A DNA stretch of 64,000 nt, from positions 716,001 to 780,000 of the forward strand of contig NZ_CP132910.1 of assembly GCF_030846775.1 (NCBI RefSeq), written 5' to 3'. Source of the stretch: Geothrix sp. 21YS21S-2 (lineage in GTDB: Bacteria; Acidobacteriota; Holophagae; Holophagales; Holophagaceae). The position numbers and the translations under genes were made by a program. A model generated the notes under the pieces. That model searched no databases. It was given only the letters and a program-made list of their open reading frames with translations, and was not told where the DNA came from. This document shows, piece by piece, positions 1 through 64,000 of the stretch. Numbering within the stretch: position 1 is the stretch's first letter; each line of letters starts with the position of its first letter.

Positions 1-184
1 AGTGGATGAAGGCGGCCTGGAGGCTCTGGTCCACGCGCACGACCTTGGCCTTGTAGATGTTTCCCTTGATCTTCTCGTTGTGGACGAACTCGATGTCGAA
101 GTCCGACAGCACGCCGTCCACGAGGGTGGCCACACGGATCTCCTCCGAGTCCGTGGCATTGATAAGCATTGTTTTTCTGGGCAA
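1..184 (-). CDS. rng: Ribonuclease G/E family, N-terminal part (runs off the window)
   Basis: The minus strand encodes the start of an Rne/Rng-type endoribonuclease, an enzyme that cleaves single-stranded RNA in rRNA maturation and mRNA decay. Visible are the family's opening strand ([10 protein letters not shown]), a DFDIE segment and the S1-domain start [11 protein letters not shown] followed by QAAF. I place the start at a TTG (complement 182-184) because an AGGAG lies six bases upstream; the in-frame ATG at complement 167-169 has no well-spaced ribosome site and would remove five residues. Only about 61 residues are in the window, so RNase G cannot be separated from RNase E. Confidence 0.8.
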
Positions 185-540
185 AACGATCTCCTTGGAA
201 TAGACCCTCGGCCGTTCAGGGGCAGGAGGTCTTCACGATTGGGTTGTGGATGGGGTTCTGAGAATGGTTCGATTGGGATGGGATTGGGGGGTCTCGATTC
301 CTTAAGACCGTCCCGGATAGGGATTTACCAAAGTGACGCGCTGGCTCCGGCCCGCTTTGGCTAGGGGCATTGTCCCATCGCCGGGGCCCAAGGGCAAGAG
401 GACATCAGGTAAATTCCCCAAAATATTCGCTTTGGAGGCCGAAGTTAAAAATTGTGGCCGGTTACACGGAAGTAACATGCGTGTCTCAACATGGTTGAAC
501 CCGCGGAGGATGCTGAATGACGTTGCCCAAGGAGCATCCC
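185..540. other. Divergent intergenic region between RNase G/E and pstS
   Basis: This 356-base gap should hold the promoters of both flanking genes. No convincing gene is seen. Base composition falls to AT-rich stretches near 420-455. The 461-493 segment has short units repeating at 11 bases, listed separately as a candidate PhoB site. No clear -10/-35 pair could be assigned. Confidence 0.5.
461..493 (+). promoter_or_regulatory. Candidate PhoB-type binding region upstream of pstS
   Basis: Three 11-base units start with GTTACAC (461), GTAACAT (472) and GTCTCAA (483). The first two also form an inverted repeat, GTTAC-N6-GTAAC. PhoB/PhoP-family proteins bind direct repeats with an 11-base period, and the position about 50-80 bases before pstS suits activation. 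The units do not match the enteric CTGTCAT consensus closely, so this is a hypothesis. Confidence 0.3.
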
Positions 541-1509
541 ATGAAGAACATCCTGAGTCTGGCCGTCGTCCTCGCGATGGGGGGGACCCTTTCCGCCCAG
601 GCGGTCGTGAAGGTGGACCCCAAGCTGCAGGCCTACAAGAAGGTCGCGGGCGTGACCGGCACCCTCAACTCGGTCGGCAGCGACAGCCTGAACAACTGCA
701 TGACCTACTGGGTCGAGGCCTTCAAGGGCAGCTACCCCGGCGTGAAGATCCAGGTGGAAGGCAAGGGCTCGGGCACCGCCCCTCCGGCCCTCATCTCCGG
801 CACCTCCCAGATCGGCCCCATGAGCCGTGAGATGAAGGCCGGCGAGATCGACCAGTTCGAAAAGAAGTTCGGCTACAAGCCCACCCGCATCTCCGTGGCC
901 CTGGACACCCTCGGGGTCTTCGTCCACAAGGACAACAAGATCAAGTCCCTGTCCGTCAAGGAGCTGGACGGCATCTTCTCCAAGACCCGCAAGTCCGGCG
1001 TGGAGGACATCTCCGCCTGGTCCAAGCTCGGACTGAAGGGCGAGTGGGCCTCCAAGCCCATCTCCATCTACGGCCGCAACAGCGCCTCGGGCACCTACGG
1101 CTTCTTCAAGGAGCACGTGCTGGGCAACGGCGACTACAAGGACACCGTCAAGGAGCAGCCCGGCTCCAGCTCCGTGGTGCAGAGCGTGGGCACCGACAAG
1201 TTCGCCATCGGCTACTCGGGCATCGGCTACAAGACCTCCGAGGTGCGCGCCGTGCCCCTTTCCAACCCCGCCAAGAACGGCGGCAAGGCCTTCGAGGCCA
1301 CCTACGAGAACGCGCTCAACGGCAACTACCCCCTGGCCCGCGCCCTCTACATCTATGTGAACATGGATCCCAGGAAGGGCCTGGATCCGCTGGTCAAGCA
1401 GTTCATCACCTTCATCCTCAGCAAGGAAGGCCAGGGCGTGGTCATCAAGGACGGCTACTACCCCCTCCCCAAGAAGATGGTCGACGAGCAGCTCAAGAAC
1501 CTCAAGTAG
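541..1509 (+). CDS. pstS: PstS, periplasmic phosphate-binding protein of the Pst ABC transporter
   Basis: Captures inorganic phosphate in the periplasm and delivers it to PstC/PstA. The 322-residue product starts with a signal peptide (MKNILSLAVVLAMGGTLSAQA). The mature part has phosphate-binding signatures of the family: GTLNSVGSDSLNN near residue 40, an SGTSQIGPMSR loop, and GRNSASGTYGFF near 180. The ATG at 541 is chosen because AAGGAG lies just upstream; an in-frame ATG at 517 would put eight residues before the signal peptide. It is first in an operon with pstC, 19 bases downstream. Length and motif order are normal for the family. Confidence 0.95.
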   Translation: MKNILSLAVVLAMGGTLSAQAVVKVDPKLQAYKKVAGVTGTLNSVGSDSLNNCMTYWVEAFKGSYPGVKIQVEGKGSGTAPPALISGTSQIGPMSREMKAGEIDQFEKKFGYKPTRISVALDTLGVFVHKDNKIKSLSVKELDGIFSKTRKSGVEDISAWSKLGLKGEWASKPISIYGRNSASGTYGFFKEHVLGNGDYKDTVKEQPGSSSVVQSVGTDKFAIGYSGIGYKTSEVRAVPLSNPAKNGGKAFEATYENALNGNYPLARALYIYVNMDPRKGLDPLVKQFITFILSKEGQGVVIKDGYYPLPKKMVDEQLKNLK

Positions 1510-1528
1510 CCGAAGGGAACAGCCCAGC

Positions 1529-3688
1529 ATGCGCAGCGCTTCCTCCATCCTGAACAGGGCCAAGCGCCTGGACCGGGTCATGGACTGGGTCATCACCCTG
1601 GGGGGGATGACCATCATCGCCGCCGTGCTGGGCATCCTCGTCTTCATCGGCAAGGAGGCCTACCCCATCTTCCGCGCGCCCCGGGTCCAGGAACATGCCC
1701 CGGGGCGCCTGCCCGCGTCCGCGTCCCTGTTCGCGGACGAAAGCGGCGAGGGGATCCTGACCGCGGATCCCGCCGCCGGGATCCGCGCCTTCGCCAAGGG
1801 ACGGGAAGTGCCGGTCCCCTCCGGGGGCCCCGCCCTGCCCTGGCTTTCCCACACCCCCATCAACGCCCAGGGGGCCCTGGCCGCCCTGGGTTCCGACGGC
1901 CGCATCGCCTTCGGCGCGCTCGGCTGGGTCAAGCCAGCCGAGGACAGGGACCCCGCCAGCTGGAGCCCGGCCGTGGAGTGGAAGGGGCTCCAGCCCGCCC
2001 GCGGAATCACGGCCCTGCTGCACACCCGCGAGATGCCGGCCTCGGGAATCGCGCCTGCGGCCACCTGGCGCATCGCGGCCCGGGACGGCCAGGGCCGGCT
2101 CGTGTGGGCCGAGGTTTCCGGGGACGCGGCCGCGCCGGCCGCCTGGAAGCCGGTGCCCCTGGAGGGCCCGGCGACCTGCGCGAAGTGGAGCGCCGACGGC
2201 GCCATGCTCTTCGCCGGAACCCCGCAGGGCGGGGTTCTCGCTTTCAGCGTCGGGGACGAGACGGCCCTGGCGGCCTCGGGCTCCCTCGGGGAGCCGGTCA
2301 CGGCCCTGGGCTTCGACCTGGGGCGGGCCGCCCTGCTGGTGGGCGGGGAGAAGGGCTCCCTGGCCGCGTTCCAGGTGCTCAACCGGGACGGTTCCACCAC
2401 CCTTCAGGAATTCCACCGGTTCAAGCCCATGGCGGGGGCCGTGAAGGGGTTCATGGCGGGGCAGCGGGACAAGCGGTTCCTGGCGTGGTCCGCGGGCATG
2501 GTGGCCGTGGACCACCTCACCACGGAGAACAGGCTCTTCGAGGCCCGGGGCGGCGAAATCCGGTCCGGCGCCCTCACGGCCCGGGGCGACCTGATCCTCG
2601 CCGCGGACGCCGCCGGGGGCCTGCGCTCCTGGACCCTGGACGCCCCGCACCCGGAGATCAGCATGCGCACCCTCTGGGGCAAGGTGCACTACGAGAGCTA
2701 CCCGAAGGCCGAGTACGTCTGGCAGAGCAGCGGCGGGTCCGACGACTCCGAACCCAAGCTCAGCCTGATGCCGCTGCTCTTCGGCACCCTCAAGGGCACG
2801 CTCTACGCCATGATCTTCGCCCTGCCCCTGGCCATCCTGGGGGCCCTCTACACCAGCCAGTTCGCCTCGCCCAGGCTCAGGGACACCATCAAGCCCCTCA
2901 TCGAGATCATGGCCGCCCTGCCCTCCGTGGTGCTGGGCTTCCTGGCCGGGCTGGTGCTGGCGCCCCTCTTCGAGCGCTCGGCGGTCATGGTCCTGATCCT
3001 GCCGGGGGTCACGCTGCTGCTGGCCCTGGCCGTCTTCCCGGCCTGGAGCCGCCTGCCCCGGCGCATCCGCCTGGGCTGGGGCACGGGGTGGGAAGTGCTC
3101 TGGGTCATCCCCCTCCTGCTGACGGGCCTCGCCCTGGCCACCTGGCTGGGGCCGCGCTTCGAGCGGATCTTCATGGGGGGCGACTACCGCAACTGGCTGC
3201 TGGCGGCCCACGGCGTCACCTACGACGTGCGCAACAGCCTCGTGGTGGGCTTCGCCATGGGGTTCGCCGTGATCCCCATCATCTTCACCATCAGCGAGGA
3301 CGCGCTCAGCGCCGTGCCCAAGTCCCTCACCTCGGCAAGCCTCGCCTGCGGCGCCAGCCCCTGGCAGACCGCGTGGCGCGTGGTCCTGCCCACCGCCAGC
3401 CCCGGGATCTTCTCCGCGGTCATGGTGGGCCTGGGCCGGGCCATCGGCGAGACCATGATCGTGCTCATGGCCACGGGCAACACCCCGGTGATGGAGTGGA
3501 GCCCCTTCAACGGCATGCGCACCCTGGCGGCCAACATCGCGGTTGAGACGCCCGAGGCCCCGGTGCACGGCAGCCTCTACCGGCTCCTCTTCTTCACCGC
3601 CGCCCTCCTGTTCTGCCTGACCTTCCTCCTCAACACCGCCGCCGAGCTGGTCCGCCAGCATCTGCGCAAGCGCTACGAGTCATTCTGA
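1529..3688 (+). CDS. pstC: PstC, phosphate ABC transporter permease with large periplasmic insertion
   Basis: One of two membrane subunits that form the phosphate channel. The protein has 719 residues against about 320 for a minimal PstC. Transmembrane segment 1 lies near residues 18-40. A roughly 370-residue extracytoplasmic region follows, rich in short strand repeats with Gly/Ala-rich turns that resemble a beta-propeller. The permease core starts near residue 412. The cytoplasmic EAA-type coupling loop ([20 protein letters not shown]) lies near 590-610 and a conserved GRAIGETM motif follows. The stop overlaps the pstA start as TGATG, implying translational coupling. Enlarged PstC proteins occur in other bacteria; the function of the insert is not known to me. 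Confidence 0.92.
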
Positions 3689-5235
3689 TGACGAACCTTC
3701 GCGAATGGTGGCGCCGGGGCAGCGCCCTGATCTGGTTCTCCGGGGCCACCCTGGCCTTCTCCCTGCTGATGATCTTCGGGCTGGTGGGCTACATCGGGGC
3801 CAAGGGCCTGGGGTTCTTCTGGCCCGGGCCCATCGTGGCGGCGGCGACCGCCCAGGGCCCGATCCTGGGCGAGATCACCGGCCAGGAGCCCGACAAGGTC
3901 CAGTTCCACGTGGGCAACCGGGACCTGTTCGGCCAGGACTACCGCTGGGTGCCCCGCGCCGAGCTGGGCCCCTTGACGGCCCCCGCCGACGCCGTGGTGG
4001 TGGAGCGGCTGGAATACGGCCCCTTCTACGGCCGGGTCAGGAGCCTCGAGAAGGACGGGCAGGCCCTGCCCGGCGACCCCATGCAGAACCTCGACCGCCT
4101 CCGGCCCGCGGCCCTGGCCCTGAGCCGGCACATCCGGAGCCTGGACAAGTCCGAGATCGGCGGCCTCAACCGCCGGATGGAGGACCTGCGCCTGGAGATG
4201 AAGCGCAAGCCGGGCCTGGAGGCCCGCATGCAGGCCCTCCAGGCCCAGTACGACGCCGCCGAGGCCCGCCTCGACCTCCTGCGCGCCCAGGCCGCCGCCG
4301 TCACCGTGACCCTGGAGGCCGTGGACGGCCAGACCAAGACCCTCCCCCTGGCCTCCGTGGTGCGGGTCGTGCCCTCCAACGCCCTGGGCGTGCTGGGCAA
4401 GACCGGCGCCTACCTGTCCCGCCTCTGGGAGTTCGTGGCCGACGATCCCCGGGAGTCCAACACCGAGGGGGGCATCTTCCCGGCCATCTTCGGCACCGTG
4501 ATGATGGTGCTCCTCATGTCCATCCTCGTGGTCCCCCTGGGCGTGATGGCGGCCCTCTACATGCGGGAGTACGCATCGCAGGGCTGGGTCCTGCGGACCC
4601 TGCGCATCGCCGTGAACAACCTGGCCGGCGTGCCCTCCATCGTCTTCGGCGTGTTCGGGCTGGGGTTCTTCGTCTACTTCGTGGGCGGCGGCATCGACCG
4701 GCTGTTCTTCGCCGAGAAGCTGCCCACGCCCACCTTCGGCACCGGCGGCATCCTCTGGGCCGCCCTCACCCTGGCCCTCCTGACGGTGCCGGTGGTGATC
4801 GTGGCCACCGAGGAGGCCCTGGCGGCCGTTCCCCGCAGCCAGCGGGAGGCGAGCCTCGCCCTGGGGGCGACCCGCTGGCAGACCCTCTGGAACGTGGTCA
4901 TCCCGGGGGCCATGCCGGGGATCCTCACGGGCCTGATCCTGGCCATGGCGCGGGGCGCCGGCGAAGTGGCGCCGCTCATGCTCACGGGCGTGGTGAAGCT
5001 GGCCCCCTCCATGCCCCTGGACGGCACCTTCCCCTTCCTGCACCTGGACCGCAAGTTCATGCACCTGGGCTTCCACATCTACGATGTGGGCTTCCAGAGC
5101 CCCAACAGCGAGGCCGCCAAGCCCATGGTGTTCATGACCGCACTGCTGCTGCTCCTGGTGGTGGTGGTACTCAACCTGTTCGCCCTTCGCCTGCGCAGCC
5201 GACTGCGGGCGAGAATGGGCGGAGGAGCCTTCTGA
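3688..5235 (+). CDS. pstA: PstA, phosphate ABC transporter permease with coiled-coil insertion
   Basis: Second membrane subunit of the Pst transporter, 515 residues where about 290 is typical. Transmembrane segment 1 is near residues 15-37. An extra region of about 220 residues then lies outside the membrane; its 150-205 portion is charged and heptad-like (repeated Arg/Glu/Leu), consistent with a coiled coil. The permease core begins near residue 265, with the EAA loop [20 protein letters not shown] and the conserved [12 protein letters not shown]. The gene overlaps pstC upstream and pstB downstream by single bases (TGATG), so the three are probably made in fixed ratio. The insert may pair with that of PstC, which is inference. 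Confidence 0.92.
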
Positions 5236-6137
5236 TGCCCGCCGGAGAAGCCATGACGGAATTCGATTCCCACCCAGCCGTGCCGGAGCCCGTGCCCGCC
5301 CGCCCGGAAACCCAGCCGCCGGCTCCCCCGGTCACGGCCCGCAAGACCGACGTCCCCCTCACGGACTCAGCGGTCCTGGACGCCAAGGCCCTGCTTCACA
5401 TCGAGGACGTGAGCCTCTTCTACGGCCCCAAGCAGGCCCTGTTCAACATCGACCTGGAGGTGCGCGAGCACTCGGTCATGAGCCTCATCGGGCCTTCGGG
5501 CTGCGGCAAGAGCACCCTCCTGCGGTGCATCAACCGCATGAACGACCTCATCGGCAACGTGCGCATCCAGGGCAGCGTCAAGGTGGGCGAGGACGACATC
5601 TACGCCCCGGGCGTGGACGTCATCAGCCTGCGAAAGCGCATGGGCATGGTGTTCCAGAAGTCCAACCCCTTCCCCAAGAGCATCTACGAAAACGTGGCCT
5701 ACGGGCTGCGCATCCAGGGGGTCAAGGACCGGACCGTCCTGGACGAGGCGGTGGAGCGCAGCCTCATCGCCTCCGGGCTCTGGGACGAAGTGAAGGACCG
5801 GCTCAAGGAGAGCGGCCTGGGGCTTTCCGGCGGCCAGCAGCAGCGCCTGTGCATCGCCCGGGCCATGGCCGTCCAGCCCGAGGTGCTCCTCATGGACGAA
5901 CCCTGCTCGGCGCTCGATCCCCTGGCCACCAGCCGCATCGAGGAACTGATCTTCGAGCTCAAGCGGGACTACACCATCGTCATCGTGACCCACAACATGC
6001 AGCAGGCCGCCCGCGTAAGCGACTTTACGGCGTTCTTCTGGATGGGTAAGCTCATCGAGACCGGGCTTACGGAAATGCTGTTCACCAATCCGAGGGTGCG
6101 GATGACCGAGGATTACATCAGCGGGAGATTCGGTTAA
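5235..6137 (+). CDS. pstB: PstB, ATPase of the phosphate ABC transporter
   Basis: Cytoplasmic ATPase that powers phosphate import and, with PhoU, takes part in phosphate signalling. The 300-residue product has Walker [10 protein letters not shown] at 86-94, the Q-loop in [10 protein letters not shown], the signature LSGGQQQR, Walker B VLLMDEP followed by CSALDP, and the switch histidine in VTHNMQQ. About 50 Pro/Ala-rich residues precede the core and are absent from short PstB proteins. I use the ATG at 5235, which overlaps the pstA stop; an in-frame ATG at 5253 would shorten the extension by six residues. The stop overlaps the phoU ATG as TAATG. Confidence 0.95.
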
Positions 6138-6811
6138 TGGCGCGCCACTTCGACAACGAGCTCAGGGATCTCAAGTTCAGCCTCCTGGCCATGGCCGGGC
6201 AGGTGGAGGAGATGATCCTCCTGACCCATAATTCGCTCATGGAGCGCAACGACGGCGACGCCCGCCGGGTCAACGACCTGGACAAGGGCGTCGACGAGCT
6301 GGAGCTGCGCCTGGACCAGGCCTGCATCGACCTGCTGGCCCTGAGGGCGCCCTTCGCCTCGGACCTGCGGCTCATCGCCTCCACGCTCAAGATCGTGCCG
6401 GAGCTGGAGCGCATCGGCGACCACTGCACCAACATCGCCAGGCGGGCCCTCATCCTGAACCCCCTGCTCCCCCTGGACCTGGGCGACTCGCTGCGCCGGC
6501 TCGGGGAGGAGACCCTCTCCATGGTCCGCCGGGCCGTGGACGCCTTCGTGAACGGCGACGCGGAGCTGGCCAGGGCCGTCATCGCCTCGGACGATTCCGT
6601 GGACGCGCTCTACGTGCAGATCAACCGGGAGCTGCTGCGCCTCATGCTGGCCGATCCCCTGACCATCGAGCGGGCCAGCCACCTCATCATCGTCATCAAG
6701 AACTGGGAACGCATCGCCGACCAGGCCACCAACATCGCCGAGGAGGTCCTCTTCATCATCGGCGGCGTCAGCGTGAAGCACCCCTACCTGCAGACCCCCC
6801 CCGAAGGCTGA
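6137..6811 (+). CDS. phoU: PhoU, phosphate-signalling regulator
   Basis: PhoU proteins link Pst transporter activity to the PhoR/PhoB system and dampen phosphate uptake when phosphate is plentiful. The 224-residue product is all helical and shows two copies of the family's three-helix metal-binding repeat: ELERIGDHCTNIA near residue 97 and NWERIADQATNIAEEV near 200, each with the E-R-I-(G/A)-D core. The start overlaps the pstB stop by one base. The next gene, a PhoB-like regulator, starts 11 bases after the stop, so phoU and phoB are probably co-transcribed with pst. Length is normal. Confidence 0.93.
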   Translation: MARHFDNELRDLKFSLLAMAGQVEEMILLTHNSLMERNDGDARRVNDLDKGVDELELRLDQACIDLLALRAPFASDLRLIASTLKIVPELERIGDHCTNIARRALILNPLLPLDLGDSLRRLGEETLSMVRRAVDAFVNGDAELARAVIASDDSVDALYVQINRELLRLMLADPLTIERASHLIIVIKNWERIADQATNIAEEVLFIIGGVSVKHPYLQTPPEG

Positions 6812-6822
6812 CCGGAGTCCCG

Positions 6823-7533
6823 ATGCCCCACCTCCTCCTCCTCGAAGACGATGCCGACATCCGGCTGGGGCTGGAACAGCATCTCAAGCGGGAGGGCTTC
6901 TCCCTGAGCGCCTTCGGCACCGGCCGCGAGGCCCTCCGGTTCATCGCCCAGTCCTCCTCCGGCCAGGCCTCCCGCCTGGACGTGGCCCTGCTGGACCTGA
7001 CCCTGCCCGACGTGGACGGCCTGGACGTCCTGCGGGCCATCCGCGCCGACGCCAGCTACCGCGCCCTGCCGGTGGTGCTGGTCACCGCCCGCAACGAGGA
7101 GATCGACCGGGTGCTCGGCCTGGAGCTGGGGGCCGACGACTACATCTCCAAGCCCTTCTCCAGCCGGGAGCTGGTCGCCCGCATCCGGGCCATCCTCCGC
7201 CGGGCCGCCTTCATCGACGCCCCCAGCAAGGTCCAGCAGATGACCTTCGGCCCGATCAGCGTGGACCTGGACATGCACATCGCCCGGGTGAACGGGGAGG
7301 CCATGGAACTGACCCGCCGGGAGTTCGAGCTGCTGGCGTATTTCCTCCAGAACCCTCGGCGGGTCCTGAGCCGGGAAAAGATTTTGCAGCAAGTATGGAG
7401 TTTGGAATACTTGGGTGAGAGCCGGACGATCGACGCGCACGTGCGGCGGGTGCGGTCGAAGCTGGGGGAGGCCGCGGGCCTCATCGAGACGGTGGTCGGC
7501 GTGGGCTACCGGCTGGGAAGCGTGGACGCCTGA
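6823..7533 (+). CDS. phoB: PhoB-like OmpR-family response regulator
   Basis: Two-domain DNA-binding response regulator of 236 residues. The receiver domain (residues 1-120) has the acidic pair D9/D10, phosphoacceptor D58 in ALLDLTLPD, T88 and K110 in ISKPF. The C-terminal winged helix has MELTRREFELLAYFLQNP and the recognition-helix region RTIDAHVRRVRSKLG. Placement right after phoU makes it the likely controller of phosphate genes. No histidine kinase follows: a long palindromic repeat comes next and then DUF47. The partner PhoR must lie elsewhere or be replaced. The family call is firm; the PhoB role rests on context. Confidence 0.88.
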   Translation: MPHLLLLEDDADIRLGLEQHLKREGFSLSAFGTGREALRFIAQSSSGQASRLDVALLDLTLPDVDGLDVLRAIRADASYRALPVVLVTARNEEIDRVLGLELGADDYISKPFSSRELVARIRAILRRAAFIDAPSKVQQMTFGPISVDLDMHIARVNGEAMELTRREFELLAYFLQNPRRVLSREKILQQVWSLEYLGESRTIDAHVRRVRSKLGEAAGLIETVVGVGYRLGSVDA

Positions 7534-7547
7534 TCTCCTGCCGCATT

Positions 7548-7699
7548 TTTCCCCAGCGCCTCTGTGAACCCTCTGCGCCCCAGCGTTTAGTTCTTTTCCA
7601 TGAATCACTGACTGCTTGGGTGAGCCCCGATCGTCCGGAATCGCACAGAAGGGAATCAAACGCAGAGGCGCGGAGGTTTCGCTGAGGCGCTGGGGGAAA
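7548..7699. repeat. Palindromic repeat, copy 1 (41/42-nt arms, 69-nt loop)
   Basis: Left arm 7548-7588 and right arm 7658-7699 are imperfect reverse complements built from units like CGCCTCTGCG. The left arm begins TTTCCCCAGCGCCTC and the right arm ends GGCGCTGGGGGAAA. It sits between the phoB-like gene and DUF47. Its architecture matches two further copies at 27492 and 60633, although the arm sequence here is the most diverged. Transcribed, it could fold into a long hairpin that blocks read-through. Confidence 0.75.
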
Positions 7700-7821
7700 C
7701 AGATCAGGAATCTGGCCTGCCGTGTGGAAAAACCGGCAATGCGCCCCACTGCCGGCCATTCCGGCTAGGGTACCGGGGCTTCCCAAGGCACAATGGAGAC
7801 ATTGGTCTTTCAGGAGTCCCG

Positions 7822-8472
7822 ATGTCCTTGAACTCACTCATCAGCTGGTTGAAACCCCACGAAATGGTGTTTTTCGACCTGCTCGAAGCCTCCGCCTCCA
7901 ACCTCGTGGATTCCGCCAAGCATTTCGAGGCCGAGTTCAAGTCCCGCCAGACCCCCGGCGAGTGGGCCGGGATGCGCCGCAAGATGAAGGACCTCGAGCA
8001 CGTGGGCGACGAGATCACCCACGAGATCGTGGACCGCCTGAACCGAACCTTCATGACCCCCATCGAACGCGAGGACATCCTCCACCTGGCCCACTGCCTC
8101 GACGACGTCGTGGACTGCCTGGACGGGGTCTGCGAGCGGCTGGTGCTCTACAAGATCACCGCCGTGATGCCCACGGCCGTGGAGCTGGGGCGGCTCATCG
8201 TCGCCGGCGCCGAGGAGATCAAGCCCCTCATCGGCCACCTCCGGAACATGTCCAACGGCAAGGACATCAACAAGCGCATCCAGTACTGCAACGAGCTGGA
8301 GAACCAGGCCGACGCCGTCTACCACGCCGCCCTGGCCGAAATCTTCGAGAACCCCAAGGATCCCATCGAGCTCATCAAGTGGAAGGAGATCCTCAGCCTC
8401 CTGGAGGACGCCACCGACCGCATCGAGCTCGTCTCGAAGGTCGTGAGCTCAACCGTCATGCGCAACGCCTGA
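7822..8472 (+). CDS. DUF47 / PhoU-like PiT accessory protein
   Basis: A 216-residue helical protein of the DUF47 family, distantly related to PhoU, usually encoded beside PiT phosphate transporters and thought to regulate them. Family features are an N-terminal PHEMVFFDLLEASA segment, KDLEHVGDEITHEIVDRLN (E-H-x-G-D core) near residue 60, and a second acidic core CNELENQADAVYHAAL near 165. An AGGAG-type ribosome site lies just before the ATG. It is followed after seven bases by the PiT gene, so both are surely one operon. Length is typical. The nearby pst operon suggests coordinated phosphate control. Confidence 0.9.
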   Translation: MSLNSLISWLKPHEMVFFDLLEASASNLVDSAKHFEAEFKSRQTPGEWAGMRRKMKDLEHVGDEITHEIVDRLNRTFMTPIEREDILHLAHCLDDVVDCLDGVCERLVLYKITAVMPTAVELGRLIVAGAEEIKPLIGHLRNMSNGKDINKRIQYCNELENQADAVYHAALAEIFENPKDPIELIKWKEILSLLEDATDRIELVSKVVSSTVMRNA

Positions 8473-8479
8473 GCGCGCC

Positions 8480-9484
8480 ATGATCCCGACGCTCATCCTC
8501 ATCGTCGTGATGGCCTGGGCCATCGACTACATCAACGGCTTCCACGACACCGCCAACGCCATCGCCACCGTGGTCTCCACGGGGGTCATGTCCGCCCGCA
8601 ACGCCATCGTCATGGCGGCCTGCCTCAATTTCGGCGGGGCCCTGCTGGGCACCCACGTGGCCACCACCATCGCCAAGGGGATCGCGGACTCCCAGTTCGT
8701 GGTGCCCGAAGTGCTCATCGCGGCCCTCACGGCCGCGATCCTGTGGGACCTCGGCACCTGGTACTTCGGCATCCCCTCCAGCACCAGCCACACCCTCATG
8801 GGCGGCCTGGCCGGGGCCGTGGTGGCCCACGCGGGCTTCCGGGCGCTCCACATGACCAAGCTGGAGGAGATCACCCTCTTCATCTTCGTGTCCCCGATGC
8901 TGGGCTTCCTCATGGGGGCCATCCTGATCCTGCTCATCCAATGGATCTGCAGGCACACCTCGGGCAGGAAGATCAACAACGCCTTCCGGAAGCTGCAGCT
9001 GGTCTCGGCCAGCGCCATGGCCTTCACCCATGGCCAGAACGACGCCCAGAAGGCCATGGGCGTCATCTGCCTCGCCCTCATCATCTACGGGAAGATGACC
9101 GTCCTCCCCGGGCACCAGGTGGCCGTGCCCATGTGGGTCAAGCTGGGGTGCGCGGGCATGATGGCCGCGGGCACCGCCAGCGGCGGCCTTCGCATCATCA
9201 AGACCATGGGCAGCCGCATCGTCAAGCTGCGGCCCATCCACGGGTTCGCCGCCGAGACCGCCGCGGCCATGGTGCTGTTCACCACCGCCCACTTCGGGAT
9301 CCCCGTCTCCACCACCCACTCCATCACCGGGGCCATCATGGGCGTCGGGGCCACCATGAACGCCAATGTGGTGCGCTGGGGCGTGGCCGGGAACATCTTC
9401 GTGGCCTGGGTGCTGACGATCCCCTGCAGCTTCGGCATCGCCTACGGGACCCTCCGGCTGATCCACCCCCTGTTCGTAAGGTAG
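8480..9484 (+). CDS. pit: PiT-family inorganic phosphate transporter
   Basis: Low-affinity, ion-coupled phosphate transporter of the inner membrane, complementing the high-affinity Pst system upstream. The 334-residue protein belongs to the shorter bacterial PiT class. Both inverted-repeat signatures are present: DYINGFHDTANAIATVVSTG at residues 14-33 and AFTHGQNDAQKAMGVI near 177. The GIPSSTSHTLMGG and GIPVSTTHSITGAIMGVG motifs, one per half, also fit. About ten hydrophobic segments are visible. It follows DUF47 in the arrangement typical of this pair. Confidence 0.93.
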   Translation: MIPTLILIVVMAWAIDYINGFHDTANAIATVVSTGVMSARNAIVMAACLNFGGALLGTHVATTIAKGIADSQFVVPEVLIAALTAAILWDLGTWYFGIPSSTSHTLMGGLAGAVVAHAGFRALHMTKLEEITLFIFVSPMLGFLMGAILILLIQWICRHTSGRKINNAFRKLQLVSASAMAFTHGQNDAQKAMGVICLALIIYGKMTVLPGHQVAVPMWVKLGCAGMMAAGTASGGLRIIKTMGSRIVKLRPIHGFAAETAAAMVLFTTAHFGIPVSTTHSITGAIMGVGATMNANVVRWGVAGNIFVAWVLTIPCSFGIAYGTLRLIHPLFVR

Positions 9485-9558
9485 AAATCACAGGGAATTA
9501 ACGGTTCCAATCTAAAGCGGAGACACGGGTCGGGAACACTGGTTCCAAGGATGGAGCC

Positions 9559-9969
9559 ATGACCCTTTTTCCCGCCGCCCTGCTCTTCGTCACCGTGGCC
9601 CTGGCCGCACCGCCCCAGGTGGCCCCCGCCGAGCTCATGCCCTTTCTCAAGGTCGTCACGACCAGCGCCGGGGCGCCCGGGCGCATCGCCTGCCGCGACA
9701 TGGACCTGTCCATGCAGCTCAAGAAGGGGGGCGTGTCTCCGGACGCCAAGGCCCCGGTGGCCTGGGCGGCCAACGGCGAGCAGCTCAAGGACTACCTGGC
9801 CGACGGCAAGCTGGTGGTGGCCGGCGACGCCGCCATGCTCAAGGATGGGGCGGGGATCGCCATCGTCCTCGAGAAGGGCAGGCCCGTCATCCTCGTCAGC
9901 CTCAAGAACGTCCAGGCCTCCGGCGTCACCCTGTCGGACGCCCTCCTGAAGATCTCCCGGGTCCGGTAG
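9559..9969 (+). CDS. YfiR-like (DUF4154-type) secreted protein
   Basis: A 136-residue protein with a short signal peptide (LFPAALLFVTVALAAP). The C-terminal half resembles the YfiR/HmsC type: a GKLVVAG strand, MLKDGAGIAIVLEKGRPVILVSL and a closing VTLSDALLKISRV helix, compared with the GG-x-I/F...I-x-F-x-I-N...S-x-x-L-L pattern of that family. In Pseudomonas, YfiR is a periplasmic repressor of a diguanylate cyclase. The next gene, four bases downstream, encodes an EAL-GGDEF protein, which strengthens the idea. The similarity is by eye and weak at the N-terminus, so a plain exported protein of unknown function remains possible. Confidence 0.5.
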   Translation: MTLFPAALLFVTVALAAPPQVAPAELMPFLKVVTTSAGAPGRIACRDMDLSMQLKKGGVSPDAKAPVAWAANGEQLKDYLADGKLVVAGDAAMLKDGAGIAIVLEKGRPVILVSLKNVQASGVTLSDALLKISRVR

Positions 9970-9973
9970 CCCC

Positions 9974-11911
9974 ATGCCCGCCGTATTAACACCCAAGTTC
10001 CACCGCCGCCCCACGCCCGGGACGGCGGGGCGTGAAACTGGAGGCATGGTCCCCCTCGCCTCCCTCTCCCTGGCCACCAGCAGGGCCCGACTGGCCCTCC
10101 ATGCGGGCGCCCGCAGCCATCCGGCCGGCACCGCGGACGGGATGATCGGTCTGGGCGACCAGCTCAGGGCCATCCTCGCGGAAGACCGCCTCAAGCCCCA
10201 CTTCCAGCCCATCGTGGACCTGGAGACCGGGGCGGTGCTGGCCTTCGAGGGGCTGATCCGGGGTCCCTCGGACACACTCCTCCACGCTCCGGCCAGCCTG
10301 TTCAAGGTGGCCGGCCTCACGAACCAGCTCTACGACCTGGAGTGCGCCTGCTGCAGGACCCTGGTGCGGGCCTATGCGGCCAGCGGGGCCGCCCAGAAGC
10401 TGTTCCTGAACATGAGCCCCGGGAGCCTGGCCACGGCGGCCCAGAGCTCCCTCCTGCCCATCCAGGGGCTGGAGGAGCTGGGGGTGCCCCCGGGCCGGAT
10501 CGTCATCGAGCTCACCGAGGCCCTGCCCATCCACGACCTCGGCATCCTGGTGAAGGCCATCGCCCTGTTCCGGAAGCTGGGCTTCGCCATCGCCCTGGAC
10601 GACCTGGGGGAGGGCTTCTCCAGCCTGCGCCTGTGGTCGGAGCTGCGCCCGGAGTTCGTGAAGGTCGACATGCACTTCATCCAGGGCGTGAGCCGGGACC
10701 CGGTCAAGCTCCAGTTCCTGAAGTCCCTGTGCGACATCGCCTCCAAGACGGGCGCCAAGGTCGTGGGCGAGGGCATCGAGCTGGAGGCGGACCTCGCCGT
10801 GGTGCGGGACCTGGGCCTGCACTTCGGCCAGGGCTACCTCCTGGGCCGCCCCGCGCCCCTGCCCCAGGCCGCCGCGGCCCCGGGCCTGTTCCGGCGCCGG
10901 GACCCCGACGGCTCCGGCTGGATCCGGGACGGGCGCTCCACGGCGGCCCGGCTCATGGTCGAGGTGCCCGCCCTGGCCCCGGACACCCCCAACGGGAAGG
11001 TGGAGAAGCTCTTCCAGGCCGATTCCGACCTGCAGTCCATTCCCGTCGTCCGCGACGGCATCCCCGTGGGCCTGATCAACCGCCACGTGTTCATGGACAT
11101 GATGTTCAAGCCCTTCTCCCGGGAGGTGTACGGGAAGAAGCCGGTGGAGGCCATCATGAACCGGGACATCCTGGTGCTCGACCACGGCACCAGCCTCCAC
11201 GAGGTGAGCCGGCTCATCGTGGAGTCCGATCCCCGCCACATCCTCCACGGCTACATCCTCACCCGGAACGGCTTCTACGCAGGAATGGGCAGCGGCCACG
11301 ACCTCATGCGCGAGATCACGCAGATGCAGATCAAGGCGGCCCGCTACGCCAACCCGCTCACGGGCCTCCCCGGCAACGTCCCCATCAACGAGCACCTGGA
11401 CGACCTGCTCCACCAGGGCGTCCCCTTCGTGGCGTGCTACTGCGACCTGGACCACTTCAAGCCCTACAACGACGTGCACGGCTACCGGCGCGGCGACGAC
11501 GTCATCCAGTGGACCGGGGACCTGCTCCGCTCCGTGTGCGAGCCCGACCTGGACTTCGTCGGACACATCGGCGGGGACGACTTCATGATGGTGTTCCGGA
11601 GCGCCGACTGGGAGCGGCGCTGCACGAGCCTGCTGGAGGCCTTCGACGCGGGGCTGGCCAGGTTCTTCAGCGAAGGGGAGCTCGAGTCGCGGGGCTACGT
11701 GGGCGAGGACCGCTCCCGCCGCCAGGTGGTGCACCCCCTGCTGAGCCTCAGCGTGGGCGCGGTTAAGGCGTGGCCGGGCCAGTTCGCGAACCACCACGAG
11801 ATCTCCGCCAGCGCGGCCGTCGCCAAGAAGGAGGCCAAGGGCCTGGAGGGCTCCGTCCTCTTCGTGGAACGCCGCCAGCCGCGGCGTTTAACAGGAATGT
11901 CCCAGGAATGA
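9974..11911 (+). CDS. EAL-CBS-GGDEF cyclic-di-GMP signalling protein
   Basis: A cytoplasmic protein of up to 645 residues that should make or break cyclic di-GMP. The EAL domain (about 55-300) has FEGLIRGP in place of EAL, then NMSP, ELTE, ALDDLGEG, FVKVD, GEGIE and GQGYLLGRP, so most catalytic metal and base residues are kept. A paired CBS-like region (about 320-450) follows, with SIPVVRDGIPVGLINR and the VEAIMNRDILVLD/DPRHILHG repeat. The GGDEF domain carries GGDDF near residue 535. The start is uncertain: ATGs at 9974, 10046 and 10142 are all in frame, and homology begins after the last. The upstream YfiR-like gene may control it. Confidence 0.85.
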   Translation: MPAVLTPKFHRRPTPGTAGRETGGMVPLASLSLATSRARLALHAGARSHPAGTADGMIGLGDQLRAILAEDRLKPHFQPIVDLETGAVLAFEGLIRGPSDTLLHAPASLFKVAGLTNQLYDLECACCRTLVRAYAASGAAQKLFLNMSPGSLATAAQSSLLPIQGLEELGVPPGRIVIELTEALPIHDLGILVKAIALFRKLGFAIALDDLGEGFSSLRLWSELRPEFVKVDMHFIQGVSRDPVKLQFLKSLCDIASKTGAKVVGEGIELEADLAVVRDLGLHFGQGYLLGRPAPLPQAAAAPGLFRRRDPDGSGWIRDGRSTAARLMVEVPALAPDTPNGKVEKLFQADSDLQSIPVVRDGIPVGLINRHVFMDMMFKPFSREVYGKKPVEAIMNRDILVLDHGTSLHEVSRLIVESDPRHILHGYILTRNGFYAGMGSGHDLMREITQMQIKAARYANPLTGLPGNVPINEHLDDLLHQGVPFVACYCDLDHFKPYNDVHGYRRGDDVIQWTGDLLRSVCEPDLDFVGHIGGDDFMMVFRSADWERRCTSLLEAFDAGLARFFSEGELESRGYVGEDRSRRQVVHPLLSLSVGAVKAWPGQFANHHEISASAAVAKKEAKGLEGSVLFVERRQPRRLTGMSQE

Positions 11912-11981
11912 TCCGGGCCGTTGCCGCCAGGGCGTTCGCCTGTAACGCCCGGACCCCATCCTTGAAGCAGGAGGTGATCCG

Positions 11982-12512
11982 ATGGCAATCCCGCTCACGG
12001 AACAACAGCAGCCCCGCTACGACATCCGCCCCCTCACGCCCGCCGACTTCGCCCATCTGCAGCGCCTCGAGCGCGAGATCTGGGAGCAGGACGAGGTGGG
12101 CGAGCTCTGCCCCTACTACCAGAGGCTCTGCACGGACTTCTACTCGGACTGGTGCTTCATCGCCATGGACGGCGACCGGCCCGCGGGCTACGTGCTCAAC
12201 TTCCCCAACGGCAAGGCGGTCTACTGCGCCACCCTGGCCGTGCATCCCGACTACCAGAAGACGCGCGTCAACTACCTCCTGATCCGCGCCATGGTGAAGA
12301 AGCTCCTTGCCGAGGACATGGAGTCCTGCCGCTTCCTGGTGGAGCCCGGGAACCACGACGCCCGGTCCATCCACGCATCCCTGGGCGCTCGCGTGGTGGC
12401 GGAGGCGCGGGACTACTACCACCCCGGCGACGTGCGGCTGTGGTCGGTCATCGAGAAGCAGGACATCGACCGCCTCCGGGCGCGGTATTCCCGCCTGAAG
12501 CTGGTTTCCTGA
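11982..12512 (+). CDS. GNAT-family N-acetyltransferase
   Basis: A 176-residue protein with the GNAT fold: an N-terminal YDIRPLTPADFAHLQRLEREIW segment, a central beta strand with GYVLNFPNGKAVYCATLAVHPDYQ, then a helix with NYLLIRAMVKKLL in place of the usual Q/R-x-x-G-x-G/A acetyl-CoA loop, and NHDARSIHASLGARVV near the end. The acetyl-CoA pyrophosphate loop is therefore atypical (QKTRVNYLLI). AGGAGG lies upstream of the ATG. The next gene, an agmatinase-family enzyme, starts 11 bases after the stop, so the two may act together on an amine, but the substrate cannot be read from sequence. Confidence 0.8.
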   Translation: MAIPLTEQQQPRYDIRPLTPADFAHLQRLEREIWEQDEVGELCPYYQRLCTDFYSDWCFIAMDGDRPAGYVLNFPNGKAVYCATLAVHPDYQKTRVNYLLIRAMVKKLLAEDMESCRFLVEPGNHDARSIHASLGARVVAEARDYYHPGDVRLWSVIEKQDIDRLRARYSRLKLVS

Positions 12513-12523
12513 GCGGAGCGCGA

Positions 12524-13456
12524 ATGCATCCGGAAGCTCTGCTCACGGCCCTGCGCACGGGCCTCACCCCCTTCCTGGGCCTGCCCCTCCAGTTGGAGCC
12601 CTCTCCCGTGCCCGGCGTCGTGCTGGGAGCCCCCTTCGACGGCGGCGTCCTCAACCGCCCCGGGGCGCGCATGGGGCCCTGGGCCCTGCGGGCGGCCACC
12701 CTGGGCCTGGGGCGCGCGGCCATGCCGTTCCGGCTCCAGGGCCACGACCTGGGGGGCCGGACCCTGGCGGCCCTGGACTGGGTGGACGGCGGCAACATCC
12801 CCACCCGGCCCTTCAGCATCGCCGAGGCGCTGGGCGCGGTGGAGGAGGCGGTCAACGGGTGGGTCGTCGAGGGGGCCCGGACCCTCCTCCTGGGCGGCGA
12901 CCACCTCATGACCCTGGGCGCCCTGCGCGCCCATGCCCGCAGGCGCGGGCCCCTGGGCCTCCTGCACCTGGACGCCCACCCCGACGCCGGCACGGGCGAG
13001 GTCTGGGGGACCGGGCACCACCACGGCACCTGGCTCCGGAGCGCGATCCAGGAAGGCCTGGTGGACCCCCGGCACACGGTGCAGCTGGGGGTCCGCGCCC
13101 CCCGCTTCGACAGCGAGGAGATCGTCTTCCTCCTCAACGCCGGCGTGCGCATGTGGACGCCCATGGACCTCAAGGACCCGCGGCTCCTGTCGCAGCTCCA
13201 GGGCGACATCGCCCGGGTGGGCCAGGTGCCGGCCTACGTGAGCGTGGACCTGGACGTGCTGGACCCCGCCTTCTGCCCCGCCGTGGCCGAGCCCGTCCCC
13301 GGCGGCCTCTCGGTGCTGGACGTCTTCACCCTGCTGGCCTGCCTCCGGAACGTGGCGTGGGTCGGCGCCGACATCATGGAACTGGCCCCCACCCTCCCCG
13401 GCGCGGACGACAGCGCCCGGGTGGCGGCCCACATCGCCCTTCAACTGCTCAGCTAG
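12524..13456 (+). CDS. Agmatinase/arginase-family (ureohydrolase) enzyme
   Basis: A 310-residue manganese hydrolase of the ureohydrolase family, which removes urea from guanidino compounds such as agmatine or arginine. All metal-binding motifs are present: GGDH near residue 125, LHLDAHPDAG near 148 and SVDLDVLDPAFCP near 242, with the supporting GTGHHHGTW loop. The start is the ATG at 12524, 11 bases after the acetyltransferase stop. Agmatinase is the likeliest activity because the fold and length fit SpeB-like proteins, but guanidinobutyrase or a related enzyme is not excluded. Confidence 0.85.
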   Translation: MHPEALLTALRTGLTPFLGLPLQLEPSPVPGVVLGAPFDGGVLNRPGARMGPWALRAATLGLGRAAMPFRLQGHDLGGRTLAALDWVDGGNIPTRPFSIAEALGAVEEAVNGWVVEGARTLLLGGDHLMTLGALRAHARRRGPLGLLHLDAHPDAGTGEVWGTGHHHGTWLRSAIQEGLVDPRHTVQLGVRAPRFDSEEIVFLLNAGVRMWTPMDLKDPRLLSQLQGDIARVGQVPAYVSVDLDVLDPAFCPAVAEPVPGGLSVLDVFTLLACLRNVAWVGADIMELAPTLPGADDSARVAAHIALQLLS

Positions 13457-13466
13457 GAGGCTCCCC

Positions 13467-13940
13467 ATGTGGCTCTCGCTGCTCGAACGTCAAGGCACCA
13501 CCGTAGGTTGGGACGAGCTCGTGACGGGCTACGATTTCGGCCTGCTCAGCCCGCTGGAGATCCAGGACTGGCTCCTGGCCCACGGCCCCCTGGGCCCCAT
13601 GGCCCTGGCCGCCCTGGAGGCCCGGGAGCTCTTCGAGGCCGCGCTGTGGGAGGCCAGCCGCGAGGCCACGGGCAAGGTGCCCAGGCCCGGCGGCCGCCGC
13701 TGGGCCGCGGCCCAGGACCGCTGGCGCGTGGCCCTGCTGCGCGACGTCATGGAGGCCCCCCTCACCGCCGAGGCGCTGGCGGTGGCGGTGGAGACCATCT
13801 ACGAGAAGGTGGGCTGCCCCGAGGACATGCTGGGCCTCTGGAAGCGCGGCTGCCCCTGGGAGAAGAAGCCTCCCGTGGCGGACCGCTCCGCCATCCTGCG
13901 GTTCATCCAGGACCGCAACGGCGTCGGCATCGCCCCGTGA
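13467..13940 (+). CDS. Conserved-looking hypothetical protein
   Basis: A 157-residue, mostly helical, Trp-rich soluble protein that I do not recognise. It has no signal peptide or membrane segment. Visible features are a central Ala/Glu-rich helix pair (LAALEARELFEAALWEASREAT) and a C-terminal KRGCPWEKKPP segment. An AGGAGG site precedes the ATG. It begins ten bases after the agmatinase-family gene, and its stop overlaps the GTG start of the next gene as GTGA. It is therefore probably expressed as part of the 11982-14683 operon. Codon use is like its neighbours, supporting a real gene. Confidence 0.7.
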   Translation: MWLSLLERQGTTVGWDELVTGYDFGLLSPLEIQDWLLAHGPLGPMALAALEARELFEAALWEASREATGKVPRPGGRRWAAAQDRWRVALLRDVMEAPLTAEALAVAVETIYEKVGCPEDMLGLWKRGCPWEKKPPVADRSAILRFIQDRNGVGIAP

Positions 13941-14683
13941 ACTACCCCGCCGGCCACCCCGCGCCCGCCCTTCGGCTCCTGGGCGCCCTGGGCGGGGCGG
14001 CCCTGGCCAGCGGCGCCATGGGCTGGCGCAGCCGTCCCCAGTGGGCCCTGCACTGCTGGGCCCGCCGGCTCCTGCGCCGCCTGGGGGTGGAGGCCACCCT
14101 CGCCGCGCCCGTGCCCGAGGGCGGCCAGCTGTGGGTCTCGAACCACCTCAGCTGGCTGGACCCCGTCGTCTTCCTCAGCCTGCGCCCCAGCGGAGCCCTG
14201 GCCAAGGCCGAGGTTGCAGCCTATCCCCTCATCGGTTCCGGGGCCCGCAAGGCGGGCCTGCGCTTCGTGGACCGCGACAGCCTCTTCAGCCGCGCCGCCG
14301 CCCTCAAGACGTTGCGCCGGGACCTGCGGGGCGGCCTGCCCTTCCTCCTCTTCCCCGAAGGCACCACCACCGCCGGGGACCTCGCACCCCTGCGCGAAGG
14401 CGGCCTGCGCATGGCCTACCGCCTGGGCATCCCGGTGCTGCCGTTCCGCCTGGCGGGCGCCGATCCGCACTACCCCTGGGTGGGCGACGCGACGCTGCTG
14501 CCGCACCTGCAGGGCCTGGCCCGGGCCAGGCGCACGCGGATCACGGTGCTGCCGGGGGAGGTCCTGGAGCCCGCCGCCTTTGCCAGCGAGGACGGGTTCG
14601 TGGATTCCATCCGCCGCCACCTGAACGGGGATTGTTGCCCTTTCCCCCCTGGACCTGGTCGAGGGCCTGTCGCCCGCGGTTGA
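13937..14683 (+). CDS. 1-acyl-glycerol-3-phosphate acyltransferase-like (PlsC family), altered C-terminus
   Basis: Membrane-associated acyltransferase that moves a fatty acyl chain to a lysophospholipid or related acceptor. The 248-residue product has the catalytic NHLSWLD (HX4D) motif near residue 70, the FVDRD block and the FPEGTT motif near 138, then a beta strand ending at VLPGEVLEP. The start is a GTG overlapping the previous stop. The last 20 or so residues (after SIRRHLN) are Cys/Pro/Gly-rich and read through DNA that, in another frame, encodes the end of an alpha/beta hydrolase. The native C-terminus therefore seems to have been replaced by a deletion junction near 14625. All catalytic motifs are intact. 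Confidence 0.8.
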   Translation: MNYPAGHPAPALRLLGALGGAALASGAMGWRSRPQWALHCWARRLLRRLGVEATLAAPVPEGGQLWVSNHLSWLDPVVFLSLRPSGALAKAEVAAYPLIGSGARKAGLRFVDRDSLFSRAAALKTLRRDLRGGLPFLLFPEGTTTAGDLAPLREGGLRMAYRLGIPVLPFRLAGADPHYPWVGDATLLPHLQGLARARRTRITVLPGEVLEPAAFASEDGFVDSIRRHLNGDCCPFPPGPGRGPVARG

Positions 14684-14882
14684 GGTGACCCTGGTGGTGG
14701 GCAGCCAGGACCGGACGACTCCCCCAAGGCTCAGTGAATCGTTCCAGGCGGCTGCCGTGAAACTCGGCCAGAAGGTGCGGCTGGTCCGTCTGGCGAATCG
14801 AGGGCACGACTTCTTTCTGGATCCCCTGGTGCTTGCCGAGTTGAACCGGTTGATCGAGCGTGCACGTCCACCCGGTCATTGA
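14631..14882 (+). pseudogene. C-terminal remnant of an alpha/beta hydrolase
   Basis: In the frame of 14631 the DNA reads GIVALSPLDLVEGL, then VEVTLVVGSQDRTTPPRLSE, then LANRGHDFFLDPLV and a final helix. This is the end of an alpha/beta hydrolase: the acid residue sits in GSQDRTTP and the catalytic His in NRGHDFF. The nucleophile elbow and the first two thirds of such a protein are missing; upstream is the plsC-like gene in a different frame. A GTG at 14685 could start a 65-residue peptide, but it could not be an active hydrolase. I read it as a fragment left by a deletion. Confidence 0.65.
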
Positions 14883-14941
14883 CCAGGAAGGCAAAGAACC
14901 TGGGCGCGGCCCATATAGCATGGGAGAAGGAGAACCCGCCC

Positions 14942-16180
14942 ATGCAGCCTGACGACCCCAAGCCAGCCACACTCGTTGTGAGGGTCGTCATGGCCATCAG
15001 CTTCTGCCACTTCCTCAACGATATGATGCAGTCGCTCATCCCGGCCATGTATCCCATCCTGAAGAGTTCCTTCCAACTGAGTTTTTCCCAGGTGGGGCTC
15101 ATCGCCCTTACGGGCCAGCTCACGGCCTCCCTGCTGCAACCGGTGGTGGGGCTGGTGACGGACCGCCGGCCCCAGCCCTTCTCCCTGCCGGTGGGGATGG
15201 GGTTCACCCTGGGGGGGCTCCTGCTGCTCGCGCGGGCCCCCTCCTTCGGCCTGATCCTGGTGGCGGTGGCCCTCATGGGGATGGGTTCCGCGGTCCTGCA
15301 CCCGGAGTCCAGCCGGGTGGCGCGCATGGCTTCGGGCGGGCGGCACGGCCTGGCCCAGAGCCTCTTCCAGGTCGGCGGCAACGCCGGCGGCGCCCTGGGG
15401 CCCCTGCTGGCAGCCTTCTTCATCCTTCCACGGGGCCGGACCAGCATCGCCTGGTTCGCCCTGGCGGCCCTCCTGGCCATGGGGGTGCTCCTCAAGGTGG
15501 GAGGCTGGTACCGCCGCAGGGCCCAGGGGCACCTGGCATCGGCCGGGTCCCATCCCCCTTCCCCGCTGGGCCGGCGCAAGGTGGCGGCCTCCCTGGCCAT
15601 CCTCATGGCCCTCATCTTCTCCAAGTACTTCTATCTGGCCAGCCTCACCAGCTACTACACCTTCTATCTCATGAGCCGCTTCCATGTTTCGGTGCAGAAC
15701 GCGCAGATCCATCTCTTCGTGTTCCTGGGCGCCGTGGCCGCGGGCACCGTGGCGGGGGGGCCCGTGGGGGACCGCATCGGCCGCAAATACGTGATCTGGG
15801 TGTCCATCCTGGGCATCCTGCCCTTCACTCTCCTGCTGCCGCGGGCGAACCTCTTCTGGACCGGGGTGCTTTCGGTGGTCATCGGGCTGGTGCTGGCCTC
15901 GGCCTTCTCGGCCATCCTCGTCTACGCCCAGGAACTGGTGCCGGGGCGGGTGGGGACCATCTCGGGACTCTTTTTCGGATTCGCCTTCGGCATGGGCGGC
16001 ATCGGCGCGGCCCTGCTGGGGCGCCTGGCGGATCTCACGGATATCTTCTTCGTGTACAAGGTCTGTTCCTTCCTGCCACTCATCGGTCTCCTGGCCTGGT
16101 TCCTGCCCGACCTCGAAAAGCGCTCCATGGCGGCGCACCGGGGTGTTCCGGCCGAGCCCGAGGCTGTCGCCGGGAACTGA
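14942..16180 (+). CDS. MFS transporter, fosmidomycin-resistance (Fsr) type
   Basis: A 412-residue inner-membrane antiporter with 12 predicted transmembrane segments. Family marks are the N-terminal SFCHFLNDMMQSLIPAMYPIL, typical of Fsr-like proteins, the loop GLVTDRRPQP between segments 2 and 3, GMGSAVLHPESSR in segment 4 and GGPVGDRIGRK in the second half. It probably exports a small drug-like or metabolite substrate. AGAAGGAG lies ten bases before the ATG at 14942. It runs in the same direction as the upstream genes but after a remnant, so it may have its own promoter. Confidence 0.85.
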   Translation: MQPDDPKPATLVVRVVMAISFCHFLNDMMQSLIPAMYPILKSSFQLSFSQVGLIALTGQLTASLLQPVVGLVTDRRPQPFSLPVGMGFTLGGLLLLARAPSFGLILVAVALMGMGSAVLHPESSRVARMASGGRHGLAQSLFQVGGNAGGALGPLLAAFFILPRGRTSIAWFALAALLAMGVLLKVGGWYRRRAQGHLASAGSHPPSPLGRRKVAASLAILMALIFSKYFYLASLTSYYTFYLMSRFHVSVQNAQIHLFVFLGAVAAGTVAGGPVGDRIGRKYVIWVSILGILPFTLLLPRANLFWTGVLSVVIGLVLASAFSAILVYAQELVPGRVGTISGLFFGFAFGMGGIGAALLGRLADLTDIFFVYKVCSFLPLIGLLAWFLPDLEKRSMAAHRGVPAEPEAVAGN

Positions 16181-16271
16181 CCGGGACCGATTCAAGCGAC
16201 TGCCCTGCCGCAGGTGCGGGGGATGGACAGGCTCCTATGAGAATGTTCAACGGCGAGCGACGTGGCCCAGA

Positions 16272-19200
16272 TCAGGTCGTCCGGCTGGGCGGGGTCCTGC
16301 CGCCCGCGGCGGCTTCCAGGTCCCGCAGCGGCTGCAGCCCGGGATCCCTGCGCGCCACCCCCGCCATCAGCTTTTTCGCGGCCGCCCGCAGCGCCGCGGC
16401 CCGGGCCGGAAGCAGGTCCGCCCCCAGCAGCTGGCCCCGGGCCAGGGCCAGGTCCGTTTCCCACCCGGGGAACCGGTTCAGGGTCCGGGCCCGCTCCAGC
16501 CGCGCCAGGGCCGAGGAGAGGGCCGGTTCCGGCGAGGTGTGCTGGGATGCGAGCCAACGGGCTTCCACCAGGGCGAGGAGGCCCGCCTGGAGGGGGTTGT
16601 CGTAGAACGTCGGATCCTGGGCCTCGCCCTTCACACAGGCGGCCTCCCCCTCCCGCACGAAGGGCATGGGGTTCCGGCCCGCCTTCAGCTCCTGCTCGGC
16701 CATCACCCGCGCCGCCAGGGCGCAGGTGCCGTACCCGAGGCTGGCCTTGGGGTCCAGGAGCACCGTGCGGCGGGCGAAGTCCAGGGCACGGGCCAGGGTC
16801 GGGCCCGAAGGCCGCCCGGTCTCCAGCTCCCACTGGCCGAGCCGTGCCGTGTAATAGGCTGCGTTGTTCAGGAGTGGCTGGTCCCGGGGGTTGATGGCCA
16901 TGGCCTTCCCGAAGGCTTCCAGGGACCGGCTGAACCAGGGGCCGGGGTCACGCCCGTGATCCAGGAGATACTCGGCCTCGGCTCCCGCCAGGCCGCCCAC
17001 CCAGTCGTGGTTGCTGGCCAGGCCCGGCTGCAGTTCCACCAGCTTCGCACCCAGGGCGAGGCCCGCCTCCACCGTGGCCCGGGGGTCCCTGCCCTTGCGC
17101 CGGGCGTCGTCGGCGGCCACGAAGCAGAGCAGGATGTGGCCGCGCAGGACCGTGGTGTTGCCCGGCTCCAGGTCGGCGGCCCGCTGGAAGTGGGCCGAGG
17201 CGCCCTGGATCCAGGGGTCCGGATCGCCCCCGTGGTACCGGATGTACTCGGCGTTGGAGCGCTGGAGGGCCGCCATCACGATCAGGGGGCCCGTGCCGGG
17301 ATCGGTCAGCGCCGCCCTGCGGGCGGCCTCCAGGGCCTTGCCGTTGGCCTCCATGGGCGACTGCCCCCGGTGCCGGAGGGCCTCGGCCCAGGTGCTCCAG
17401 ATCTGCGCCAGCACGAGCTGGGTGCCGGAGGCGGTGGGGTCGCAGACCAGGGCCTGGTCCACCCGGGCCAGGGCCTCGTCCAGACGGGACCGGTCCAGGG
17501 TTCCGGTGCGCTGGTGGGCAAGCTTCAGTGCCAGCACGCAGCGGCGCGCCTCCGCCAGGTAGAGTTCCCGATGGCTCCGGGCGATGGTCAGGGCGGTTCC
17601 GAAGGCGTCCGCCGCATGCGCCGCGGCCGCGGCCGCCTCCTGCGCGAGTCCGCGCTGGAAGGCCGTCTCGGCCTCGTCCAGGGCGGCGTCGCCCATGAGC
17701 TTGTGCGCTTCGAACAAGGCCGGGTCCGCGTCCAGGGCCTCCCGGGCCAGGCGCGCCGCATCCCCGTTGCGCCCTTCATAATAGGCGAGCAGGCCCTTCA
17801 GGTAGGGTTCGTCCCCGGCCAGGCGGATGTACTCCAGGGCCGGATCCCGGAATTTCCGCTCCAGCTCCAGCCTCAAGGCCGTGCGGGCGTCCCCGATGGG
17901 CTCGCGCTCGGCCTCTTCCAGGCCCCGGCGGTAGAGCTCCCCCAAGGCGGACCCCAGCGCCTGCGCCACCTGCGGCCCGCGGGCACCCAGCTGCCAGGCG
18001 CGCAGCAGTTCGCGCCGGGCCTCCGGGTATTCGCCCAGCACCAGGTGACCCCGCCCCAGGGCATAGGCGCCCGGCGCCTCCGCCAGACCCGGCTGGGCGG
18101 CCATTTCGGCCCGGATGGCCCCCATGGCCCGCCTCACCCGGGCCAGGTCCCGGCCGAGGTCATGGCAGGGGAGGAGATGGGCCAGGCGCAGGGACCACTC
18201 CAGGTCCTTCACCTGCTCCCCGAACCGGCGGGCCAGCTCCGTCTGGGCCCGGGCCCTGAGGGTGGTGCGCACGTTCCAGGCGGAGGCGGTCGCACCCAGC
18301 AACGCGGCCAGGGCGAGGACGAGGGTGGCCACCTTGTGCTTGCGGGCCTTCTTGCCCACCAGGTAGAACAGCGAGGGCGCCCGGGCCAGGATGGGCTCGC
18401 CCTGGCTGAACCGGCCCAGGTCCTCGGCCAGGAGGCGGGCGCTGGCGTACCGCCGGTCCGGTTCCTTCTCCAGGCACTTGTGCACGATGACGGCCAGGTC
18501 CTGCGGCAGGTCCGGCACCAGCGTCCGCAGGCCGGGCGCCTCGTCCCCGGACAGGGCGACCAGGGTCTGGGCGGCGCTGGGTCCCCGGAAGGGGGGACGG
18601 TTGGCAAGCAGGAAGAAGAAGGTGGCGCCCAAGGCGTAGACGTCGGCCCGGGCGTCGATGCGCCCGGAGACGCCCATGGCCTGCTCCGGAGCCATGTACG
18701 CCGGGGTGCCCAGCACCTGCTCATCGATGGTGAGGGACCCGCCCTCCTGTTCCCGGGCCAGCCCGAAGTCCATCAGGAAGGGCGTCACGCCTTCGGGGCG
18801 GTCCTCCAGCATGATATTGGAAGGCTTGATATCCCGGTGGATGAGCCCGGCCTGGTGGGCGGCCTCCAGTGCGCCTGCGGCCAGGGTGATGATCCGGACC
18901 TTGTCGCGGAGGTCCAGGCCCGGCCCCCGCTGGGCCAGGTTGCCGCCTTCGACGTACTGCATGGCGATGAAGGGGACCCCCTCGAAGTGGCCCACTTCGT
19001 AGACCTTGCAGATGTTCGGGTGGTCCACCCGCGCCTGGGCCCGGGCTTCCTGCTCGAAGCGGGCCAGGATCTGGGGATCCTGGTTCCTGACCAGTTTGAG
19101 GGCCACGATCCGGTGGAGGGAGGCGTCGTAGGCCTGGTAGACCCGCCCCATGCCGCCCTCCCCCAGCAGCGGGCCCAGGACGAAGCGCCCCACCTGGCGC

Positions 19201-19379
19201 CCCGGTTGATCTTCGGCCTGTCCAAGCCACTCGGGCAGGGTCAGGGGGCGTTCCGCCACGGTATCCGCGAGGGTGGGTTCGTCATGGGAGGACTGCGGAG
19301 GAAGTCCGGCACCGGTCCACGCCAACGTCGGTTCCAGCCATCCAGGCGAGGAGCTCTTCGGCTTGTCCGCACTTCCCAT
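16272..19379 (-). CDS. Serine/threonine protein kinase with membrane anchor and TPR-like tail
   Basis: A 1035-residue Hanks-type kinase. The kinase domain covers about 66-325 with glycine loop GEGGMG at 73-78, catalytic Lys95 in VALKLV, HRDIKPSN at 181-188, DFGLA at 204-208 and the APE-like MAPEQ. A single transmembrane segment follows at about 348-368. The remaining 650 residues lie on the other side of the membrane, are Ala/Leu/Arg-rich and look like TPR or related helical repeats (repeated A-x-x-x-F/Y-x-x-A-L units). All catalytic residues are present, so activity is likely. Such kinases are frequent in Acidobacteriota and myxobacteria. It faces the MFS gene tail-to-tail; targets cannot be inferred. 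Confidence 0.9.
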   Translation of the reverse strand: MGSADKPKSSSPGWLEPTLAWTGAGLPPQSSHDEPTLADTVAERPLTLPEWLGQAEDQPGRQVGRFVLGPLLGEGGMGRVYQAYDASLHRIVALKLVRNQDPQILARFEQEARAQARVDHPNICKVYEVGHFEGVPFIAMQYVEGGNLAQRGPGLDLRDKVRIITLAAGALEAAHQAGLIHRDIKPSNIMLEDRPEGVTPFLMDFGLAREQEGGSLTIDEQVLGTPAYMAPEQAMGVSGRIDARADVYALGATFFFLLANRPPFRGPSAAQTLVALSGDEAPGLRTLVPDLPQDLAVIVHKCLEKEPDRRYASARLLAEDLGRFSQGEPILARAPSLFYLVGKKARKHKVATLVLALAALLGATASAWNVRTTLRARAQTELARRFGEQVKDLEWSLRLAHLLPCHDLGRDLARVRRAMGAIRAEMAAQPGLAEAPGAYALGRGHLVLGEYPEARRELLRAWQLGARGPQVAQALGSALGELYRRGLEEAEREPIGDARTALRLELERKFRDPALEYIRLAGDEPYLKGLLAYYEGRNGDAARLAREALDADPALFEAHKLMGDAALDEAETAFQRGLAQEAAAAAAHAADAFGTALTIARSHRELYLAEARRCVLALKLAHQRTGTLDRSRLDEALARVDQALVCDPTASGTQLVLAQIWSTWAEALRHRGQSPMEANGKALEAARRAALTDPGTGPLIVMAALQRSNAEYIRYHGGDPDPWIQGASAHFQRAADLEPGNTTVLRGHILLCFVAADDARRKGRDPRATVEAGLALGAKLVELQPGLASNHDWVGGLAGAEAEYLLDHGRDPGPWFSRSLEAFGKAMAINPRDQPLLNNAAYYTARLGQWELETGRPSGPTLARALDFARRTVLLDPKASLGYGTCALAARVMAEQELKAGRNPMPFVREGEAACVKGEAQDPTFYDNPLQAGLLALVEARWLASQHTSPEPALSSALARLERARTLNRFPGWETDLALARGQLLGADLLPARAAALRAAAKKLMAGVARRDPGLQPLRDLEAAAGGRTPPSRTT

Positions 19380-19400
19380 TCAGGCATCCCAACGATGCCT

Positions 19401-19616
19401 TCAGTCTACCTTGGATTTTCCGTCCGCCCGGGCCAGGCTCCCGGGATACTCCGGGAGCTGGACGATCTGCTCGATCTTCCCGGTCATGGGGAGGGTGGCG
19501 GCGGCCTTGGCGTCGCCGTTGCATCCGGCCACCAGGTCCTGGTACCTTCCGACCTGCCGCGAACGGGCCAAAGAATCCCGCCCCGGACGGAGCGGGATCC
19601 GGCCGGAGTGCGGTTC
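19401..19616 (-). pseudogene. Possible gene remnant downstream of the barrel gene
   Basis: Directly after the TAG of the barrel gene, the same minus-strand frame stays open for 71 codons with coding-like third positions and ends at complement 19401-19403. It reads GRYQDLVAGCNGDAKAAA then LPMTGKIEQIVQLPEY. There is no good start codon or ribosome site apart from an internal ATG, and I recognise no family. It could be the end of a decayed gene, a read-through extension, or chance in GC-rich DNA. Confidence 0.25.
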
Positions 19617-20228
19617 CTAGAAGGTGTACCCGGCCACCAGGGCCACCATCGGCATGCTGTATTTGAAGGAGCCGACGCTGTTGCCGACCGTGATGTCCGC
19701 CTTGAAGGTCGAGGCGCGGTAGGTCAGTTCCACGCTCCAGTGCGAATTGAACTGGTAGCCGGCGTAGAGGCCGTAGGCCAGGGCATCCGAAGAACGGCCA
19801 TGCTTGTAGTAGCCTCCCCCGAGCAGGGGCAGTTCCAGCTCCACGTGGCTGGAACCGAAGGCCAGGCCGCCGCCCGCATAGAAGCCTTTGCCGGTCGTCC
19901 CGTCGACGTAGTAGAGGTAGTCCGCCCCCAACGTTCCAAGCGTGGAGGTCACCTCGGCCCGCGGCCCGTTGACCACCTTCCCGACCGGAGTGTTGAACGA
20001 GCTGGGGGTGCCCTTGGCGGAGGTGCCGTCCAGCCGTGCGCGGAGGGCGTGGCCGCCGCCCAGGTCCCAGCGGCCGAAGAGGACCAGCTGGGCTCCGGTG
20101 TTGCCGTCCGTGAGGAGCTTCATGTCCCCTTGGGGGAAGGCGGGCCCGAGTTGCACGCCGCCGGTGAAGTCCGCGGCGGAAAGGGAGGTGGCACCGAGGA
20201 TGAGGGTCGAAAGGACGAGCGACTTCAT
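19617..20228 (-). CDS. Outer-membrane beta-barrel protein
   Basis: A 203-residue protein with a signal peptide (MKSLVLSTLILGATSLSAA) followed by alternating hydrophobic and polar strands rich in Tyr, Gly and Ser, ending in the aromatic VALVAGYTF typical of outer-membrane barrels. About eight strands can be counted, as in OmpA/OmpW-sized porin-like proteins. The start at complement 20226-20228 puts the signal peptide at the N-terminus; the frame is open further upstream but through the promoter. A strong sigma-70 promoter lies about 50 bases upstream. It shares general design with the barrel at 53371-53952 (both have a Gly-Arg-x-x-x-A-L-A-Y segment). Its function is unknown. Confidence 0.75.
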   Translation of the reverse strand: MKSLVLSTLILGATSLSAADFTGGVQLGPAFPQGDMKLLTDGNTGAQLVLFGRWDLGGGHALRARLDGTSAKGTPSSFNTPVGKVVNGPRAEVTSTLGTLGADYLYYVDGTTGKGFYAGGGLAFGSSHVELELPLLGGGYYKHGRSSDALAYGLYAGYQFNSHWSVELTYRASTFKADITVGNSVGSFKYSMPMVALVAGYTF

Positions 20229-20273
20229 GACGTTGGCTCCAGGGCGGCCGGGATTGGCCGGGATGGCACCCTG

Positions 20274-20302
20274 AAGATAATAAATTAATAATTTAATGTC
20301 AA
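20274..20302 (-). promoter_or_regulatory. Sigma-70-type promoter for the barrel gene
   Basis: On the minus strand, TTGACA (complement 20297-20302) is followed after exactly 17 bases by TATCTT (complement 20274-20279). The segment is very AT-rich within a GC-rich genome and points at the barrel gene starting at 20228. The -35 box is a perfect consensus. Confidence 0.7.
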
Positions 20303-20387
20303 GCGGCATATCAATAGTTGCCAAGTGATATTGCAGATACCACTCGCCAGTGCAGGCCGTTTTCAATTAATCATTTAATAATTGACC

Positions 20388-20897
20388 CTAGTCGACGGTA
20401 AAGGAGTCCATGAACACCCGGAGCCTGGGATCGTCCGCACGCTCCACGGTGGCCTGGGCGTGGTGCAGGCGGCCCCGCTTGAGGATCACGATGCCCTCAA
20501 CCCGGGCCGTGGGGTTGGCCTGGGCCCGGTACTGGAAACCCGGGCCGCGGTCCGGCGGCAGATCCGTGCGCTCGATGGCGCCGCCCAGGCGCTTGGCCAG
20601 GAAGCCCTGGTAGGTGGCGAGCGCGGCGGGGATGGTGTCCCCGCCCTGGGTGCCGGGGGGGAGGTTGCCCACGTCCACCCGGAAGTTCAGGTCCATGCGG
20701 CCGGGGGGCGTGTAGGCGAAGCTGTGCCACTGGATGATGCCGAAGGGCGTGTCCTCCGGGTAGATGGCCATCCGGGGTTCGCCGGGGAAGGTGGCGTGGA
20801 CCCGCAGGTTCGGCTGGTCGAAGGCGTAGGGCTTGTCCCGGACGCAGCCCAGGAGAAGAACCGCGCAGACCAGGGGCAGGACCGTCCGGGCATTCAC
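20388..20897 (-). CDS. Hypothetical lipoprotein
   Basis: A 169-residue protein with a lipoprotein signal: hydrophobic VLPLVCAVLLLGC with the lipobox cysteine at residue 18. The mature part is a mixed alpha/beta domain with a YPEDTPFGIIQWHSFAYTPPG segment and a C-terminal RLRVFMDSFTVD strand, the shape of small single-domain envelope proteins that test a D-x-F-x-x-F end. I do not recognise the family. It follows the 20909 gene by 11 bases on the same strand, so both are probably transcribed together. Confidence 0.65.
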   Translation of the reverse strand: MNARTVLPLVCAVLLLGCVRDKPYAFDQPNLRVHATFPGEPRMAIYPEDTPFGIIQWHSFAYTPPGRMDLNFRVDVGNLPPGTQGGDTIPAALATYQGFLAKRLGGAIERTDLPPDRGPGFQYRAQANPTARVEGIVILKRGRLHHAQATVERADDPRLRVFMDSFTVD

Positions 20898-20908
20898 AAT
20901 CCCGGCCC

Positions 20909-21211
20909 TCAGCGGCTGTAGCGCCGGAGCATCCGCATGTTCCGCCGGTAGGCCGCGCCCCGGGTGAAGTTGATGGCGACGGGCTTGGGAAAGCGGGTGA
21001 TCGAACTGGCGAGGCTGATGAAGGTGCGGACGGTCTGGGCGGCCACGCGGCCTTGGCGGGCGGCGTTGTCGTAGTAGACCATCAGGGCGCTGCGCATGAT
21101 GGACTTCGGGAGGTTGAAGAGGCCGTAGGATTCCAGGACATCGTGGTTGATGCGGCGCGTGCCGTCGTTCTCCGTGACGATCAGGTCTTCCGGCTTGATC
21201 TCCTGTCGCAT
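20909..21211 (-). CDS. Small hypothetical protein
   Basis: A 100-residue basic protein starting MRQEIKPEDLIVTENDG, with a central helix KSIMRSALMVYYDNAARQGR and an Arg-rich end (RRNMRMLRRYSR). I set the start at complement 21209-21211 because GGAGA lies eight bases upstream; the frame is open for 23 more codons without a ribosome site. No family is recognised. The basic tail could contact nucleic acid or membrane, which is speculation. It lies between prfC (83 bases upstream) and the lipoprotein gene downstream. Confidence 0.6.
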   Translation of the reverse strand: MRQEIKPEDLIVTENDGTRRINHDVLESYGLFNLPKSIMRSALMVYYDNAARQGRVAAQTVRTFISLASSITRFPKPVAINFTRGAAYRRNMRMLRRYSR

Positions 21212-21293
21212 TCCTGAATCTCCTACCCTGGTATCGGCTGGGCTTGCGTTCAACCTAAGCGTAATTCGCCCAGGCTTCAATAAGAATTAATAC

Positions 21294-22859
21294 CTACTGC
21301 GGATGATCCAGGAAGGTGAGGTCGGGGTTCTTCTCCTTGGTGGTGCGGCGCTGCCAGTCGTTCTCGAAGAGGATGGCGGGGTTGCCGTCGGCATCCTCGA
21401 CCAGCTCCCCCCAGAACCGGCTGGGCTCGGGCCAGCCGCCCTGGAGCCACCGGGCCATCTGGAAGCTGCGGGGCTCCATGATCACCGGGCAGGCGTACTC
21501 GGTCTTGAGGCGGTGCTGGAGCACGTCGAACTGCAGGCGGCCCACGGCGCCCAGGATGGGCAGGGGCGCGCCGCCCCGGGGCCAGAACACCTGCACCACG
21601 CCCTCCTCGGCAATCTGCTGCACGCCCTTCAGGAAGCCCTTGCGGGCCCCGGGATCCGCCAGGCGAACGGAGACGAACTGCTCGGGGGAAAAGCGCGGCA
21701 CGGCGTGGAACTCCACGGGGCCCGCGGCGCTCAGCACGTCCCCGATGCGGAACATGCCGGGGTTGATCAGACCCAGGATGTCCCCGGGGAAGGCCTCGTC
21801 CACGATGACCCGCTCGCGGCCGAAGAACATGTGGGGGTAGTTGAGCTTGATGCTCTTGGCGCCGCGCACGTGGAGGGCGTCCATGCCCCGCTCGAAGCGG
21901 CCCGAGACGATGCGGGCGAAGGCCACCCGGTCCCGGTGGGCCTTGTTCATGTTGGCCTGCACCTTGAAGACGAAGGCCGTGAAGGGGGCGTCCACCGGCA
22001 CTTCGCCGCCGTCCATGAGGGGGCGGGCGTGGGGCGCCGGGGCCATGGCGAGGAACTCCTCCAGGAATTCGGCCACGCCGAAGTTGTTCAGGGCGCTGCC
22101 GAAGAAGAGCGGCGACTGCCGCCCGGCGAGGAATTCCTCCATGTCGAAGGGGGGCAGCACGTGGTCCATGAGGTCCACGTCGTCGCGCAGCTGCTGGAGC
22201 TCGGCGGGGGTGAGCAGGGCCTTGATCTCGGGGTCGTCCAGGCCCCCTTCCCCGGCCACGCGGGCCTTGCGGCCGGCCTTGGTCCGCTCGAACACCTGGA
22301 TCTGGCCGGTGGCGCGCACATAGACGCCCTTGAAGTCCGTGCCCGAACCGATGGGCCAGGTCATGGGCACGGCGTGCAGGCCGAAGAGCTCCTCCACCTC
22401 GTCGATGAGTTCCACCGGCTCCCGCCCGGGGCGGTCCAGCTTGTTCACGAAGGTGAAAATCGGCAGGGCCCGCTCACGGGCCACGCGGAAGAGCTTCTTG
22501 GTCTGCTCTTCCACGCCCTTGGCGCAGTCCAGGAGCATCACGACGCTGTCGGCTGCGGTCAGGGCGCGGTAGGTGTCCTCGCTGAAGTCCTGGTGGCCGG
22601 GGGTGTCCAGGAGGTTGATGACGTGGTCCTGGTACTCGAACTGCATGGCGGCGGAGGTGACGGAGATGCCGCGCTCCTGCTCGATCTCCATCCAGTCGCT
22701 CTGGGCGTGGCCCGCCCCTTCGCGGCCCTTGACGCTGCCGGCTCGGTCGATGGCGCCGCTGTAGAGCAGGAGTTTTTCCGTGAGGGTGGTCTTGCCCGCG
22801 TCGGGGTGGCTGATGATGGCGAAGGTGCGTCGGCGCTTGATTTCTTCGTTCAGATGCAT
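21294..22859 (-). CDS. prfC: Peptide chain release factor 3
   Basis: GTPase that removes RF1/RF2 from the ribosome after termination. The 521-residue product has the G1 loop SHPDAGKTTLTE, the switch region with ERGISVTSA, G3 DTPGHQDFSEDTYR, and G4 NKLDRPGREP, all in the first 150 residues, then the domain II/III regions typical of RF3 (GLINPGMFRIGD; VGRLQFDVLQHRLKTEY). I prefer the ATG at complement 22857-22859, which gives the usual MHLNEEIKRRRTFAI start; a GTG 12 bases earlier has no ribosome site. Length matches the family. Confidence 0.95.
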   Translation of the reverse strand: MHLNEEIKRRRTFAIISHPDAGKTTLTEKLLLYSGAIDRAGSVKGREGAGHAQSDWMEIEQERGISVTSAAMQFEYQDHVINLLDTPGHQDFSEDTYRALTAADSVVMLLDCAKGVEEQTKKLFRVARERALPIFTFVNKLDRPGREPVELIDEVEELFGLHAVPMTWPIGSGTDFKGVYVRATGQIQVFERTKAGRKARVAGEGGLDDPEIKALLTPAELQQLRDDVDLMDHVLPPFDMEEFLAGRQSPLFFGSALNNFGVAEFLEEFLAMAPAPHARPLMDGGEVPVDAPFTAFVFKVQANMNKAHRDRVAFARIVSGRFERGMDALHVRGAKSIKLNYPHMFFGRERVIVDEAFPGDILGLINPGMFRIGDVLSAAGPVEFHAVPRFSPEQFVSVRLADPGARKGFLKGVQQIAEEGVVQVFWPRGGAPLPILGAVGRLQFDVLQHRLKTEYACPVIMEPRSFQMARWLQGGWPEPSRFWGELVEDADGNPAILFENDWQRRTTKEKNPDLTFLDHPQ

Positions 22860-22962
22860 GGGTTCCGTCACAAAAAGGGAGCGGCGCCGGGTTGGCGGCG
22901 GCCGCTCACCTTCATTCTACCCGCGATGACCTGCCTGGAATCGGCAGGTGCGCCTTGCTTTT

Positions 22963-22991
22963 TTGAAATTCATGCCATACTTCCATACTGT
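22963..22991 (+). promoter_or_regulatory. Sigma-70-type promoter for the 23021 gene
   Basis: TTGAAA (22963-22968) and TACTGT (22986-22991) are separated by 17 bases in an AT-rich patch about 30 bases before the ATG at 23021. A perfect six-base hairpin (CCTGCC/GGCAGG) lies just upstream near 22930-22950. Confidence 0.5.
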
Positions 22992-23020
22992 CAAACAGTC
23001 TTGGGCCACAAGGATTGCGC

Positions 23021-24202
23021 ATGGTAATTACCGACATGGAAATCCGTGATTATCGGCCCGGAACCCGCGCGGCGGTCTGGGAGATCCAGGAATTCCGCGG
23101 CCGGGCGGGCCTGGAGCGGCTGGAGGGGGACTGGCGCCGCATCTGGGCAGGCCTGCCGCTGCGCACCAGTTTCATGTCCTTCGAGGCCTGCGCGGCCCAC
23201 GTGGACCACATCATGGGGGACCCGGACCAGCTCCGGTGCCTCGCACTGGGCGACGGCCGGGAGGTGCGGGGCATCTGCCTGCTGGAACCGCGGATGGACA
23301 TGCGCCTGGGCATGCCGGTGCCGACGTGGGGCGTGCTCTGGCTCAAGCACAGCCACCAGGCCGATGTGCTCTGCACCGACGACGAGGCGCGCCGGCGCTT
23401 CCTCCCGGCCCTGGCGGCCCATGTCCGGCGGGAGCCGGAGGGCCGGCCCCTGCTGGTCATGGGTCCGCTGCCGTCCGGATCCCCCTTCTGGGAGGGCCTG
23501 CGCAGCCTGGGTCCCCCCTGCCTGGATCCCAAGGAGAGCGTGCGATTCATGGACTGCGGCAGCCCCTACGGAGATCTGCTGGCGGGCCTGTCCGGAAATT
23601 TCCGCCACAACCTGAACACCGCCCGGAAGCGGCTGGCAGGCCTTGCCGACGTCCACTTCGTCATCGCCCGCGAACCGCGGGAGCTGGAGCGGGAATTCAG
23701 CACCTTCCTGGAGGTGGAGGCCTCCAGTTGGAAAGGCGCCGCCGGAACCGCCGTGAAGTTCCGCCGCAGGCAGCCCGCCTTCTTCGCGGCCCTGGCCGGA
23801 ACGCTGCGGGGGGAGACCGACCGGTTCGAAATCCACGCGCTGTACGCCGAAGGACGCTGCCTGGCCTCGATCCTGGGCACCCGGACGGGGGCGGTCTTCT
23901 CGGCCCTCAAGACCGCCTACGATCCCGCCTTCGCCCGGGTTTCCTCCGGGCAGGTGCTCCTCGCGCGCGTCATCGAGCTCTGCTGCGCGGACCCTGGGAT
24001 CCAGCGCCTCGACCTGGTGAGCGATGCGCCGTGGCTGCGCGGGTGGCGCACGGAGCAGGTGACGCTGCAACTGGCGTACGTGGGCACCGGAGGCTGGCGG
24101 GGCCGGCTGCTCACCGCCCTGCTCAAGCTGCGGTTCGGCCCGGTGCGCAGGTTGGCGCGCTGGCTGCGGGAACGGAAGGCGCTCAGCCGAATTCCGCTGT
24201 GA
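23021..24202 (+). CDS. GNAT/FemAB-like acetyltransferase domain protein
   Basis: A 393-residue protein with two GNAT-like halves, resembling the CelD/FemAB-type acyltransferases that add acyl or aminoacyl groups to envelope precursors. The second half carries LLAGLSGNFRHNLNTARKRLAG, EVEASSWKGAAGTAVK and FEIHALYAEGRCLASILGTRTG, which match the BioF2-like acetyltransferase pattern. It has no signal peptide. The ATG at 23021 is preceded by AAGGA. The last 20 bases overlap the convergent FkbM-like gene. The neighbour genes (acetyltransferase, FkbM-like) hint at surface-glycan modification, but this is inference. Confidence 0.7.
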   Translation: MVITDMEIRDYRPGTRAAVWEIQEFRGRAGLERLEGDWRRIWAGLPLRTSFMSFEACAAHVDHIMGDPDQLRCLALGDGREVRGICLLEPRMDMRLGMPVPTWGVLWLKHSHQADVLCTDDEARRRFLPALAAHVRREPEGRPLLVMGPLPSGSPFWEGLRSLGPPCLDPKESVRFMDCGSPYGDLLAGLSGNFRHNLNTARKRLAGLADVHFVIAREPRELEREFSTFLEVEASSWKGAAGTAVKFRRRQPAFFAALAGTLRGETDRFEIHALYAEGRCLASILGTRTGAVFSALKTAYDPAFARVSSGQVLLARVIELCCADPGIQRLDLVSDAPWLRGWRTEQVTLQLAYVGTGGWRGRLLTALLKLRFGPVRRLARWLRERKALSRIPL

Positions 24203-25151
24203 GCAGGTCGCGAACCTTCCCCCGCTCGCCCCGTTCCACATCCACCAGCTCCAGGTCCGCGATGGCCTCCAGGCGCTCCCGCCGGTCCAGGAAGCGGGAC
24301 GGGTTCCGGGGATCCCGTCCTTCGCGGTAGGTGCTGGGCCGGAAGTCGGCCACGGGGTCGCCCACCCGCAAGCCGCCCAGGTGGTCCTTCCGCACGAAGA
24401 AGGCGTTCAGGCCCGCCTTGTTGGACCCCACGAAGGCGTAGCCCTTGCTTTCCGCCAGCAGGCACAGGGCCCGAAGCGAGGCCCCCCAGTAGGCGTGGCT
24501 GCCGTCCCAGACGCGGCCGGCGTCGTAGGGCACGGTCACGGCGCGGTGGGCGCCGAAGAGGTTGTTGTATTCGCACACCACGATGACCGGGGCCACCACG
24601 TCGATGGCCTCCCAGACCCAGTAGTCGTTCCCGTCGATGTCCACGCTGAGCAGGCCGATCGGCCCTTCCAGCCCCCCTCCGCGGATGAGGTCGTTGATGT
24701 TCTCCCTGGAGATCCAGGCGGCGACGGGGTTCAGGGTGTGCCGGGGGAACAGGGGACTGGCCCTGATGCGTTCCACATTCCGGGGCGAGCCGTCGATGAC
24801 CAGGCCCGACCAGCCGTCGTTCTGCATGAGGAAGCGGGTGTTGCTCTGCTGGTAGTCCTCCACCCCGAATTCCACGAAGGTCCGCTCGCGCACGCCCGTC
24901 TTGGCCACCAGGAACTGGAGGATGCCGTCCTCCCCCCACTGGGAGAAGCACCTGAACTCGGCGTCCTGGATGTTGGCGTCCACGGGAAGCGCCACGACCA
25001 TCCGGGCCGCCGTGTTCCCCTGGAGGGCGAGCTGCTGCTCCGACGTGATCCACATGGCTTCCACCATGTTCCGGACGCTCCGGGCGGAACGGTAGCCGCG
25101 CGCCTTCAGGAAGTGGCGCATCCTGCGTTCGCATTCCTTCACCCAACCCAT
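24183..25151 (-). CDS. FkbM-like / methyltransferase-fold hypothetical protein
   Basis: A 322-residue protein. The core reads FSQWGEDGILQFLVAKT, then RTFVEFGVEDYQQSNTRFL, GWSGLVIDGSPRN and LLSVDIDGNDYWVWEAI, a Rossmann-like pattern (glycine-rich strand, acidic end of strand 2, then a D-x-D) seen in FkbM-type methyltransferase relatives. The canonical SAM motif is modified to EFGVED, so activity is uncertain. CAGGAG lies before the ATG at complement 25149-25151. It is convergent with, and overlaps by 20 bases, the preceding acetyltransferase gene. A role in glycan or lipid decoration is possible. Confidence 0.55.
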   Translation of the reverse strand: MGWVKECERRMRHFLKARGYRSARSVRNMVEAMWITSEQQLALQGNTAARMVVALPVDANIQDAEFRCFSQWGEDGILQFLVAKTGVRERTFVEFGVEDYQQSNTRFLMQNDGWSGLVIDGSPRNVERIRASPLFPRHTLNPVAAWISRENINDLIRGGGLEGPIGLLSVDIDGNDYWVWEAIDVVAPVIVVCEYNNLFGAHRAVTVPYDAGRVWDGSHAYWGASLRALCLLAESKGYAFVGSNKAGLNAFFVRKDHLGGLRVGDPVADFRPSTYREGRDPRNPSRFLDRRERLEAIADLELVDVERGERGKVRDLLTAEFG

Positions 25152-25240
25152 GCCGACTCCTGTAGTAACGGTTATCGCAAGCTTGCGGGGCCGACCGGAA
25201 TTTGCCAACATTTATCTTCACCCCGATTCTTGAGGAATCC

Positions 25241-25699
25241 ATGGAAATCCGGCGCGCCGCCAAGGCGGACCTTCCCTCCATCACGGCCCTGGCGGCCGGT
25301 TTCAGGGACCACCTCGGCCGGTCCGGACCCAGCGACGCCCAGTTCGCCGAGAGCATCGCCCGGCTCCTGGATTCGGAGGACGCGGAGTTCTGCCTCGCCC
25401 AGGAAGGGCAGGTCCCGGTCGGCTACGTCCTGCTTCGGTACCGCCATTCCATGTGGGCCGGAGGCACCGAAGCCACCCTCGAGGACCTGTTCGTGGACCC
25501 CGGTGCCCGCAGGGCCGGGGCCGGCAGGGCCCTGGTGGAAGCCGCCCTGGGCATGGCCCGCGAGCGGTCCTGCGCCTCGGTGTGCCTGGACACGAACGAG
25601 AACAACGCCGCCTCCACGGCCATCTACGCGAAACTCGGGTTCAACGCCTTCTCGAAGCGCTGGAACGGCAGGCAGGTCTTCTACCGGTTGAATTTCTAG
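25241..25699 (+). CDS. GNAT-family N-acetyltransferase
   Basis: A 152-residue single-domain acetyltransferase. It shows MEIRRAAKADLPSITALAAG at the start, the substrate-side strand ATLEDLFVDPGARRAGAGRA with the R-x-x-G-x-G/A acetyl-CoA loop, and NENNAASTAIYAKLGF at the end. The ATG at 25241 is taken because it aligns with the family start and has GAGGA upstream; 13 in-frame codons precede it. The TAG stop lies in a CTAG (25696-25699) that is also the left border of mobile element A, so the gene ends exactly at an insertion site but appears intact. Confidence 0.85.
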   Translation: MEIRRAAKADLPSITALAAGFRDHLGRSGPSDAQFAESIARLLDSEDAEFCLAQEGQVPVGYVLLRYRHSMWAGGTEATLEDLFVDPGARRAGAGRALVEAALGMARERSCASVCLDTNENNAASTAIYAKLGFNAFSKRWNGRQVFYRLNF

Positions 25700-26307
25700 A
25701 AGCCCGGCTTCGTCATCGCACGTGTCCCGGATCTCCAGCCCGGTTCGTTGACGCAGGCAAGCTGCGTCAACGGCAAGCTCTCGCCTTGGGATTCCGCGAA
25801 AGTGTTGGCACACTCCGGCTTCGACGAACGTTTTGGACCAACATGGAAGGGCGGCTCCCCGGGTGGGCCTAGGGCCCTTCGATACGCTTCAAGGGTTGCG
25901 GGGTGGAAGACGGGTCGCGCCGACGCTGGCAAGCAAAGGGCTTTCGCCAGTTCCCATTCCGCGGTCCGGCCAGGGTCCAGGCCGAGTGGATCCCGGTCCG
26001 CACCGCCCATGACCTCCCGCAATGGGCCCGGGCCTTTGCCTCGGGAACCACGGTTCCATGGGAGGCCTGGTTGAGCCGATCAGCGTCGGCGCTCCCCCCT
26101 CTTCCTGCCATGACCCACTCGCAGCGCGCCCCGGAGGCAATAGGCACGTCGGCAGGGCCCCCTGACCCCATGCCCTGGACCGACAGCGAAGCCGGCAAGC
26201 GGAACCCGGCCCCCCGTCTCCTTCGGAATCCAACGAGGCCGGCTTGTCCGGCCGAGTACCCGGGGCGAAGATCCGGGACACGTGCGATTCCATTGCCGGG
26301 CCCCTAG
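25696..26307. mobile_element. Palindromic element A (604 bp, 44-nt terminal inverted repeats, flanked by CTAG)
   Basis: Between CTAG at 25696 and CTAG at 26304 lies a 604-base unit. Its ends, 25700-25743 and 26260-26303, match as reverse complements at 34 of 44 positions without gaps, including a perfect 20-base block (ATCGCACGTGTCCCGGATCT on the left arm). Inside, TTGACGCA/TGCGTCAA (25748-25770) is a perfect hairpin. Open frames exist on both strands but none resembles a known protein and codon use is poor. It looks like a non-autonomous transposable element. The right CTAG is interrupted by the IS630 insertion (its TA is the IS target). Confidence 0.7.
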
Positions 26308-26364
26308 TGTAGGCCGCCAGAAATACCTGTAACGCCAATACAGCTCGTCGCATCCAGGCGGCAG

Positions 26365-27471
26365 GTGAGAACTTTGGCGCAAGTGGGGCGAGTTGATCTA
26401 ACTGTGGAGCAATTCAGACGCCTTGAGGAAATGGCGCGGAGCCGGACCTTGCCTGCGCGCAGCGTCCTGCGGGCCAAGATTGTTCTTCATCGAGCTTCTG
26501 GCGAGTCCTTTCGTGACATCGGCCAGGCTTTGGGCTGTGATCATCGGACTGCTTGGCAATGCCTCAAGCGATGGGAGGAAGCGGGCTTCGATGGCCTCGA
26601 GAGGGAACGCCCAGGTCGAGGCCGGAAGTCTTGGGTGATTGCTTTGAAGGGGCAAGAGGTGCTCCATAAGACGACGCAGGAACAGCCCGTCAATGCCACG
26701 CACTGGAGCCGGGCCTCCATGGCGCAGGCCACCGGGGTGAGCGAGAGCACGGTGGGACGCATTTGGCGCCAGAATGGCCTCAAGCCGCACCGCACCGTTG
26801 GTTTCAAGTTAAGCAACGATCCTCATTTCGAAGAGAAGTTGGTGGACATCGTGGCCCTGTATCTGGACCCTCCGGAGCATGCCATCGTGCTGAGCGTAGA
26901 TGAGAAGAGCCAGATTCAGGCCCTGGACCGGACTCAGCCTGGCCTACCGATGAAGAAGGGTCGCTGCGGCACCATGACGCACGACTACAAGCGCAATGGA
27001 ACGACCACCCTCTTTGCGGCCATGAACACGCTGGATGGTACGGTGATCTCGGCCACGATGCCACGTCATCGCCATGAGGAGTGGCTGAAGTTCCTCAAGC
27101 GGCTTGAGCGGGGTACGTCGAAGCGACTCGCTCTGCACATCATTTGCGACAACTACGCCACCCACAAACATCCGGCGGTCAAAAGCTGGTTGAAAGGCCA
27201 TTCGAGGGTCCACGTTCACTTCACCCCCAGCAGTTCATCGTGGTTGAACATGGTGGAGCGATTTTTCCGGGACATCACGGAGAACCGCATCCGAAGGGGT
27301 ATTTTCAGATCCGTCCCGGAACTCGAAGCAGCGATCCACACCTATATCGCGAGACACAATGCCGCTCCGAAACCATTTGTTTGGACCGCGTCCGCGAACG
27401 ATATCCTCGCCAAGGTGACACGAGCACGGCAGGCCCTCGCGGCCATTCGGACGGCCTCTGCCAAGGGTTGA
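26365..27471 (+). CDS. IS630-family transposase (DDE type)
   Basis: A 368-residue, apparently intact transposase. The N-terminal helix-turn-helix region (ESFRDIGQALGCDHRTAWQCLKRW) is followed by a second DNA-binding stretch with GVSESTVGRIWRQNGLKP. The catalytic acids are in VLSVDEKSQIQALDR, IICDNYATHKHP and SSWLNMVERFFRDITENR, the D-D-E pattern of the family. The GTG at 26365 gives MRTLAQVG as N-terminus; later starts are possible because no clear ribosome site is present. With intact ends and catalytic residues, the element may still be active. Confidence 0.9.
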   Translation: MRTLAQVGRVDLTVEQFRRLEEMARSRTLPARSVLRAKIVLHRASGESFRDIGQALGCDHRTAWQCLKRWEEAGFDGLERERPGRGRKSWVIALKGQEVLHKTTQEQPVNATHWSRASMAQATGVSESTVGRIWRQNGLKPHRTVGFKLSNDPHFEEKLVDIVALYLDPPEHAIVLSVDEKSQIQALDRTQPGLPMKKGRCGTMTHDYKRNGTTTLFAAMNTLDGTVISATMPRHRHEEWLKFLKRLERGTSKRLALHIICDNYATHKHPAVKSWLKGHSRVHVHFTPSSSSWLNMVERFFRDITENRIRRGIFRSVPELEAAIHTYIARHNAAPKPFVWTASANDILAKVTRARQALAAIRTASAKG

Positions 27472-27491
27472 CGGCGAACCTGCCTTTTTCT

Positions 27492-27631
27492 TTTCCTCGG
27501 TATCCTCGGCCTCCTCGGCGCCTCGGCGATGGCTTTCTCAAGTATCAGTCGGAGCAAAGATTACATGCGCCGAAGCACCCGTCGAAAAGCCCATCGCCGA
27601 GGCGCCGAGGAGGCCGAGGATACCGAGGAAA
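27492..27631. repeat. Palindromic repeat, copy 2 (perfect 41-nt arms, 58-nt loop)
   Basis: Left arm 27492-27532 begins TTTCCTCGGTATCCTCGG and continues with CCTCCTCGG and CGCCTCGGCGATGG; right arm 27591-27631 is its exact reverse complement over all 41 bases. The arm is made of repeated CCTCGG-type units at roughly nine-base spacing. It lies inside the IS630 element, 20 bases after the transposase stop and 60 bases before the GxxExxY start. The perfect arms suggest this copy is young. Related copies are at 7548-7699 and 60633-60780. Confidence 0.88.
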
Positions 27632-27691
27632 GAATTCTGGCCTGAACGTCCCGGCGTGATTGAGCGCACTCCTGACCCGAAGGAGGAAGTC

Positions 27692-28111
27692 ATGGGTCGG
27701 CATTGGGGCGAAGATTGGGGCGACAACTATCCCCATCGAGATATCACCGAAGCCATCATCCTCGCTGCCATCAGGGTGCAGATAGTTCTGGGGCCTGGAC
27801 TCCTGGAAAATGCCTACAAGGCTTGCCTCGCCCATGAACTCAGGTTGGCCGGACACGAGGCCCTACGCGAGGTTCACCTCGACATCACCTACAAGGAATT
27901 GTGCGTCGAGAATGCCTACATCATGGATATCGTGGTGGACCACAAGGTGGTCGTCGAGGCGAAGGCCATTGCGAAGTTTTCGGATGCCGACTTCGCCCAA
28001 CTGAATAGCTGCCTCCACTTTGCAAATTTCGAAGTGGGCCTGCTGATCAATTTTCATAACTGGCCCCTCAAGGACGGGGGCATCAAGCGACTCGTCAACA
28101 CCAAGCCCTGA
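27692..28111 (+). CDS. GxxExxY-family protein (PD-(D/E)XK-nuclease-like)
   Basis: A 139-residue protein of the GxxExxY family. The name motif is seen as GPGLLENAY, followed by KACLAHELRLAG, the strand AYIMDIVVDHKVVVEAKAIAKF (D...E-x-K, the PD-(D/E)XK nuclease core) and VGLLINFHNWPLKDGGIKRLVN, the family's ending. The ATG at 27692 has a near-perfect AAGGAGG upstream; an in-frame GTG 36 bases earlier is less likely. It lies inside the IS630 inverted repeats, between a palindromic repeat and the right end. The biological role of this family is not established to my knowledge; a nuclease linked to repeats is a reasonable guess. Confidence 0.85.
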   Translation: MGRHWGEDWGDNYPHRDITEAIILAAIRVQIVLGPGLLENAYKACLAHELRLAGHEALREVHLDITYKELCVENAYIMDIVVDHKVVVEAKAIAKFSDADFAQLNSCLHFANFEVGLLINFHNWPLKDGGIKRLVNTKP

Positions 28112-28170
28112 ACTGGACCCGAGGCGAAGGGGGGGGACAAGGTGTTACCTGTTCTTCTGGCGGCCTACAC

Positions 28171-28445
28171 TAGGAGCCTGTCTACGTAATGGGAGGCCCC
28201 GCGACGGCGCCCAGAAGCGTGATTATCGAGCGCAAGGCCCGCAGGAGGATTAGGTCAATCCTTCAAGGGACTTGCACACGATAAGCGCGCTTCTGGGCGC
28301 CGCCCTTCGGGTGATGGCAGCGGGGCCAGCAACTCTGCGTCAGGCTCGTCAACCGCAGTCCCGCTGCGGCTTTCCTCGCCTTCCTTGATTTGCTAGCCCC
28401 GGTGCCATCATCGCGGGGCCTCCTATTGCGTAGACAGGCTCCTAG
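28171..28445. mobile_element. Palindromic element B (267 bp, branched cruciform-like fold, flanked by CTAG)
   Basis: Between CTAG at 28171 and CTAG at 28442 lies a unit in which nearly every base can pair. Outer arms 28173-28205 and 28411-28443 match at 31 of 33 positions. Inside, arms 28206-28228 and 28279-28301 match at 21 of 23 (GGCGCCCAGAAGCG is the perfect core), with AGGATT/AATCCT near the tip. A second inner hairpin uses 28313-28332 and 28390-28409 (18 of 20), capped by CCGCAG/CTGCGG. A short CCC-TTC-GGG hairpin joins them. The result is a multi-way junction. No gene is inside. Its right CTAG supplies the stop codon of the neighbouring oxidoreductase gene. Confidence 0.8.
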
Positions 28446-30082
28446 TACTCCGTCGCGTAGTCCCCGGCCTTGACGTTTCTCTGGAACGGCAGGAACGGCG
28501 CGGCGCCGCAGGTCTGGGCGATCCATTCGGCCACCCGGATGCCGTCCACGGCGGCCGAGGTGATGCCCCCGGCGAAGCCGGCGCCTTCGCCGCAGGGGTA
28601 GAGACCCGGGTGGCTCACGCTCTGGCCGTCCTCGCCCCGGATCATCTGCACCGGGCTGCTGGTGCGGCTCTCGATGGCCAGCAGCAGGGCCTGGCGGCTG
28701 GCGAAGCCGTGGATCTTCTTGTCGAAGTCGGGGATGGCGCCCCGCAGCTGCTCCTGGACGAAGTCCGGCAGGCAGGTGCCGACGTCGGCGGGCACGGCGA
28801 AGGGGCGGAAGCTGGTGGGGGGCAGGTTTCCCGAGGCCCGGCCCTTGAGGAAGTCCTGGACGCTCGTGGCGGGCGCGCCGTAGGTCTCGCCCGCGGCGCG
28901 GAAGGCGGCCTGCTCCCACTTGCGCTGGAAGTACATGCCGGCCAGCAGGTGGTCCGAGCCGAAGTCGGCGGTGTTCACCTTGGCCACCAGGCCCGAGTTG
29001 GCGAAGCCCGAGTCGCGCCGGGCGTTGCTCATGCCGTTGACCACCACGCCGCCGGGCTCCGAGGCGCACTGGATCACCTCGCCGCCGGGGCACATGCAGA
29101 AGGAATAGGCCGCCCGGGCGGGGCCGAAGTTGCACACCACCTTGTAGTCGGCCGGCGCCAGGCTGGGGTGGCCCTTGGAGGGGCCGTACTGGGACTGGTC
29201 GATGAGCACCTGGGGATGCTCGACCCGCACCCCCATGGCGAAGGCCTTCTGGCGCATGGCCACGCCGTGGCGGTGGAGCATCTCGAAGGTGTCCCGGGCG
29301 CTGTGGCCGGGGGCCAGGACGATGGCCTCGCAGGCGATCTCCTCCCCGCTGTCCAGCACCGCCGCGGCCACGGCCCCGTCCCGGAAGCGGATGTCCGCGA
29401 GCCGGGCGCGGAACCGGTACCGCGCGCCCCGGGCCTCGGCCTCCTTGCGGATGAGCACCGAGCACTTGCGGATGACGTCGGTGCCCACGTGGGGGCGGGC
29501 CAGGTAGAGCACTTTAGGGTTGGCTCCGAACTTCACGAATGTCTCGATTACGAAACGGATCGCGGGGTGCCCGATGCGGGTGGTGAGCTTGCCGTCCGAG
29601 AAGGTGCCCGCGCCGCCCTCCCCGAACTGGGCGTTGGCGTTGGGGTCCAGCACGGCCTCGTTCCAGAGGCCGGCCACGGCCCGCACGCGCTCGCTCATGG
29701 GCGCGCCCCGCTCCAGCACGACGGGCTCGATGCCGTAGTCCAGGAGCCGCAGCGCGCAGAAGGTCCCGGCGGGGCCACTGCCCACCACCACCACCCTCGG
29801 CCTTCGCTCCACGGGGGGCACGGCCCAGGCCACGGGCCGGGGCGCGGCGTCGAGCTGGGCGCCCCTGGGCAGGGACAGGTCCGCGAGGTCGCGCCCGGTA
29901 TCGAAGGCCAGGGCCGCCAGGAACCGGATGGAGCCCTTGTGGCGGGCGTCGAGGCTCAGGCGCTCCAGCACGGGCTCCAGGTAGTCCGCGGGCCGGCCCC
30001 CGAGGAGGGCGGCCAGGGTCTCCTGGAGGGGGTTCTTCTCCTCGCCGAGCGCCAGGGGGAGGTTCGAGATGAGGTATCGCAT
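28442..30082 (-). CDS. FAD-dependent oxidoreductase (NAD(P)/FAD dehydrogenase family)
   Basis: A 546-residue flavoprotein. The dinucleotide-binding loop VVVVGSGPAGTFCALRLLDYG begins near residue 97, and the acidic end of strand 2 is in VVLERGAPM. A GEGGAGTFSDGKL block and the C-terminal GLYPCGEGAGFAGGITSAAVDG, which binds the flavin ribityl chain, define a family of uncharacterised dehydrogenases related to HI0933/geranylgeranyl-reductase-like proteins. The first 90 residues form an extra alpha/beta domain. GGAG precedes the ATG. The TAG stop is formed by the CTAG border of element B; the product otherwise looks full length. The substrate is unknown. Confidence 0.82.
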   Translation of the reverse strand: MRYLISNLPLALGEEKNPLQETLAALLGGRPADYLEPVLERLSLDARHKGSIRFLAALAFDTGRDLADLSLPRGAQLDAAPRPVAWAVPPVERRPRVVVVGSGPAGTFCALRLLDYGIEPVVLERGAPMSERVRAVAGLWNEAVLDPNANAQFGEGGAGTFSDGKLTTRIGHPAIRFVIETFVKFGANPKVLYLARPHVGTDVIRKCSVLIRKEAEARGARYRFRARLADIRFRDGAVAAAVLDSGEEIACEAIVLAPGHSARDTFEMLHRHGVAMRQKAFAMGVRVEHPQVLIDQSQYGPSKGHPSLAPADYKVVCNFGPARAAYSFCMCPGGEVIQCASEPGGVVVNGMSNARRDSGFANSGLVAKVNTADFGSDHLLAGMYFQRKWEQAAFRAAGETYGAPATSVQDFLKGRASGNLPPTSFRPFAVPADVGTCLPDFVQEQLRGAIPDFDKKIHGFASRQALLLAIESRTSSPVQMIRGEDGQSVSHPGLYPCGEGAGFAGGITSAAVDGIRVAEWIAQTCGAAPFLPFQRNVKAGDYATEY

Positions 30083-30189
30083 GGCGCTCCTCGGCGTAGG
30101 GGATTCTTCGGAATCAAGGCCGGAACGAGGATTATACGATCCGGGGCCCCGGCGTCATAATGAAGTTCAACCCGTTGACGGCGAGGCCC

Positions 30190-31257
30190 ATGACCCGATC
30201 CTTCGATCCCTATGCCCTGCTCCGGCCCCTGATCTTCAGGATGAACCCGGAACTGGCCCACCATGCGGCCTTCACCCTGGGCGGACTCGCCCAGCGGATC
30301 CCCGGGGTCCTGGGGCTCACCCGCTCCCTGTGCGGACAGCCGGACCCGGGCCTGGCCCGGGAGGTGTTCGGACTGCGGTTCCCCTCACCCGTGGGCCTGG
30401 CCGCCGGCCTGGACAAGGGGGCCGAGCTGCTGCCCCTGTGGAAGGCCCTGGGCTTCGGCTTCGTGGAGATCGGCACCGTGACCCCCCGGGCCCAGGCGGG
30501 CAACCCCAAGCCGCGGGTCTTCCGGTTTCCCGAGGAGAACCTCATCCTCAACCGCATGGGCTTCAACTCCGAGGGCGTGGAGGTGGTGGCCCGCAGGCTC
30601 CGGCACCGGCCCCCGGGCCTCGTGGTGGGCGGCAACATCGGCAAGAACAAGGAGACCCCCGAGGAGGAGGCGCTGCTGGACTATGCCGCCGCCTTCCGCG
30701 CCATCGCGCCCCTGGTGGACTACGTGGCCCTGAACATCTCCTCCCCCAACACTCCGGGCCTGCGGCGGCTGCAGGCCCCCGAGCAGCTCAAGCCCCTCCT
30801 GGAGGGCGTGCTGGCCCTGCGCAGGGAGCTGGGGCTGGAGAACCAGCCGCTGCTGGTCAAGCTGGCGCCCGACCTGGACGCGCAGGAACTGGACGCCACG
30901 GTGGACGTCATCGTGGCCAGCGGCGTCACCGGGCTCATCGCCACCAACACCACCCTGGACCGCAACATCGTCTCGGAGATGAACCGCGCCAAGGTCGAGG
31001 CGCTGGGCATGGGCGGACTTTCCGGACGCGGCCTCAAGATCAAGGCCCGGGAAGTGCACCGCCAGGTGCTGAGCCGCATCCCGTCCCGGATCAAGCTCAT
31101 GGCCTGCGGCGGCATCGGCAGCGGCGAGGACGCGGCCGTGGCCCTGCAGGACGGCGCGGCCCTGGTGCAGATCTACTCGTCGCTGATCTTCGAAGGACCC
31201 CTCCTGGTGGGGCGAATGAACCGGGATCTCGCGGAGCGCACGTACTACTCCGGGTGA
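30190..31257 (+). CDS. pyrD: Dihydroorotate dehydrogenase, class 2 (quinone-dependent)
   Basis: Oxidises dihydroorotate to orotate in pyrimidine synthesis, passing electrons to quinone at the inner membrane. The 355-residue product has an N-terminal amphipathic helical region (YALLRPLIFRMNPELAHHAA) characteristic of class 2 enzymes, then VGLAAGLDKGAELLP, EIGTVTPRAQAGNPKPR, LNRMGFNSEG, and NISSPNTPGLR, where the catalytic base is Ser. IATNTT and ACGGIGSGEDA bind FMN. ATG at 30190 is preferred for the typical start; an ATG at 30160 would add ten residues. The MDR gene begins 13 bases downstream. Confidence 0.93.
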   Translation: MTRSFDPYALLRPLIFRMNPELAHHAAFTLGGLAQRIPGVLGLTRSLCGQPDPGLAREVFGLRFPSPVGLAAGLDKGAELLPLWKALGFGFVEIGTVTPRAQAGNPKPRVFRFPEENLILNRMGFNSEGVEVVARRLRHRPPGLVVGGNIGKNKETPEEEALLDYAAAFRAIAPLVDYVALNISSPNTPGLRRLQAPEQLKPLLEGVLALRRELGLENQPLLVKLAPDLDAQELDATVDVIVASGVTGLIATNTTLDRNIVSEMNRAKVEALGMGGLSGRGLKIKAREVHRQVLSRIPSRIKLMACGGIGSGEDAAVALQDGAALVQIYSSLIFEGPLLVGRMNRDLAERTYYSG

Positions 31258-31270
31258 GAGGAGGACGGCC

Positions 31271-32281
31271 ATGAAGTCCTACGAATACGCCAGACTCGGA
31301 CTGGAGAACCTGGCCCTGGTGGAGCGGCCCGAGCCCCTGCCGGGTCCGGGGGAGGCGCAGGTGCGGTTCCATGCCGCGTCGCTCAACTTCCGGGACCTGC
31401 TCTTCGGCCAGGGTTCCTACAACCCCAACCCGCGCCTGCCGGCCATTCCCGGCTCCGACGGGGCCGGGGAGGTCACGGCCGTGGGCGAGGGCGTCACCCG
31501 CTGGAAGGTGGGCGACCGGGTGTGCCCGGCCTTCATGCAGGACTGGGTGGACGGTCCCCTGACGCCGGCCCTGCAGCGCTCCGCCCTGGGCGCCGGGGAC
31601 CGGGACGGGGTGCTTCGGGAATTCGGCGTCTTCCCCGAGCAGGGGCTCTCGCCCATCCCGGAGCACCTCTCCTTCGAGGAGGCGGCCACCCTGCCCTGCG
31701 CGGCGCTGACGGCCTGGAACGCGCTTGTGGAGATCGGCGGCATCAAGGCCGGCGACACCATCCTCACCCTGGGCACCGGCGGCGTCTCGCTCTTCGCGCT
31801 CCAGCTTGCCAAGCTGCACGGCGCGCGGGTGATCGCAACCTCCGGCAGCGACGCCAAGCTCGAGACGGCCCGGGCCCTGGGGGCCGACGCGACCATCAAC
31901 TACGTGGCCACGCCGGACTGGGACAAGGAGGTCCTGCGCCTCACCGGCAAGCGCGGCGTGGATCACGTGGTGGAGGTGGGCGGCGCGGGCACCCTGGCCC
32001 GGTCCCTCAACGCCACCCGCATGGGCGGCCTGGTCACGGTGATCGGCGTGCTGGCCCAGGGCGGCGGCCTGGACCCGGTGAAGATCCTCATGAAAGGGCT
32101 GCGGCTCCAGGGGGTCTTCGTGGGCTCCAGGCGCATGTTCGAGGACATGTCCCGGGCCATCGCCCTCGCGCGCCTGAAGCCGGTCATCGACCGCACCTTC
32201 GCCTTCGCGGAGGTGCCCGGGGCCCTGGCCCGCATGAAGAGCGGGGCCCACACGGGGAAGATCGTGATCCGGATGGTGTGA
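31271..32281 (+). CDS. Zinc-independent alcohol dehydrogenase-like (MDR, quinone-oxidoreductase type)
   Basis: A 336-residue medium-chain dehydrogenase/reductase. The N-terminal GroES-like domain has SLNFRDLLFGQGSY and IPGSDGAGEVTAVGEGV; the nucleotide-binding domain has ILTLGTGGVSLFALQLAKLHGARVIATSGS. The catalytic zinc ligands of alcohol dehydrogenases are absent (Cys replaced in the SLNFRD segment), as in quinone oxidoreductases and crotonyl-CoA-like enzymes; NADPH is probably the donor. A strong AGGAGG-type site precedes the ATG. It lies between pyrD and a glycosyltransferase on the same strand with gaps near 12 bases, so co-transcription is likely; the substrate is unknown. Confidence 0.87.
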   Translation: MKSYEYARLGLENLALVERPEPLPGPGEAQVRFHAASLNFRDLLFGQGSYNPNPRLPAIPGSDGAGEVTAVGEGVTRWKVGDRVCPAFMQDWVDGPLTPALQRSALGAGDRDGVLREFGVFPEQGLSPIPEHLSFEEAATLPCAALTAWNALVEIGGIKAGDTILTLGTGGVSLFALQLAKLHGARVIATSGSDAKLETARALGADATINYVATPDWDKEVLRLTGKRGVDHVVEVGGAGTLARSLNATRMGGLVTVIGVLAQGGGLDPVKILMKGLRLQGVFVGSRRMFEDMSRAIALARLKPVIDRTFAFAEVPGALARMKSGAHTGKIVIRMV

Positions 32282-32292
32282 TACCCTCCCTC

Positions 32293-33522
32293 ATGAATCC
32301 TCCGAGACTGACGCTTTTCCATCCGACCTTCGCGGCCCGCGGTGGAGCCGAGCTTCTGGCCCTGGACGAGGGCGAGTACCTGACCCGCCGCGGCGTGCGG
32401 GTGGACATCGTCACCTACGCCCACGATCCGGCCCTCTGGGGGGAGCGCCTGGAGCGAATGCCCGTGCGGGTCGCGCCCTGGCGGCCCTGGACCGACGTGT
32501 TCAGGGCCTGGACCCGGGCTTCCCGCCTGCGCATCCAGGGCCGGTCCGCCGTGCCGATGCTGGCGGAGGCCGACGTGGTGGTGGCCCACAACGCCCCCGC
32601 CAGCTCCATCCTGGGCGGCGCGCCGATCCGGGGCCGGAAGATCTGGCAGTGCAACGAGCCGCCCCGGAGCCTGCACCTGCGGGAGGCCAACCCGAACCTG
32701 GCCGCCCGGGCCGATGCCGTCCCGAAGGCCCCCGAGTGGGCCACGGAGGACTTCCGGGACGCCCTGCGCCGCCACGACGAGGCCCTGGCGCGCAAGGCCA
32801 CCTTCTTCCTCCGCCGCGGCCTCGACCTGGAGGGCGTGGCGGGCCTGGACCACATCTACGCCATCAGCGCCTTCAGCCGGGACGGCGCGCGGCGCATCTA
32901 CGGGCGCTGCCAGGAGGAGCCGGTCTTCCCCATCGTGCGGTTCCCGGAGGGCGGCTCCCGCCGCGCGGGCCTTTCCCGCTCGGGCCTGAACGTGCTCACC
33001 CACTCCCGCCTGGAGGCCGCCAAGAACATCGACACCGTGATCCGGGGCTTCGCCGCCTACCATGCCGGATCCCCGGGCAGCCGCCTCCACGTGGTGGGCG
33101 AGGGCCCCGTGCGGGCCCGTCTGGAGCAGTTGGCCGCCGAACTGCTGCCCGCGGACGCCTTCCTGTTCCACGGATACCTGCCGGCCGATGACCTGCGCCG
33201 GGTGTACGAGGCCTGCGACGTCTTCGCCCTGCTTTCCCTGGACGAACCCTTCGGCATGGTCTACCCCGAAGCCGCCGCCCGGGGCCTGCTGCTCATCGGT
33301 TCCGACCACGGGGGACCCTGCGAGATCCTCGAGGGGGGGGACCTGGGCTGGGTGTGCGACCCCTTCTCGCCCGGGGCGCTGGCGGAGGCGCTGGGGGCGG
33401 TGGCGGCCCTGGGCGACGGGGAGGTTGACCGGAGGAGGCAGCGGACGGACGACGCCTGCCGGGGCCGGTTCTCGGCGGAGGCGGCGGGGGCGGTCCTGGT
33501 TCGGGCCCTGAAGTTGAATTAA
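32293..33522 (+). CDS. Glycosyltransferase, GT4-like
   Basis: A 409-residue GT-B-fold transferase that should move a sugar from a nucleotide donor to a glycan or lipid. The N-terminal domain begins LTLFHPTFAARGGAELLALD; the C-terminal domain holds LTHSRLEAAKNIDTVIRGFAAY, LHVVGEGPVRARLEQL, DAFLFHGYLPADDLRRVYEACD and the donor-binding E-x7-E motif in DEPFGMVYPEAAARG. It starts 11 bases after the MDR stop; the longer open frame upstream is inside that gene. The stop is followed by a very AT-rich gap, so the operon probably ends here. Confidence 0.87.
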   Translation: MNPPRLTLFHPTFAARGGAELLALDEGEYLTRRGVRVDIVTYAHDPALWGERLERMPVRVAPWRPWTDVFRAWTRASRLRIQGRSAVPMLAEADVVVAHNAPASSILGGAPIRGRKIWQCNEPPRSLHLREANPNLAARADAVPKAPEWATEDFRDALRRHDEALARKATFFLRRGLDLEGVAGLDHIYAISAFSRDGARRIYGRCQEEPVFPIVRFPEGGSRRAGLSRSGLNVLTHSRLEAAKNIDTVIRGFAAYHAGSPGSRLHVVGEGPVRARLEQLAAELLPADAFLFHGYLPADDLRRVYEACDVFALLSLDEPFGMVYPEAAARGLLLIGSDHGGPCEILEGGDLGWVCDPFSPGALAEALGAVAALGDGEVDRRRQRTDDACRGRFSAEAAGAVLVRALKLN

Positions 33523-33540
33523 TTAAACATCATAATACGA

Positions 33541-33587
33541 TTCAAATTTGAAGCAGCACTTGCATGCCCATTAAAAAACAATATTTT
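33541..33587 (+). promoter_or_regulatory. AT-rich promoter region before the first TIG lipoprotein gene
   Basis: A perfect 12-base palindrome, TTCAAATTTGAA (33541-33552), is followed by a -35-like TTGCAT (33560-33565), a 16-base spacer and a -10-like TATTTT (33582-33587). The ATG of the lipoprotein gene is at 33611 with CGGAG before it. The AT content is striking against the flanking genes. The palindrome could be an operator. Confidence 0.5.
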
Positions 33588-33610
33588 ATTTATATCTTTT
33601 CGGAGTGCCC

Positions 33611-36600
33611 ATGTCCCGGCTCACCCTTTGCCGCCCCCGTTCCTGGAACCTTCCGCAACGGCTCACTCCGGCCCTTCTGGCCGTCCTGGCCGTCGTCCTC
33701 CTGGCTTGCGGCGGCGGGGGAGGCGGCACCCGGGGCGGAGGGGGGAGCGCCTCCCCGATTCCGGAGATCACCGGGAGCCTGCCGGCCGCAGCCACCCCCG
33801 GGGTCGCCATCACCCTCACGGGGGTGAACCTCGCGACCGTCGCCGGGGTGACGTTCACCCCCTCCATCGCCGCCCCCTTCACGGTGGACTCGGACACCCA
33901 GGTCACCACCACGGTGCCCCCGGGGGCCCAGACGGGCCCGATCACCGTCACCACCCGTGGGGGCCTGGCGGCCACGATCCCCTTCACCGTCGCCCAGCCC
34001 CTGCCTGAGCCCGTCCTGGATGCCTTCGCCCCGGACCGCGGCCGGGCCCGGAGCCAGGTGACGCTCGCGGGCTCCGGCTTCACGGGCGCCACCGGCGTCA
34101 CCCTGGGAGGGGTTGCGGCCACCTGGTTCTCCGTCGCCTCGGATACGCAGCTCCTCGTGGCCGTCCCGGAAGGGGCCGCCAGCGGCAGGATCGCGGTCGC
34201 GACGCGGTGGGGAACCGCGACGTCCGCCACGGATTTCACCTTCGACCCTGCGACGCCCGACCCCCCCGCGATCACGAGCCTCGCGCCCCTGTCCGGCCCC
34301 GTGAACACGGTGGTGCGGCTTTTCGGCAACAACCTGCTCGGCGTGACGAAGGCCGAACTCACCGGCATCAGCCTCCCCTTCACTCTCCTCGGCGATACGG
34401 AACTGATGTTCGCGATTTCCTTCGGGGCCGCCACCGGCCCCGTCACCCTCACCGGCGCCGCGGGCGCCGCCGCCACGTCCCTCCCCTTCACCGTCACGCC
34501 CGGGCCCGCCGCCGGCCCCTCCTTCCTGGACTTCACCCCCCGTTCGGCCCGGCCCGGCCAGACGATCACGATCACCGGCACCGGCCTCGCCTCGATCCTG
34601 AAGGCGACCGTCGGGGGCCAGATGGTCACCTCCGGTCCCCTGAACGACAACAGCCTGATCCTCTTTCTTCCGGAAAGCGTCCCGGTTTCCGGTCCGATCG
34701 TCCTTGCCTGGGCGGGCGGCACCGTCACCCACCCCGTTCCCTTGGCGGTCGATACGCCCCCGCCCTCCATCACCGCCTTCGATCCGCCCTCGGGACCGGA
34801 AGGCACGCCCGTGTGGATCCAGGGAACCGGGCTTGCCGCACCCACGGACATTCGATTCGGTTCCACCCGGGCGACCTCCCTCATCTATTCAAGTCCTTCC
34901 ACCATCAAGGTCCTGGTGCCCAAAGGGGCGACCCGGGGCCCGGTCACGGTGACCACCGCCGCCGGGCGGGTCCAGTCCATCCAGAGCTTCACGGTGACGG
35001 CCGGGACCAGCACCGCGGACACCCGGATCGCGGGGCTGTACGTCACCCAGGCCACCCAGCGCCTGGACCGGTCCGTGCCCCTGGTGGCGGGCCGCAAGGG
35101 CCGGGTGCGGGTCTTCCTGGAGGCCGGTTCCCCCAACCGGCAGAGCCCCTCGGTGCGGGTGACCCTGGCGGACGCCGGCGGCGCCACCCTGGTGACCCGG
35201 GATATCGCCGCCCCCAGGGCGGGCGTGCCCACCCGCCTGGACGACACCCTCGAGGGCCAATCCTGGGATTTCGATCTTGACGGCGCCTTCATTCAGCCCG
35301 GCACGACCATCCAGGCCCGGATCCTCGGAGCCTCGGACCTCGCCTCCGGCAACGACGTTTATCCCGCCGGAGGCGCGCCCCTGCCCTTGAATGTGGTGGA
35401 GGTGCCTCCCATCGGGATCACCCTCATTCCGGTCCGGCAGGGCGGCACCACCGGGCGCGTCACCGACGCCACCCGGACCCTGGATTCCTGGCTGACCGAG
35501 GTGCGCCGGATCTGGCCGCTCAAGGATATCGATCTGGTGCAGGCGCCGGTCATGAACTGGTCCGAGACCGTCACCGAGGACGGCATGACCTGGGCCCGGC
35601 TCCGGAATGCCATCGAGGTGCAGCGGCTGGCCGCGAACCCGAGGAGCCTGCGGTACCACTATGGCGTGATCGACCGCGGCTCGGCCCCGGGGATCGCCGG
35701 CCTGAGCCAGGTGCCGCAGGGCCCCACCAACCTCGCGAGGTCCGCCGTGGGTTGGGATGGCGAGGGCACCCCGAACAGGGAAACCTACTCCAGCGTCTTC
35801 GCCCATGAACTGGGGCACAACCTCCGGAGGGCCCACAGCCCCTGCGGCGGGGCCTCCGGCCCCGACCCGTCGTATCCCTACCCGGACGCGGAACTGGGCG
35901 CCACCGGCTTCGATCCCGCCTCGGGCAGGATCCTCCATCCCGCAATGTTCAAGGACATCATGAGCTACTGCAGTCCCCAATGGGTCAGCGACCATGTCTA
36001 CAAGGATGTGCTCGCCAACCGGGCCTGGGAGCTCGCCACCCCGTCGCCGCACGTGGCCACGCAGGGCATGGTGGTCTGGGGCACCATCCACAACGGCGAA
36101 ATCGCCGTGGAGCCCGCCTTCCAGACGGCGGACGTCTCGGGCCCGCCCGTCCCCGGCGACTGCACCCTCCTGCTGCGGGACGCCTCGGGCGCCATCCTCC
36201 AGGAGGTCCCGTTCGAGACCCGGGAGGAGGCCGATCTGCCCCAGGGCCAGCAGGTGCGGTCCTTCGCCTTCACCCTGGCCCTGAGCCCTGAGGTCCAGGC
36301 CGCGCTGGCCGGCATGGAGGTCGTCGACGGCTCCCAGGCCGCCCTGGGCGCGGTGGCCCGGGCCTCCCGCCGCTATGCTTCGCCCACCGGCCTCGCCCTG
36401 CCCCGGGACCCCGTGGCCACCGCATGGGGTCCGGGCACGGTGCACCTGAGCTGGGACGCCGCCACCCATCCCATGGTCATGGTGACCGATCCCGCAAGCG
36501 GCGCCGTCATCGGCATGGTCGAGGGCGGCTCCGCCGACCTGCTCACCGACGCCACGGAACTGGACCTGAACCTCTCCGCCGGGGTGCGCAGCGTGCGGAT

Positions 36601-36622
36601 GCGGGTGAAGGTCACGCCCTAG
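33611..36622 (+). CDS. Lipoprotein with five IPT/TIG domains and a metzincin-like protease region (paralog 1)
   Basis: A 1003-residue secreted lipoprotein: the signal VLAVVLLACGGGGGG carries a lipobox Cys and a poly-Gly tether. About five immunoglobulin-like IPT/TIG repeats of 80-85 residues follow (each starting near P-x-I-x-x-x-x-P-x-x-G and ending F-T-V). After residue 470 comes a strand-rich domain (LYVTQATQRLDRSVPLVAGR). Near residue 732 is HELGHNLRRAHSPCG, a complete metzincin zinc site (HExxHxxxxxH), with a possible Met-turn in DIMSYC. It probably acts on the cell surface. The next gene is a full-length paralog 19 bases downstream. Confidence 0.8.
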   Translation: MSRLTLCRPRSWNLPQRLTPALLAVLAVVLLACGGGGGGTRGGGGSASPIPEITGSLPAAATPGVAITLTGVNLATVAGVTFTPSIAAPFTVDSDTQVTTTVPPGAQTGPITVTTRGGLAATIPFTVAQPLPEPVLDAFAPDRGRARSQVTLAGSGFTGATGVTLGGVAATWFSVASDTQLLVAVPEGAASGRIAVATRWGTATSATDFTFDPATPDPPAITSLAPLSGPVNTVVRLFGNNLLGVTKAELTGISLPFTLLGDTELMFAISFGAATGPVTLTGAAGAAATSLPFTVTPGPAAGPSFLDFTPRSARPGQTITITGTGLASILKATVGGQMVTSGPLNDNSLILFLPESVPVSGPIVLAWAGGTVTHPVPLAVDTPPPSITAFDPPSGPEGTPVWIQGTGLAAPTDIRFGSTRATSLIYSSPSTIKVLVPKGATRGPVTVTTAAGRVQSIQSFTVTAGTSTADTRIAGLYVTQATQRLDRSVPLVAGRKGRVRVFLEAGSPNRQSPSVRVTLADAGGATLVTRDIAAPRAGVPTRLDDTLEGQSWDFDLDGAFIQPGTTIQARILGASDLASGNDVYPAGGAPLPLNVVEVPPIGITLIPVRQGGTTGRVTDATRTLDSWLTEVRRIWPLKDIDLVQAPVMNWSETVTEDGMTWARLRNAIEVQRLAANPRSLRYHYGVIDRGSAPGIAGLSQVPQGPTNLARSAVGWDGEGTPNRETYSSVFAHELGHNLRRAHSPCGGASGPDPSYPYPDAELGATGFDPASGRILHPAMFKDIMSYCSPQWVSDHVYKDVLANRAWELATPSPHVATQGMVVWGTIHNGEIAVEPAFQTADVSGPPVPGDCTLLLRDASGAILQEVPFETREEADLPQGQQVRSFAFTLALSPEVQAALAGMEVVDGSQAALGAVARASRRYASPTGLALPRDPVATAWGPGTVHLSWDAATHPMVMVTDPASGAVIGMVEGGSADLLTDATELDLNLSAGVRSVRMRVKVTP

Positions 36623-36641
36623 AGAACCATCAGGAGGAAGT

Positions 36642-39600
36642 ATGCCCCGGCTCTCCCAGCGCGATCAGCATCCAGGGAACATTACCGCGGTAATCCCGGC
36701 AGCCCTCACCCTGGCCTTCCTTTCCGCCTGCGGCGGCGGGAGCAAGGGTGGCACCCCGTCGGCGACGCCGGACAATCCCTTCACCCCCGGGCCCCGCATC
36801 CTTTCCGTCCTGCCTTCAGGCGGGGCTGTGGACACGCCCGTGAGGATCACCGGCGTGGGCCTGGGGACCGTCTCCGGCGTGACGTTCAGCCCGGGCGTCG
36901 CCGCGTCCTTCGACGCCTCGGACCTGGAGGTCACCACCACGGTGCCCCGGGGGGCCCAGACGGGCCCCGTCACGGTCACGACCCTCGCGGGGGAATCGGC
37001 CAGCGCGGCCTTCACCGTCCCCGCGACGCCGGATGCCCCGGTCCTGGACCGTTTCGACCCGGCCAGGGCCCAGGCCTACACCCCGATGACGATCCTGGGG
37101 TCGGGCCTCGCCAAGGCCACCGCCGTGACCGTCGGCGGCGCCGCCGTGGGCTGGTTCAGCGCCACCGACACGAAGATCCTCACCTCCGTCCCGGCAGGCG
37201 CCGGCTCCGGGAAGGTGGCCGTGACCACGCCGGCGGGCAGCGCGACCTCGACGGCGGATTTCACCCTGGATCCCGGACTGCCGGGCCCGCCGTCGATCAC
37301 CAGCATCGAGCCCCTGAAGGGGCCCGTGAACACGGTGGTGCGCCTTTTCGGCAACGGTCTGCTCCCGGTCACCCGGGTCGAATTGGCCGGCAACGCCGTC
37401 GTCTTCACGCCCGTGAACGACACGGAGCTCACGTTCACGGTCCCTGCGGGGGCCTCCACCGGTCCGGTGTCGATCACCGCCGCCACCGGCGCCGCCCTCA
37501 CCCCCCATCCCTTCACCGTCACCTCCGAAAGCCGCCCGGCCCCCACCTTCACGGGCTTCACCCCCCTGACGGGCCCCCCGGGCCAGCGGGTGGAGATCAC
37601 CGGCACCGGGCTCTCGGCGATCACCTCCGCGACGATCGCCGGCCAGCGCGCCCCCACCTTTTCCTGGGGGGACACCTCCCTCACCGTCTGGGTCCCCGGC
37701 GCCAACGCCGCCTCCGGCCCCATCGTCCTGACCCACGGGGACGGCACCATCACCCACCCCACGCCCTTCACGGTCGTCCACCCCGCTCCCGTCATCACCC
37801 GCATCGATCCGGTCACGGGCCCGGAGGGAACGTCCGTGGGGATCTGGGGGAGCAACCTGGATCCGGCCACGGAAATCCTCTTCGGATCCACCCGGGCCGT
37901 GTCGGTGACCTACAACCTGGGCTCCGTCATCCGGGTCCTCGTGCCCAAGGGGGCCACCACGGGCCCGGTGACGGTCACGGGCCCGGGCGGCAGGGCCCAG
38001 TCCGACCAGACCTTCACCGTCAAGGCCGGAACCTCCACCGCCAACAGGAGGATCTCGGGGCTGTACGTCACCCAGGCCACCCAGCGCATGGACCGGTCCG
38101 TACCGCTCGTGGCCGGCCGCAGCGGCCGGGTGCGGGTCTTCCTGGAAGGCGACGCCTCCCTCCCCCAGGCTCCCGCGGTGCGGGTGACCGTGACCGACGC
38201 GGCCGGCGGCACCCTGGTCACCCGGGACATTCCCGCCCCCCTGGCGACGGTGCCCCTTTATACCGACGACACCCGCGAAGGGCGGTCCTGGGATTTCACC
38301 CTGGACGGGGCGTTCGTCCAGCCCGGCAACGCGATCCAGGCCCGCATCCTCGGCGCGGGGACCGACCTGTCCGCCGCCGACGACGTCTACCCCCCGGGCG
38401 GCGCGCCGCTGCCCCTGAACGTGGTGGCGGTGCCCCCCATCGGGATCACCCTCATTCCGGTCCAGCAGGGCGGAACCGTGGGCCGGGTGAGCGACGCGGC
38501 CCGGCCCCTGGAATCCTGGCTGACCCTGGCCCGGCAGATCTGGCCCCTCAAGGACATCGATCTGGTGAAGGCGCCGGTCATGACCTGGAGCGAGCCCATC
38601 ACGGAGGACATCATGACCTGGGTCCGGCTTCGCACCGCCATCGAGGCCAACCGGTTGACCGCCGATCCCCGAAGCCGCCGGTACCATTACGGCGTGATCA
38701 ACCGCGGCCCCTCCCCCATGATCTCCGGACTGGCCGACATCAGCGGGCGTCCCGACAACCTCGCCAGGTCCGCGGTGGGCTTCGACGCCGAGGGCAGTCC
38801 CTTCGACCGGTCCTATTACGGAACCTTCGCCCATGAACTGGGGCACAACCTGCGGAGGTACCACAGCCCCTGCGGCGGAGCGGCAGTGCCTGACCCGAGG
38901 TATCCGTACCCGGACGCCGAACTCGGCGCCACCGGCTTCAACATGGCCACGGGCAAGGTGATCGCCCCCCGGGCCCAGTCGGACATCATGAGCTACTGCT
39001 ACCCGCGTTGGATCAGCGACTACGTCTACAAGGACGTGCTGGCCAACCGGGCCTGGGAACTCGGCACGCCGCGGTCGACAACCGAGGCCCGGCCGGGCCT
39101 CGTGGTCTGGGGCACGCTCTCGAAAGGGGGCGCGGTGCTGGAGCCGGCCTTCCAGGCGGCGGACTGCTCGGACCAGCCCGCCCCGGGGGACTGCACCCTC
39201 GTGCTACGGGACGCCACCGGCTCCATCCTCCAGGAGATCCCCTTCGAGGCCCAGGAGGAAGCCGACCTGCCCCAGGGCGAATCCGTGCGGACCTTCGCCT
39301 TCTCCATCCCCCTGAGCCCGCAGGTGGAAGCCGCGCTGGCCAGCATGGAGGTCGTCGACGCTTCCGCGAGGGCCGAGGGCACCGTGCGCCGGGCTTCCCG
39401 GTACTTCGCGTCGCCCACCGGCGCGGCCCTGCCCCGGGACCCCGTGGCCACCGCGTGGGGTCCGGGCACGGTGCATCTGGGCTGGGACGCCGCAACGCAC
39501 CCCATGGTCATGGTGACCGATCCCGCCACCGGGGCCGTCATCGGCATGGTGGAGGGGGGCTCCGCCGACCTGGCCACGGACGCGCGGGAGCTGGACCTGA

Positions 39601-39653
39601 ACATGAGCGCCGGCATCCGCAGCGTGCGCAGGCGGGTGAAGGTCACGCCGTAG
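36642..39653 (+). CDS. Lipoprotein with five IPT/TIG domains and a metzincin-like protease region (paralog 2)
   Basis: A 1003-residue tandem paralog of the preceding gene with the same order: lipobox (LTLAFLSACGGG), about five IPT/TIG repeats, the LYVTQATQRMDRSVPLVAGR domain, zinc site HELGHNLRRYHSPCG near residue 731, DIMSYC and the same RRVKVTP end. The C-terminal half is plainly more similar between copies than the TIG region, suggesting selection or gene conversion on the protease part. A clear AGGAGG site precedes the ATG at 36642. The stop overlaps the convergent PilZ gene by 11 bases. Substrate and partners are unknown. Confidence 0.8.
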   Translation: MPRLSQRDQHPGNITAVIPAALTLAFLSACGGGSKGGTPSATPDNPFTPGPRILSVLPSGGAVDTPVRITGVGLGTVSGVTFSPGVAASFDASDLEVTTTVPRGAQTGPVTVTTLAGESASAAFTVPATPDAPVLDRFDPARAQAYTPMTILGSGLAKATAVTVGGAAVGWFSATDTKILTSVPAGAGSGKVAVTTPAGSATSTADFTLDPGLPGPPSITSIEPLKGPVNTVVRLFGNGLLPVTRVELAGNAVVFTPVNDTELTFTVPAGASTGPVSITAATGAALTPHPFTVTSESRPAPTFTGFTPLTGPPGQRVEITGTGLSAITSATIAGQRAPTFSWGDTSLTVWVPGANAASGPIVLTHGDGTITHPTPFTVVHPAPVITRIDPVTGPEGTSVGIWGSNLDPATEILFGSTRAVSVTYNLGSVIRVLVPKGATTGPVTVTGPGGRAQSDQTFTVKAGTSTANRRISGLYVTQATQRMDRSVPLVAGRSGRVRVFLEGDASLPQAPAVRVTVTDAAGGTLVTRDIPAPLATVPLYTDDTREGRSWDFTLDGAFVQPGNAIQARILGAGTDLSAADDVYPPGGAPLPLNVVAVPPIGITLIPVQQGGTVGRVSDAARPLESWLTLARQIWPLKDIDLVKAPVMTWSEPITEDIMTWVRLRTAIEANRLTADPRSRRYHYGVINRGPSPMISGLADISGRPDNLARSAVGFDAEGSPFDRSYYGTFAHELGHNLRRYHSPCGGAAVPDPRYPYPDAELGATGFNMATGKVIAPRAQSDIMSYCYPRWISDYVYKDVLANRAWELGTPRSTTEARPGLVVWGTLSKGGAVLEPAFQAADCSDQPAPGDCTLVLRDATGSILQEIPFEAQEEADLPQGESVRTFAFSIPLSPQVEAALASMEVVDASARAEGTVRRASRYFASPTGAALPRDPVATAWGPGTVHLGWDAATHPMVMVTDPATGAVIGMVEGGSADLATDARELDLNMSAGIRSVRRRVKVTP

Positions 39654-40752
39654 GGAAGTGCTTTCGCAGGATCCCCTGCAGCAGCCTGGGCAGCAGGCCG
39701 GAGGACGTCGCCCCCAGCACGTAGACGCTGACGGCCTTGAGCTCGCTGCCCAGTTCGAACAGGGCGCCGTTGTCCACGCCGGTGCCCAGAAGCAGGAAGG
39801 GCACCTTGCCGCCCAGGGCCTCCAGGAGGATCCGGATGCGCTTGCGGTCGTCCATGCCCAGGGACGCAACGTGGAAGAGGACGAGGCTGCGGGTGGAGGC
39901 GGCCAGGTCCTTCATGTTCTGGGTGCCGGGGGCCACCCGCGCCAGGGGCGGAAGGTCCTTGAGGATCTCCCGGAGGCGGGCTTCCAGATCCGCGTCGCTC
40001 GACACCAGCGCCAGGCCGGGGGCGGTCTCCGCGCGGTGCGCGGCGCCGCTGCGCTCCTCGTCGGCTCCGCCCCGTCCGCTCTGGATGATGAGCTCCTCCT
40101 CCTGCTTCTGGAAGACCCACCGGGCGAAGGTGTCCAGGAGGGCGCCCTCGGGCCGGGGCCGGAACTCCAGGCCCAGGATCCGGTCCTTCACGTAGCGGAC
40201 CTTGGCCTTGGAGTTGATGACGATCTCGGGCGTGACGGTGAGGGCGATGTGGATGATGTCGTCCACGTCCACTTCGCCTTCCTCGAAGTCCCGCTGGGCG
40301 AAGATCCGCACCCCGCTGGTGCTGAGGTTCACCACGTTGGCCACCAGCAGGTCGTACTTGCGGGAGCTGAAGGTCGCCATGAGCCGGCCCACCCGGTCCA
40401 CCCGGTGCGAGGCGCGGTAGTCGTCCATGTTCATGACGGTGGGGAGGGCCAGGGACAGGGACTGGCGGCCCCGGGTCATGCCCACGCCCAGGGTGCGGGT
40501 GGGGGCCTCGTAGAACTGGTGGCCGTAGGGGAACCGCATGCGCAGCTCGGGCGAGCGCAGGCCGAAGATGGCGTCCTCCCGGCTCATGAGCGCCGTGACG
40601 TGGACGGCGTCCTGGTCCAGGCGGAGGAAGTTGGATTCCAGGCGGAGGTAGGGCGTCACGAGCAGGAGGAGTTCGCCCTTTTCGCAAACGTTACGCATCG
40701 CCTCACGTATCACGTCAGGGTTGCGGATGGTGGAATCGAGCTTGTTCTCCAT
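39643..40752 (-). CDS. PilZ-domain protein with extra C-terminal domain
   Basis: A 369-residue cytoplasmic protein. The middle holds a PilZ domain, a cyclic-di-GMP receptor: the RxxxR motif is in YRASHRVDRVG and the second motif is NLSTSGVRI, about 30 residues later. The N-terminal 100 residues look like a YcgR-N-type flap (LLLVTPYLRLESNFLR). The last 130 residues form a Rossmann-like domain (LALVSSDADLEARL; LVLFHVASLGMDDRKRIRIL) reminiscent of a receiver but without the usual Asp pattern. It may link the second messenger, possibly from the 9974 gene product, to an output. Convergent overlap with the TIG gene is 11 bases. Confidence 0.72.
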   Translation of the reverse strand: MENKLDSTIRNPDVIREAMRNVCEKGELLLLVTPYLRLESNFLRLDQDAVHVTALMSREDAIFGLRSPELRMRFPYGHQFYEAPTRTLGVGMTRGRQSLSLALPTVMNMDDYRASHRVDRVGRLMATFSSRKYDLLVANVVNLSTSGVRIFAQRDFEEGEVDVDDIIHIALTVTPEIVINSKAKVRYVKDRILGLEFRPRPEGALLDTFARWVFQKQEEELIIQSGRGGADEERSGAAHRAETAPGLALVSSDADLEARLREILKDLPPLARVAPGTQNMKDLAASTRSLVLFHVASLGMDDRKRIRILLEALGGKVPFLLLGTGVDNGALFELGSELKAVSVYVLGATSSGLLPRLLQGILRKHFPTA

Positions 40753-40811
40753 GGGCTCCGGGGGCGGTTATCCGATCATAGTGCAGGATTTTCCCCAGTG
40801 GCGGGAGAAAA

Positions 40812-42383
40812 TCAGCTGTAGCCGCCCATCTGGCGCCGGATGATGGGGCTGACCAGGACCCACAGGATCAGGGAGGCCGCCAGGGCCACGGTGGCGCAGA
40901 AGCCGAAGAGCACCGCCAGGGGGACGGTGCCCATGAGGCCCGCGGCCTTGCCGGCCAGGTACGACCCCAGGCCCGTGGCGAAGAACCAGGCCCCCATGAG
41001 CTGGCTGCTCATGTGCTTCGGGGCCAGCTTCGACACGTAGCTGAGGCCCACCGGGGACAGGCACAGCTCGCCGATGGTGTGCATGAGGTAGACGCCCCCG
41101 AGCCAGCCCATGCCCACCTTGGTCACCTGGCCGGGCACGGCCTGGGCGATGAGGGAGGCGGGCACCAGCAGGTAGAAGCCCAGGGCCGCGAAGAGCAGCG
41201 CCAGGGCGAACTTCACCGGGCTGCTGGGCCACTTCCCGGCCCTGCGGGTCCACAGCCAGGCGAAGACCGAGCCCAGGAGCACGATGCCCGTGGCGTTCAC
41301 CGACTGGAACCAGGAGGCGGGGATCTCGAACCCGAAGATCACCCGCTCGGTGAACTCCTTGGCGAAGAGGTTGAGGCTGGAGCCGGCCTGCTGGAAGACC
41401 GCCCAGAAGGTCATGCTGAAGCAGAGCATCATGCCCACCACGCCCAGGCGCTTGAGGTCCTCGGGGGTCAGCGTGGGCGCGGCCACGGTCTCGCCGGTGG
41501 CCGTGGTGGCCGCGGCGCGGCCCTGCACGATGCCCTTCTTCAGCAGCCAGGACACCGCCGCCATGGTGCCCACGGAGGCCGCGGCGCCGCCCAGCAGCTG
41601 GATGGGCCAGTTCTTCCCGCCGATGACCATCCAGGCCGAGGCCAGAAGCACCAGGAGGAGGATGGCCAGGAAGCCCATGCCGCGCGGCGGGGCCTCCTTC
41701 TGCCCTTCGGGCAGGTTCACGTCGACGATGAGGTTGCGCCGCAGGACGAAGTTGGCCAAGCCCAGGAGCATGCCGAAGCCGGAGAGCCCGAAGGCCCAGG
41801 CCCAGCCCGAGGGGGAGTGCAGGCCCATGCGGGTGAGGAAGGCGATGAAGGTGGGCTGCTCGGCCATGTAGCCGCAGAAGATGGGGGCGATCATGGCGCC
41901 CAGGTTGATGCCCATGTACTCGTAGGTGAACGCGCCGTCCCGGCGGGGGTCCTCCTTGGTGTAGAGCCGGCCCACCGAGGCGCTGACGTTGGGCTTCAGG
42001 AGGCAGGTGCCGATGGAGATGAGCACGAGGCTCGCCACCAGCCCGTTGAGGCTGCGCACCTGGAGCAGCAGCTGGCCCGCGGCGATGAAGAGGCCGCCGA
42101 GCACGATCGTTCGCTTCGCGCCGAGGAAGCGGTCCGCGATCTGCCCGCCGGAGAGGGCGAACAGGTAGATGGCCAGGAGATACCCTCCGAAAATGCCCGC
42201 CGCCTGGGGCTTCTCCAGCCCCATGCCCCCCAGCGCCACGGGCGCCGTGAGGTAGAGGATGAGGATGGCGCGCATGCCGTAGTGGCTCCAGCGTTCCCAC
42301 GTCTCCGTGAAGATGAGGACCCAAAGGCCCGCGGGCTGGCCCTTGGGGGGCGCAGGGGCATCCGTGCGAAGGTCTCCGCTCAT
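40812..42383 (-). CDS. Proton-dependent oligopeptide transporter (POT/PTR family)
   Basis: A 523-residue inner-membrane symporter for di- and tripeptides. The family motif ExxERxxYG is seen as ETWERWSHYG at residues 27-36, where the glutamates and arginine couple proton movement. GGQIADRFLGAKRTIVLGG and the PTR2 signature region YTYEYMGINLGAMIAPIFCGYMAEQ (here FTYEYMGINLGAM) follow. About 14 hydrophobic segments are present. The ATG at complement 42381-42383 has GGAG upstream and is preferred over one eight codons earlier. It is divergent from the DinB-like gene. Confidence 0.92.
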   Translation of the reverse strand: MSGDLRTDAPAPPKGQPAGLWVLIFTETWERWSHYGMRAILILYLTAPVALGGMGLEKPQAAGIFGGYLLAIYLFALSGGQIADRFLGAKRTIVLGGLFIAAGQLLLQVRSLNGLVASLVLISIGTCLLKPNVSASVGRLYTKEDPRRDGAFTYEYMGINLGAMIAPIFCGYMAEQPTFIAFLTRMGLHSPSGWAWAFGLSGFGMLLGLANFVLRRNLIVDVNLPEGQKEAPPRGMGFLAILLLVLLASAWMVIGGKNWPIQLLGGAAASVGTMAAVSWLLKKGIVQGRAAATTATGETVAAPTLTPEDLKRLGVVGMMLCFSMTFWAVFQQAGSSLNLFAKEFTERVIFGFEIPASWFQSVNATGIVLLGSVFAWLWTRRAGKWPSSPVKFALALLFAALGFYLLVPASLIAQAVPGQVTKVGMGWLGGVYLMHTIGELCLSPVGLSYVSKLAPKHMSSQLMGAWFFATGLGSYLAGKAAGLMGTVPLAVLFGFCATVALAASLILWVLVSPIIRRQMGGYS

Positions 42384-42508
42384 GGGCAAGCTCCGAATGA
42401 TTGTCACCTTCTTTATACCTTCTTTTTATTCAAACCCTTGTCACAACTGCCCAAAGGCCAATTCAGGTATGCTGGCCCGAGTCCGACTGGATTATCCGAG
42501 GTGCCTCC

Positions 42509-43003
42509 ATGCCCAGCAGCCTGTTCGACCATCTCCGGGACATGCACGATCACATGGCCTGGGCGGACGCCGTGTGGTTCGAGGCCTGGGGAACGTCCGG
42601 CTTCCAGGACGACGAGGACCTCCGCCAGCGCGTGCGCCACATGGCCGACACCGAGTCCGCCTTCCTGATGGTCCTGCGGGGCGAGCACGTCCGCTTCGAC
42701 CCGGCCACGCCCCTGCCCTCCTTCGAAGCCCTGCGGACCCATACCCGGGCCAACCACGAGGCCTACCGGGCCCTGTTCCGGGAGATGCCGCCGGAAGGCC
42801 TGGGCAGGGACCTGGTGGTCCCCTGGTTCCCCGGCCCGCCCTGCCACATCACGGTGGACGAGGCGCTGACCCAGGTGGCGATGCATACGCAGCACCACCG
42901 GGGGCAGCTGATGACGCGGCTGAAGGGGCTGGGGGGGAAACCCCTCAATGTGGACTACATCATCTGGACGTGGAAGAAACGGCCGGAAGGCAGGTGGGCC
43001 TAG
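42509..43003 (+). CDS. DinB-like four-helix metal-binding protein
   Basis: A 164-residue helical protein of the DinB/YfiT type. Three histidines fit the metal site: one in the first helix (LRDMHDHMAWAD) and two in the third (MHTQHHRGQLMTRLKG). These proteins act in thiol transfer or detoxification, or have unknown roles. The ATG at 42509 matches the family start; 36 codons of open frame precede it through the promoter. The last four bases overlap the convergent tricorn protease gene. Confidence 0.82.
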   Translation: MPSSLFDHLRDMHDHMAWADAVWFEAWGTSGFQDDEDLRQRVRHMADTESAFLMVLRGEHVRFDPATPLPSFEALRTHTRANHEAYRALFREMPPEGLGRDLVVPWFPGPPCHITVDEALTQVAMHTQHHRGQLMTRLKGLGGKPLNVDYIIWTWKKRPEGRWA

Positions 43004-46000
43004 CGTGTCTTGACAGGATCCGCAGGCTTGGCCGGAAGCTTCATGGGCCTGGCCTCCATCGCCTTCAGCACCTCCTGCACGCCGCGCTCCAGCTGCAGGT
43101 CGTGGCCGTCCCGGATGGAGGCGGGGTCGTTCTCCACCTCGATGTCGGGCGTGACCCCCTCCCCCTCGATGATCCACTCCCCGGTGGGCGCGTTCGTCCC
43201 CGACTGCGGCACGAAGACCGTGCCTCCGTCCAGGAGCGGGCCGGAGTCGCTGATGCCCACCACGCCGCCCCAGGTGCGCTTGCCCACCAGGGGGCCGAGG
43301 CCCGCCAGGCGGAAGTGGTAGGGGAAGATGTCCCCGTCCGAGGCGCTGGTCTCGCTGACGAGGCAGGCCATGGGGCCGTGGAAGACCGTGGAGGGGTAGG
43401 TCGACGGGAACTCCGAGGTGCGGCCGAAGCGCGTGCCCAGGAGCTTTCTCCCCAGGCGTTCCAGGACCATCTGGCTGACGTTGCCGCCGCCGTTGGCCCT
43501 GTCGTCCACCACCAGGCCCTCCTTGCGGATCTGGGGATAGAACCACTTGATGAACTCGGCGATGCCGGGCGCGCCCATGTCGGGAATGTGGATGTAGCCC
43601 ACGCGGCCCCCGGAGAGCCTGTCCACGCGCTCCTTGGAGGCGAGGACGAAGTCCAGGTAGAGGAGGGCGTCCTCGCTGGCCACCGGGTTGTAGGTGACGC
43701 GCCGGGCCCCTTCGGCCACGGGCTTGCCGTTCAGGGTGAGGGTCACCGGATCCGGGTGGTTGCGCAGGAGGGTGTAGGGGTCGGTTCCGGCGCCCAGCTC
43801 GACGCCGTCGATGGCCAGCACGTAGTCGCCTTCGCGGGCGTCCACGCCCACCTCGGTGAGGGGGCTCCGGTACTTGGCCTCCTCGTTCTGGCCCCGGAAG
43901 ATCTTCGCGATGCGGTACCGCCCGGCCTTGGCGTCCAGCTCGAAGCGGGCGCCGGGCAGGCCGTACCTGGCGCGCTCGGGCACCAGGTAGTCCCCGCCTT
44001 CCACGTAGGCGTGGCCGATGTTCAGCTCGGAGACGAGCTCGGTGAGGATGTAGGTGAGGTCGGAACGGTGGGTGACGTGGGGGAGCAGGGCGCGGTAGCG
44101 GTCGCCCAGGGCCTTCCAGTCGTAGCCGTGCATGTTCTTCACGTAGAAGAAGTCCCGGTAGCGGCGCCAGACCTCGTCGAAGATCTCCGCCCACTCCTGG
44201 GCGGGGACGGCGTCGACGTGGAGGCCCTTGGTGGAGACGGGCTTGCGGTCCTTGGCGTCGGGCTTGACGTCCACGAGCACGTACGATTCCTTGAGCTTGA
44301 CCAGGGCCTTGTCGCCGGAGGCGCTGAAGGCCAGGCCCCGCACGTCGGCGATCAGCTCGGACTCCTTGCGCCTGCGCAGGTCGAAGACCGTGAGGCTGCC
44401 GCCGGGAGCCGGTTCCGTGGCGTAGAACCGCGGGCCGCCCCTCACGTAGGAGAGCGTCCCCTTCGAGGCGTGGAGGCCCATGAGGTTGCCCATGGGCAGG
44501 GGCACGCGGGCGCAGCGCTGGCCCAGGCCCTCGAAGTCGATGGCGACGGTCCGGGGCCCCCTGGCCTCCTCCTTCTTCTCCTCGACGGCCACCTCGTCGC
44601 TTTCCGGCGGGAAGGGGTGGGGCGTGTCCCGGCGCAGGGCGTAGGCGAACACGCCCGTGTTACTGGCGCCGGCGTAGTCGAACTCCAGGTTGCTCATCAG
44701 CGGGGCGTAGTCCCGGCGGCTGAGGGCATACAGGTACCTGCCTTCGGGGTCCCAGGCGGGGGACGTCACCGGGGCCTGGTCGGAGGTGACCCGGTGCAGC
44801 TGGCCGTCCCAGATCCACAGGGAATCGAAGCCGTTGGCGTTGCGAAGGGTCAGGGCCAGGAACCTCCCGTCCGGGGACCAGGCGTGCTCCGGGATGCCGC
44901 CGTGGGTCTCCCGCGCGGCCTCGACCACCTTCCGGTCGGCGACGCCCACGACGTAGAGGACGCCGTTCTTGTCGGTGAAGGCCAGGCGCTTGCCGTCCGG
45001 GGCCCACTCCAGGGAGGTGAGGAAGACCGACAGGCCCGAGGTGAGGGCCACGGGTTTGCCCTTGCCGTCCTGGTCCATGACGTAGACCTGCTCCTCGCCG
45101 CTCATGTCCGAGATGAAGGCGATGCTCTTCCCGTCCGGGGACCACTGGGCGCGCTTGTCATGGTGCCGGGAGGAGTTCGTCAGGTTGCGCGTGGGTCCCT
45201 TCTCGACCGGCGCGGTGAACACGTCGCCCCGGGCCACGAAGAGGGCCCGCTCCCCCTTCGGGGACAGGCCGAAGCCCTCGATGAACTTCTCCACGGCCAG
45301 ATGGGTGGGCCGCGAGGCGCCGCCGTCGGTGGGGACGCGGACCAGGATGGCCTTGTCCGAGCCGTCGCGGGTGTCGAGCACGTGGAGCTCGCCGTTGAGC
45401 TCGTACACGATGCGGGCCTGGTCGGAGGAGGGCCAGCGCACGTCCCAGGTCCTGCTGAAGGTGTGCTGCTTCACCTGGTCCGTGGCGGGGTCGGCGCTGT
45501 AGAGGTTGAGGGTGCCGTCCCGGTCCGAGGCGAACCAGACCCGGTCCCGGATCCACATGGGGTCGCGCTCCGTGCGCCGGGTGTGGGCGATGGGCCTGCG
45601 CTCCAGCGTCGCGGGGTCGATGACGTAGAGGTGCTCCGCCCAGCCGCCCTGGTAGCGCTTCCAGTGGCGGAAGTCGCGGAACTGGGGCGTGTAGACGATC
45701 CGCTTGCCGTCGGGGGAGAAGCAGCCCGCGCCGGATTCCTGCATGGGGAGCACCGCGGGCAGGCCGCCCTCGCGGGGCACCGTGTAGAGCCGGCCGTGGA
45801 CGGAGACGCCGTTGGCGTCCCGCATGGACCGGAAGAGGATGGACGTCCCGTCCGGGGTCCAGCCCATCACCTGGTTGTCGTAGCCGCCCCGGGGCTTCAG
45901 GGGCCCGCGGGCGGGGTAGAACGTCAGCTGCCGGGGCACGCCGCCCTCGGCGGGGATCACGTAGACCTGCTCGTCCCCGTCGTACTGGCCCGTGAAGGCG

Positions 46001-46233
46001 ATCCACCGCCCGTCGGGGCTGTACTTCGCGAAGAGCTCCAGGCCCGGGTGCGCGGTGAGCCGGGTGGCCGTGCCTCCCGTGGCGCCGGCGGTCCACAGGT
46101 CGCCGCCGTAGGTGAAGACCACCCGGTCGCCGGAGATGTCCGGGAAGCGCAGGAGCCGGGTCTGGGCGCCGAGACCGGCCGCCAGGGCGAGGGACAGGAC
46201 CGGGGTGAGGAACCGGGTAGCCGGACAGGACAT
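43000..46233 (-). CDS. Tricorn-type S41 serine protease
   Basis: A 1077-residue exported protease with a signal peptide (LTPVLSLALAAGLGAQ). The first 600 residues are beta-propeller repeats (SPDGRWIAFTG; SPDGKRIVYTP; APDGKRLAFTD), which feed peptides to the active site. Then come a C1 helical region, a PDZ domain (YVLAIDGVELGAGTDPY) and the S41 core with VVDDRANGGGNVSQMVL and the nucleophile Ser in SETSASDGDIFPYHF near residue 960. The order and length match tricorn protease homologs. The signal peptide implies periplasmic action, unlike archaeal tricorn. GGAGG precedes the ATG. Confidence 0.9.
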   Translation of the reverse strand: MSCPATRFLTPVLSLALAAGLGAQTRLLRFPDISGDRVVFTYGGDLWTAGATGGTATRLTAHPGLELFAKYSPDGRWIAFTGQYDGDEQVYVIPAEGGVPRQLTFYPARGPLKPRGGYDNQVMGWTPDGTSILFRSMRDANGVSVHGRLYTVPREGGLPAVLPMQESGAGCFSPDGKRIVYTPQFRDFRHWKRYQGGWAEHLYVIDPATLERRPIAHTRRTERDPMWIRDRVWFASDRDGTLNLYSADPATDQVKQHTFSRTWDVRWPSSDQARIVYELNGELHVLDTRDGSDKAILVRVPTDGGASRPTHLAVEKFIEGFGLSPKGERALFVARGDVFTAPVEKGPTRNLTNSSRHHDKRAQWSPDGKSIAFISDMSGEEQVYVMDQDGKGKPVALTSGLSVFLTSLEWAPDGKRLAFTDKNGVLYVVGVADRKVVEAARETHGGIPEHAWSPDGRFLALTLRNANGFDSLWIWDGQLHRVTSDQAPVTSPAWDPEGRYLYALSRRDYAPLMSNLEFDYAGASNTGVFAYALRRDTPHPFPPESDEVAVEEKKEEARGPRTVAIDFEGLGQRCARVPLPMGNLMGLHASKGTLSYVRGGPRFYATEPAPGGSLTVFDLRRRKESELIADVRGLAFSASGDKALVKLKESYVLVDVKPDAKDRKPVSTKGLHVDAVPAQEWAEIFDEVWRRYRDFFYVKNMHGYDWKALGDRYRALLPHVTHRSDLTYILTELVSELNIGHAYVEGGDYLVPERARYGLPGARFELDAKAGRYRIAKIFRGQNEEAKYRSPLTEVGVDAREGDYVLAIDGVELGAGTDPYTLLRNHPDPVTLTLNGKPVAEGARRVTYNPVASEDALLYLDFVLASKERVDRLSGGRVGYIHIPDMGAPGIAEFIKWFYPQIRKEGLVVDDRANGGGNVSQMVLERLGRKLLGTRFGRTSEFPSTYPSTVFHGPMACLVSETSASDGDIFPYHFRLAGLGPLVGKRTWGGVVGISDSGPLLDGGTVFVPQSGTNAPTGEWIIEGEGVTPDIEVENDPASIRDGHDLQLERGVQEVLKAMEARPMKLPAKPADPVKTR

Positions 46234-46294
46234 GGGGCCTCCAGGGGATCGTGAGGCTATTGTATTGCGAGGTATCTTCCCGGGGCGGCAAAAA

Positions 46295-47266
46295 TCACCA
46301 GAGCGGGCCGACCTTCCCTTCCCGGAGGACCACGCCGGGACCTTCGGGCAGATGGATCGCGCCCAGGTAGGGCTTCACCGCCGGATCGAAGACGACGGTG
46401 ACGGGCCCGTCGGCCCCCGGCGCCCCGTCCCAGCCGTCCCGCCCGCCCAGGCCGTCGCCGCCGCTGCTGCCGCCGGGGCTGCCCATGCCGCCGTTGCCTC
46501 CCCGGCCTCCCCTGCCGCCCTTTCCGCCCGAGCCCCCCGCGCCGCCCCGGGAGGCGACGGTCAGGCTCCCGCCGACGGGATCCACCAGGTAGAAGAAGGT
46601 GTCGCCTCCCGCTTCGCAGCTGGCCATGACCAGGGGCCCGGGCCGCAGGGCCAGGCGCACCTCCACCGCGGGACCATCCCCGCCGCGGCTCCCGTCCTGC
46701 CCGTCGCCGCCGTTGTCGCCACTGCCGCCGTTGCCTCCGGGCGAGGGGTGGTCCGGGTCGGTGGAGCCCATGCTCCCGTCCGAGCCGTCCAGGCCCGCCG
46801 AACCGTCCGTTCCGGAGATGCCCGGCCGGCCCCGGAATTCGCACGTGAAGGGATGGTCATACCGCACCGGCACCGCCAGCTCCGTGCGCAGGCCCGGCTG
46901 GCTTGGAAGGGTTATCACGAGGCGCCCCGCCAGGCCGTCACTGGCCCGGGGGTCGCGCGGCAGGGACACCCGCCCCTTCGCGTCCACGGTCACCACCGTC
47001 GCGGCGACCTGGAGGTCCTCCCAAAGGACCTTCCCCTTTCCGGCACCCTCGGTCAGGTAGGGGGTCCCGTCCCTTCCCTGCAGCTTCACCACCAGGGGGA
47101 CCCGCTCCCCCGGCGCGAGCCCATGCGGCAGGCTCGCCTCCAGGGAGGCGATGGGCGTCTTCTCGAGACGGACCCGGTAGCCGAGGAGGACCTTCACCGA
47201 CGAGCATCCCGCCAGCAGGAGCAGGGAGGCCGCACCCAGGGAAACGCGCCATCCGGACATACGCAT
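46295..47266 (-). CDS. Glycine-rich, collagen-like lipoprotein
   Basis: A 323-residue protein with a lipobox (SLLLLAGCSS). Two low-complexity glycine blocks are present: GTDGSAGLDGSDGSMGS followed by a GGNGGSGDNGGDGQDGS run near 150-190, and GGAGGSGGKGGRGGRGGNGG plus further GG repeats near 240-275. Some stretches follow a Gly-X-X rhythm, giving a collagen-like appearance, but proline is scarce. Between and around are strand-rich segments. A GGAGGTGGAG site precedes the ATG. It is probably a surface-anchored structural protein; no family is recognised with certainty. Confidence 0.6.
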   Translation of the reverse strand: MRMSGWRVSLGAASLLLLAGCSSVKVLLGYRVRLEKTPIASLEASLPHGLAPGERVPLVVKLQGRDGTPYLTEGAGKGKVLWEDLQVAATVVTVDAKGRVSLPRDPRASDGLAGRLVITLPSQPGLRTELAVPVRYDHPFTCEFRGRPGISGTDGSAGLDGSDGSMGSTDPDHPSPGGNGGSGDNGGDGQDGSRGGDGPAVEVRLALRPGPLVMASCEAGGDTFFYLVDPVGGSLTVASRGGAGGSGGKGGRGGRGGNGGMGSPGGSSGGDGLGGRDGWDGAPGADGPVTVVFDPAVKPYLGAIHLPEGPGVVLREGKVGPLW

Positions 47267-47358
47267 GCTCCACCTCCCAGGATCCAGGACTGTCCATGGC
47301 TTTCAGGGGAATGGACGCGCCGGGCGCCTTCGAGGTTGAGTCCCCCGGCCGGAGTGCG

Positions 47359-47760
47359 TCAGGCCGCGGAGCGCAGGAATTCCGAGAAGCGCCGGTCCGC
47401 GTCGCCGAGGTGGTCCGCCAGCCAGAAGTTGAAGAAGGCCACCAGGTCGCGGAGGATCTCGGGGGCGCCGTTCCGCCACTTCTCAAGGAGGGCCTCGATG
47501 CGCCGGGTGCATTCCCGGTGCTGTTCCACGTGGGCCTGCTTGAACGGGTACCCGGACCGCTCCATGGCCTCCTCCTCCTCCCGGAAGTGAAGCTCCACGT
47601 AGACCATCAGGAAGGTGATGGACCGGTTCACGCCCTCCCTGCTCCGGCCCTCCTCCAGGCGCACCGCCAGATGGTTGATGGCGCGGATCATGGCCTTGTG
47701 CTGGGAGTCGAGCTTGGCGTCCCCCATTTCCCAGCCCTTCTGCCAGACCATCGATTCCAT
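47359..47760 (-). CDS. Bacteriohemerythrin
   Basis: A 133-residue four-helix protein with a di-iron oxygen-binding site. The ligands are seen as LDSQHKAM, the E in LHFREEEEAM preceded by YVELHF, HVEQHRECTR and the final HLGDADRRF. Such proteins bind oxygen for sensing, storage or delivery, common in microaerobic and metal-reducing bacteria. I start at the ATG at complement 47758-47760, six bases after GGGAG; an ATG two codons earlier is also in frame. It is a stand-alone gene. Confidence 0.88.
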   Translation of the reverse strand: MESMVWQKGWEMGDAKLDSQHKAMIRAINHLAVRLEEGRSREGVNRSITFLMVYVELHFREEEEAMERSGYPFKQAHVEQHRECTRRIEALLEKWRNGAPEILRDLVAFFNFWLADHLGDADRRFSEFLRSAA

Positions 47761-47888
47761 ATGCATCTCCCGGATTGCCCGATTCTCCCAGGAGAACCCG
47801 GGGACGGTGAATACAGTAGATTACTTAGATTCTGCGGGCAAAATCCAGGATATGAATAATTACGTCAGCCGGCCCCGATCCTCCCTCC

Positions 47889-50800
47889 TCAGGGCTGCAG
47901 GACCACCTCGTGCCTTTCTTCGGCCTGGAAGCCCTTCGCCGCCGTTTCGGCGCCGCGGTAGAGCGCCCACCCCGGAAGGCCCCGCTGGAAGGTGCGGGTC
48001 ATGTGCCACAGTTCCAGCCGGCTGTTGGCGGTGTAGAGGTAGAGGGTGCGCTTCGGGTTGTAGGGATTGGGCAGGGCGATGGCCAGGCCGTCCCAGGAGC
48101 TGCCGTAGGTGCGTCCCTGGAACCGGAAGAACCCCTTGCCGAAGGTCACGGGCAGCTTGTGCTCCTCCGTGATGCGCGCCAGGAGGCTGTTCTCCTCGGG
48201 GCCGCCGAAGACCACCAGGTCCCGGGAGGCCAGCTCCTCGTCGGTCACTTCCGCGTCGGGCTTGACGGGGGGCAGGATCTCCGTGAACGCGTCGGCCATG
48301 AGGTCCCGGCAGTTGATCGCCAGGGAACGGTTGGCCTCCACTTCGCGGGAGGTGCCGAAGACGTAGAGCGTGTGGTCGAAGTCGTCCAGGAGGTTGGGGA
48401 GGGTGTAGGGGTTCTCCTGGCGGGTGGGCAGGTCCCGGCCCGCGTTGAAGACCACGCGGGTGGGCCTGTCGGCCACGTGGTACGTGGTGGAGCCCATGGC
48501 CTCGTCCATCTCCAGGCGCACGAAGCGGGAGCCCTTGGCCGAGCCCAGTTCCAGGAAGGTGACGAAGTGCCAGGGCCTGCCGGGCTGGGTCACCTTGACG
48601 GTGACGTCGAAGCCTTCGGCGGCGGTGGCCACGCTGGCGGTGATGATGGGGTCGGGCAGGTCCTCCCTGCCCACCCACTGCTGGATGAAGGGCTTCAGGT
48701 CCCGTCCGAGCGACTTGGAGAAGGTCTCCGTGAAGTCCGCGGTGGTCATGGGGCGGTTGCTGAACCCGTCGTGCACCGCGGCCATGGCCTTGGCGAAGGG
48801 GCCGTTGCCCACCAGGAGGCGCAGCTGGTGCAGCAGGAAGGTGCCCTTGATCCGGGGGATCTGGTAGGCGCCGTAGCGGTCGTAGGCCACCCGGGCCTTG
48901 GCGGGGGCCAGGGAGCCCTCCTTCGAGACCACGTAGGCGTAGCGGGCGTTGAGCTCGGCCAGGCTGTCCCGCAGGGACGCGGCCGCCTTGTCCTGGGCCT
49001 CGGGCAGGCGCTTGAGGAGCCCGTAGTACGCCGCCGAGCCGCTCACGAACCAGTTGTCGCCGTCGGTGGCGGGGAGCACGGTGTTGGACCAGAGCAGGCG
49101 CTTGGGATAGGCGTGGACGTCCTTGGCCGCGGCCAGGTCGGGCTTGGGCGCGGTCGCGGCTTCCTGGGCGGCGGCGCGGGCCTGCTTGAGGCGGTCGGCG
49201 ACGTAGAGGGGGCTGAACGTGGTGAAGCCCAGCGTCAGGTGGGGCGTCGCCCCGGGGAGGTCGGCCATGAAGCGGCCGCCCACCCACTTCTCGCGCAGGG
49301 TGGTCTTGCCGAAGTGGGCGATGAACATGAGCTTCTCGGCCATCTCGGAGGTGGTGAGCTTGCCGTCGCAGGCATGGGGGCGGTTGATGGGGCTCGAGCC
49401 GTTCAGCTCCACGCCCACCTGCAGGTCGAACTTGCCCTGGCCGTAGCGCTTGTAGAAGTCCTGGAAGGCGATGTCGCGGTTCCAGGTGTTGAAGGCCAGG
49501 TCCACGGGCTCGTTCTCGGCGTTGGGGACGCGCTCCTTGCGCACGCCCAGGTCCCGGTTGTTGTTGTCGGCCCACACGAAGTCCTTGAGGCCCGCCGGGG
49601 TGTCGGCGGGGTGGCCCTTGCTGCCGGTGCGCCACATCTTCGTCTCCTTGGTGCCCAGGAGGAAGACGGCGCCCTCGTCGGTCTTGATGTCGGCGATGGT
49701 CCAGTCGTTGGTGTAGAGGCCGTTGTTCCTGTTCTTCAGGATCTCCGCCACCTGGTCGATGCTCGTGGCGTACTGGGCGGCCTGGCGGATGCGGTTGGCC
49801 TCGGGGGTGCCGTCGGGATTGAAGGGGGTCTGCTGGACGGTGGTCTCGCCGATGACGATGCCGGCGTCGTTGATGTACCAGTCCGCGCCCGAGCTGATGC
49901 CGCCCGGGAAGGTCTGCATCACGAAGCGGTGTCCCTTCGCGGGCTGCACGTCCACCATGACGTTCCAGTCCACGCCGGTGTATCCAGGAGGCCACATGAA
50001 GATCTGCCCCATGACCACGCGGCCGTCGGAGGACGCCGACTTCGTGGCGATGAAGGAGGAGCAGCGGTCCCCCTTCCCGCCCGCGGCGGCCTCGTCCTCG
50101 GCCTTCAGGAAGCTGCGGCCCGTCAGCGGGGAGGCGGTGACGCGCGTGGCGGCGGCGATCTCGCCCAGGTCGATGTCGGAATTGGCGGTGACCACGTCCA
50201 GCACGTCCAGGGCCCGGCCGCGGAACTTCGCGCCGGCCTTGGCCGCGCCGTCGGCGATGCCCTTCATCTCCTCCAGGAACTCCGGCTCGTACTTGCGCAG
50301 CATGAGGGCGTCCGCCAGGGTCCGCTGGCGGTCCCAGCCCCGGACGGGGTCGGCCTTGTCCTGCAGGATGGCCAGCTTGTCCACGAACAGCGCCAGCTCG
50401 GAAGCCACCAGCTGGCCGTACTGGACGCCCCGGTCGTAGGGCTCGCCCTCGATGTGCAGGACGATCCAGCCGCCGTCGTCGTAGCGGAAGCCCTTTCCGG
50501 CCCAGCGCACCGTCTCCGTGGGGATGATCGCGCCGATGTCGTCCACCTGCTCCAGCCTGAGGTCGTCGAACCAGGCCGCGCCCGCGGTCTTCCCGTTGCG
50601 GCCCAGGTGCAGCTGGACCCGGTCGTTGGCGGTCGTGGCGAAAAAGGCCACCGAGACGCGCTGGGAGCCGTCCCCCGCCACCGTCGGCGAGGCGTTGGTG
50701 AAGGGGAAGCTCTTCATGGAGACGCAGGCCCCGAGGGCCGTGGGGTAGCGGGCCGTGGGATCGGGGTGCACGCCCTTGGTGCGGATGAACGCGCTGAGCC

Positions 50801-51080
50801 GGTAGAGACGGCCCACCTCCAGCTTGACCGGCTCGGAGACCACGGTGGACTCGGCGCCCCCGGCAGGGTTCTCGAGCCGGAGGCTGCGGAACCCCGCCTT
50901 GTGTCCCAGCCCGACGGAGACGGTCGCCCCGTTGGCCTTGGCCAGCGTCCAGCCAGCGACCTGCGAGTCCTTCTGCTGCTCGAAGCCGGCGTTCACCAGC
51001 GGCAGCAGGGCCGGATCCGACGCCACCAGCGCCATGGCAGAAAAACAGATACCCAGGAACGGCCAGGATCCACGCATCAT
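47889..51080 (-). CDS. Large exported C45-type autoproteolytic acyltransferase/hydrolase with M1-like tail
   Basis: A 1063-residue exported protein. A CBM4/9-like jelly-roll domain (about 25-178: NAGFEQ...FDDLRLEQV) follows the signal peptide. An Ntn-hydrolase domain of the peptidase C45 (penicillin acyltransferase/phospholipase B-like) type starts near 205; GDRCSSF at 338-344 places the likely nucleophile Cys340 exposed by self-cleavage. The C-terminal part (about 690-1063) contains a helical segment resembling the non-catalytic C-terminal domain of M1 aminopeptidases (GTFLLHQLRLLVGNGPF; ADFTETFSKSLGRDLKPFIQQWV) but no HExxH. The combination is unusual. GGAG precedes the ATG. Confidence 0.7.
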   Translation of the reverse strand: MMRGSWPFLGICFSAMALVASDPALLPLVNAGFEQQKDSQVAGWTLAKANGATVSVGLGHKAGFRSLRLENPAGGAESTVVSEPVKLEVGRLYRLSAFIRTKGVHPDPTARYPTALGACVSMKSFPFTNASPTVAGDGSQRVSVAFFATTANDRVQLHLGRNGKTAGAAWFDDLRLEQVDDIGAIIPTETVRWAGKGFRYDDGGWIVLHIEGEPYDRGVQYGQLVASELALFVDKLAILQDKADPVRGWDRQRTLADALMLRKYEPEFLEEMKGIADGAAKAGAKFRGRALDVLDVVTANSDIDLGEIAAATRVTASPLTGRSFLKAEDEAAAGGKGDRCSSFIATKSASSDGRVVMGQIFMWPPGYTGVDWNVMVDVQPAKGHRFVMQTFPGGISSGADWYINDAGIVIGETTVQQTPFNPDGTPEANRIRQAAQYATSIDQVAEILKNRNNGLYTNDWTIADIKTDEGAVFLLGTKETKMWRTGSKGHPADTPAGLKDFVWADNNNRDLGVRKERVPNAENEPVDLAFNTWNRDIAFQDFYKRYGQGKFDLQVGVELNGSSPINRPHACDGKLTTSEMAEKLMFIAHFGKTTLREKWVGGRFMADLPGATPHLTLGFTTFSPLYVADRLKQARAAAQEAATAPKPDLAAAKDVHAYPKRLLWSNTVLPATDGDNWFVSGSAAYYGLLKRLPEAQDKAAASLRDSLAELNARYAYVVSKEGSLAPAKARVAYDRYGAYQIPRIKGTFLLHQLRLLVGNGPFAKAMAAVHDGFSNRPMTTADFTETFSKSLGRDLKPFIQQWVGREDLPDPIITASVATAAEGFDVTVKVTQPGRPWHFVTFLELGSAKGSRFVRLEMDEAMGSTTYHVADRPTRVVFNAGRDLPTRQENPYTLPNLLDDFDHTLYVFGTSREVEANRSLAINCRDLMADAFTEILPPVKPDAEVTDEELASRDLVVFGGPEENSLLARITEEHKLPVTFGKGFFRFQGRTYGSSWDGLAIALPNPYNPKRTLYLYTANSRLELWHMTRTFQRGLPGWALYRGAETAAKGFQAEERHEVVLQP

Positions 51081-51332
51081 GAAATCTCCAATTACCTCAA
51101 ACCATGATGCAGCAATCCGGGCCGTCCTGGAAATGGAACATGTGCCGCGCCGGGGATCCGGACCCGGGACCCGGCCGCCGCGGCGAGGATCCAGCCTCCG
51201 GAGGGGGGCCGGGACCGTTCCGCGGCCGGAACATCGGGACGATCTGGATGAATGCTATTGATCTTAATAAACGGCTTAACCAATTGGCACACCCGATGCT
51301 CACAGGAGCTCGAGTTCCATGCGGAGGTGACC

Positions 51333-51584
51333 ATGACCCAGCTGCTCATCCAGGATGTGAAGGAAGAATCCATCGATTGCCTGCGGATCCGCGCGACCCT
51401 GCACGGCTGGAACGTCCAGACCGAGGCCAAGGCGATCCTGGAGCACGCCGCGGCCGTGGACGAGGTGGAGGCCCTCCGGGGCTGGGGCCAGAACCTGCCC
51501 GTCATGGACGACGGCGAGGAGCTCGATTCCGTGGGGCTCCTGCAGCGCTACATGAGCGACATGTGGCCCGACGCTACCGCCTGA
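51333..51584 (+). CDS. FitA/Phd-like ribbon-helix-helix antitoxin without partner
   Basis: An 83-residue protein with the FitA-type start MTQLLIQDVKEESIDCLRIR and ATLHGWNVQTEAKAIL, the ribbon-helix-helix pattern of antitoxins that repress their own operon (Leu-Lys-x-Arg-Ala...Gly-x-S/N-x-E-x-E-x-R...L). The usual FitB/VapC PIN toxin gene should follow within a few bases, but the next gene is on the opposite strand and overlaps its end by 11 bases. It seems an orphan antitoxin. GAGGTG precedes the ATG at 51333. A decayed PIN gene at 60877 is too far to be its partner. Confidence 0.65.
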   Translation: MTQLLIQDVKEESIDCLRIRATLHGWNVQTEAKAILEHAAAVDEVEALRGWGQNLPVMDDGEELDSVGLLQRYMSDMWPDATA

Positions 51585-52959
51585 ACGCGTTCAGCCGCCT
51601 GTAGAAGGTGGTCCTCCCGATCCCCAGCCTCCGGGCGGCCTGGGCGACGTTGCCGTGGCAGGCCTCCAGGGCCGCTTCCAGGGCGCGGCGTTCGGCCTCA
51701 AAGGCGGCGCCGGCCAGGGTCGAGGCTCCGGCGGCCGGTTCCCCCCCGAGCTCCTGGAAATCCGACGGCTCCAGGGTGTGGGCATCGGTGTTCAGCATGG
51801 CCCTTTCCAGGACGTTCTCCAGTTCCCGCACGTTGCCGGGCCAGGCATGGCGTTCCAGAAGCTCCATGGCGGCGGGGCTCAGTTCCTGGCAGAGGGTGCC
51901 GTTCTTGTGGCCGATCTTTTCGAGGAGGTGCTCGCACAGGGTCTCCAGATCCCCCATGCGCTCGCGGAGGGGCGGAACGGGGATGCTCAGCACGTCCAGG
52001 CGGTAGAAGAGGTCCTTGCGGAAGGTCCCGGCCTTGACCATGGCCGCGAGGTCGCGGTTGGTGGCGGCCATGATGCGCACGTCCACGCGGACGACGCGGT
52101 TGGAGCCCAGGGGCTCGAATTCCTGGTCCTGGAGGACCCGCAGCAGCTTGCCCTGGAGGGCCAGGGGCATGTCGCCGATCTCGTCGAGGAAGAGGGTGCC
52201 GCCGTGGGCAAGCTCGAACTTCCCCGCCCGGGGCTTGCGGTCCGCGCCGGTATAGGCGCCCGGAGCCACGCCGAAGAACTCGGCCTCCAGCAGGGTGTCC
52301 GGGATGGCGGCGACGTTCACCGTGACGAAGGGGCCCTCGGCCCTGGGGCCTCCGGCGTGGATGGCGTGGGCCAGAAGTTCCTTGCCCGTGCCCGTCTCCC
52401 CCCGCAGGAGCACCGGGGCCTTCAGGAACGCGGCGCGCCGGGCCAGGCGCTTGGTCTCCATGGTCCCGGGGCTGGTGCCGATGAAGGAGGAGAAGGTGAA
52501 CCGGGAGCGCCGGGCCTCCGCGAGCTTCTTGTGGGCGTGGGCCAGTTCCGTCTGGAGGTGGTTCAGGCGGTCGTTGAAGGGCTTGAGGGGCTCCAGGTCG
52601 CTGTAGAGCGCGAAGGCCATGGCCCCGGCGACCGATCCGTCCTCGTCCCGGATGGGCATGCGGGAGACGACCATGGCGTGCTCCTGGGCCTCGAAGATCT
52701 CAAGGAGGATGGGCTTTCCCGTCTCCACCACCTGGCGCATGAGGCTGTTGGGCAGGAAGGTCTCGATCTCCTGTCCCAGGACCGCGGCGGGGTCCACGCC
52801 CAGGTTGGCCGCGTACCGCTCGCTGATCATGACGACCCGGACGTCCTTGTCCACGACCAGGCAGCCCTCGGCCAGCTCGTCGAAGCAGTCGAAGACCAGC
52901 TGGGTCGCCTTCTGCTTGAGGAGGGTGAAGTCCTGGAAGATCGAGAGGAGTTTGGCCAT
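51574..52959 (-). CDS. PAS-domain sigma-54-dependent transcription activator
   Basis: A 461-residue bacterial enhancer-binding protein. A PAS domain (about 20-125: LAEGCLVVDKDVRVVMISERY) precedes a coiled linker. The AAA+ domain has Walker A GETGTGKE, the sigma-54-contacting loop GAYTGA (variant of GAFTGA), Walker [12 protein letters not shown] and the second-region-of-homology arginine in FRKDLFYRLDVL. A C-terminal Fis-type helix-turn-helix (VAQAARRLGIGRTTFYRRL) binds DNA. The PAS domain suggests a redox or ligand signal. Target operons are not evident nearby; the two flanking genes have no obvious sigma-54 promoter. Confidence 0.92.
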   Translation of the reverse strand: MAKLLSIFQDFTLLKQKATQLVFDCFDELAEGCLVVDKDVRVVMISERYAANLGVDPAAVLGQEIETFLPNSLMRQVVETGKPILLEIFEAQEHAMVVSRMPIRDEDGSVAGAMAFALYSDLEPLKPFNDRLNHLQTELAHAHKKLAEARRSRFTFSSFIGTSPGTMETKRLARRAAFLKAPVLLRGETGTGKELLAHAIHAGGPRAEGPFVTVNVAAIPDTLLEAEFFGVAPGAYTGADRKPRAGKFELAHGGTLFLDEIGDMPLALQGKLLRVLQDQEFEPLGSNRVVRVDVRIMAATNRDLAAMVKAGTFRKDLFYRLDVLSIPVPPLRERMGDLETLCEHLLEKIGHKNGTLCQELSPAAMELLERHAWPGNVRELENVLERAMLNTDAHTLEPSDFQELGGEPAAGASTLAGAAFEAERRALEAALEACHGNVAQAARRLGIGRTTFYRRLNAFRR

Positions 52960-53370
52960 GGGGGTCAGGCGGTATTATCGCATCCCCCGCCAGAAGGTCG
53001 ATCCGGTATGCTTCGGGGCCCGCGGGCCCTCGAAGGCGATGTCCGGTTTGACTTCCACCCCGACCCGGCGCCCCTTAAGGCGCAGGGCGTGTCGGCCAAC
53101 CCAAAGCCATGTCTGTTCATCCGGCTCAGGCTTTGACCACCCAGTCTTTATCCTGCCCTTTCGCGAAAATCCAATTCAACCCGTTACGCAGGGCCAGCGC
53201 AGGGATGGGTCTGAGCCCTATTTACTTTCAAAGTCGACCCATCCCGGCATCGGCCCTGCGGAACAGGGATGGACGCAGATGTGCAGGATGAAGGGGATGG
53301 CGTTCGCCAATCCCTGTCCATCCGGGGGTGTTTCTCGTCGTTCGGCCATGCCGTGCCGCCCGTATTGCCC
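52960..53370. other. 411-base intergenic region between regulator and barrel gene
   Basis: Apart from the promoter expected for the sigma-54 activator (a GATAAT-like box close to its start), the region holds a strong 24-nt inverted repeat (53188-53259) and a weaker one (GGATGGAC at 53267 with GTCCATCC at 53316). No gene with a plausible product is seen. The GGGATGG motif occurs several times, suggesting a repeat-derived spacer. Confidence 0.5.
53188..53259. repeat. REP-like hairpin with 24-nt arms
   Basis: Arms 53188-53211 and 53236-53259 pair at 20 of 24 positions: GCAGGGCC outside and GGGATGGGTC inside are perfect, the six bases between are mismatched. The loop is 24 bases. The structure is that of bacterial interspersed palindromes. 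Its sequence is unrelated to the CTCGGCG palindromes elsewhere in the window. Confidence 0.65.
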
Positions 53371-53952
53371 CTAGAACCTGAAGCTCAGGGTCCCGACAAT
53401 GGCGTTCGCCATGAACCCGGCGTCGTAGGCGCCCGGAAGGTTGTAGCCCAGCTCCCCCATGTCCATGCCCAGGTACTTCACCTCCATCCCGACGTTCCTG
53501 TTGAAGGCGTAACCCAGCCCCACGTTGTAGGCCAGCCCGTTGTGGGTCTTCCTGCCCCTGGCCGTGACGGGACCGAAGGTCTTCGCCGCGTCCAGGCGGG
53601 TTGAGTGGAAGCCCAGCCCCGCGATGAGGTATCCGCCTTCCGCCTCCTCCGCCACGAAGTAGGTGTAGTCGGCCATGAGCAGCAGGGAGTCGGCCTTGTA
53701 GCGGCGGTCCCCGCCGCCACGGCTGAAGGCCAGGTAGTCGAGCTTGGGCCTCAGAATGTGGCCGGCGCCGAAGTCGACGGGGGCCTGGATCCCCAGACCG
53801 AATCCCAGCCTGTTGTCCAGGCGCCCGGAGTCGGAGAAGGCGCCCAGCGGCTTGGCGAGGTGGATCTGGCCGCCGAAGGAGGCCTCGGCCGCCGCCAGGG
53901 GCGCCGCGGCCAGGAACGGCGCGAGAAGGAGCATACGCGGACGGAGCGACAT
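53371..53952 (-). CDS. Outer-membrane beta-barrel protein
   Basis: A 193-residue exported protein with signal peptide [17 protein letters not shown], followed by alternating strands and ending [10 protein letters not shown], a typical outer-membrane barrel terminus (Phe last). It resembles the OmpW/OprF-like small barrels and, in outline, the barrel at 19617-20228. The ATG at complement 53950-53952 is preceded by GGAGA and gives the signal peptide at the N-terminus; a much longer open frame upstream is antisense to the next gene and is not credible. Function unknown. It is divergent from the GAF activator gene at 54076. Confidence 0.75.
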
Positions 53953-54075
53953 GGTGTCTCCACGGCAAAGGTTGCGTTCGCGGCCTCCCGGGCTCGGGTC
54001 CGGCCACAGAGCAGGTGTGCCGGGACCCGCCGCGGGGTTCCGGTGCCGCTCCCGGCGGGCTGGTATGATCCTCGG

Positions 54076-56118
54076 GTGAACGTGAACGCCCCCGCCCGGA
54101 CCTTCCGGGACATGGATCCCCCGAGGCTCGCCCAGCTCCTGGACGCGGCCGCGGAACTGGGTCCGTGCAGGGACCTGGGCACGCTGGGGCCGGCCCTGTT
54201 CCGGGTGCTGCAGAAGTCCCTGCCCGTCCACCGCATGGCGCTGTGGCTGGGGGACCCCGGGGAGGACCGGCCCGAGACCGCCTGGGCGGCGGAGCTGGGA
54301 CAGGACGGCTTCCTCGCCCGGGTGGAGCCGATGCCCGACCTGGTGGAACTCACGCGCAACCTCCAGACGGATCTCTGGGATCCGGACGGGACCGGAGGCG
54401 GATCGGGGAAGGCCCTGCGGGACCGCGGCTTCAGGTCCTTCGTCCTCCTGCCGCTGCGCACTCCGGAGCAGCTCGTGGGGGGCCTGGCCCTGTCCAGCCG
54501 CGCGCCGGCCGCGTTCCGGGAGGCGGGGCCGGCCTACCTGGTCCACCTCGCGAAGTTCGTGGCCTCCTTCACGGTGAAGATCCTGCGCCTGCGCCAGATG
54601 GACGAGCTCAACGCGAGCCTCACGCTGGAGCGCGACCAGCAGCGCATCCTGCTCCAGATCACCAACGAGCTGGTGGAGCACCGCGATCCCCGGGACCTCT
54701 TCCAGGCCATCTCCAGGAGCCTGCGCGAGCGCTTCTCCTTCGACGGCATCGCGCTGGTGCTCGTCCAGCACGAGGCCGAACCCCTCCTCCGGTTCCTGGA
54801 CTACCCCACCAACCGCGGCCACATGCAGGAGAACCAGGTCTTCACCGTCAGGAACGGGCCCAGCCAGCGGGCCATGGACCTGCGCCGGGCGCTGGTGTTC
54901 ACCCGGGCCGAGCTGGACGCCTTCGAGGGGCCCATCCCCCAGGTGCTGGTGAAGGGCGAGGGCCTGGCCACCATGTGCTGCATCCCGCTGGTGTCCCGCA
55001 GCCGGGTGATGGGCGTGCTCTCCTTCCTGAGCCGCAGGGGGGACGCCTTCCCGGAGGCCACGGTGGACCTGCTGGGCCGGGTGACGGCCCAGGTGGCCGT
55101 CGCCCTGGACAACGCCTTCGCCTACGAGGAGATCCAGACCCTCCGGGACCAGCTGGCCCAGGAGAACCTCTACCTGCAGGAGGAGATGGACAAGGACTTC
55201 GGCATGGAGATCGTGGGACGCAGCCCCTCCCTCCAGAAGGTGCTGCGCCAGGTGGAGACGGTGGCCCCGTCGGACGCCACGGTGCTGCTGCTGGGCGAGA
55301 CGGGCACGGGCAAGGAGCTCATGGCCCGGGCCATCCACTCCCTGAGTCCGCGGGCCGAGCGGGGCTTCGTGCAGATCAACTGCGCGTCCATCCCGGCGGG
55401 CCTGGTGGAGAGCGAGCTGTTCGGCCACGAGAAGGGGGCCTTCACCGGCGCCATCGCGCAGAAGACCGGGCGCCTGGAGCTGGCCCACCAGGGCACGCTC
55501 TTCCTGGACGAGATCGGCGACCTCCCCCTGGAGCTCCAGCCCAAGCTGCTCCGGGCCCTCCAGGAGCGCGAGTTCGAGCGGGTGGGGGGAACCCGGCCCC
55601 GCAAGGTGGACCTGCGCCTCATCGCGGCCACCAACCGCGACCTGACGGCCATGGTGGAGTCCCGGGAATTCCGCGCGGACCTCTTCTACCGCCTCAACGT
55701 CTTCCCCATCCGCGTCCCGCCCCTGCGCGAGCGCAAGGAGGACATCCCCACCCTGGTGCGGTACTTCACCCAGAAGTTCGCCCAGCGCATGCACCGCCCC
55801 ATCGAGTCCATCCCCACCCGGGCCCTGGAGAAGCTGGTGGCCTGGGACTGGCCCGGCAACATCCGGGAGCTGGAGAACTTCATCGAGCGCTCCGTCATCC
55901 TCAGCCGCGGCAGGGAGCTGGAGATCCCCTTCTCCGAGCTGGAGACGGCCCGGCCGGCCCCGGCCCCGGCCGCGACGCTGGAGGAGGCCGACCGCGCCCA
56001 CATCCTCAAGATCCTCGAGGCCTGCCACGGCAAGGTGGGAGGCCCGGACGGCGCCGCGGCGCGCCTGGGCATGAAGCGCACCACCCTGCAGAGCCGCATG
56101 CGCAAGCTGGGCATCTGA
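54076..56118 (+). CDS. GAF-domain sigma-54-dependent activator (FhlA-like)
   Basis: A 680-residue enhancer-binding protein with two GAF-like sensor domains (about 15-170 and 190-350), then AAA+ with Walker A GETGTGKE, the GAFTGA loop intact ([13 protein letters not shown]), Walker [13 protein letters not shown] and arginine finger [13 protein letters not shown], and a C-terminal helix-turn-helix [21 protein letters not shown] of the FhlA/NorR type. The start is uncertain: GTG at 54076 is assumed, with a second GTG at 54082 and an ATG at 54112. The efflux operon follows 143 bases later with palindromic sites between, so it is the likely activator of that operon in response to an unknown ligand. 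Confidence 0.9.
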
Positions 56119-56121
56119 AGA

Positions 56122-56158
56122 GTGCCGATATATGGGCAGTGTGCCGATATATCGGCAC
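56122..56158. promoter_or_regulatory. Tandem palindromic sites, candidate enhancer/operator (or terminator)
   Basis: GTGCCGATATATCGGCAC (56141-56158) is a perfect 18-base palindrome. An imperfect copy, GTGCCGATATATGGGCAG, lies at 56122-56139, and a half site TCGGCAC at 56165-56171. The centre-to-centre distance of 19 bases is close to two helical turns, typical of cooperative activator binding. Alternatively the perfect copy plus the following TTATTTT could act as a terminator of the activator gene. Confidence 0.6.
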
Positions 56159-56220
56159 TTATTTTCGGCACTTCGTCGGCAGGTGGAATCTTTTTATTGA
56201 TATATTTGAATGTTACCTTT

Positions 56221-56236
56221 CGGCATAAATCCGGCA
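56221..56236 (+). promoter_or_regulatory. Possible -24/-12 (sigma-54) promoter of the efflux operon
   Basis: CGGCATAAATCCGGCA has GG and GC at the required ten-base separation (GG-N10-GC), lies 65-80 bases downstream of the palindromic sites and about 25 bases before the ATG at 56262, where GGAGG is the ribosome site. The match to TGGCAC-N5-TTGC is incomplete (TT is CG), so confidence is low. Confidence 0.3.
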
Positions 56237-56261
56237 ACCGTCTGAACGGACGGAGGTTTCC

Positions 56262-57878
56262 ATGCTTCGAATCACACCCAGGGACCAGGACACCGGACTC
56301 ACCCTGGTTCTGGAAGGCAAGTTGGCCGGCCCATGGGTGGCCGAACTGGCCCAGGCCTGGAGCAGCTGGCAGGGGCGCACCGATCCCGCCAGGGCGGTGC
56401 TGGACATGCAGGGCGTGGCCTTCATCGACGAGGCCGGCCGCGAGCTGCTGGCCCGCATCCACGGCGAAGGCGCCGGGCTGGTGGGCTCGGGCTGCTACGT
56501 GGGCCCCATCATCCAGTCCATCCTGAACGGCGGGGAACTGGGCGCCGCGGGCGTGCGCTTCCTGTGGCTGCCCCTGCTGGGGCTGGCCGCCGCCGGGGCC
56601 CTGGCCGCCGCCGAGCCCGCCGTGCCCCTGAGCCTGGCCCAGGCCCTGGACCAGGCCCTCACCCGCAACCCCGAGATCCACAAGTCGCTCCTCAACATCG
56701 CCCAGAGCCAGGACGACCGGCGCCTGGCGGCGTCGGCCCTGATGCCTTCCGTCGAAGGGGTGGCGGCCTACAGCCGCACCAAGCAGAACCTGGACTCCTT
56801 CCTGGGCATCCCCAGCCCGGGCGGACCCGACGTGGTGGGGCCCTTCAACGCGGGCCAGGTGGGCATCCGCGCCGAGGCCCCGCTGTTCGACCTGAGCCTC
56901 TACCAGCGCTGGACGGCCAGCCGCCACGGCGAGGCCTCCGCGAAGGCCCAGTCCCGGGTGGCGCGGGAGGGCATCGCCGCCCTGGTGGTGGGCCAGTACC
57001 TGCGCACCCAGCGGGCCGCGGAATCCGTGAAGGCCGCCCGGAGCCGGGTGGAGCTGGCCGGCGCCCTGGAGAAGCTCGCCGAGGACCAGCAGAAGAACGG
57101 GCTGGGCACGAAGCTGGACACCCTCCGGGCCCAGGTGCAGGTGCAGAACGAGCGCCAGCGGCTCATCCAGGCCCAGACCCAGGTCCGCACCGCCCAGTTC
57201 GGGCTGGTCAAGCTCCTGGACCTGGAGCCCTCCACGAACATCGTGCTCACGGATCCCCTCACGGCTCCCGAAGCCGCGGCCTTCACCTTCCAGGAGGCCT
57301 ACGGCCAGGGCCTCGCCCAGCGGCCCGAGGTGGCGGCCCTGGACGCCCGGGAGCAGGCCGCCATGAGCCTTCGCGATTCGGCCCGCAGCCTGCGCCTGCC
57401 CTCCCTGGTGGTCACGGGGTCCTACGCGTCCATGGGCCTGTCCCCCAGCCAGCCCTGGGTGCCCACCTACACCGTGGGCCTGGGGGTCAAGGTGCCGCTG
57501 TTCACCGGCGGCAGGATCTCCGCCCAGACCGCCAAGGCCAAGCTCGAGCTGGACCGGGTCGCCGAGGAGCGCAAGGAGATCCGGGCCCAGGTCGGCCTCG
57601 AGGTCCAGGTGGCCCAGGCCGAGATGGACTCGGCCCGCAGCGAGGTGGACGTCGCCACCCAGGCCGTGGGCCTGGCCCAGGAGGCCCTGGTCCAGTCCCG
57701 CCACCGCTTCGAAGCCGGCGTGAGCAACAACATCGAGGTCATCAACGCCCAGGACGAGCTGGCCCGGGCGGAAGACAACCGCATCAACGCCCTTTGGCGC
57801 CTGAACCAGTCCCGCGCGGACCTGGCCAAGGCCATGGGCCAGCTGGAACCCCTCTTCGCCGGAAAACGGAGCCGATAA
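56262..57878 (+). CDS. STAS-like domain fused to a TolC-family outer-membrane efflux protein
   Basis: A 538-residue reading frame. Residues 1-90 read LTLVLEGKLAGPWVAELAQAW, then VLDMQGVAFIDEAGRELLARI, a STAS-like fold. A hydrophobic segment (FLWLPLLGLAAAGALAAAEP) near 99-118 resembles a signal peptide. Residues 120-538 are a TolC-type outer-membrane channel: two long coiled-coil halves with LSLAQALDQALTRNPEI and the FTGGRISAQTAKAKLELD pattern. In-frame continuity has no stop. Either one fused protein is made, or two products share the frame with an internal GTG start near residue 98. It is first of three overlapping efflux genes. Confidence 0.8.
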   Translation: MLRITPRDQDTGLTLVLEGKLAGPWVAELAQAWSSWQGRTDPARAVLDMQGVAFIDEAGRELLARIHGEGAGLVGSGCYVGPIIQSILNGGELGAAGVRFLWLPLLGLAAAGALAAAEPAVPLSLAQALDQALTRNPEIHKSLLNIAQSQDDRRLAASALMPSVEGVAAYSRTKQNLDSFLGIPSPGGPDVVGPFNAGQVGIRAEAPLFDLSLYQRWTASRHGEASAKAQSRVAREGIAALVVGQYLRTQRAAESVKAARSRVELAGALEKLAEDQQKNGLGTKLDTLRAQVQVQNERQRLIQAQTQVRTAQFGLVKLLDLEPSTNIVLTDPLTAPEAAAFTFQEAYGQGLAQRPEVAALDAREQAAMSLRDSARSLRLPSLVVTGSYASMGLSPSQPWVPTYTVGLGVKVPLFTGGRISAQTAKAKLELDRVAEERKEIRAQVGLEVQVAQAEMDSARSEVDVATQAVGLAQEALVQSRHRFEAGVSNNIEVINAQDELARAEDNRINALWRLNQSRADLAKAMGQLEPLFAGKRSR

Positions 57879-58963
57879 TGAGCGAGACGACCGAACAGAC
57901 CCCCAAGAAGGACCGCACCCGCATGGCGCTCATGACCGCCGGCGTCCTCGCCGTGCTGGTGGCCGGCGGCATGGGGTGGCACTACCGGGACCGCGTCTCC
58001 ACCGACGACGCCCAGGTCGACGGCCACCTCGTGCCCGTCTCCTGCAAGGTCAACGGCAGCGTGGAGAAGGTCCTGGTGGAGGACAACCAGGCCGTGAAGG
58101 CCGGGGACGTCCTGGTGCAGCTGGACGCCCGGGACCTGCAGGCCCGCGTGGACCAGGCCCGGGCCGCCCTCGCCCAGGCCGAGGCCCAGGTGGTCTCGTC
58201 CCACGCCGACACCGACAAGGCGCGCAGTTCGTACGACCAGGCCCGCAGCTCGGACCTGCAGGTGGCCGAGGCCAACCTGGAGGCGAGCCGTTCCACCCTG
58301 GCCACGGCCAAGGCCGACCTGGAGCGCACCCGTCCCCTGGCCGAGCGCCAGGAGATCTCCGCCCAGGCCTTCGACGCCTACAGGAACCGCTTCGAGGTGG
58401 CCGACAGCCAGTACAAGGCCGCGGAGCGCCGCCTCGCCAGCGTCCGCCAGGAGTCCGACATCCGCCGCGCCGGGCTGGGCGCCCAGGAGGCCAGGACCGT
58501 CCAGGCCAAGGCCGGCATCCTCGCCGCCAAGGCGAACCTGGAAGCCCTGGAGCTCCAGCTCTCCTACACCCGCATCACCGCCCCCGTGGACGGCGTGGTC
58601 ACCCGCAAGTCCGTGGAGCTGGGCCAGATCATCCAGCCCGGCCAGGGGCTGCTCACCCTCGTGCCGCTGCACCAGACCTGGATCACCGCCAACTTCAAGG
58701 AGACCCAGCTGCGCAAGGTCCGCGCCGGCATGGAGGCCGAGGTCACGGTGGACATGAACGGCATCGTCCTCCACGGGACCGTGGATTCCATCGCCGCCTC
58801 CACGGGATCCCGCCTGTCCCTGCTGCCCCCCGAGAACGCCGTGGGCAACTTCGTCAAGGTCGTCCAGCGCATCCCCGTGAAGATCAAGCTGGACGCCAAG
58901 GACGCCGCCAACGTCACGCTGCGCCCCGGCATGAACGTCGACGCCACCATCCTCACCCGCTGA
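57878..58963 (+). CDS. HlyD/EmrA-type membrane fusion protein
   Basis: A 361-residue periplasmic adaptor joining the inner-membrane pump to the TolC-like channel. It has one N-terminal transmembrane anchor (ALMTAGVLAVLVAGGMGWHY), a lipoyl-like half (VSTDDAQVDGHLVPVSCKVNGSV and ITAPVDGVVTRKSVELGQ), a long alpha hairpin (about 85-220, repeated Ala/Glu/Arg heptads) and a beta-barrel end. The STDDAQVDGH motif is characteristic of EmrA. The ATG overlaps the preceding stop by one base (TAATG). The pump gene follows 10 bases later. Confidence 0.93.
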   Translation: MSETTEQTPKKDRTRMALMTAGVLAVLVAGGMGWHYRDRVSTDDAQVDGHLVPVSCKVNGSVEKVLVEDNQAVKAGDVLVQLDARDLQARVDQARAALAQAEAQVVSSHADTDKARSSYDQARSSDLQVAEANLEASRSTLATAKADLERTRPLAERQEISAQAFDAYRNRFEVADSQYKAAERRLASVRQESDIRRAGLGAQEARTVQAKAGILAAKANLEALELQLSYTRITAPVDGVVTRKSVELGQIIQPGQGLLTLVPLHQTWITANFKETQLRKVRAGMEAEVTVDMNGIVLHGTVDSIAASTGSRLSLLPPENAVGNFVKVVQRIPVKIKLDAKDAANVTLRPGMNVDATILTR

Positions 58964-58973
58964 GGCCCCGCAC

Positions 58974-60548
58974 ATGACGACGGAAACGCGGCACCGGGCC
59001 GTAAACCCGTGGCTCATCGCCCTCGTGGTGATGATCGCCACCTTCATGGAAGTGCTGGACACCTCCGTGGCCAACGTGGCCCTGCCCCACATCGCGGGCA
59101 ACCTCTCGGCCACGGTGGACGAGGCCACCTGGGTGCTCACCTCGTACCTGGTGGCCAACGCCGTGGTGCTGCCCCTGGGCGGCTACCTGGGCGGGCTCTT
59201 CGGGCGCAAGCGCTTCTACATGACCTGCGTGGGGATCTTCACGGTCTCCAGCATGCTCTGCGGCCTCGCGCCCAGCCTGCCCTGGCTGATCTTTTTCCGC
59301 ATCATGCAGGGCCTGGGCGGCGGCGCCCTGCAGCCCACGTCCCAGGCCATCCTGGTGGAGAGCTTCCCCCACGAGAAGCGGGGCGCGGCCATGGCCCTGT
59401 ACGGCATGGGCGTGGTGCTGGCCCCCATCGTCGGACCCGTGCTGGGCGGATGGATCACCGACAACTACAGCTGGCACTGGATCTTTCTCATCAACATCCC
59501 GGTGGGCATCCTGTCGCTGTTCCTCACCTACCGGATGGTGCACGATCCCCCGACCCTCAAGCGCATGTCGATCAAGGAAGGCTTCAAGGTCGACTACCTG
59601 GGCATCGGCATCCTCACCCTGGGCCTGGCGGCGCTGGAGATCGTCCTGGACGAAGGCCAGCGGCGGGACTGGTTCGCCTCGAACCTCATCCTCGTCTGCG
59701 CCGTGCTGGCCGTGGTGTGCCTGGTGGGCGTCGTGTTCTACCTTCTCAGGAAGGACCACCCCATCCTGGACCTGCGCCTGCTCAAGGACCGCAACTTCGC
59801 GGTGTCCACCGTGATGCTCTTCGTGCTGGGCTTCGTGCTCTACGGCAGCCTGGCGCTCCTGCCCATCTTCCTGCAGACCCTTTTGGGCTACACCGCCAGC
59901 CTCAGCGGCTGGATCCTCAGCCCCGGCGGGGTGGTGATCCTCCTGATGATGCCGGTGGTGGCCATGCTGCTGCGCAAGTTCGACACCCGGATCCTCATCG
60001 CCGCGGGCTTCACCACCTGCGGCGCCGGGCTCCTGTGGATGTCGCGGTTCAACCTGCAGGTGCCCTTCGACACCGCCATGTATTCCCGGTGCCTCCAGAG
60101 CTTCGGCCTGGCGTTCCTCTTCGTGCCCATGAACGTCACCGCCTTCCAGAACGTCCCCCTGGAAAAGACCAGCTACGCCACCGGCATGATGAACCTCGTG
60201 CGCAACATCGGCGGGTCCACGGGCATCGCCCTGGTGAGCACGATCCTCTCGCGGCGCAGCCAGGTGCACCAGGCCAGCCTCGTGGCCAACCTCCACCCCG
60301 CCAGCCTGGCCTACCAGGGCTTCCTGAACAGCGCCAGCCACGTGCTGGTGGCCAAGGGTTCCTCGGGCCCCGACGCCGCGCACCAGGCGCAGGGCATGGC
60401 CTACGGCCTGCTCCAGCGGCAGGCGGCGATGATGGCGTTCTCGGACGCGTTCTGGATCATGGGGATCCTGTGCTTCGCGCTGCTGCCGCTGATCTTCCTG
60501 ATGCGCAGGACCATGGCGGGGAAGAAGCCTGTGGTGATGGATCACTGA
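58974..60548 (+). CDS. EmrB/QacA-type drug exporter (MFS DHA2 family)
   Basis: A 524-residue inner-membrane proton antiporter with 14 predicted transmembrane segments. Family marks are TFMEVLDTSVANVALPHIAG in segment 1, the GGYLGGLFGRK loop (motif A), GLGGGALQPTSQAILVESFP, MALYGMGVVLAPIVGPVLGGW (motif C of exporters) and WHWIFLINIPVGI. With the TolC-like and EmrA-like genes it completes a tripartite export machine crossing both membranes, probably driven by an activator upstream at 54076. Substrates could be drugs, hydrophobic toxins or a metabolite. Confidence 0.94.
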   Translation: MTTETRHRAVNPWLIALVVMIATFMEVLDTSVANVALPHIAGNLSATVDEATWVLTSYLVANAVVLPLGGYLGGLFGRKRFYMTCVGIFTVSSMLCGLAPSLPWLIFFRIMQGLGGGALQPTSQAILVESFPHEKRGAAMALYGMGVVLAPIVGPVLGGWITDNYSWHWIFLINIPVGILSLFLTYRMVHDPPTLKRMSIKEGFKVDYLGIGILTLGLAALEIVLDEGQRRDWFASNLILVCAVLAVVCLVGVVFYLLRKDHPILDLRLLKDRNFAVSTVMLFVLGFVLYGSLALLPIFLQTLLGYTASLSGWILSPGGVVILLMMPVVAMLLRKFDTRILIAAGFTTCGAGLLWMSRFNLQVPFDTAMYSRCLQSFGLAFLFVPMNVTAFQNVPLEKTSYATGMMNLVRNIGGSTGIALVSTILSRRSQVHQASLVANLHPASLAYQGFLNSASHVLVAKGSSGPDAAHQAQGMAYGLLQRQAAMMAFSDAFWIMGILCFALLPLIFLMRRTMAGKKPVVMDH

Positions 60549-60632
60549 CCGTAGGCCGTCAGAAAGATCTTTCACAATTCCGTCCCTCGCCGGGGTTCTG
60601 ATTACCTGATGTGGGGCGATCCTGCTTTTGCT

Positions 60633-60780
60633 TTTCTCGGCGATCCTCGGCTCCTCGGCGCCTCGGCGATAAGTCCTTTTCCACACCTTGCTGGACTGTT
60701 CACTCATGGCCCAATCCTTGAGGCAGATTCAGCAAAAAGCCTTTCGCCGAGGCGCCGAGAAGCCTAGGATCGCCGAGAAA
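60633..60780. repeat. Palindromic repeat, copy 3 (41/40-nt arms, 67-nt loop)
   Basis: Left arm 60633-60673 begins TTTCTCGGCGATCCTCGG and ends CTCGGCGATAAG; right arm 60741-60780 is its reverse complement with two mismatches and one missing base. It lies between the EmrB-type gene and a decayed toxin gene. Same design and arm length as copies 1 and 2. The unit CTCGGCGCCTCGGCG is shared with copy 2. The rest of the 60549-60876 gap shows no gene. Confidence 0.85.
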
Positions 60781-60876
60781 TGATAAACAAAGTGAGGCTC
60801 CCGCCCGGAGTGAACGCACCTCCTCCCGGATGAGGGGAACGGTACGGGTCGGCACTGGACTGAAATGCTACACGTG

Positions 60877-61230
60877 TCAGTGCGCGGGAGCCTTCGGCTG
60901 GGTCGTGTCCGGCAGTTTCAGGAGGTTCCCGTCGAAGGCCGCCCATGGCACGTGGCCGTTTGCCCTGGCGGTCTCCAGCGCGAGGCAGTCGGAGAAGTCC
61001 GCCTTGGAGGCCTTGAACGACGCCACCGCGGCGCTGACGATGGCCTCGTCCTGGAGGTGGAGGTCGGCGTTGCCCAGGAGCGCCTCGAGGACGCCCAGGA
61101 TCTCCTTGCGGGTGCGGCGGCAGGACGTGGACAGGACCCACACGGTCTCCACGAGGACGACCTGCGGAACCCACAAGGCGCCGCCGTTCCGCTGGCAGCC
61201 GTCCGCCGCGGCGCACTGGATGGTAAGCCA
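60877..61230 (-). pseudogene. Decayed PIN-domain (VapC-like) toxin gene
   Basis: The minus strand reads LWVPQVVLVETVWVLSTSCRR (start of the PIN core), LGVLEALLGNADLHLQDEA, then SKADFSDCLALETARANG with the conserved acidic DFxD and AFDGNLLKLPD near the end. The first 20-25 residues of a PIN toxin, with the D-T-N metal site, are missing: a TAA at complement 61231-61233 interrupts the frame, and the region before it resembles a frame-broken VLxRWLT. A TTG at complement 61174-61176 could start a short product lacking one catalytic acid. No antitoxin gene is adjacent. Confidence 0.65.
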
Positions 61231-61270
61231 TTACCGCGGTAGGACAAGGATGCCTTTCGGGAGACATCCG

Positions 61271-62005
61271 TCAATGGGGATACCCCGGCGTGCAGTATTC
61301 GCTGAAGGCCTGCTCCGTCCGGAACCCGGCCTTCTCGTAGAGCCCCAGCCCCATCACCGAGGCGTACAGCACCGCCCTGCGCAGTTCCGCCCGGCGCGCC
61401 TCGCGCAGGCAGGCATGCACCAGGGCCCTGCCCAGGCCCTTGCGGCGGAAGGGAGGCCGGGTGGCCACGGCGTAGATCCCCGCGCCCGTGGCCCCCAGGA
61501 AGACGCCGGCCGTGGCCGCGGGCAGGCCCCGCCAGGTGGCCAGGAAGGGGACGTGGCCGGGGGTCTTCACCAGGGGCCCGAAGAATTCCTCCAGGTCGGC
61601 CGGGGGCGTGTCGAAGGCCTCCCCCAGGATCTCCGTCCAGGCACGCATGGCGCGGGCCGAGGCCACGGGCTGCACCCGGATGGAGGGGGCCGGGGCGTCG
61701 AAGCCGGCGCTGGACAGGTCCAGCACCATCTCCCTGGAGGGTTCCGTGGCGTGGAAGCCCGCCTCCAGGAGCCGGGCCGGCTCCTGGCCCTCCTTGAGCA
61801 TCCAGCTCCAGGGCCGGCCCGCGAAGAAGGCCTCGCACACCTCGAGGGACCGCGCCGTCACCGGGCCCCAGGCGAGGTTGAGGAGGGGCCTGCGCGCCGG
61901 GGACTTCAGGAGCAGGAGGTCCTGCTCCTGGAGCACCTCCCAGCCCGGCACGGAGGACATGCCGAGGGTCGACTCCACCAGGTTCCACATTTGAAGGTCT
62001 TTCAT
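61271..62005 (-). CDS. GNAT-family N-acetyltransferase
   Basis: A 244-residue protein whose C-terminal half is a GNAT domain: LPAATAGVFLGATGAGIYAVA and RPPFRRKGLGRALVHACLREA, the R-x-x-G-x-G/A acetyl-CoA loop, then VLYASVMGLGLYEKAGFRTEQAF. The first 100 residues form an extra domain (WEVLQEQDLLLLKSPARRP). The start at complement 62003-62005 (MKDLQMWN) is chosen because the longer open frame upstream is Arg/Gly-rich and not protein-like. A ribosome site is weak. The substrate is unknown. Confidence 0.8.
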   Translation of the reverse strand: MKDLQMWNLVESTLGMSSVPGWEVLQEQDLLLLKSPARRPLLNLAWGPVTARSLEVCEAFFAGRPWSWMLKEGQEPARLLEAGFHATEPSREMVLDLSSAGFDAPAPSIRVQPVASARAMRAWTEILGEAFDTPPADLEEFFGPLVKTPGHVPFLATWRGLPAATAGVFLGATGAGIYAVATRPPFRRKGLGRALVHACLREARRAELRRAVLYASVMGLGLYEKAGFRTEQAFSEYCTPGYPH

Positions 62006-62072
62006 GGTGAATCCAAGGAAAGGCCCGCGGGCGCGGGATTCCATGGATGCGCCGTCCGCTCTCGCGGTTCCG

Positions 62073-62600
62073 CTATCTGGCCTGGGCCTGGACCGGCGGC
62101 GCCCCCACCTGCAGCGCGTGCCAGCCCCAGCCGAGCCCCGCCGCCAGCAGGAGCCAGCCGATGGGGGACCGCGCCGCGATCCGCACGTCCTGCCAGGACG
62201 GCAGCGCCGCATAGATGAGGTTTGCGATGACGTACACGGCCAGCGCCTCCCGCCACCCGAACACCGGCACGCCCCGCAGCCGCCAGACCACCAGGGCGTA
62301 GGCCGCAGGCAGCAGGAGCAGCGGGGCCATGCCGATGAAGAAGGCGTTGTACCACCTTATGTGGGTGAAGCTCACCGAGCCCATGGCCCATCCCGTCCCC
62401 TCCCGCCGGGGCAGGAGGTTGAAGCCCACCGGCCCGCCGTTGAGGAGGATGCCGAAGACGTAGTGGAGGGCCTCGTGGGCGAAGGTCCCCGGCAGCACCA
62501 GCAGCGAAAACACCCAGAAGATCCGGCGGATCCCGTGGAGGCCGAAGAGGGCGGCCACGATGAGGCCGATGTAGATCCATTCGCGCGGGTGGCTAGGCAT
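62073..62600 (-). CDS. Small membrane protein with HExxH motif
   Basis: A 175-residue inner-membrane protein with about four hydrophobic segments. In the second, PGTFAHEALHYVFGIL places HEALH (His42, Glu43, His46), the zinc motif of intramembrane or membrane-bound metalloproteases such as site-2 proteases. The second M50 motif (N-P-D-G) is not seen, so this could be a divergent protease or a metal-binding non-enzyme. The first four codons of the reading frame overlap the end of the SRAP gene, 62593-62600, implying coupled expression. No ribosome site of its own is clear. Confidence 0.6.
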   Translation of the reverse strand: MPSHPREWIYIGLIVAALFGLHGIRRIFWVFSLLVLPGTFAHEALHYVFGILLNGGPVGFNLLPRREGTGWAMGSVSFTHIRWYNAFFIGMAPLLLLPAAYALVVWRLRGVPVFGWREALAVYVIANLIYAALPSWQDVRIAARSPIGWLLLAAGLGWGWHALQVGAPPVQAQAR

Positions 62601-63237
62601 CCAGGGGCTCCAGGAGGGAGGGGTCGTCGTTGCGCACGTTGCCCACCCGGGGCCCCACGGGGCGCACCTCGAGCCAGGCGTCGGGGCACGGGCGCAGCAG
62701 CGCCGTCCCCCCCTCGTCCAGCCACCGGCCGTAGTCCTCCCGCGCCAGGATCACCGGCATGCGGTCGTGGATGGGGGCCATGGCCCCGTTGGCGGTGGTG
62801 GTGATGATGGTGCAGGTCTCCAGGACCCCCGACGGCCCTTCCCAGCGGTCCCACAGGCCCGCGAAGGCCAGCAGGCCGCCCCCGGCGGCGCGGATGGCGA
62901 AGGGCTGCCTGGGGGTTCCGGCGCGCCACTCGTAGAAGGCGTCGGCGGGGACGATGCAGCGGCTGCGCTTGAAGGGCGCGCGGAAGCTGGGCTTGTCCGC
63001 CACGGTCTCGGCCCGGGCGTTGGCCATGCGCGCGCCCATGGAGGGGTCTTTCGACCAGGCGGGGATCAGCCCCCACTGCTGCAGGACGATGACCCGGCCC
63101 GCGGCGCCGTTGCGCACCACCGGCACCGGCGTGGTGGGGGCGATGTTGTACCGCGGCTGGAGCAGCGCCTGGGCCTCGGCCTCGAACTGGGCTTCCAGGG
63201 ACTCGATGGGGGAGGAGAGGGCGTAGCGGCCGCACAT
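62593..63237 (-). CDS. SRAP/YedK-family abasic-site-processing protein
   Basis: A 214-residue protein of the SOS response-associated peptidase family, which cross-links to abasic sites in single-stranded DNA through Cys2 and protects it. MCGRYALS gives catalytic Cys2 after Met removal. RYNIAPTTPVPVVR, LIPAWSKDPSMGARMANARAET, CIVPADAFYEW and PIHDRMPVIL (with the catalytic His) are all present. Length is normal. It is followed by an overlapping small membrane protein. Confidence 0.93.
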   Translation of the reverse strand: MCGRYALSSPIESLEAQFEAEAQALLQPRYNIAPTTPVPVVRNGAAGRVIVLQQWGLIPAWSKDPSMGARMANARAETVADKPSFRAPFKRSRCIVPADAFYEWRAGTPRQPFAIRAAGGGLLAFAGLWDRWEGPSGVLETCTIITTTANGAMAPIHDRMPVILAREDYGRWLDEGGTALLRPCPDAWLEVRPVGPRVGNVRNDDPSLLEPLDA

Positions 63238-63311
63238 GCCCCGATTCTACCCCAGGGGAACCTTGGGGCCCCCGGTGCCATCGGTGAGGCTCGAGCCTGA
63301 ATCGTGCCGCC

Positions 63312-64000
63312 ATGCCCTCCGTCAACGTCCTAACCCTGCTCCTGCGGTTCGCGAACATCTTCTTCGTGGCCACCGCCCCGCTCCTCTGGCACCGCAACGC
63401 CGCCATCCTGAAGAGCACCCCCCTGCTGGGGCTGGGCGCGATCCTGGTGGTGGCCTGGGTGATCTACCGGCCCGCGGCCGTGCCCAAGGTCCTCACGCTG
63501 GCCTGGGTGTCGGACGCCCTGTGCGGGGTCCTCCTGCTCGGCCTCTTCGGCCTGCGCCTGGCGGCCCCGCCCTGGGTCTACGGGGCCTTCGCCCTGGCCC
63601 TGGGCGTGGGCATGGCCGGCACCGAGGTGGCCGCCATGCGCATGGCGGTGCGGTCCAGCCATCCCCCCGAGCTGCGCAGCCGGATCTCCTGGTTCAGCTT
63701 CACCAAGGCCCTGGGCGTGGGTTCGGGCTTCCTGGTGGGGGGGGCCGTGGCGGGCACCCCCCGGGCGGCGGTGCCCGCGCGGGTGCTGGTGGCCCTGGCC
63801 GGCGTGGCCATCGTCGCCCTGTCCGCGGCCATCGCCCTGGCCTGGGCAGACCCGGATCCCCCCGACCCCGCGGCGCCCCTGGAGGAGGGGCCCCCCCTGG
63901 CCGCCCTGGCCGGCATGGGCCTGATCGCCCTCAATTTCACGGTGATCAACCTGGCCAACGCCCTGATCCCCTACCGCCTTTCCCAGGCGTGCTCCCTGCC
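63312..64000 (+). CDS. Multi-spanning membrane protein, MFS-like (runs off the window)
   Basis: An open frame from the ATG at 63312 continues to the window end without a stop (229 residues). It reads VNVLTLLLRFANIFFVATAP, then VLTLAWVSDALCGVLLLGLF, VYGAFALALGVGMAGTEVAA and IALNFTVINLANALIPYRLS. Six or seven hydrophobic segments are present and the basic loop SSHPPELRSRISWF sits between two of them. This may be a major facilitator relative, but no motif A is clear. The upstream gap to the SRAP gene is 74 bases, divergent. Confidence 0.6.
   Translation, partial: MPSVNVLTLLLRFANIFFVATAPLLWHRNAAILKSTPLLGLGAILVVAWVIYRPAAVPKVLTLAWVSDALCGVLLLGLFGLRLAAPPWVYGAFALALGVGMAGTEVAAMRMAVRSSHPPELRSRISWFSFTKALGVGSGFLVGGAVAGTPRAAVPARVLVALAGVAIVALSAAIALAWADPDPPDPAAPLEEGPPLAALAGMGLIALNFTVINLANALIPYRLSQACSL

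What the first reader, a model, noticed from the sequence alone, without database searches (positions are those of the whole stretch)
26305..28173. IS630 element that carries a palindrome and a GxxExxY gene inside its terminal repeats
The 16-base perfect terminal repeats and flanking TA sites enclose not only the transposase but about 680 bases more, holding a perfect 41-nt-arm palindrome and an intact GxxExxY gene with a strong ribosome site. IS630 elements normally carry only transposase. Either this is a cargo-bearing IS that spreads the GxxExxY gene, or the palindrome-plus-GxxExxY unit is itself a mobile element that jumped into the IS.
Basis: partly seen in the sequence, partly recalled or inferred. 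Interest (0 to 1): 0.78.

Follow-up and report, generated by a model that had tools for sequence, protein, structure and literature searches.

The report
Jumping gene carrying a nuclease-palindrome cassette
A small bacterial jumping element (IS630 type) has picked up a nuclease-like gene with a long hairpin and copies both around its host chromosome, and the same kind of gene is found inside mirror-image repeats in many bacteria, which suggests a little-noticed mobile cassette that rides on ordinary insertion sequences.

Summary
Window 26307-28170 is a 1,864-bp IS630 element (TA target duplication, 16-nt perfect inverted ends) holding a transposase, a 41-nt-arm palindrome and an intact GxxExxY gene. 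The host genome has seven full copies at 99-100% identity, all in CTAG sites with the cargo inside. One copy interrupts a MITE whose uninterrupted sister copies give an exact empty site, so the whole composite transposes as one unit. A diverged eighth copy and a 74%-identical composite in a Geothrix MAG show the pairing is old. Both genes are under purifying selection there (dN/dS about 0.07 and 0.03). Related IS630s elsewhere are about 1.17 kb and cargo-free.

The cargo also has a life of its own. Across Acidobacteriota and other phyla about half of the GxxExxY genes examined sit between inverted repeats of periodic 8-9-nt units (35/61 and 14/27 loci; controls 0/227 and 1/100). In the same genus GxxExxY also rides in a second IS630 type and in an IS5 element with at least 40 copies, 38 of which lost the gene. 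Best reading: a REPtron-like palindrome-plus-nuclease cassette captured by unrelated ISs. Shown: structure, co-transposition, recurrence. Inferred: that the PD-(D/E)XK protein acts on the palindromes.

The parts
26305..26306 (.). TA target-site copy, left (within CTAG)
   Evidence: TA at both ends of all seven copies and one TA in the empty site
26307..26322 (+). left terminal inverted repeat GTGTAGGCCGCCAGAA
26365..27471 (+). IS630-family transposase gene (DDE_3 domain, GTG start as listed)
   Evidence: NF033545 1.7e-77
27492..27532 (+). palindrome left arm, 41 nt perfect
27533..27590 (.). palindrome loop with a short apical motif (CGGCGCA..TGCGCCG-like in sister hairpins)
27591..27631 (-). 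palindrome right arm, 41 nt perfect
27680..27689 (+). ribosome-binding site AAGGAGGAAG
   Evidence: sequence
27692..28111 (+). GxxExxY gene, PD-(D/E)XK nuclease superfamily, 139 aa (longer GTG-started frame from 27656)
28155..28170 (-). right terminal inverted repeat
28171..28172 (.). TA target-site copy, right, shared with the neighbouring MITE
28173..28442 (.). neighbouring MITE (not part of the IS); five near-full copies at 99-100% in the genome; its sister copy is the empty site of IS copy L002

Best explanation
This is an IS630 (Tc1/mariner-type) element that has become a transporter IS. Its transposase cuts at the 16-nt ends and inserts the whole 1,864-bp unit at the TA of CTAG, so the palindrome and the GxxExxY gene are copied with it (shown by copies and an empty site; the cut-and-paste chemistry is inferred from the family). 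The cargo descends from a palindrome-plus-GxxExxY cassette, a recurrent genetic unit that unrelated ISs have captured several times (shown by the cassette statistics and by IS630 type A, IS630 type B and IS5 carriers; the descent of this cargo from such a cassette is inferred). Most likely the GxxExxY protein is a PD-(D/E)XK nuclease that acts on extruded palindromes or on DNA at such repeats, helping the cassette spread or persist, much as TnpA-REP does for REP hairpins. That last step is inference, at roughly 35-40%. The confidence below is for the cargo-bearing IS plus cassette origin, not for this last step.
For: Seven full copies at 99-100% identity and no cargo-less full copy in the host; C-TA-G targets at all seven. 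Copy L002 lies in a MITE, and joining its flanks restores the intact MITE with a single TA. An orthologous composite in a Geothrix MAG: transposase 81% and GxxExxY 83% aa identity, dN/dS 0.074 and 0.029. Cargo-free relatives of about 1.17 kb, including in the same family. All eight complete GxxExxY genes of the host lie in IS copies. Flanking inverted arms at GxxExxY genes: 35/61 and 14/27 loci, against fake genes 0/227 and 1/100 and swapped flanks 9/400 and 2/400. Second IS630 type with convergent GxxExxY inside CTAG ends. IS5 element with arm-gene-arm cargo. Hairpins dispersed in the genome with 20 of 43 pairs showing double-sided compensation. Model with pLDDT 90; restriction-endonuclease-like matches, SSO0001 Z 9.5, Holliday resolvase Hjc Z 7.1. 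D79, E89, K91 invariant or nearly so.
Against: In the IS5 carrier at least 38 of 40 copies have lost GxxExxY and still spread, so it is not needed in cis for IS movement. About half of the GxxExxY loci show no clear flanking arms, and few have a compact hairpin like the window's. G069 has many hairpin matches but no GxxExxY hit, although it is an incomplete draft. Foldseek gave no E <= 0.001 match, and Z values under 8 can mean only a common arrangement. Nothing shows nuclease activity, expression, or movement of a cassette outside an IS. In the window the palindrome lies beside the gene, not around it.
Confidence: 0.72

Rival explanations
1. Plain hitchhiking: the IS630 captured a piece of neighbouring DNA holding a hairpin and a GxxExxY gene; the gene does nothing for the IS and persists because it is small and harmless.
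For: GxxExxY-deleted IS5 copies dominate in G066; variation among the young host copies includes as many or more replacement than silent changes in the gene.
Against: Purifying selection between the two composites, dN/dS 0.03; the gene is intact in the eighth copy although its transposase is broken; repeated capture by unrelated ISs.
Confidence: 0.3
2. The GxxExxY nuclease is a helper of the IS: it cuts the emptied donor site or an allele lacking the IS, so that recombination copies the IS back, as TnpB is thought to do for IS200/IS605.
For: A nuclease-fold gene kept inside the IS for a long time and in all seven young copies.
Against: Most GxxExxY genes are not in ISs as far as checked; IS5 copies spread without it; no known RNA family was found at the hairpin. 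A trans effect is not excluded.
Confidence: 0.15
3. The cargo is a defence or addiction module that makes loss of the IS costly.
For: A nuclease superfamily gene on a mobile element; multiple copies per genome.
Against: No PADLOC match, no partner gene in the cargo, and gene loss is common in the IS5 carrier.
Confidence: 0.08
4. The hairpin is mainly a transcription barrier or terminator between transposase and GxxExxY, unrelated to mobility.
For: Very stable fold between the two genes, with compensating changes in the related hairpins.
Against: No T-run terminator was found there; the same hairpins occur dispersed through the genome and, in everted form, inside an ISL3 element.
Confidence: 0.12

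Closest known systems
Transporter IS (tIS)
   Same: IS with one transposase and a passenger gene between its ends (definition in PMC9330008); the passenger moves with the element.
   Different: The passenger here is a PD-(D/E)XK gene with a palindrome that is itself a recurrent cassette, rather than a resistance gene; no such IS630 case was found in the papers searched.
IS630 / Tc1-mariner family (e.g. ISY100)
   Same: Transposase family, TA duplication (PMC2170065) and CTAG target; short inverted ends.
   Different: 1,864 bp instead of about 1.17 kb; second gene and 41-nt-arm palindrome.
REPtron (TnpA-REP/RAYT with REP/REPIN hairpins)
   Same: A nuclease-like gene next to palindromes that also occur as dispersed hairpins in the genome (PMC6006769).
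   Different: PD-(D/E)XK protein, not HuH/Y1; long arms of 8-9-nt periodic units rather than short REPs with a GTAG-type foot; carried by ISs.
IS200/IS605 and IS607 with TnpB
   Same: Accessory nuclease gene carried by an IS.
   Different: TnpB is an RNA-guided RuvC nuclease (established knowledge); GxxExxY has a restriction-endonuclease-like predicted fold.

Membership tests
IS630 insertion sequence | IS630-type DDE transposase | tested here: met
   NF033545 E 1.7e-77, 260.9 bits against cut-off 100
IS630 insertion sequence | TA target duplication and inverted ends | tested here: met
   seven copies in CTAG; empty site with a single TA
IS630 insertion sequence | transposase as the only gene (usual for simple ISs, not required for a transporter IS) | tested here: not met
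   GxxExxY gene inside the ends; hence filed as a transporter IS with an IS630 transposase, not as a simple IS630
Transporter IS (tIS) | passenger gene between the ends, moving with the IS | tested here: met
   full-length copies and empty site
GxxExxY (TIGR04256) / PDDEXK_3 | profile match over the curated cut-off | tested here: met
   109.2 bits against 35; 108.7 bits against 22
PD-(D/E)XK nuclease superfamily | conserved D...ExK and restriction-endonuclease-like fold | tested here: met
   D79 invariant, E89 and K91 nearly so; predicted fold with top match SSO0001 Z 9.5
PD-(D/E)XK nuclease superfamily | nuclease activity | not testable with these tools
   needs purified protein
REPtron (RAYT/REP) | HuH/Y1 transposase gene | tested here: not met
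   the gene matches PDDEXK_3/TIGR04256 only; the genome's Y1 genes lie elsewhere
REPtron (RAYT/REP) | gene next to palindromes that are also dispersed in the genome | tested here: met
   hairpin family at some 35 further places; flanking arms in about half of GxxExxY loci

The most novel reading that the evidence does not exclude
GxxExxY genes and their periodic inverted-repeat arms form an undescribed REPtron-like class of mobile cassette based on a PD-(D/E)XK nuclease, spread over several bacterial phyla, which propagates hairpins in genomes and is repeatedly picked up by unrelated insertion sequences as a vehicle.
Probability: 0.35. Interest if true: 0.82.

Novelty: new variant of a known kind. 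Interest (0 to 1): 0.62.

Why it matters
GxxExxY proteins are annotated in many bacterial genomes with no known role; the papers searched mention the name twice, both in passing. Tying them to inverted-repeat arms and to insertion sequences gives a testable role: a nuclease that acts on palindromes and moves or maintains them. It also shows that very small ISs can become stable gene carriers, and gives a natural series (IS630 A, IS630 B, IS5, standalone) in which capture and loss of the cargo can be compared.

Tried and rejected
A compact palindrome directly beside every GxxExxY gene: rejected (few loci); the commoner pattern is arms on both sides of the gene. Palindrome as an intrinsic terminator: no T-run found. 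Known RNA family: only sub-threshold microRNA look-alikes caused by the hairpin. Defence-gene library: no match for the gene. Relative with a solved structure by sequence: none. Y1/RAYT as the mobiliser of the hairpins: one uninterrupted Y1 domain exists in the genome but no link to the hairpins was tested. Presence/absence of the solo hairpin at 60633: L318 lacks it after the orthologous gene, but the downstream DNA does not align, so no clean empty site. Plasmid collection: only distant GxxExxY, none used further. One number in an internal list of solo hairpins was mistaken, so 'some 35' is used.

Full report
1. The observation. The window lies at 716001-780000 of a single-contig 5.25-Mb genome. 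The IS spans 26307-28170 (1,864 bp) between two TA copies. The 16-nt ends, the 41-nt-arm palindrome, the transposase and the GxxExxY gene are all real and far above chance.

2. It moves as one unit. Searching the host genome with 26305-28173 gives seven full-length matches at 99-100% identity. Each lies in CTAG with TA at both ends; six aligned copies differ at only 28 columns, six of them one deletion. No full-length copy lacks the cargo. Copy L002 interrupts a 270-bp MITE. The same MITE is intact right next to the window copy (28173-28442) and at other places. Joining the flanks of L002 reproduces the intact MITE with one TA. This is direct evidence that transposase, palindrome and GxxExxY travelled together.

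3. Age of the pairing. An eighth host copy, about 90% identical, has a transposase broken by deletions but an open GxxExxY frame. A ninth is a deletion derivative. A Geothrix MAG (L062, also L142) has the same composite at 74% DNA identity, including a palindrome whose arms changed together. Between window and L062 the transposase has dN/dS 0.074 and GxxExxY 0.029; synonymous sites are near saturation, so these are rough.

4. Cargo-free relatives. Among 80 IS630 relatives only L062 encodes GxxExxY beside the transposase. Those with detectable CTAG ends are mostly 1.12-1.21 kb, including elements of the same family (L144, L145, L063). A tree places these nearer to the window type than the second cargo type L146, though that fork is weak. 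The nearest relative, L143, is interrupted before its right end, so its cargo state is unknown.

5. Other ISs carry GxxExxY. L146 (same genus) is a second IS630 with CTAG ends, long inner inverted repeats and a GxxExxY gene convergent to the transposase. Related remains occur in G070 and G066. In G066 an IS5-family element (NF033580) with ends CTAGGCTGTGTTCGGAATC carries arm-GxxExxY-arm behind its transposase. At least 40 copies were scored: two keep the whole gene, about 24 share one roughly 200-nt deletion in it, nine share larger ones, and four have lost the region between the arms at a 6-nt microhomology. The IS-borne GxxExxY proteins and one standalone gene (L152) form a supported clade (100/94).

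6. The cassette. L255 (G067; the same gene as L152) is a standalone case: GxxExxY between inverted arms with no IS seen around it. A test on deduplicated loci compared the best inverted match between the flanks of each gene with two controls. Acidobacteriota: 35 of 61 at score 15 or more, against 0 of 227 fake-gene positions and 9 of 400 swapped flank pairs. Other phyla: 14 of 27, against 1 of 100 and 2 of 400. The arms are runs of 8-9-nt units such as CACAGAGRCACAGAG, ACGCAGATGAACGCAGATG or CCTCGGCG. The loci were the best profile matches per genome, so the sample is not random and the fractions are approximate.

7. The hairpin family. The window's palindrome belongs to a family at some 35 further places in the genome, mostly alone, two of them in this window. 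In an alignment of 11 hairpins 20 of 43 pairs show compensating changes on both sides; this also follows if the arms are kept alike by copying, so it does not prove an RNA role. An ISL3 element of the host carries an everted version.

8. The protein. Alignment of 64 members: G36, Y42, D79 and F121 invariant, E39, E89 and K91 nearly so. The model (pLDDT 90.4) has a restriction-endonuclease-like fold; the best second-look matches are SSO0001 (Z 9.5, rmsd 3.5, 101 residues) and 3ijm (Z 8.5, rmsd 2.9, 98 residues), with Holliday junction resolvase Hjc at Z 7.1 (rmsd 3.4, 87 residues), within the range that may mean only a common arrangement. Foldseek alone found nothing at E 0.001. A nuclease is the natural reading; activity is untested.

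9. Mechanism. Shown: co-transposition at CTAG, old pairing, purifying selection, repeated capture, cassette arms. Inferred: cut-and-paste by the transposase alone, as for ISY100 (PMC2170065), and action of the protein on palindromes. The free loss of the gene from IS5 copies means that the IS does not need it in cis.

10. Placement. The element is a transporter IS with an IS630 transposase. What works most like the cargo is a REPtron (PMC6006769), but the defining HuH/Y1 enzyme is absent, so it is not a member. The name GxxExxY occurs in two papers of the library, both incidental; subscription papers and ISfinder could not be searched, so an earlier description there is possible.

Noticed in passing
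window 28173-28442: A 270-bp MITE with TA-flanked inverted ends (GGAGCCTGTCTACG), five near-full copies at 99-100% identity in the genome, abuts the IS and shares its TA; a sixth copy is split by an IS630 copy.
   Followed up: partly
window 7547-7699 and 60633-60780: Two more long hairpins of the same CCTCGGCG/CCCCAGCG unit family as the palindrome in the IS.
   Followed up: partly
L191 1500-3080 (host genome about 1409880-1411460): ISL3-family IS with ends GGTTCTTCACGGATTT, five near-identical copies in the host, containing an everted palindrome about 130 nt inside its left end.
   Followed up: partly
L242 1443-3017, L245, and about 38 further copies in G066: IS5 element in which copies with the same deletions inside GxxExxY have multiplied, a natural record of cargo loss.
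   Followed up: partly
G069 (same genus): Dozens of hairpin matches, several at contig ends, but no GxxExxY hit in an 81%-complete draft.
   Followed up: no
L045 1129-1876: Everted palindrome followed by a truncated, diverged GxxExxY gene, possibly the remains of a standalone cassette or of an ISL3 copy.
   Followed up: no

Follow-up and report, generated by a model that had tools for sequence, protein, structure and literature searches.

The window, a 64,000-nucleotide stretch of DNA from Geothrix sp. 21YS21S-2, contains a unit of 276 bases, element B, that is limited by CTAG at either end and has no coding capacity. The locus raises the question of what kind of element this is. The original prediction offered two candidates, a non-autonomous transposon recognised as structured DNA and a source of structured RNA. 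Our analysis favours the first: with a probability of about 0.6, element B is a copy of a MITE-like element, non-coding and non-autonomous, that a trans-acting enzyme moves in the form of folded DNA.

Predicted fold and surroundings of element B

Folding predicts that element B pairs almost completely into a branched cruciform composed of an outer stem, hairpin 1, a mini-hairpin and hairpin 2 (Table 1), as had been proposed from the letters. The outer stem is 36 bp long and its arms are 94% complementary. The junction contains zero unpaired bases, and 56 of 278 bases are unpaired in the whole fold. Hairpin 1 has arms of 36 nt with 86% complementarity. The two long hairpins of the original prediction are present, but the arm lengths given there were too short, and the hairpins also carry conserved internal loops.

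The predicted fold is far more stable than that of shuffled controls. Folded as RNA, the element reaches -200.8 kcal/mol and 200 dinucleotide shuffles reach -111.3 ± 5.8 (z = -15.6); folded as DNA, the values are -119 and -53.4 ± 3.8 (z = -17.3). The interior without the outer arms still gives a z of -11.1. The opposite strand adopts the same fold, in agreement with the expectation that both strands would fold alike.

Table 1. Parts of element B and their positions in the window.
Feature	Position	Strand	Description
Element B, whole	28170..28445	+	A-type copy, limited by CTAG at both ends
Left CTAG	28170..28173	.	Target-site copy, common to the right end of the adjoining IS630-type element
Left outer arm	28169..28204	+	Terminal inverted repeat; partner 28411-28446
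Hairpin 1	28205..28302	+	98 nt; conserved internal loop (GCAAGG... / ...TTGCACACG)
Mini-hairpin linker	28303..28311	+	CCCTTCGGG (CCC-TTC-GGG), 9 nt
Hairpin 2	28312..28410	+	99 nt; reverse complement resembles hairpin 1 in the wider family
Right outer arm	28411..28446	+	
Right CTAG	28442..28445	.	Minus-strand reading of 28442-28444 gives the TAG that terminates the FAD-dependent protein gene 28442-30082(-)

On its right side, element B ends in the stop codon of a gene for a FAD-dependent protein. On its left side, it shares a CTAG with a 1870-bp IS630-type element (26304-28173), which encodes a DDE_3 transposase (26365-27471) and, as a passenger, a PDDEXK_3 protein of the GxxExxY type (27656-28111), and has the terminal repeats CTAGTGTAGGCCGCCAGAA. 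The IS630-type element also adjoins element B in locus L061, and in L059 it occupies the internal CTAG of a B copy. CTAG is strongly depleted in the window, with 16 occurrences against about 182 expected by base composition. Long inverted repeats of another family, in which CTCGGCGCCTCGGCG or similar sequence is abundant, occur at 27492-27631, 7547-7699 and 60626-60787 of the window; one repeat of this type is located within the IS630-type element.

Copies in the genome and in the family

The possibility that no other copy exists is contradicted by the genome itself, a single contig of 5.25 Mb that contains six copies about 99% identical and five more at 76-87%. One of the six is interrupted by an IS630-type insertion at an internal CTAG. 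The diverged copies keep the core, and their outer arms are very different yet complementary (AGAGGGTGTTTTAGAAATAGAAGGCC, AGAGGGTGTCTGCTAAAAGGAAGGCC and TAGGGTCTGTTCGGAATGTAGAAGGCC). Further copies are far more numerous in relatives within the family. A DNA search located the element in 22 of 99 relatives besides its own genome, every one in the same family. A covariance model built from 34 family members, R1, matches 55 of 71 genomes of the family and 38 of 199 Acidobacteriota genomes, the latter spread over 11 families and 19 of 119 genera. In G001, a complete genome from the same genus, the DNA search and the R1 search both gave zero elements. No match to the element was found in the plasmid, phage and viral-contig collections searched.

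The elements also act as landing pads for IS630-, IS701- and IS110-type insertions. An IS701-type IS with a 449-aa PF13546 transposase lies on both sides of a B copy in L002 (G000:210217-213492) and on one side in L004; its ends, CACTACTGTGTCATAA, are beside CTAG. An IS110-type element (end GATATGTATTGGCCTGTCAAG) directly adjoins the ends of A-, B- and C-type copies, after ...CT. This arrangement, seen in L059, L064, L065 and L067 with transposase ORFs in L259-L261, is a possible case of programmed targeting of element copies.

Several copies depart from the standard form. Extra hairpins are inserted inside the element in L105, L107, L118, L130, L147 and L153, forming palindromes within palindromes (e.g. 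GATCTTTGCACCACTTGGGTCCAC...). L055 and L056 are lone arms with exact or nearly exact CTAG flanks, and L057, L176 and L237 are short palindromes of about 53-62 nt that consist of arms only.

Compensatory changes in the stems

The 34 family members support 110 consensus pairs, in which 89.9% of cells are paired compared with 72.1% after shuffling. Changes in one arm are matched in the other: 88 of the 110 pairs show two-sided change, against 55.3 ± 3.3 in shuffled alignments, and 0 of 500 shuffles reach the observed value. The covariation score is 0.441, compared with 0.139 ± 0.005 for shuffles, a test inflated by relatedness, and at most 0.123 for structures slid by 1-3 columns, which retain the relatedness and remain far lower, although the consensus structure, being derived from the same 34 sequences, is somewhat favoured over its slid versions. 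The covariation extends to stems within both hairpins, where the sequence is not conserved. This pattern is unexplained by sequence-specific binding of inverted repeats.

Selection on one RNA strand should tolerate G.U more than A.C. Across 99 strand-symmetric pairs, G.T and A.C mismatches are equally common (85 and 92, p = 0.65), so neither RNA strand is favoured. Five pairs are consensus on the plus strand only and four on the minus strand only; thus strand bias is absent there too. Because the mismatch counts are alike, the fold is probably maintained as DNA, or in a strand-neutral way.

These counts bear on the reading of the unit as a structured RNA, that is, a regulatory RNA, ribozyme or terminator that rides as a transposon passenger and acts after transcription. 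The RNA fold is very stable, internal-loop motifs are conserved, and copies often lie directly at stop codons, all of which would suit such a role. However, G.U is not in excess over A.C, R1 matches most cross-phylum copies on both strands, and the closely related complete genome G001 is without any element. An Rfam search gave nothing at gathering score, only sub-threshold matches of microRNA type. Beyond stability, the source-of-RNA candidate thus drew nothing positive from these comparisons, and we regard this reading as highly improbable.

Insertion sites and evidence for mobility

The clearest insertion is a D-type copy, L068, which lies between one gene's stop codon and the next gene's start and is flanked by CTAG on both sides. 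The site is empty in G002, G005 and G003, where it reads ...AACTTCTAGCTGGAGCC... / ...GACAACTTCTAGC... and has one CTAG at the stop codon. The clean empty sites in three relatives indicate that the elements insert; the target duplication is read from this one clean site. G002 and G003 lack the C-type copy L066, and in G005 an apparent decayed remnant occupies the site. For type II elements a target duplication is not supported as a general rule: their flanks have T.A on each side and no clear duplication.

Elements often provide the stop codon of the neighbouring gene. The element's TAG closes the longest of the open frames at 67 of 132 type I boundaries, where one third would be expected (p = 4e-5), though another of the three frames compared is also somewhat enriched. 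This is moderate evidence, drawn from reading frames, that many copies sit at stop codons.

The fate of pairing differs between copies that stayed in place and copies at different sites. Between copies that share an orthologous site there are 36 one-sided changes (24 broken and 12 of G.T type) and 8 two-sided ones; between copies at different sites the counts are 172 one-sided and 196 two-sided. The same-site totals come from six pairs, mostly less diverged than the different-site pairs, with L327/L382 scored in the orientation that aligns the two elements. The contrast is suggestive of selection for pairing that acts through mobility. L327 (G030) and L382 (G038) occupy one orthologous site at which the flanks run in the same direction but the element is turned round; identity is 94.5% in the element and 81-84% in the flanks.

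Compensation could instead arise from palindrome-correcting mutation, a process known for quasipalindromes, in which template switching in a hairpin at replication copies one arm onto the other with no selection. It accounts for strand-neutral compensation and for hairpins of arbitrary sequence, but it sits poorly with the mostly one-sided changes at the same site, and the internal mismatched motifs are conserved, not corrected. We consider it quite improbable as the source of the pairing.

Spread across phyla and shared architecture

A scan of one genome per species with the end pattern TAGGAGCCTGTC N{235,265} GACAGGCTCCTA yielded 100 stretches, 80 of which were obtained as loci. They come from Acidobacteria, Alpha-, Beta- and Gammaproteobacteria, Planctomycetota, Nitrospira, Elusimicrobia, Eremiobacterota and Binatia, mostly from draft metagenome genomes, with isolates that include Roseateles toxinivorans DSM 16998. 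Of the 75 loci searched, 60 give R1 matches that span the whole model (E 1e-41 to 1e-17), Roseateles included; the groups matched include Acidobacteria (Acidobacteriota), Alpha- and Betaproteobacteria, Planctomycetota and Eremiobacterota. A score of about 27 bits comes from the ends by themselves, compared with 67-148 bits for full matches, so the core contributes to the score. Exact copies of the TAGGAGCCTGTC end number 119 in G101 (Thiorhodococcus mannitoliphagus) and 90 in G104 (Burkholderiales SJ103).

Two long hairpins are present in 157 of 173 folded elements, and 131 of the 157 also carry a single extra short hairpin. The median lengths are 33 for the outer stem, 100 nt for hairpin 1 and 102 nt for hairpin 2. 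Comparison of the two hairpins in the cross-phylum set shows a resemblance when hairpin 2 is reverse-complemented (score 0.070) and not when it is taken as read (-0.030; shuffled -0.025). Short motifs near the internal loops exceed shuffles in most sets, [ACT]AGG[ACG] on the 5' side and [AC]ACGNCG, GACGC or AACGC on the 3' side, the patterns having been picked after the sequences were seen; the 5' motif is not enriched in hairpin 2 of the family.

Among the places listed for 17 genomes, the same ends recur with 53, about 190, 270-284 or about 350 between them. Together with L057, L106 and L105, these lengths suggest a modular unit in which the outer arms enclose zero, one, two or three hairpins. 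In L232, a Candidatus Binatia contig, CTAGGAGCCTGTC arms surround an apparent inverted pair of CGTC-type REPs.

Loci from Thiorhodococcus, Sedimenticola, Nitrospira, Binatia and Elusimicrobia have the same ends around different interiors. Such type I ends around interiors that R1 does not match, found in the first four, fit an ordinary MITE, an internal-deletion derivative of an IS that moves via its terminal inverted repeats and has a nested-palindrome interior whose fold is irrelevant. The terminal inverted repeats, short length, CTAG target and dispersed multiple copies fit it as well. For an irrelevant interior, however, neither the strong covariation of the interior stems nor an architecture that persists across phyla is expected. 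The outer arms are also almost wholly different between subfamilies while the core is kept, and no IS with the same ends was found in the Geothrix genome, the 8-kb neighbourhoods of copies or the places listed for 17 genomes. An ordinary MITE is therefore unlikely, and we retain an element moved as folded DNA as the preferred reading.

Search for a mobilising enzyme

The single-contig Geothrix genome has no transposase between matching ends. The 8-kb neighbourhoods contain no IS between matching ends, only neighbours of the element and chance pairs, and no transposase lies between such ends among the places listed for 17 other genomes. Y1 transposases (PF01797) are not supported as mobilisers; they occur in 13 of 71 family genomes and in none of G002, G008, G040, G041 and G043. 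Presence and absence across genomes likewise do not support IS630 (PF13358), IS4/IS5 (PF01609) or IS701 (PF13546) transposases, and DUF772 (PF05598) is absent from the Geothrix genome. All four of PF01797, PF13358, PF01609 and PF13546 are absent from the element-bearing genomes G008, G025, G030, G036, G040, G041 and G018, though one of these enzymes may have been supplied in the past or from outside. Of these, G008 is a complete genome with at least 15 R1 matches, per-genome counts being lower bounds with both strands counted. G001 has 73 PF01609 matches and lacks the element. Because four usual transposase families are absent in element-rich genomes, an enzyme of a type not so far suspected may be at work.

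Proposed mechanism

The comparison of sequences establishes the multi-copy state, the foldability of both strands, the conservation of the fold by compensatory change and the insertion of L068. From these we infer that a trans-acting enzyme recognises the fold and cuts at its CTAG feet. The folded structure would become available when the element DNA is single-stranded or extruded as a cruciform. A putative trans-supplied enzyme would recognise this structure and the terminal 12 or so bases (TAGGAGCCTGTC in type I), cut at the CTAG feet of the stem, and join the unit to another CTAG, with duplication of TA or CTAG. Copies without the fold would lose movement and decay in place, so that pairing would be maintained only along the line of active copies. 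For the original suggestion of a non-autonomous transposon recognised as structured DNA, the clean-site insertion, the covariation, the strand-neutral mismatches and the lack of coding capacity all speak in favour, as far as sequence comparison reaches; a partner transposase was not found in the genomes, neighbourhoods and listed places searched.

A broader reading is possible but doubtful: element B may belong to a cross-phylum class of mobile DNA in which the unit of recognition is a conserved four-way-junction fold, made of two inverted-homologous hairpins on a CTAG-footed stem, and not a sequence. The enzyme in trans may then be host-encoded and structure-recognising.

Comparison with known systems

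No description of the element was found in the open-licence literature, and it may be described elsewhere. Bacterial MITE types include Correia/NEMIS, ERIC and Nezha, and the interiors of such elements are usually taken as passive remnants. Terminal inverted repeats, short length, lack of coding, multiple copies and the empty site of the D-type L068 place our element close to them. It shows the formal features of a MITE apart from two, a passive interior and a related IS that is autonomous. Like MITEs, it is dispersed and has a stable stem-loop and a short palindromic target (review PMC10969869). Unlike them, it has an interior with a conserved, covarying two-hairpin architecture that spans phyla, outer arms that are wholly unlike between subfamilies, and, in the genome, neighbourhoods and listed places searched above, no autonomous relative with its ends.

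IS630- and IS701-type elements share the CTAG target, and both kinds occupy the same CTAG sites in the Geothrix genome. However, their terminal repeats (CTAGTGTAGGCCGCC... and CACTACTGTGTCATAA) are unlike those of the element, and they are absent in many genomes that carry it.

REP palindromes act as folded single-stranded DNA and are associated with TnpA_REP (RAYT) tyrosine transposases (PMC8266576, PMC2817692, PMC3733652). REP/BIME systems resemble our element in the use of palindromes as folded DNA, in inverted paired units and in a location near gene ends. For CGTC-type REPs the linked transposase is likewise missing, and some form dimers within larger palindromes (PMC3733652). The element nevertheless lacks the defining REP features of size, tag and Y1 transposase: its unit is about 270 nt, compared with 20-40 nt for REPs; it has a long outer stem with CTAG feet in place of a GTAG/CGTC tag; and most element-bearing genomes have no Y1 transposase. 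The covariation and strand neutrality are compatible with a REP-like recognition of the element as folded single-stranded DNA. Here a whole non-coding unit evolves by compensation across many copies and several phyla while its sequence drifts freely, which makes it testable whether folded DNA serves as a substrate of bacterial mobile elements beyond REPs and IS200/IS605.
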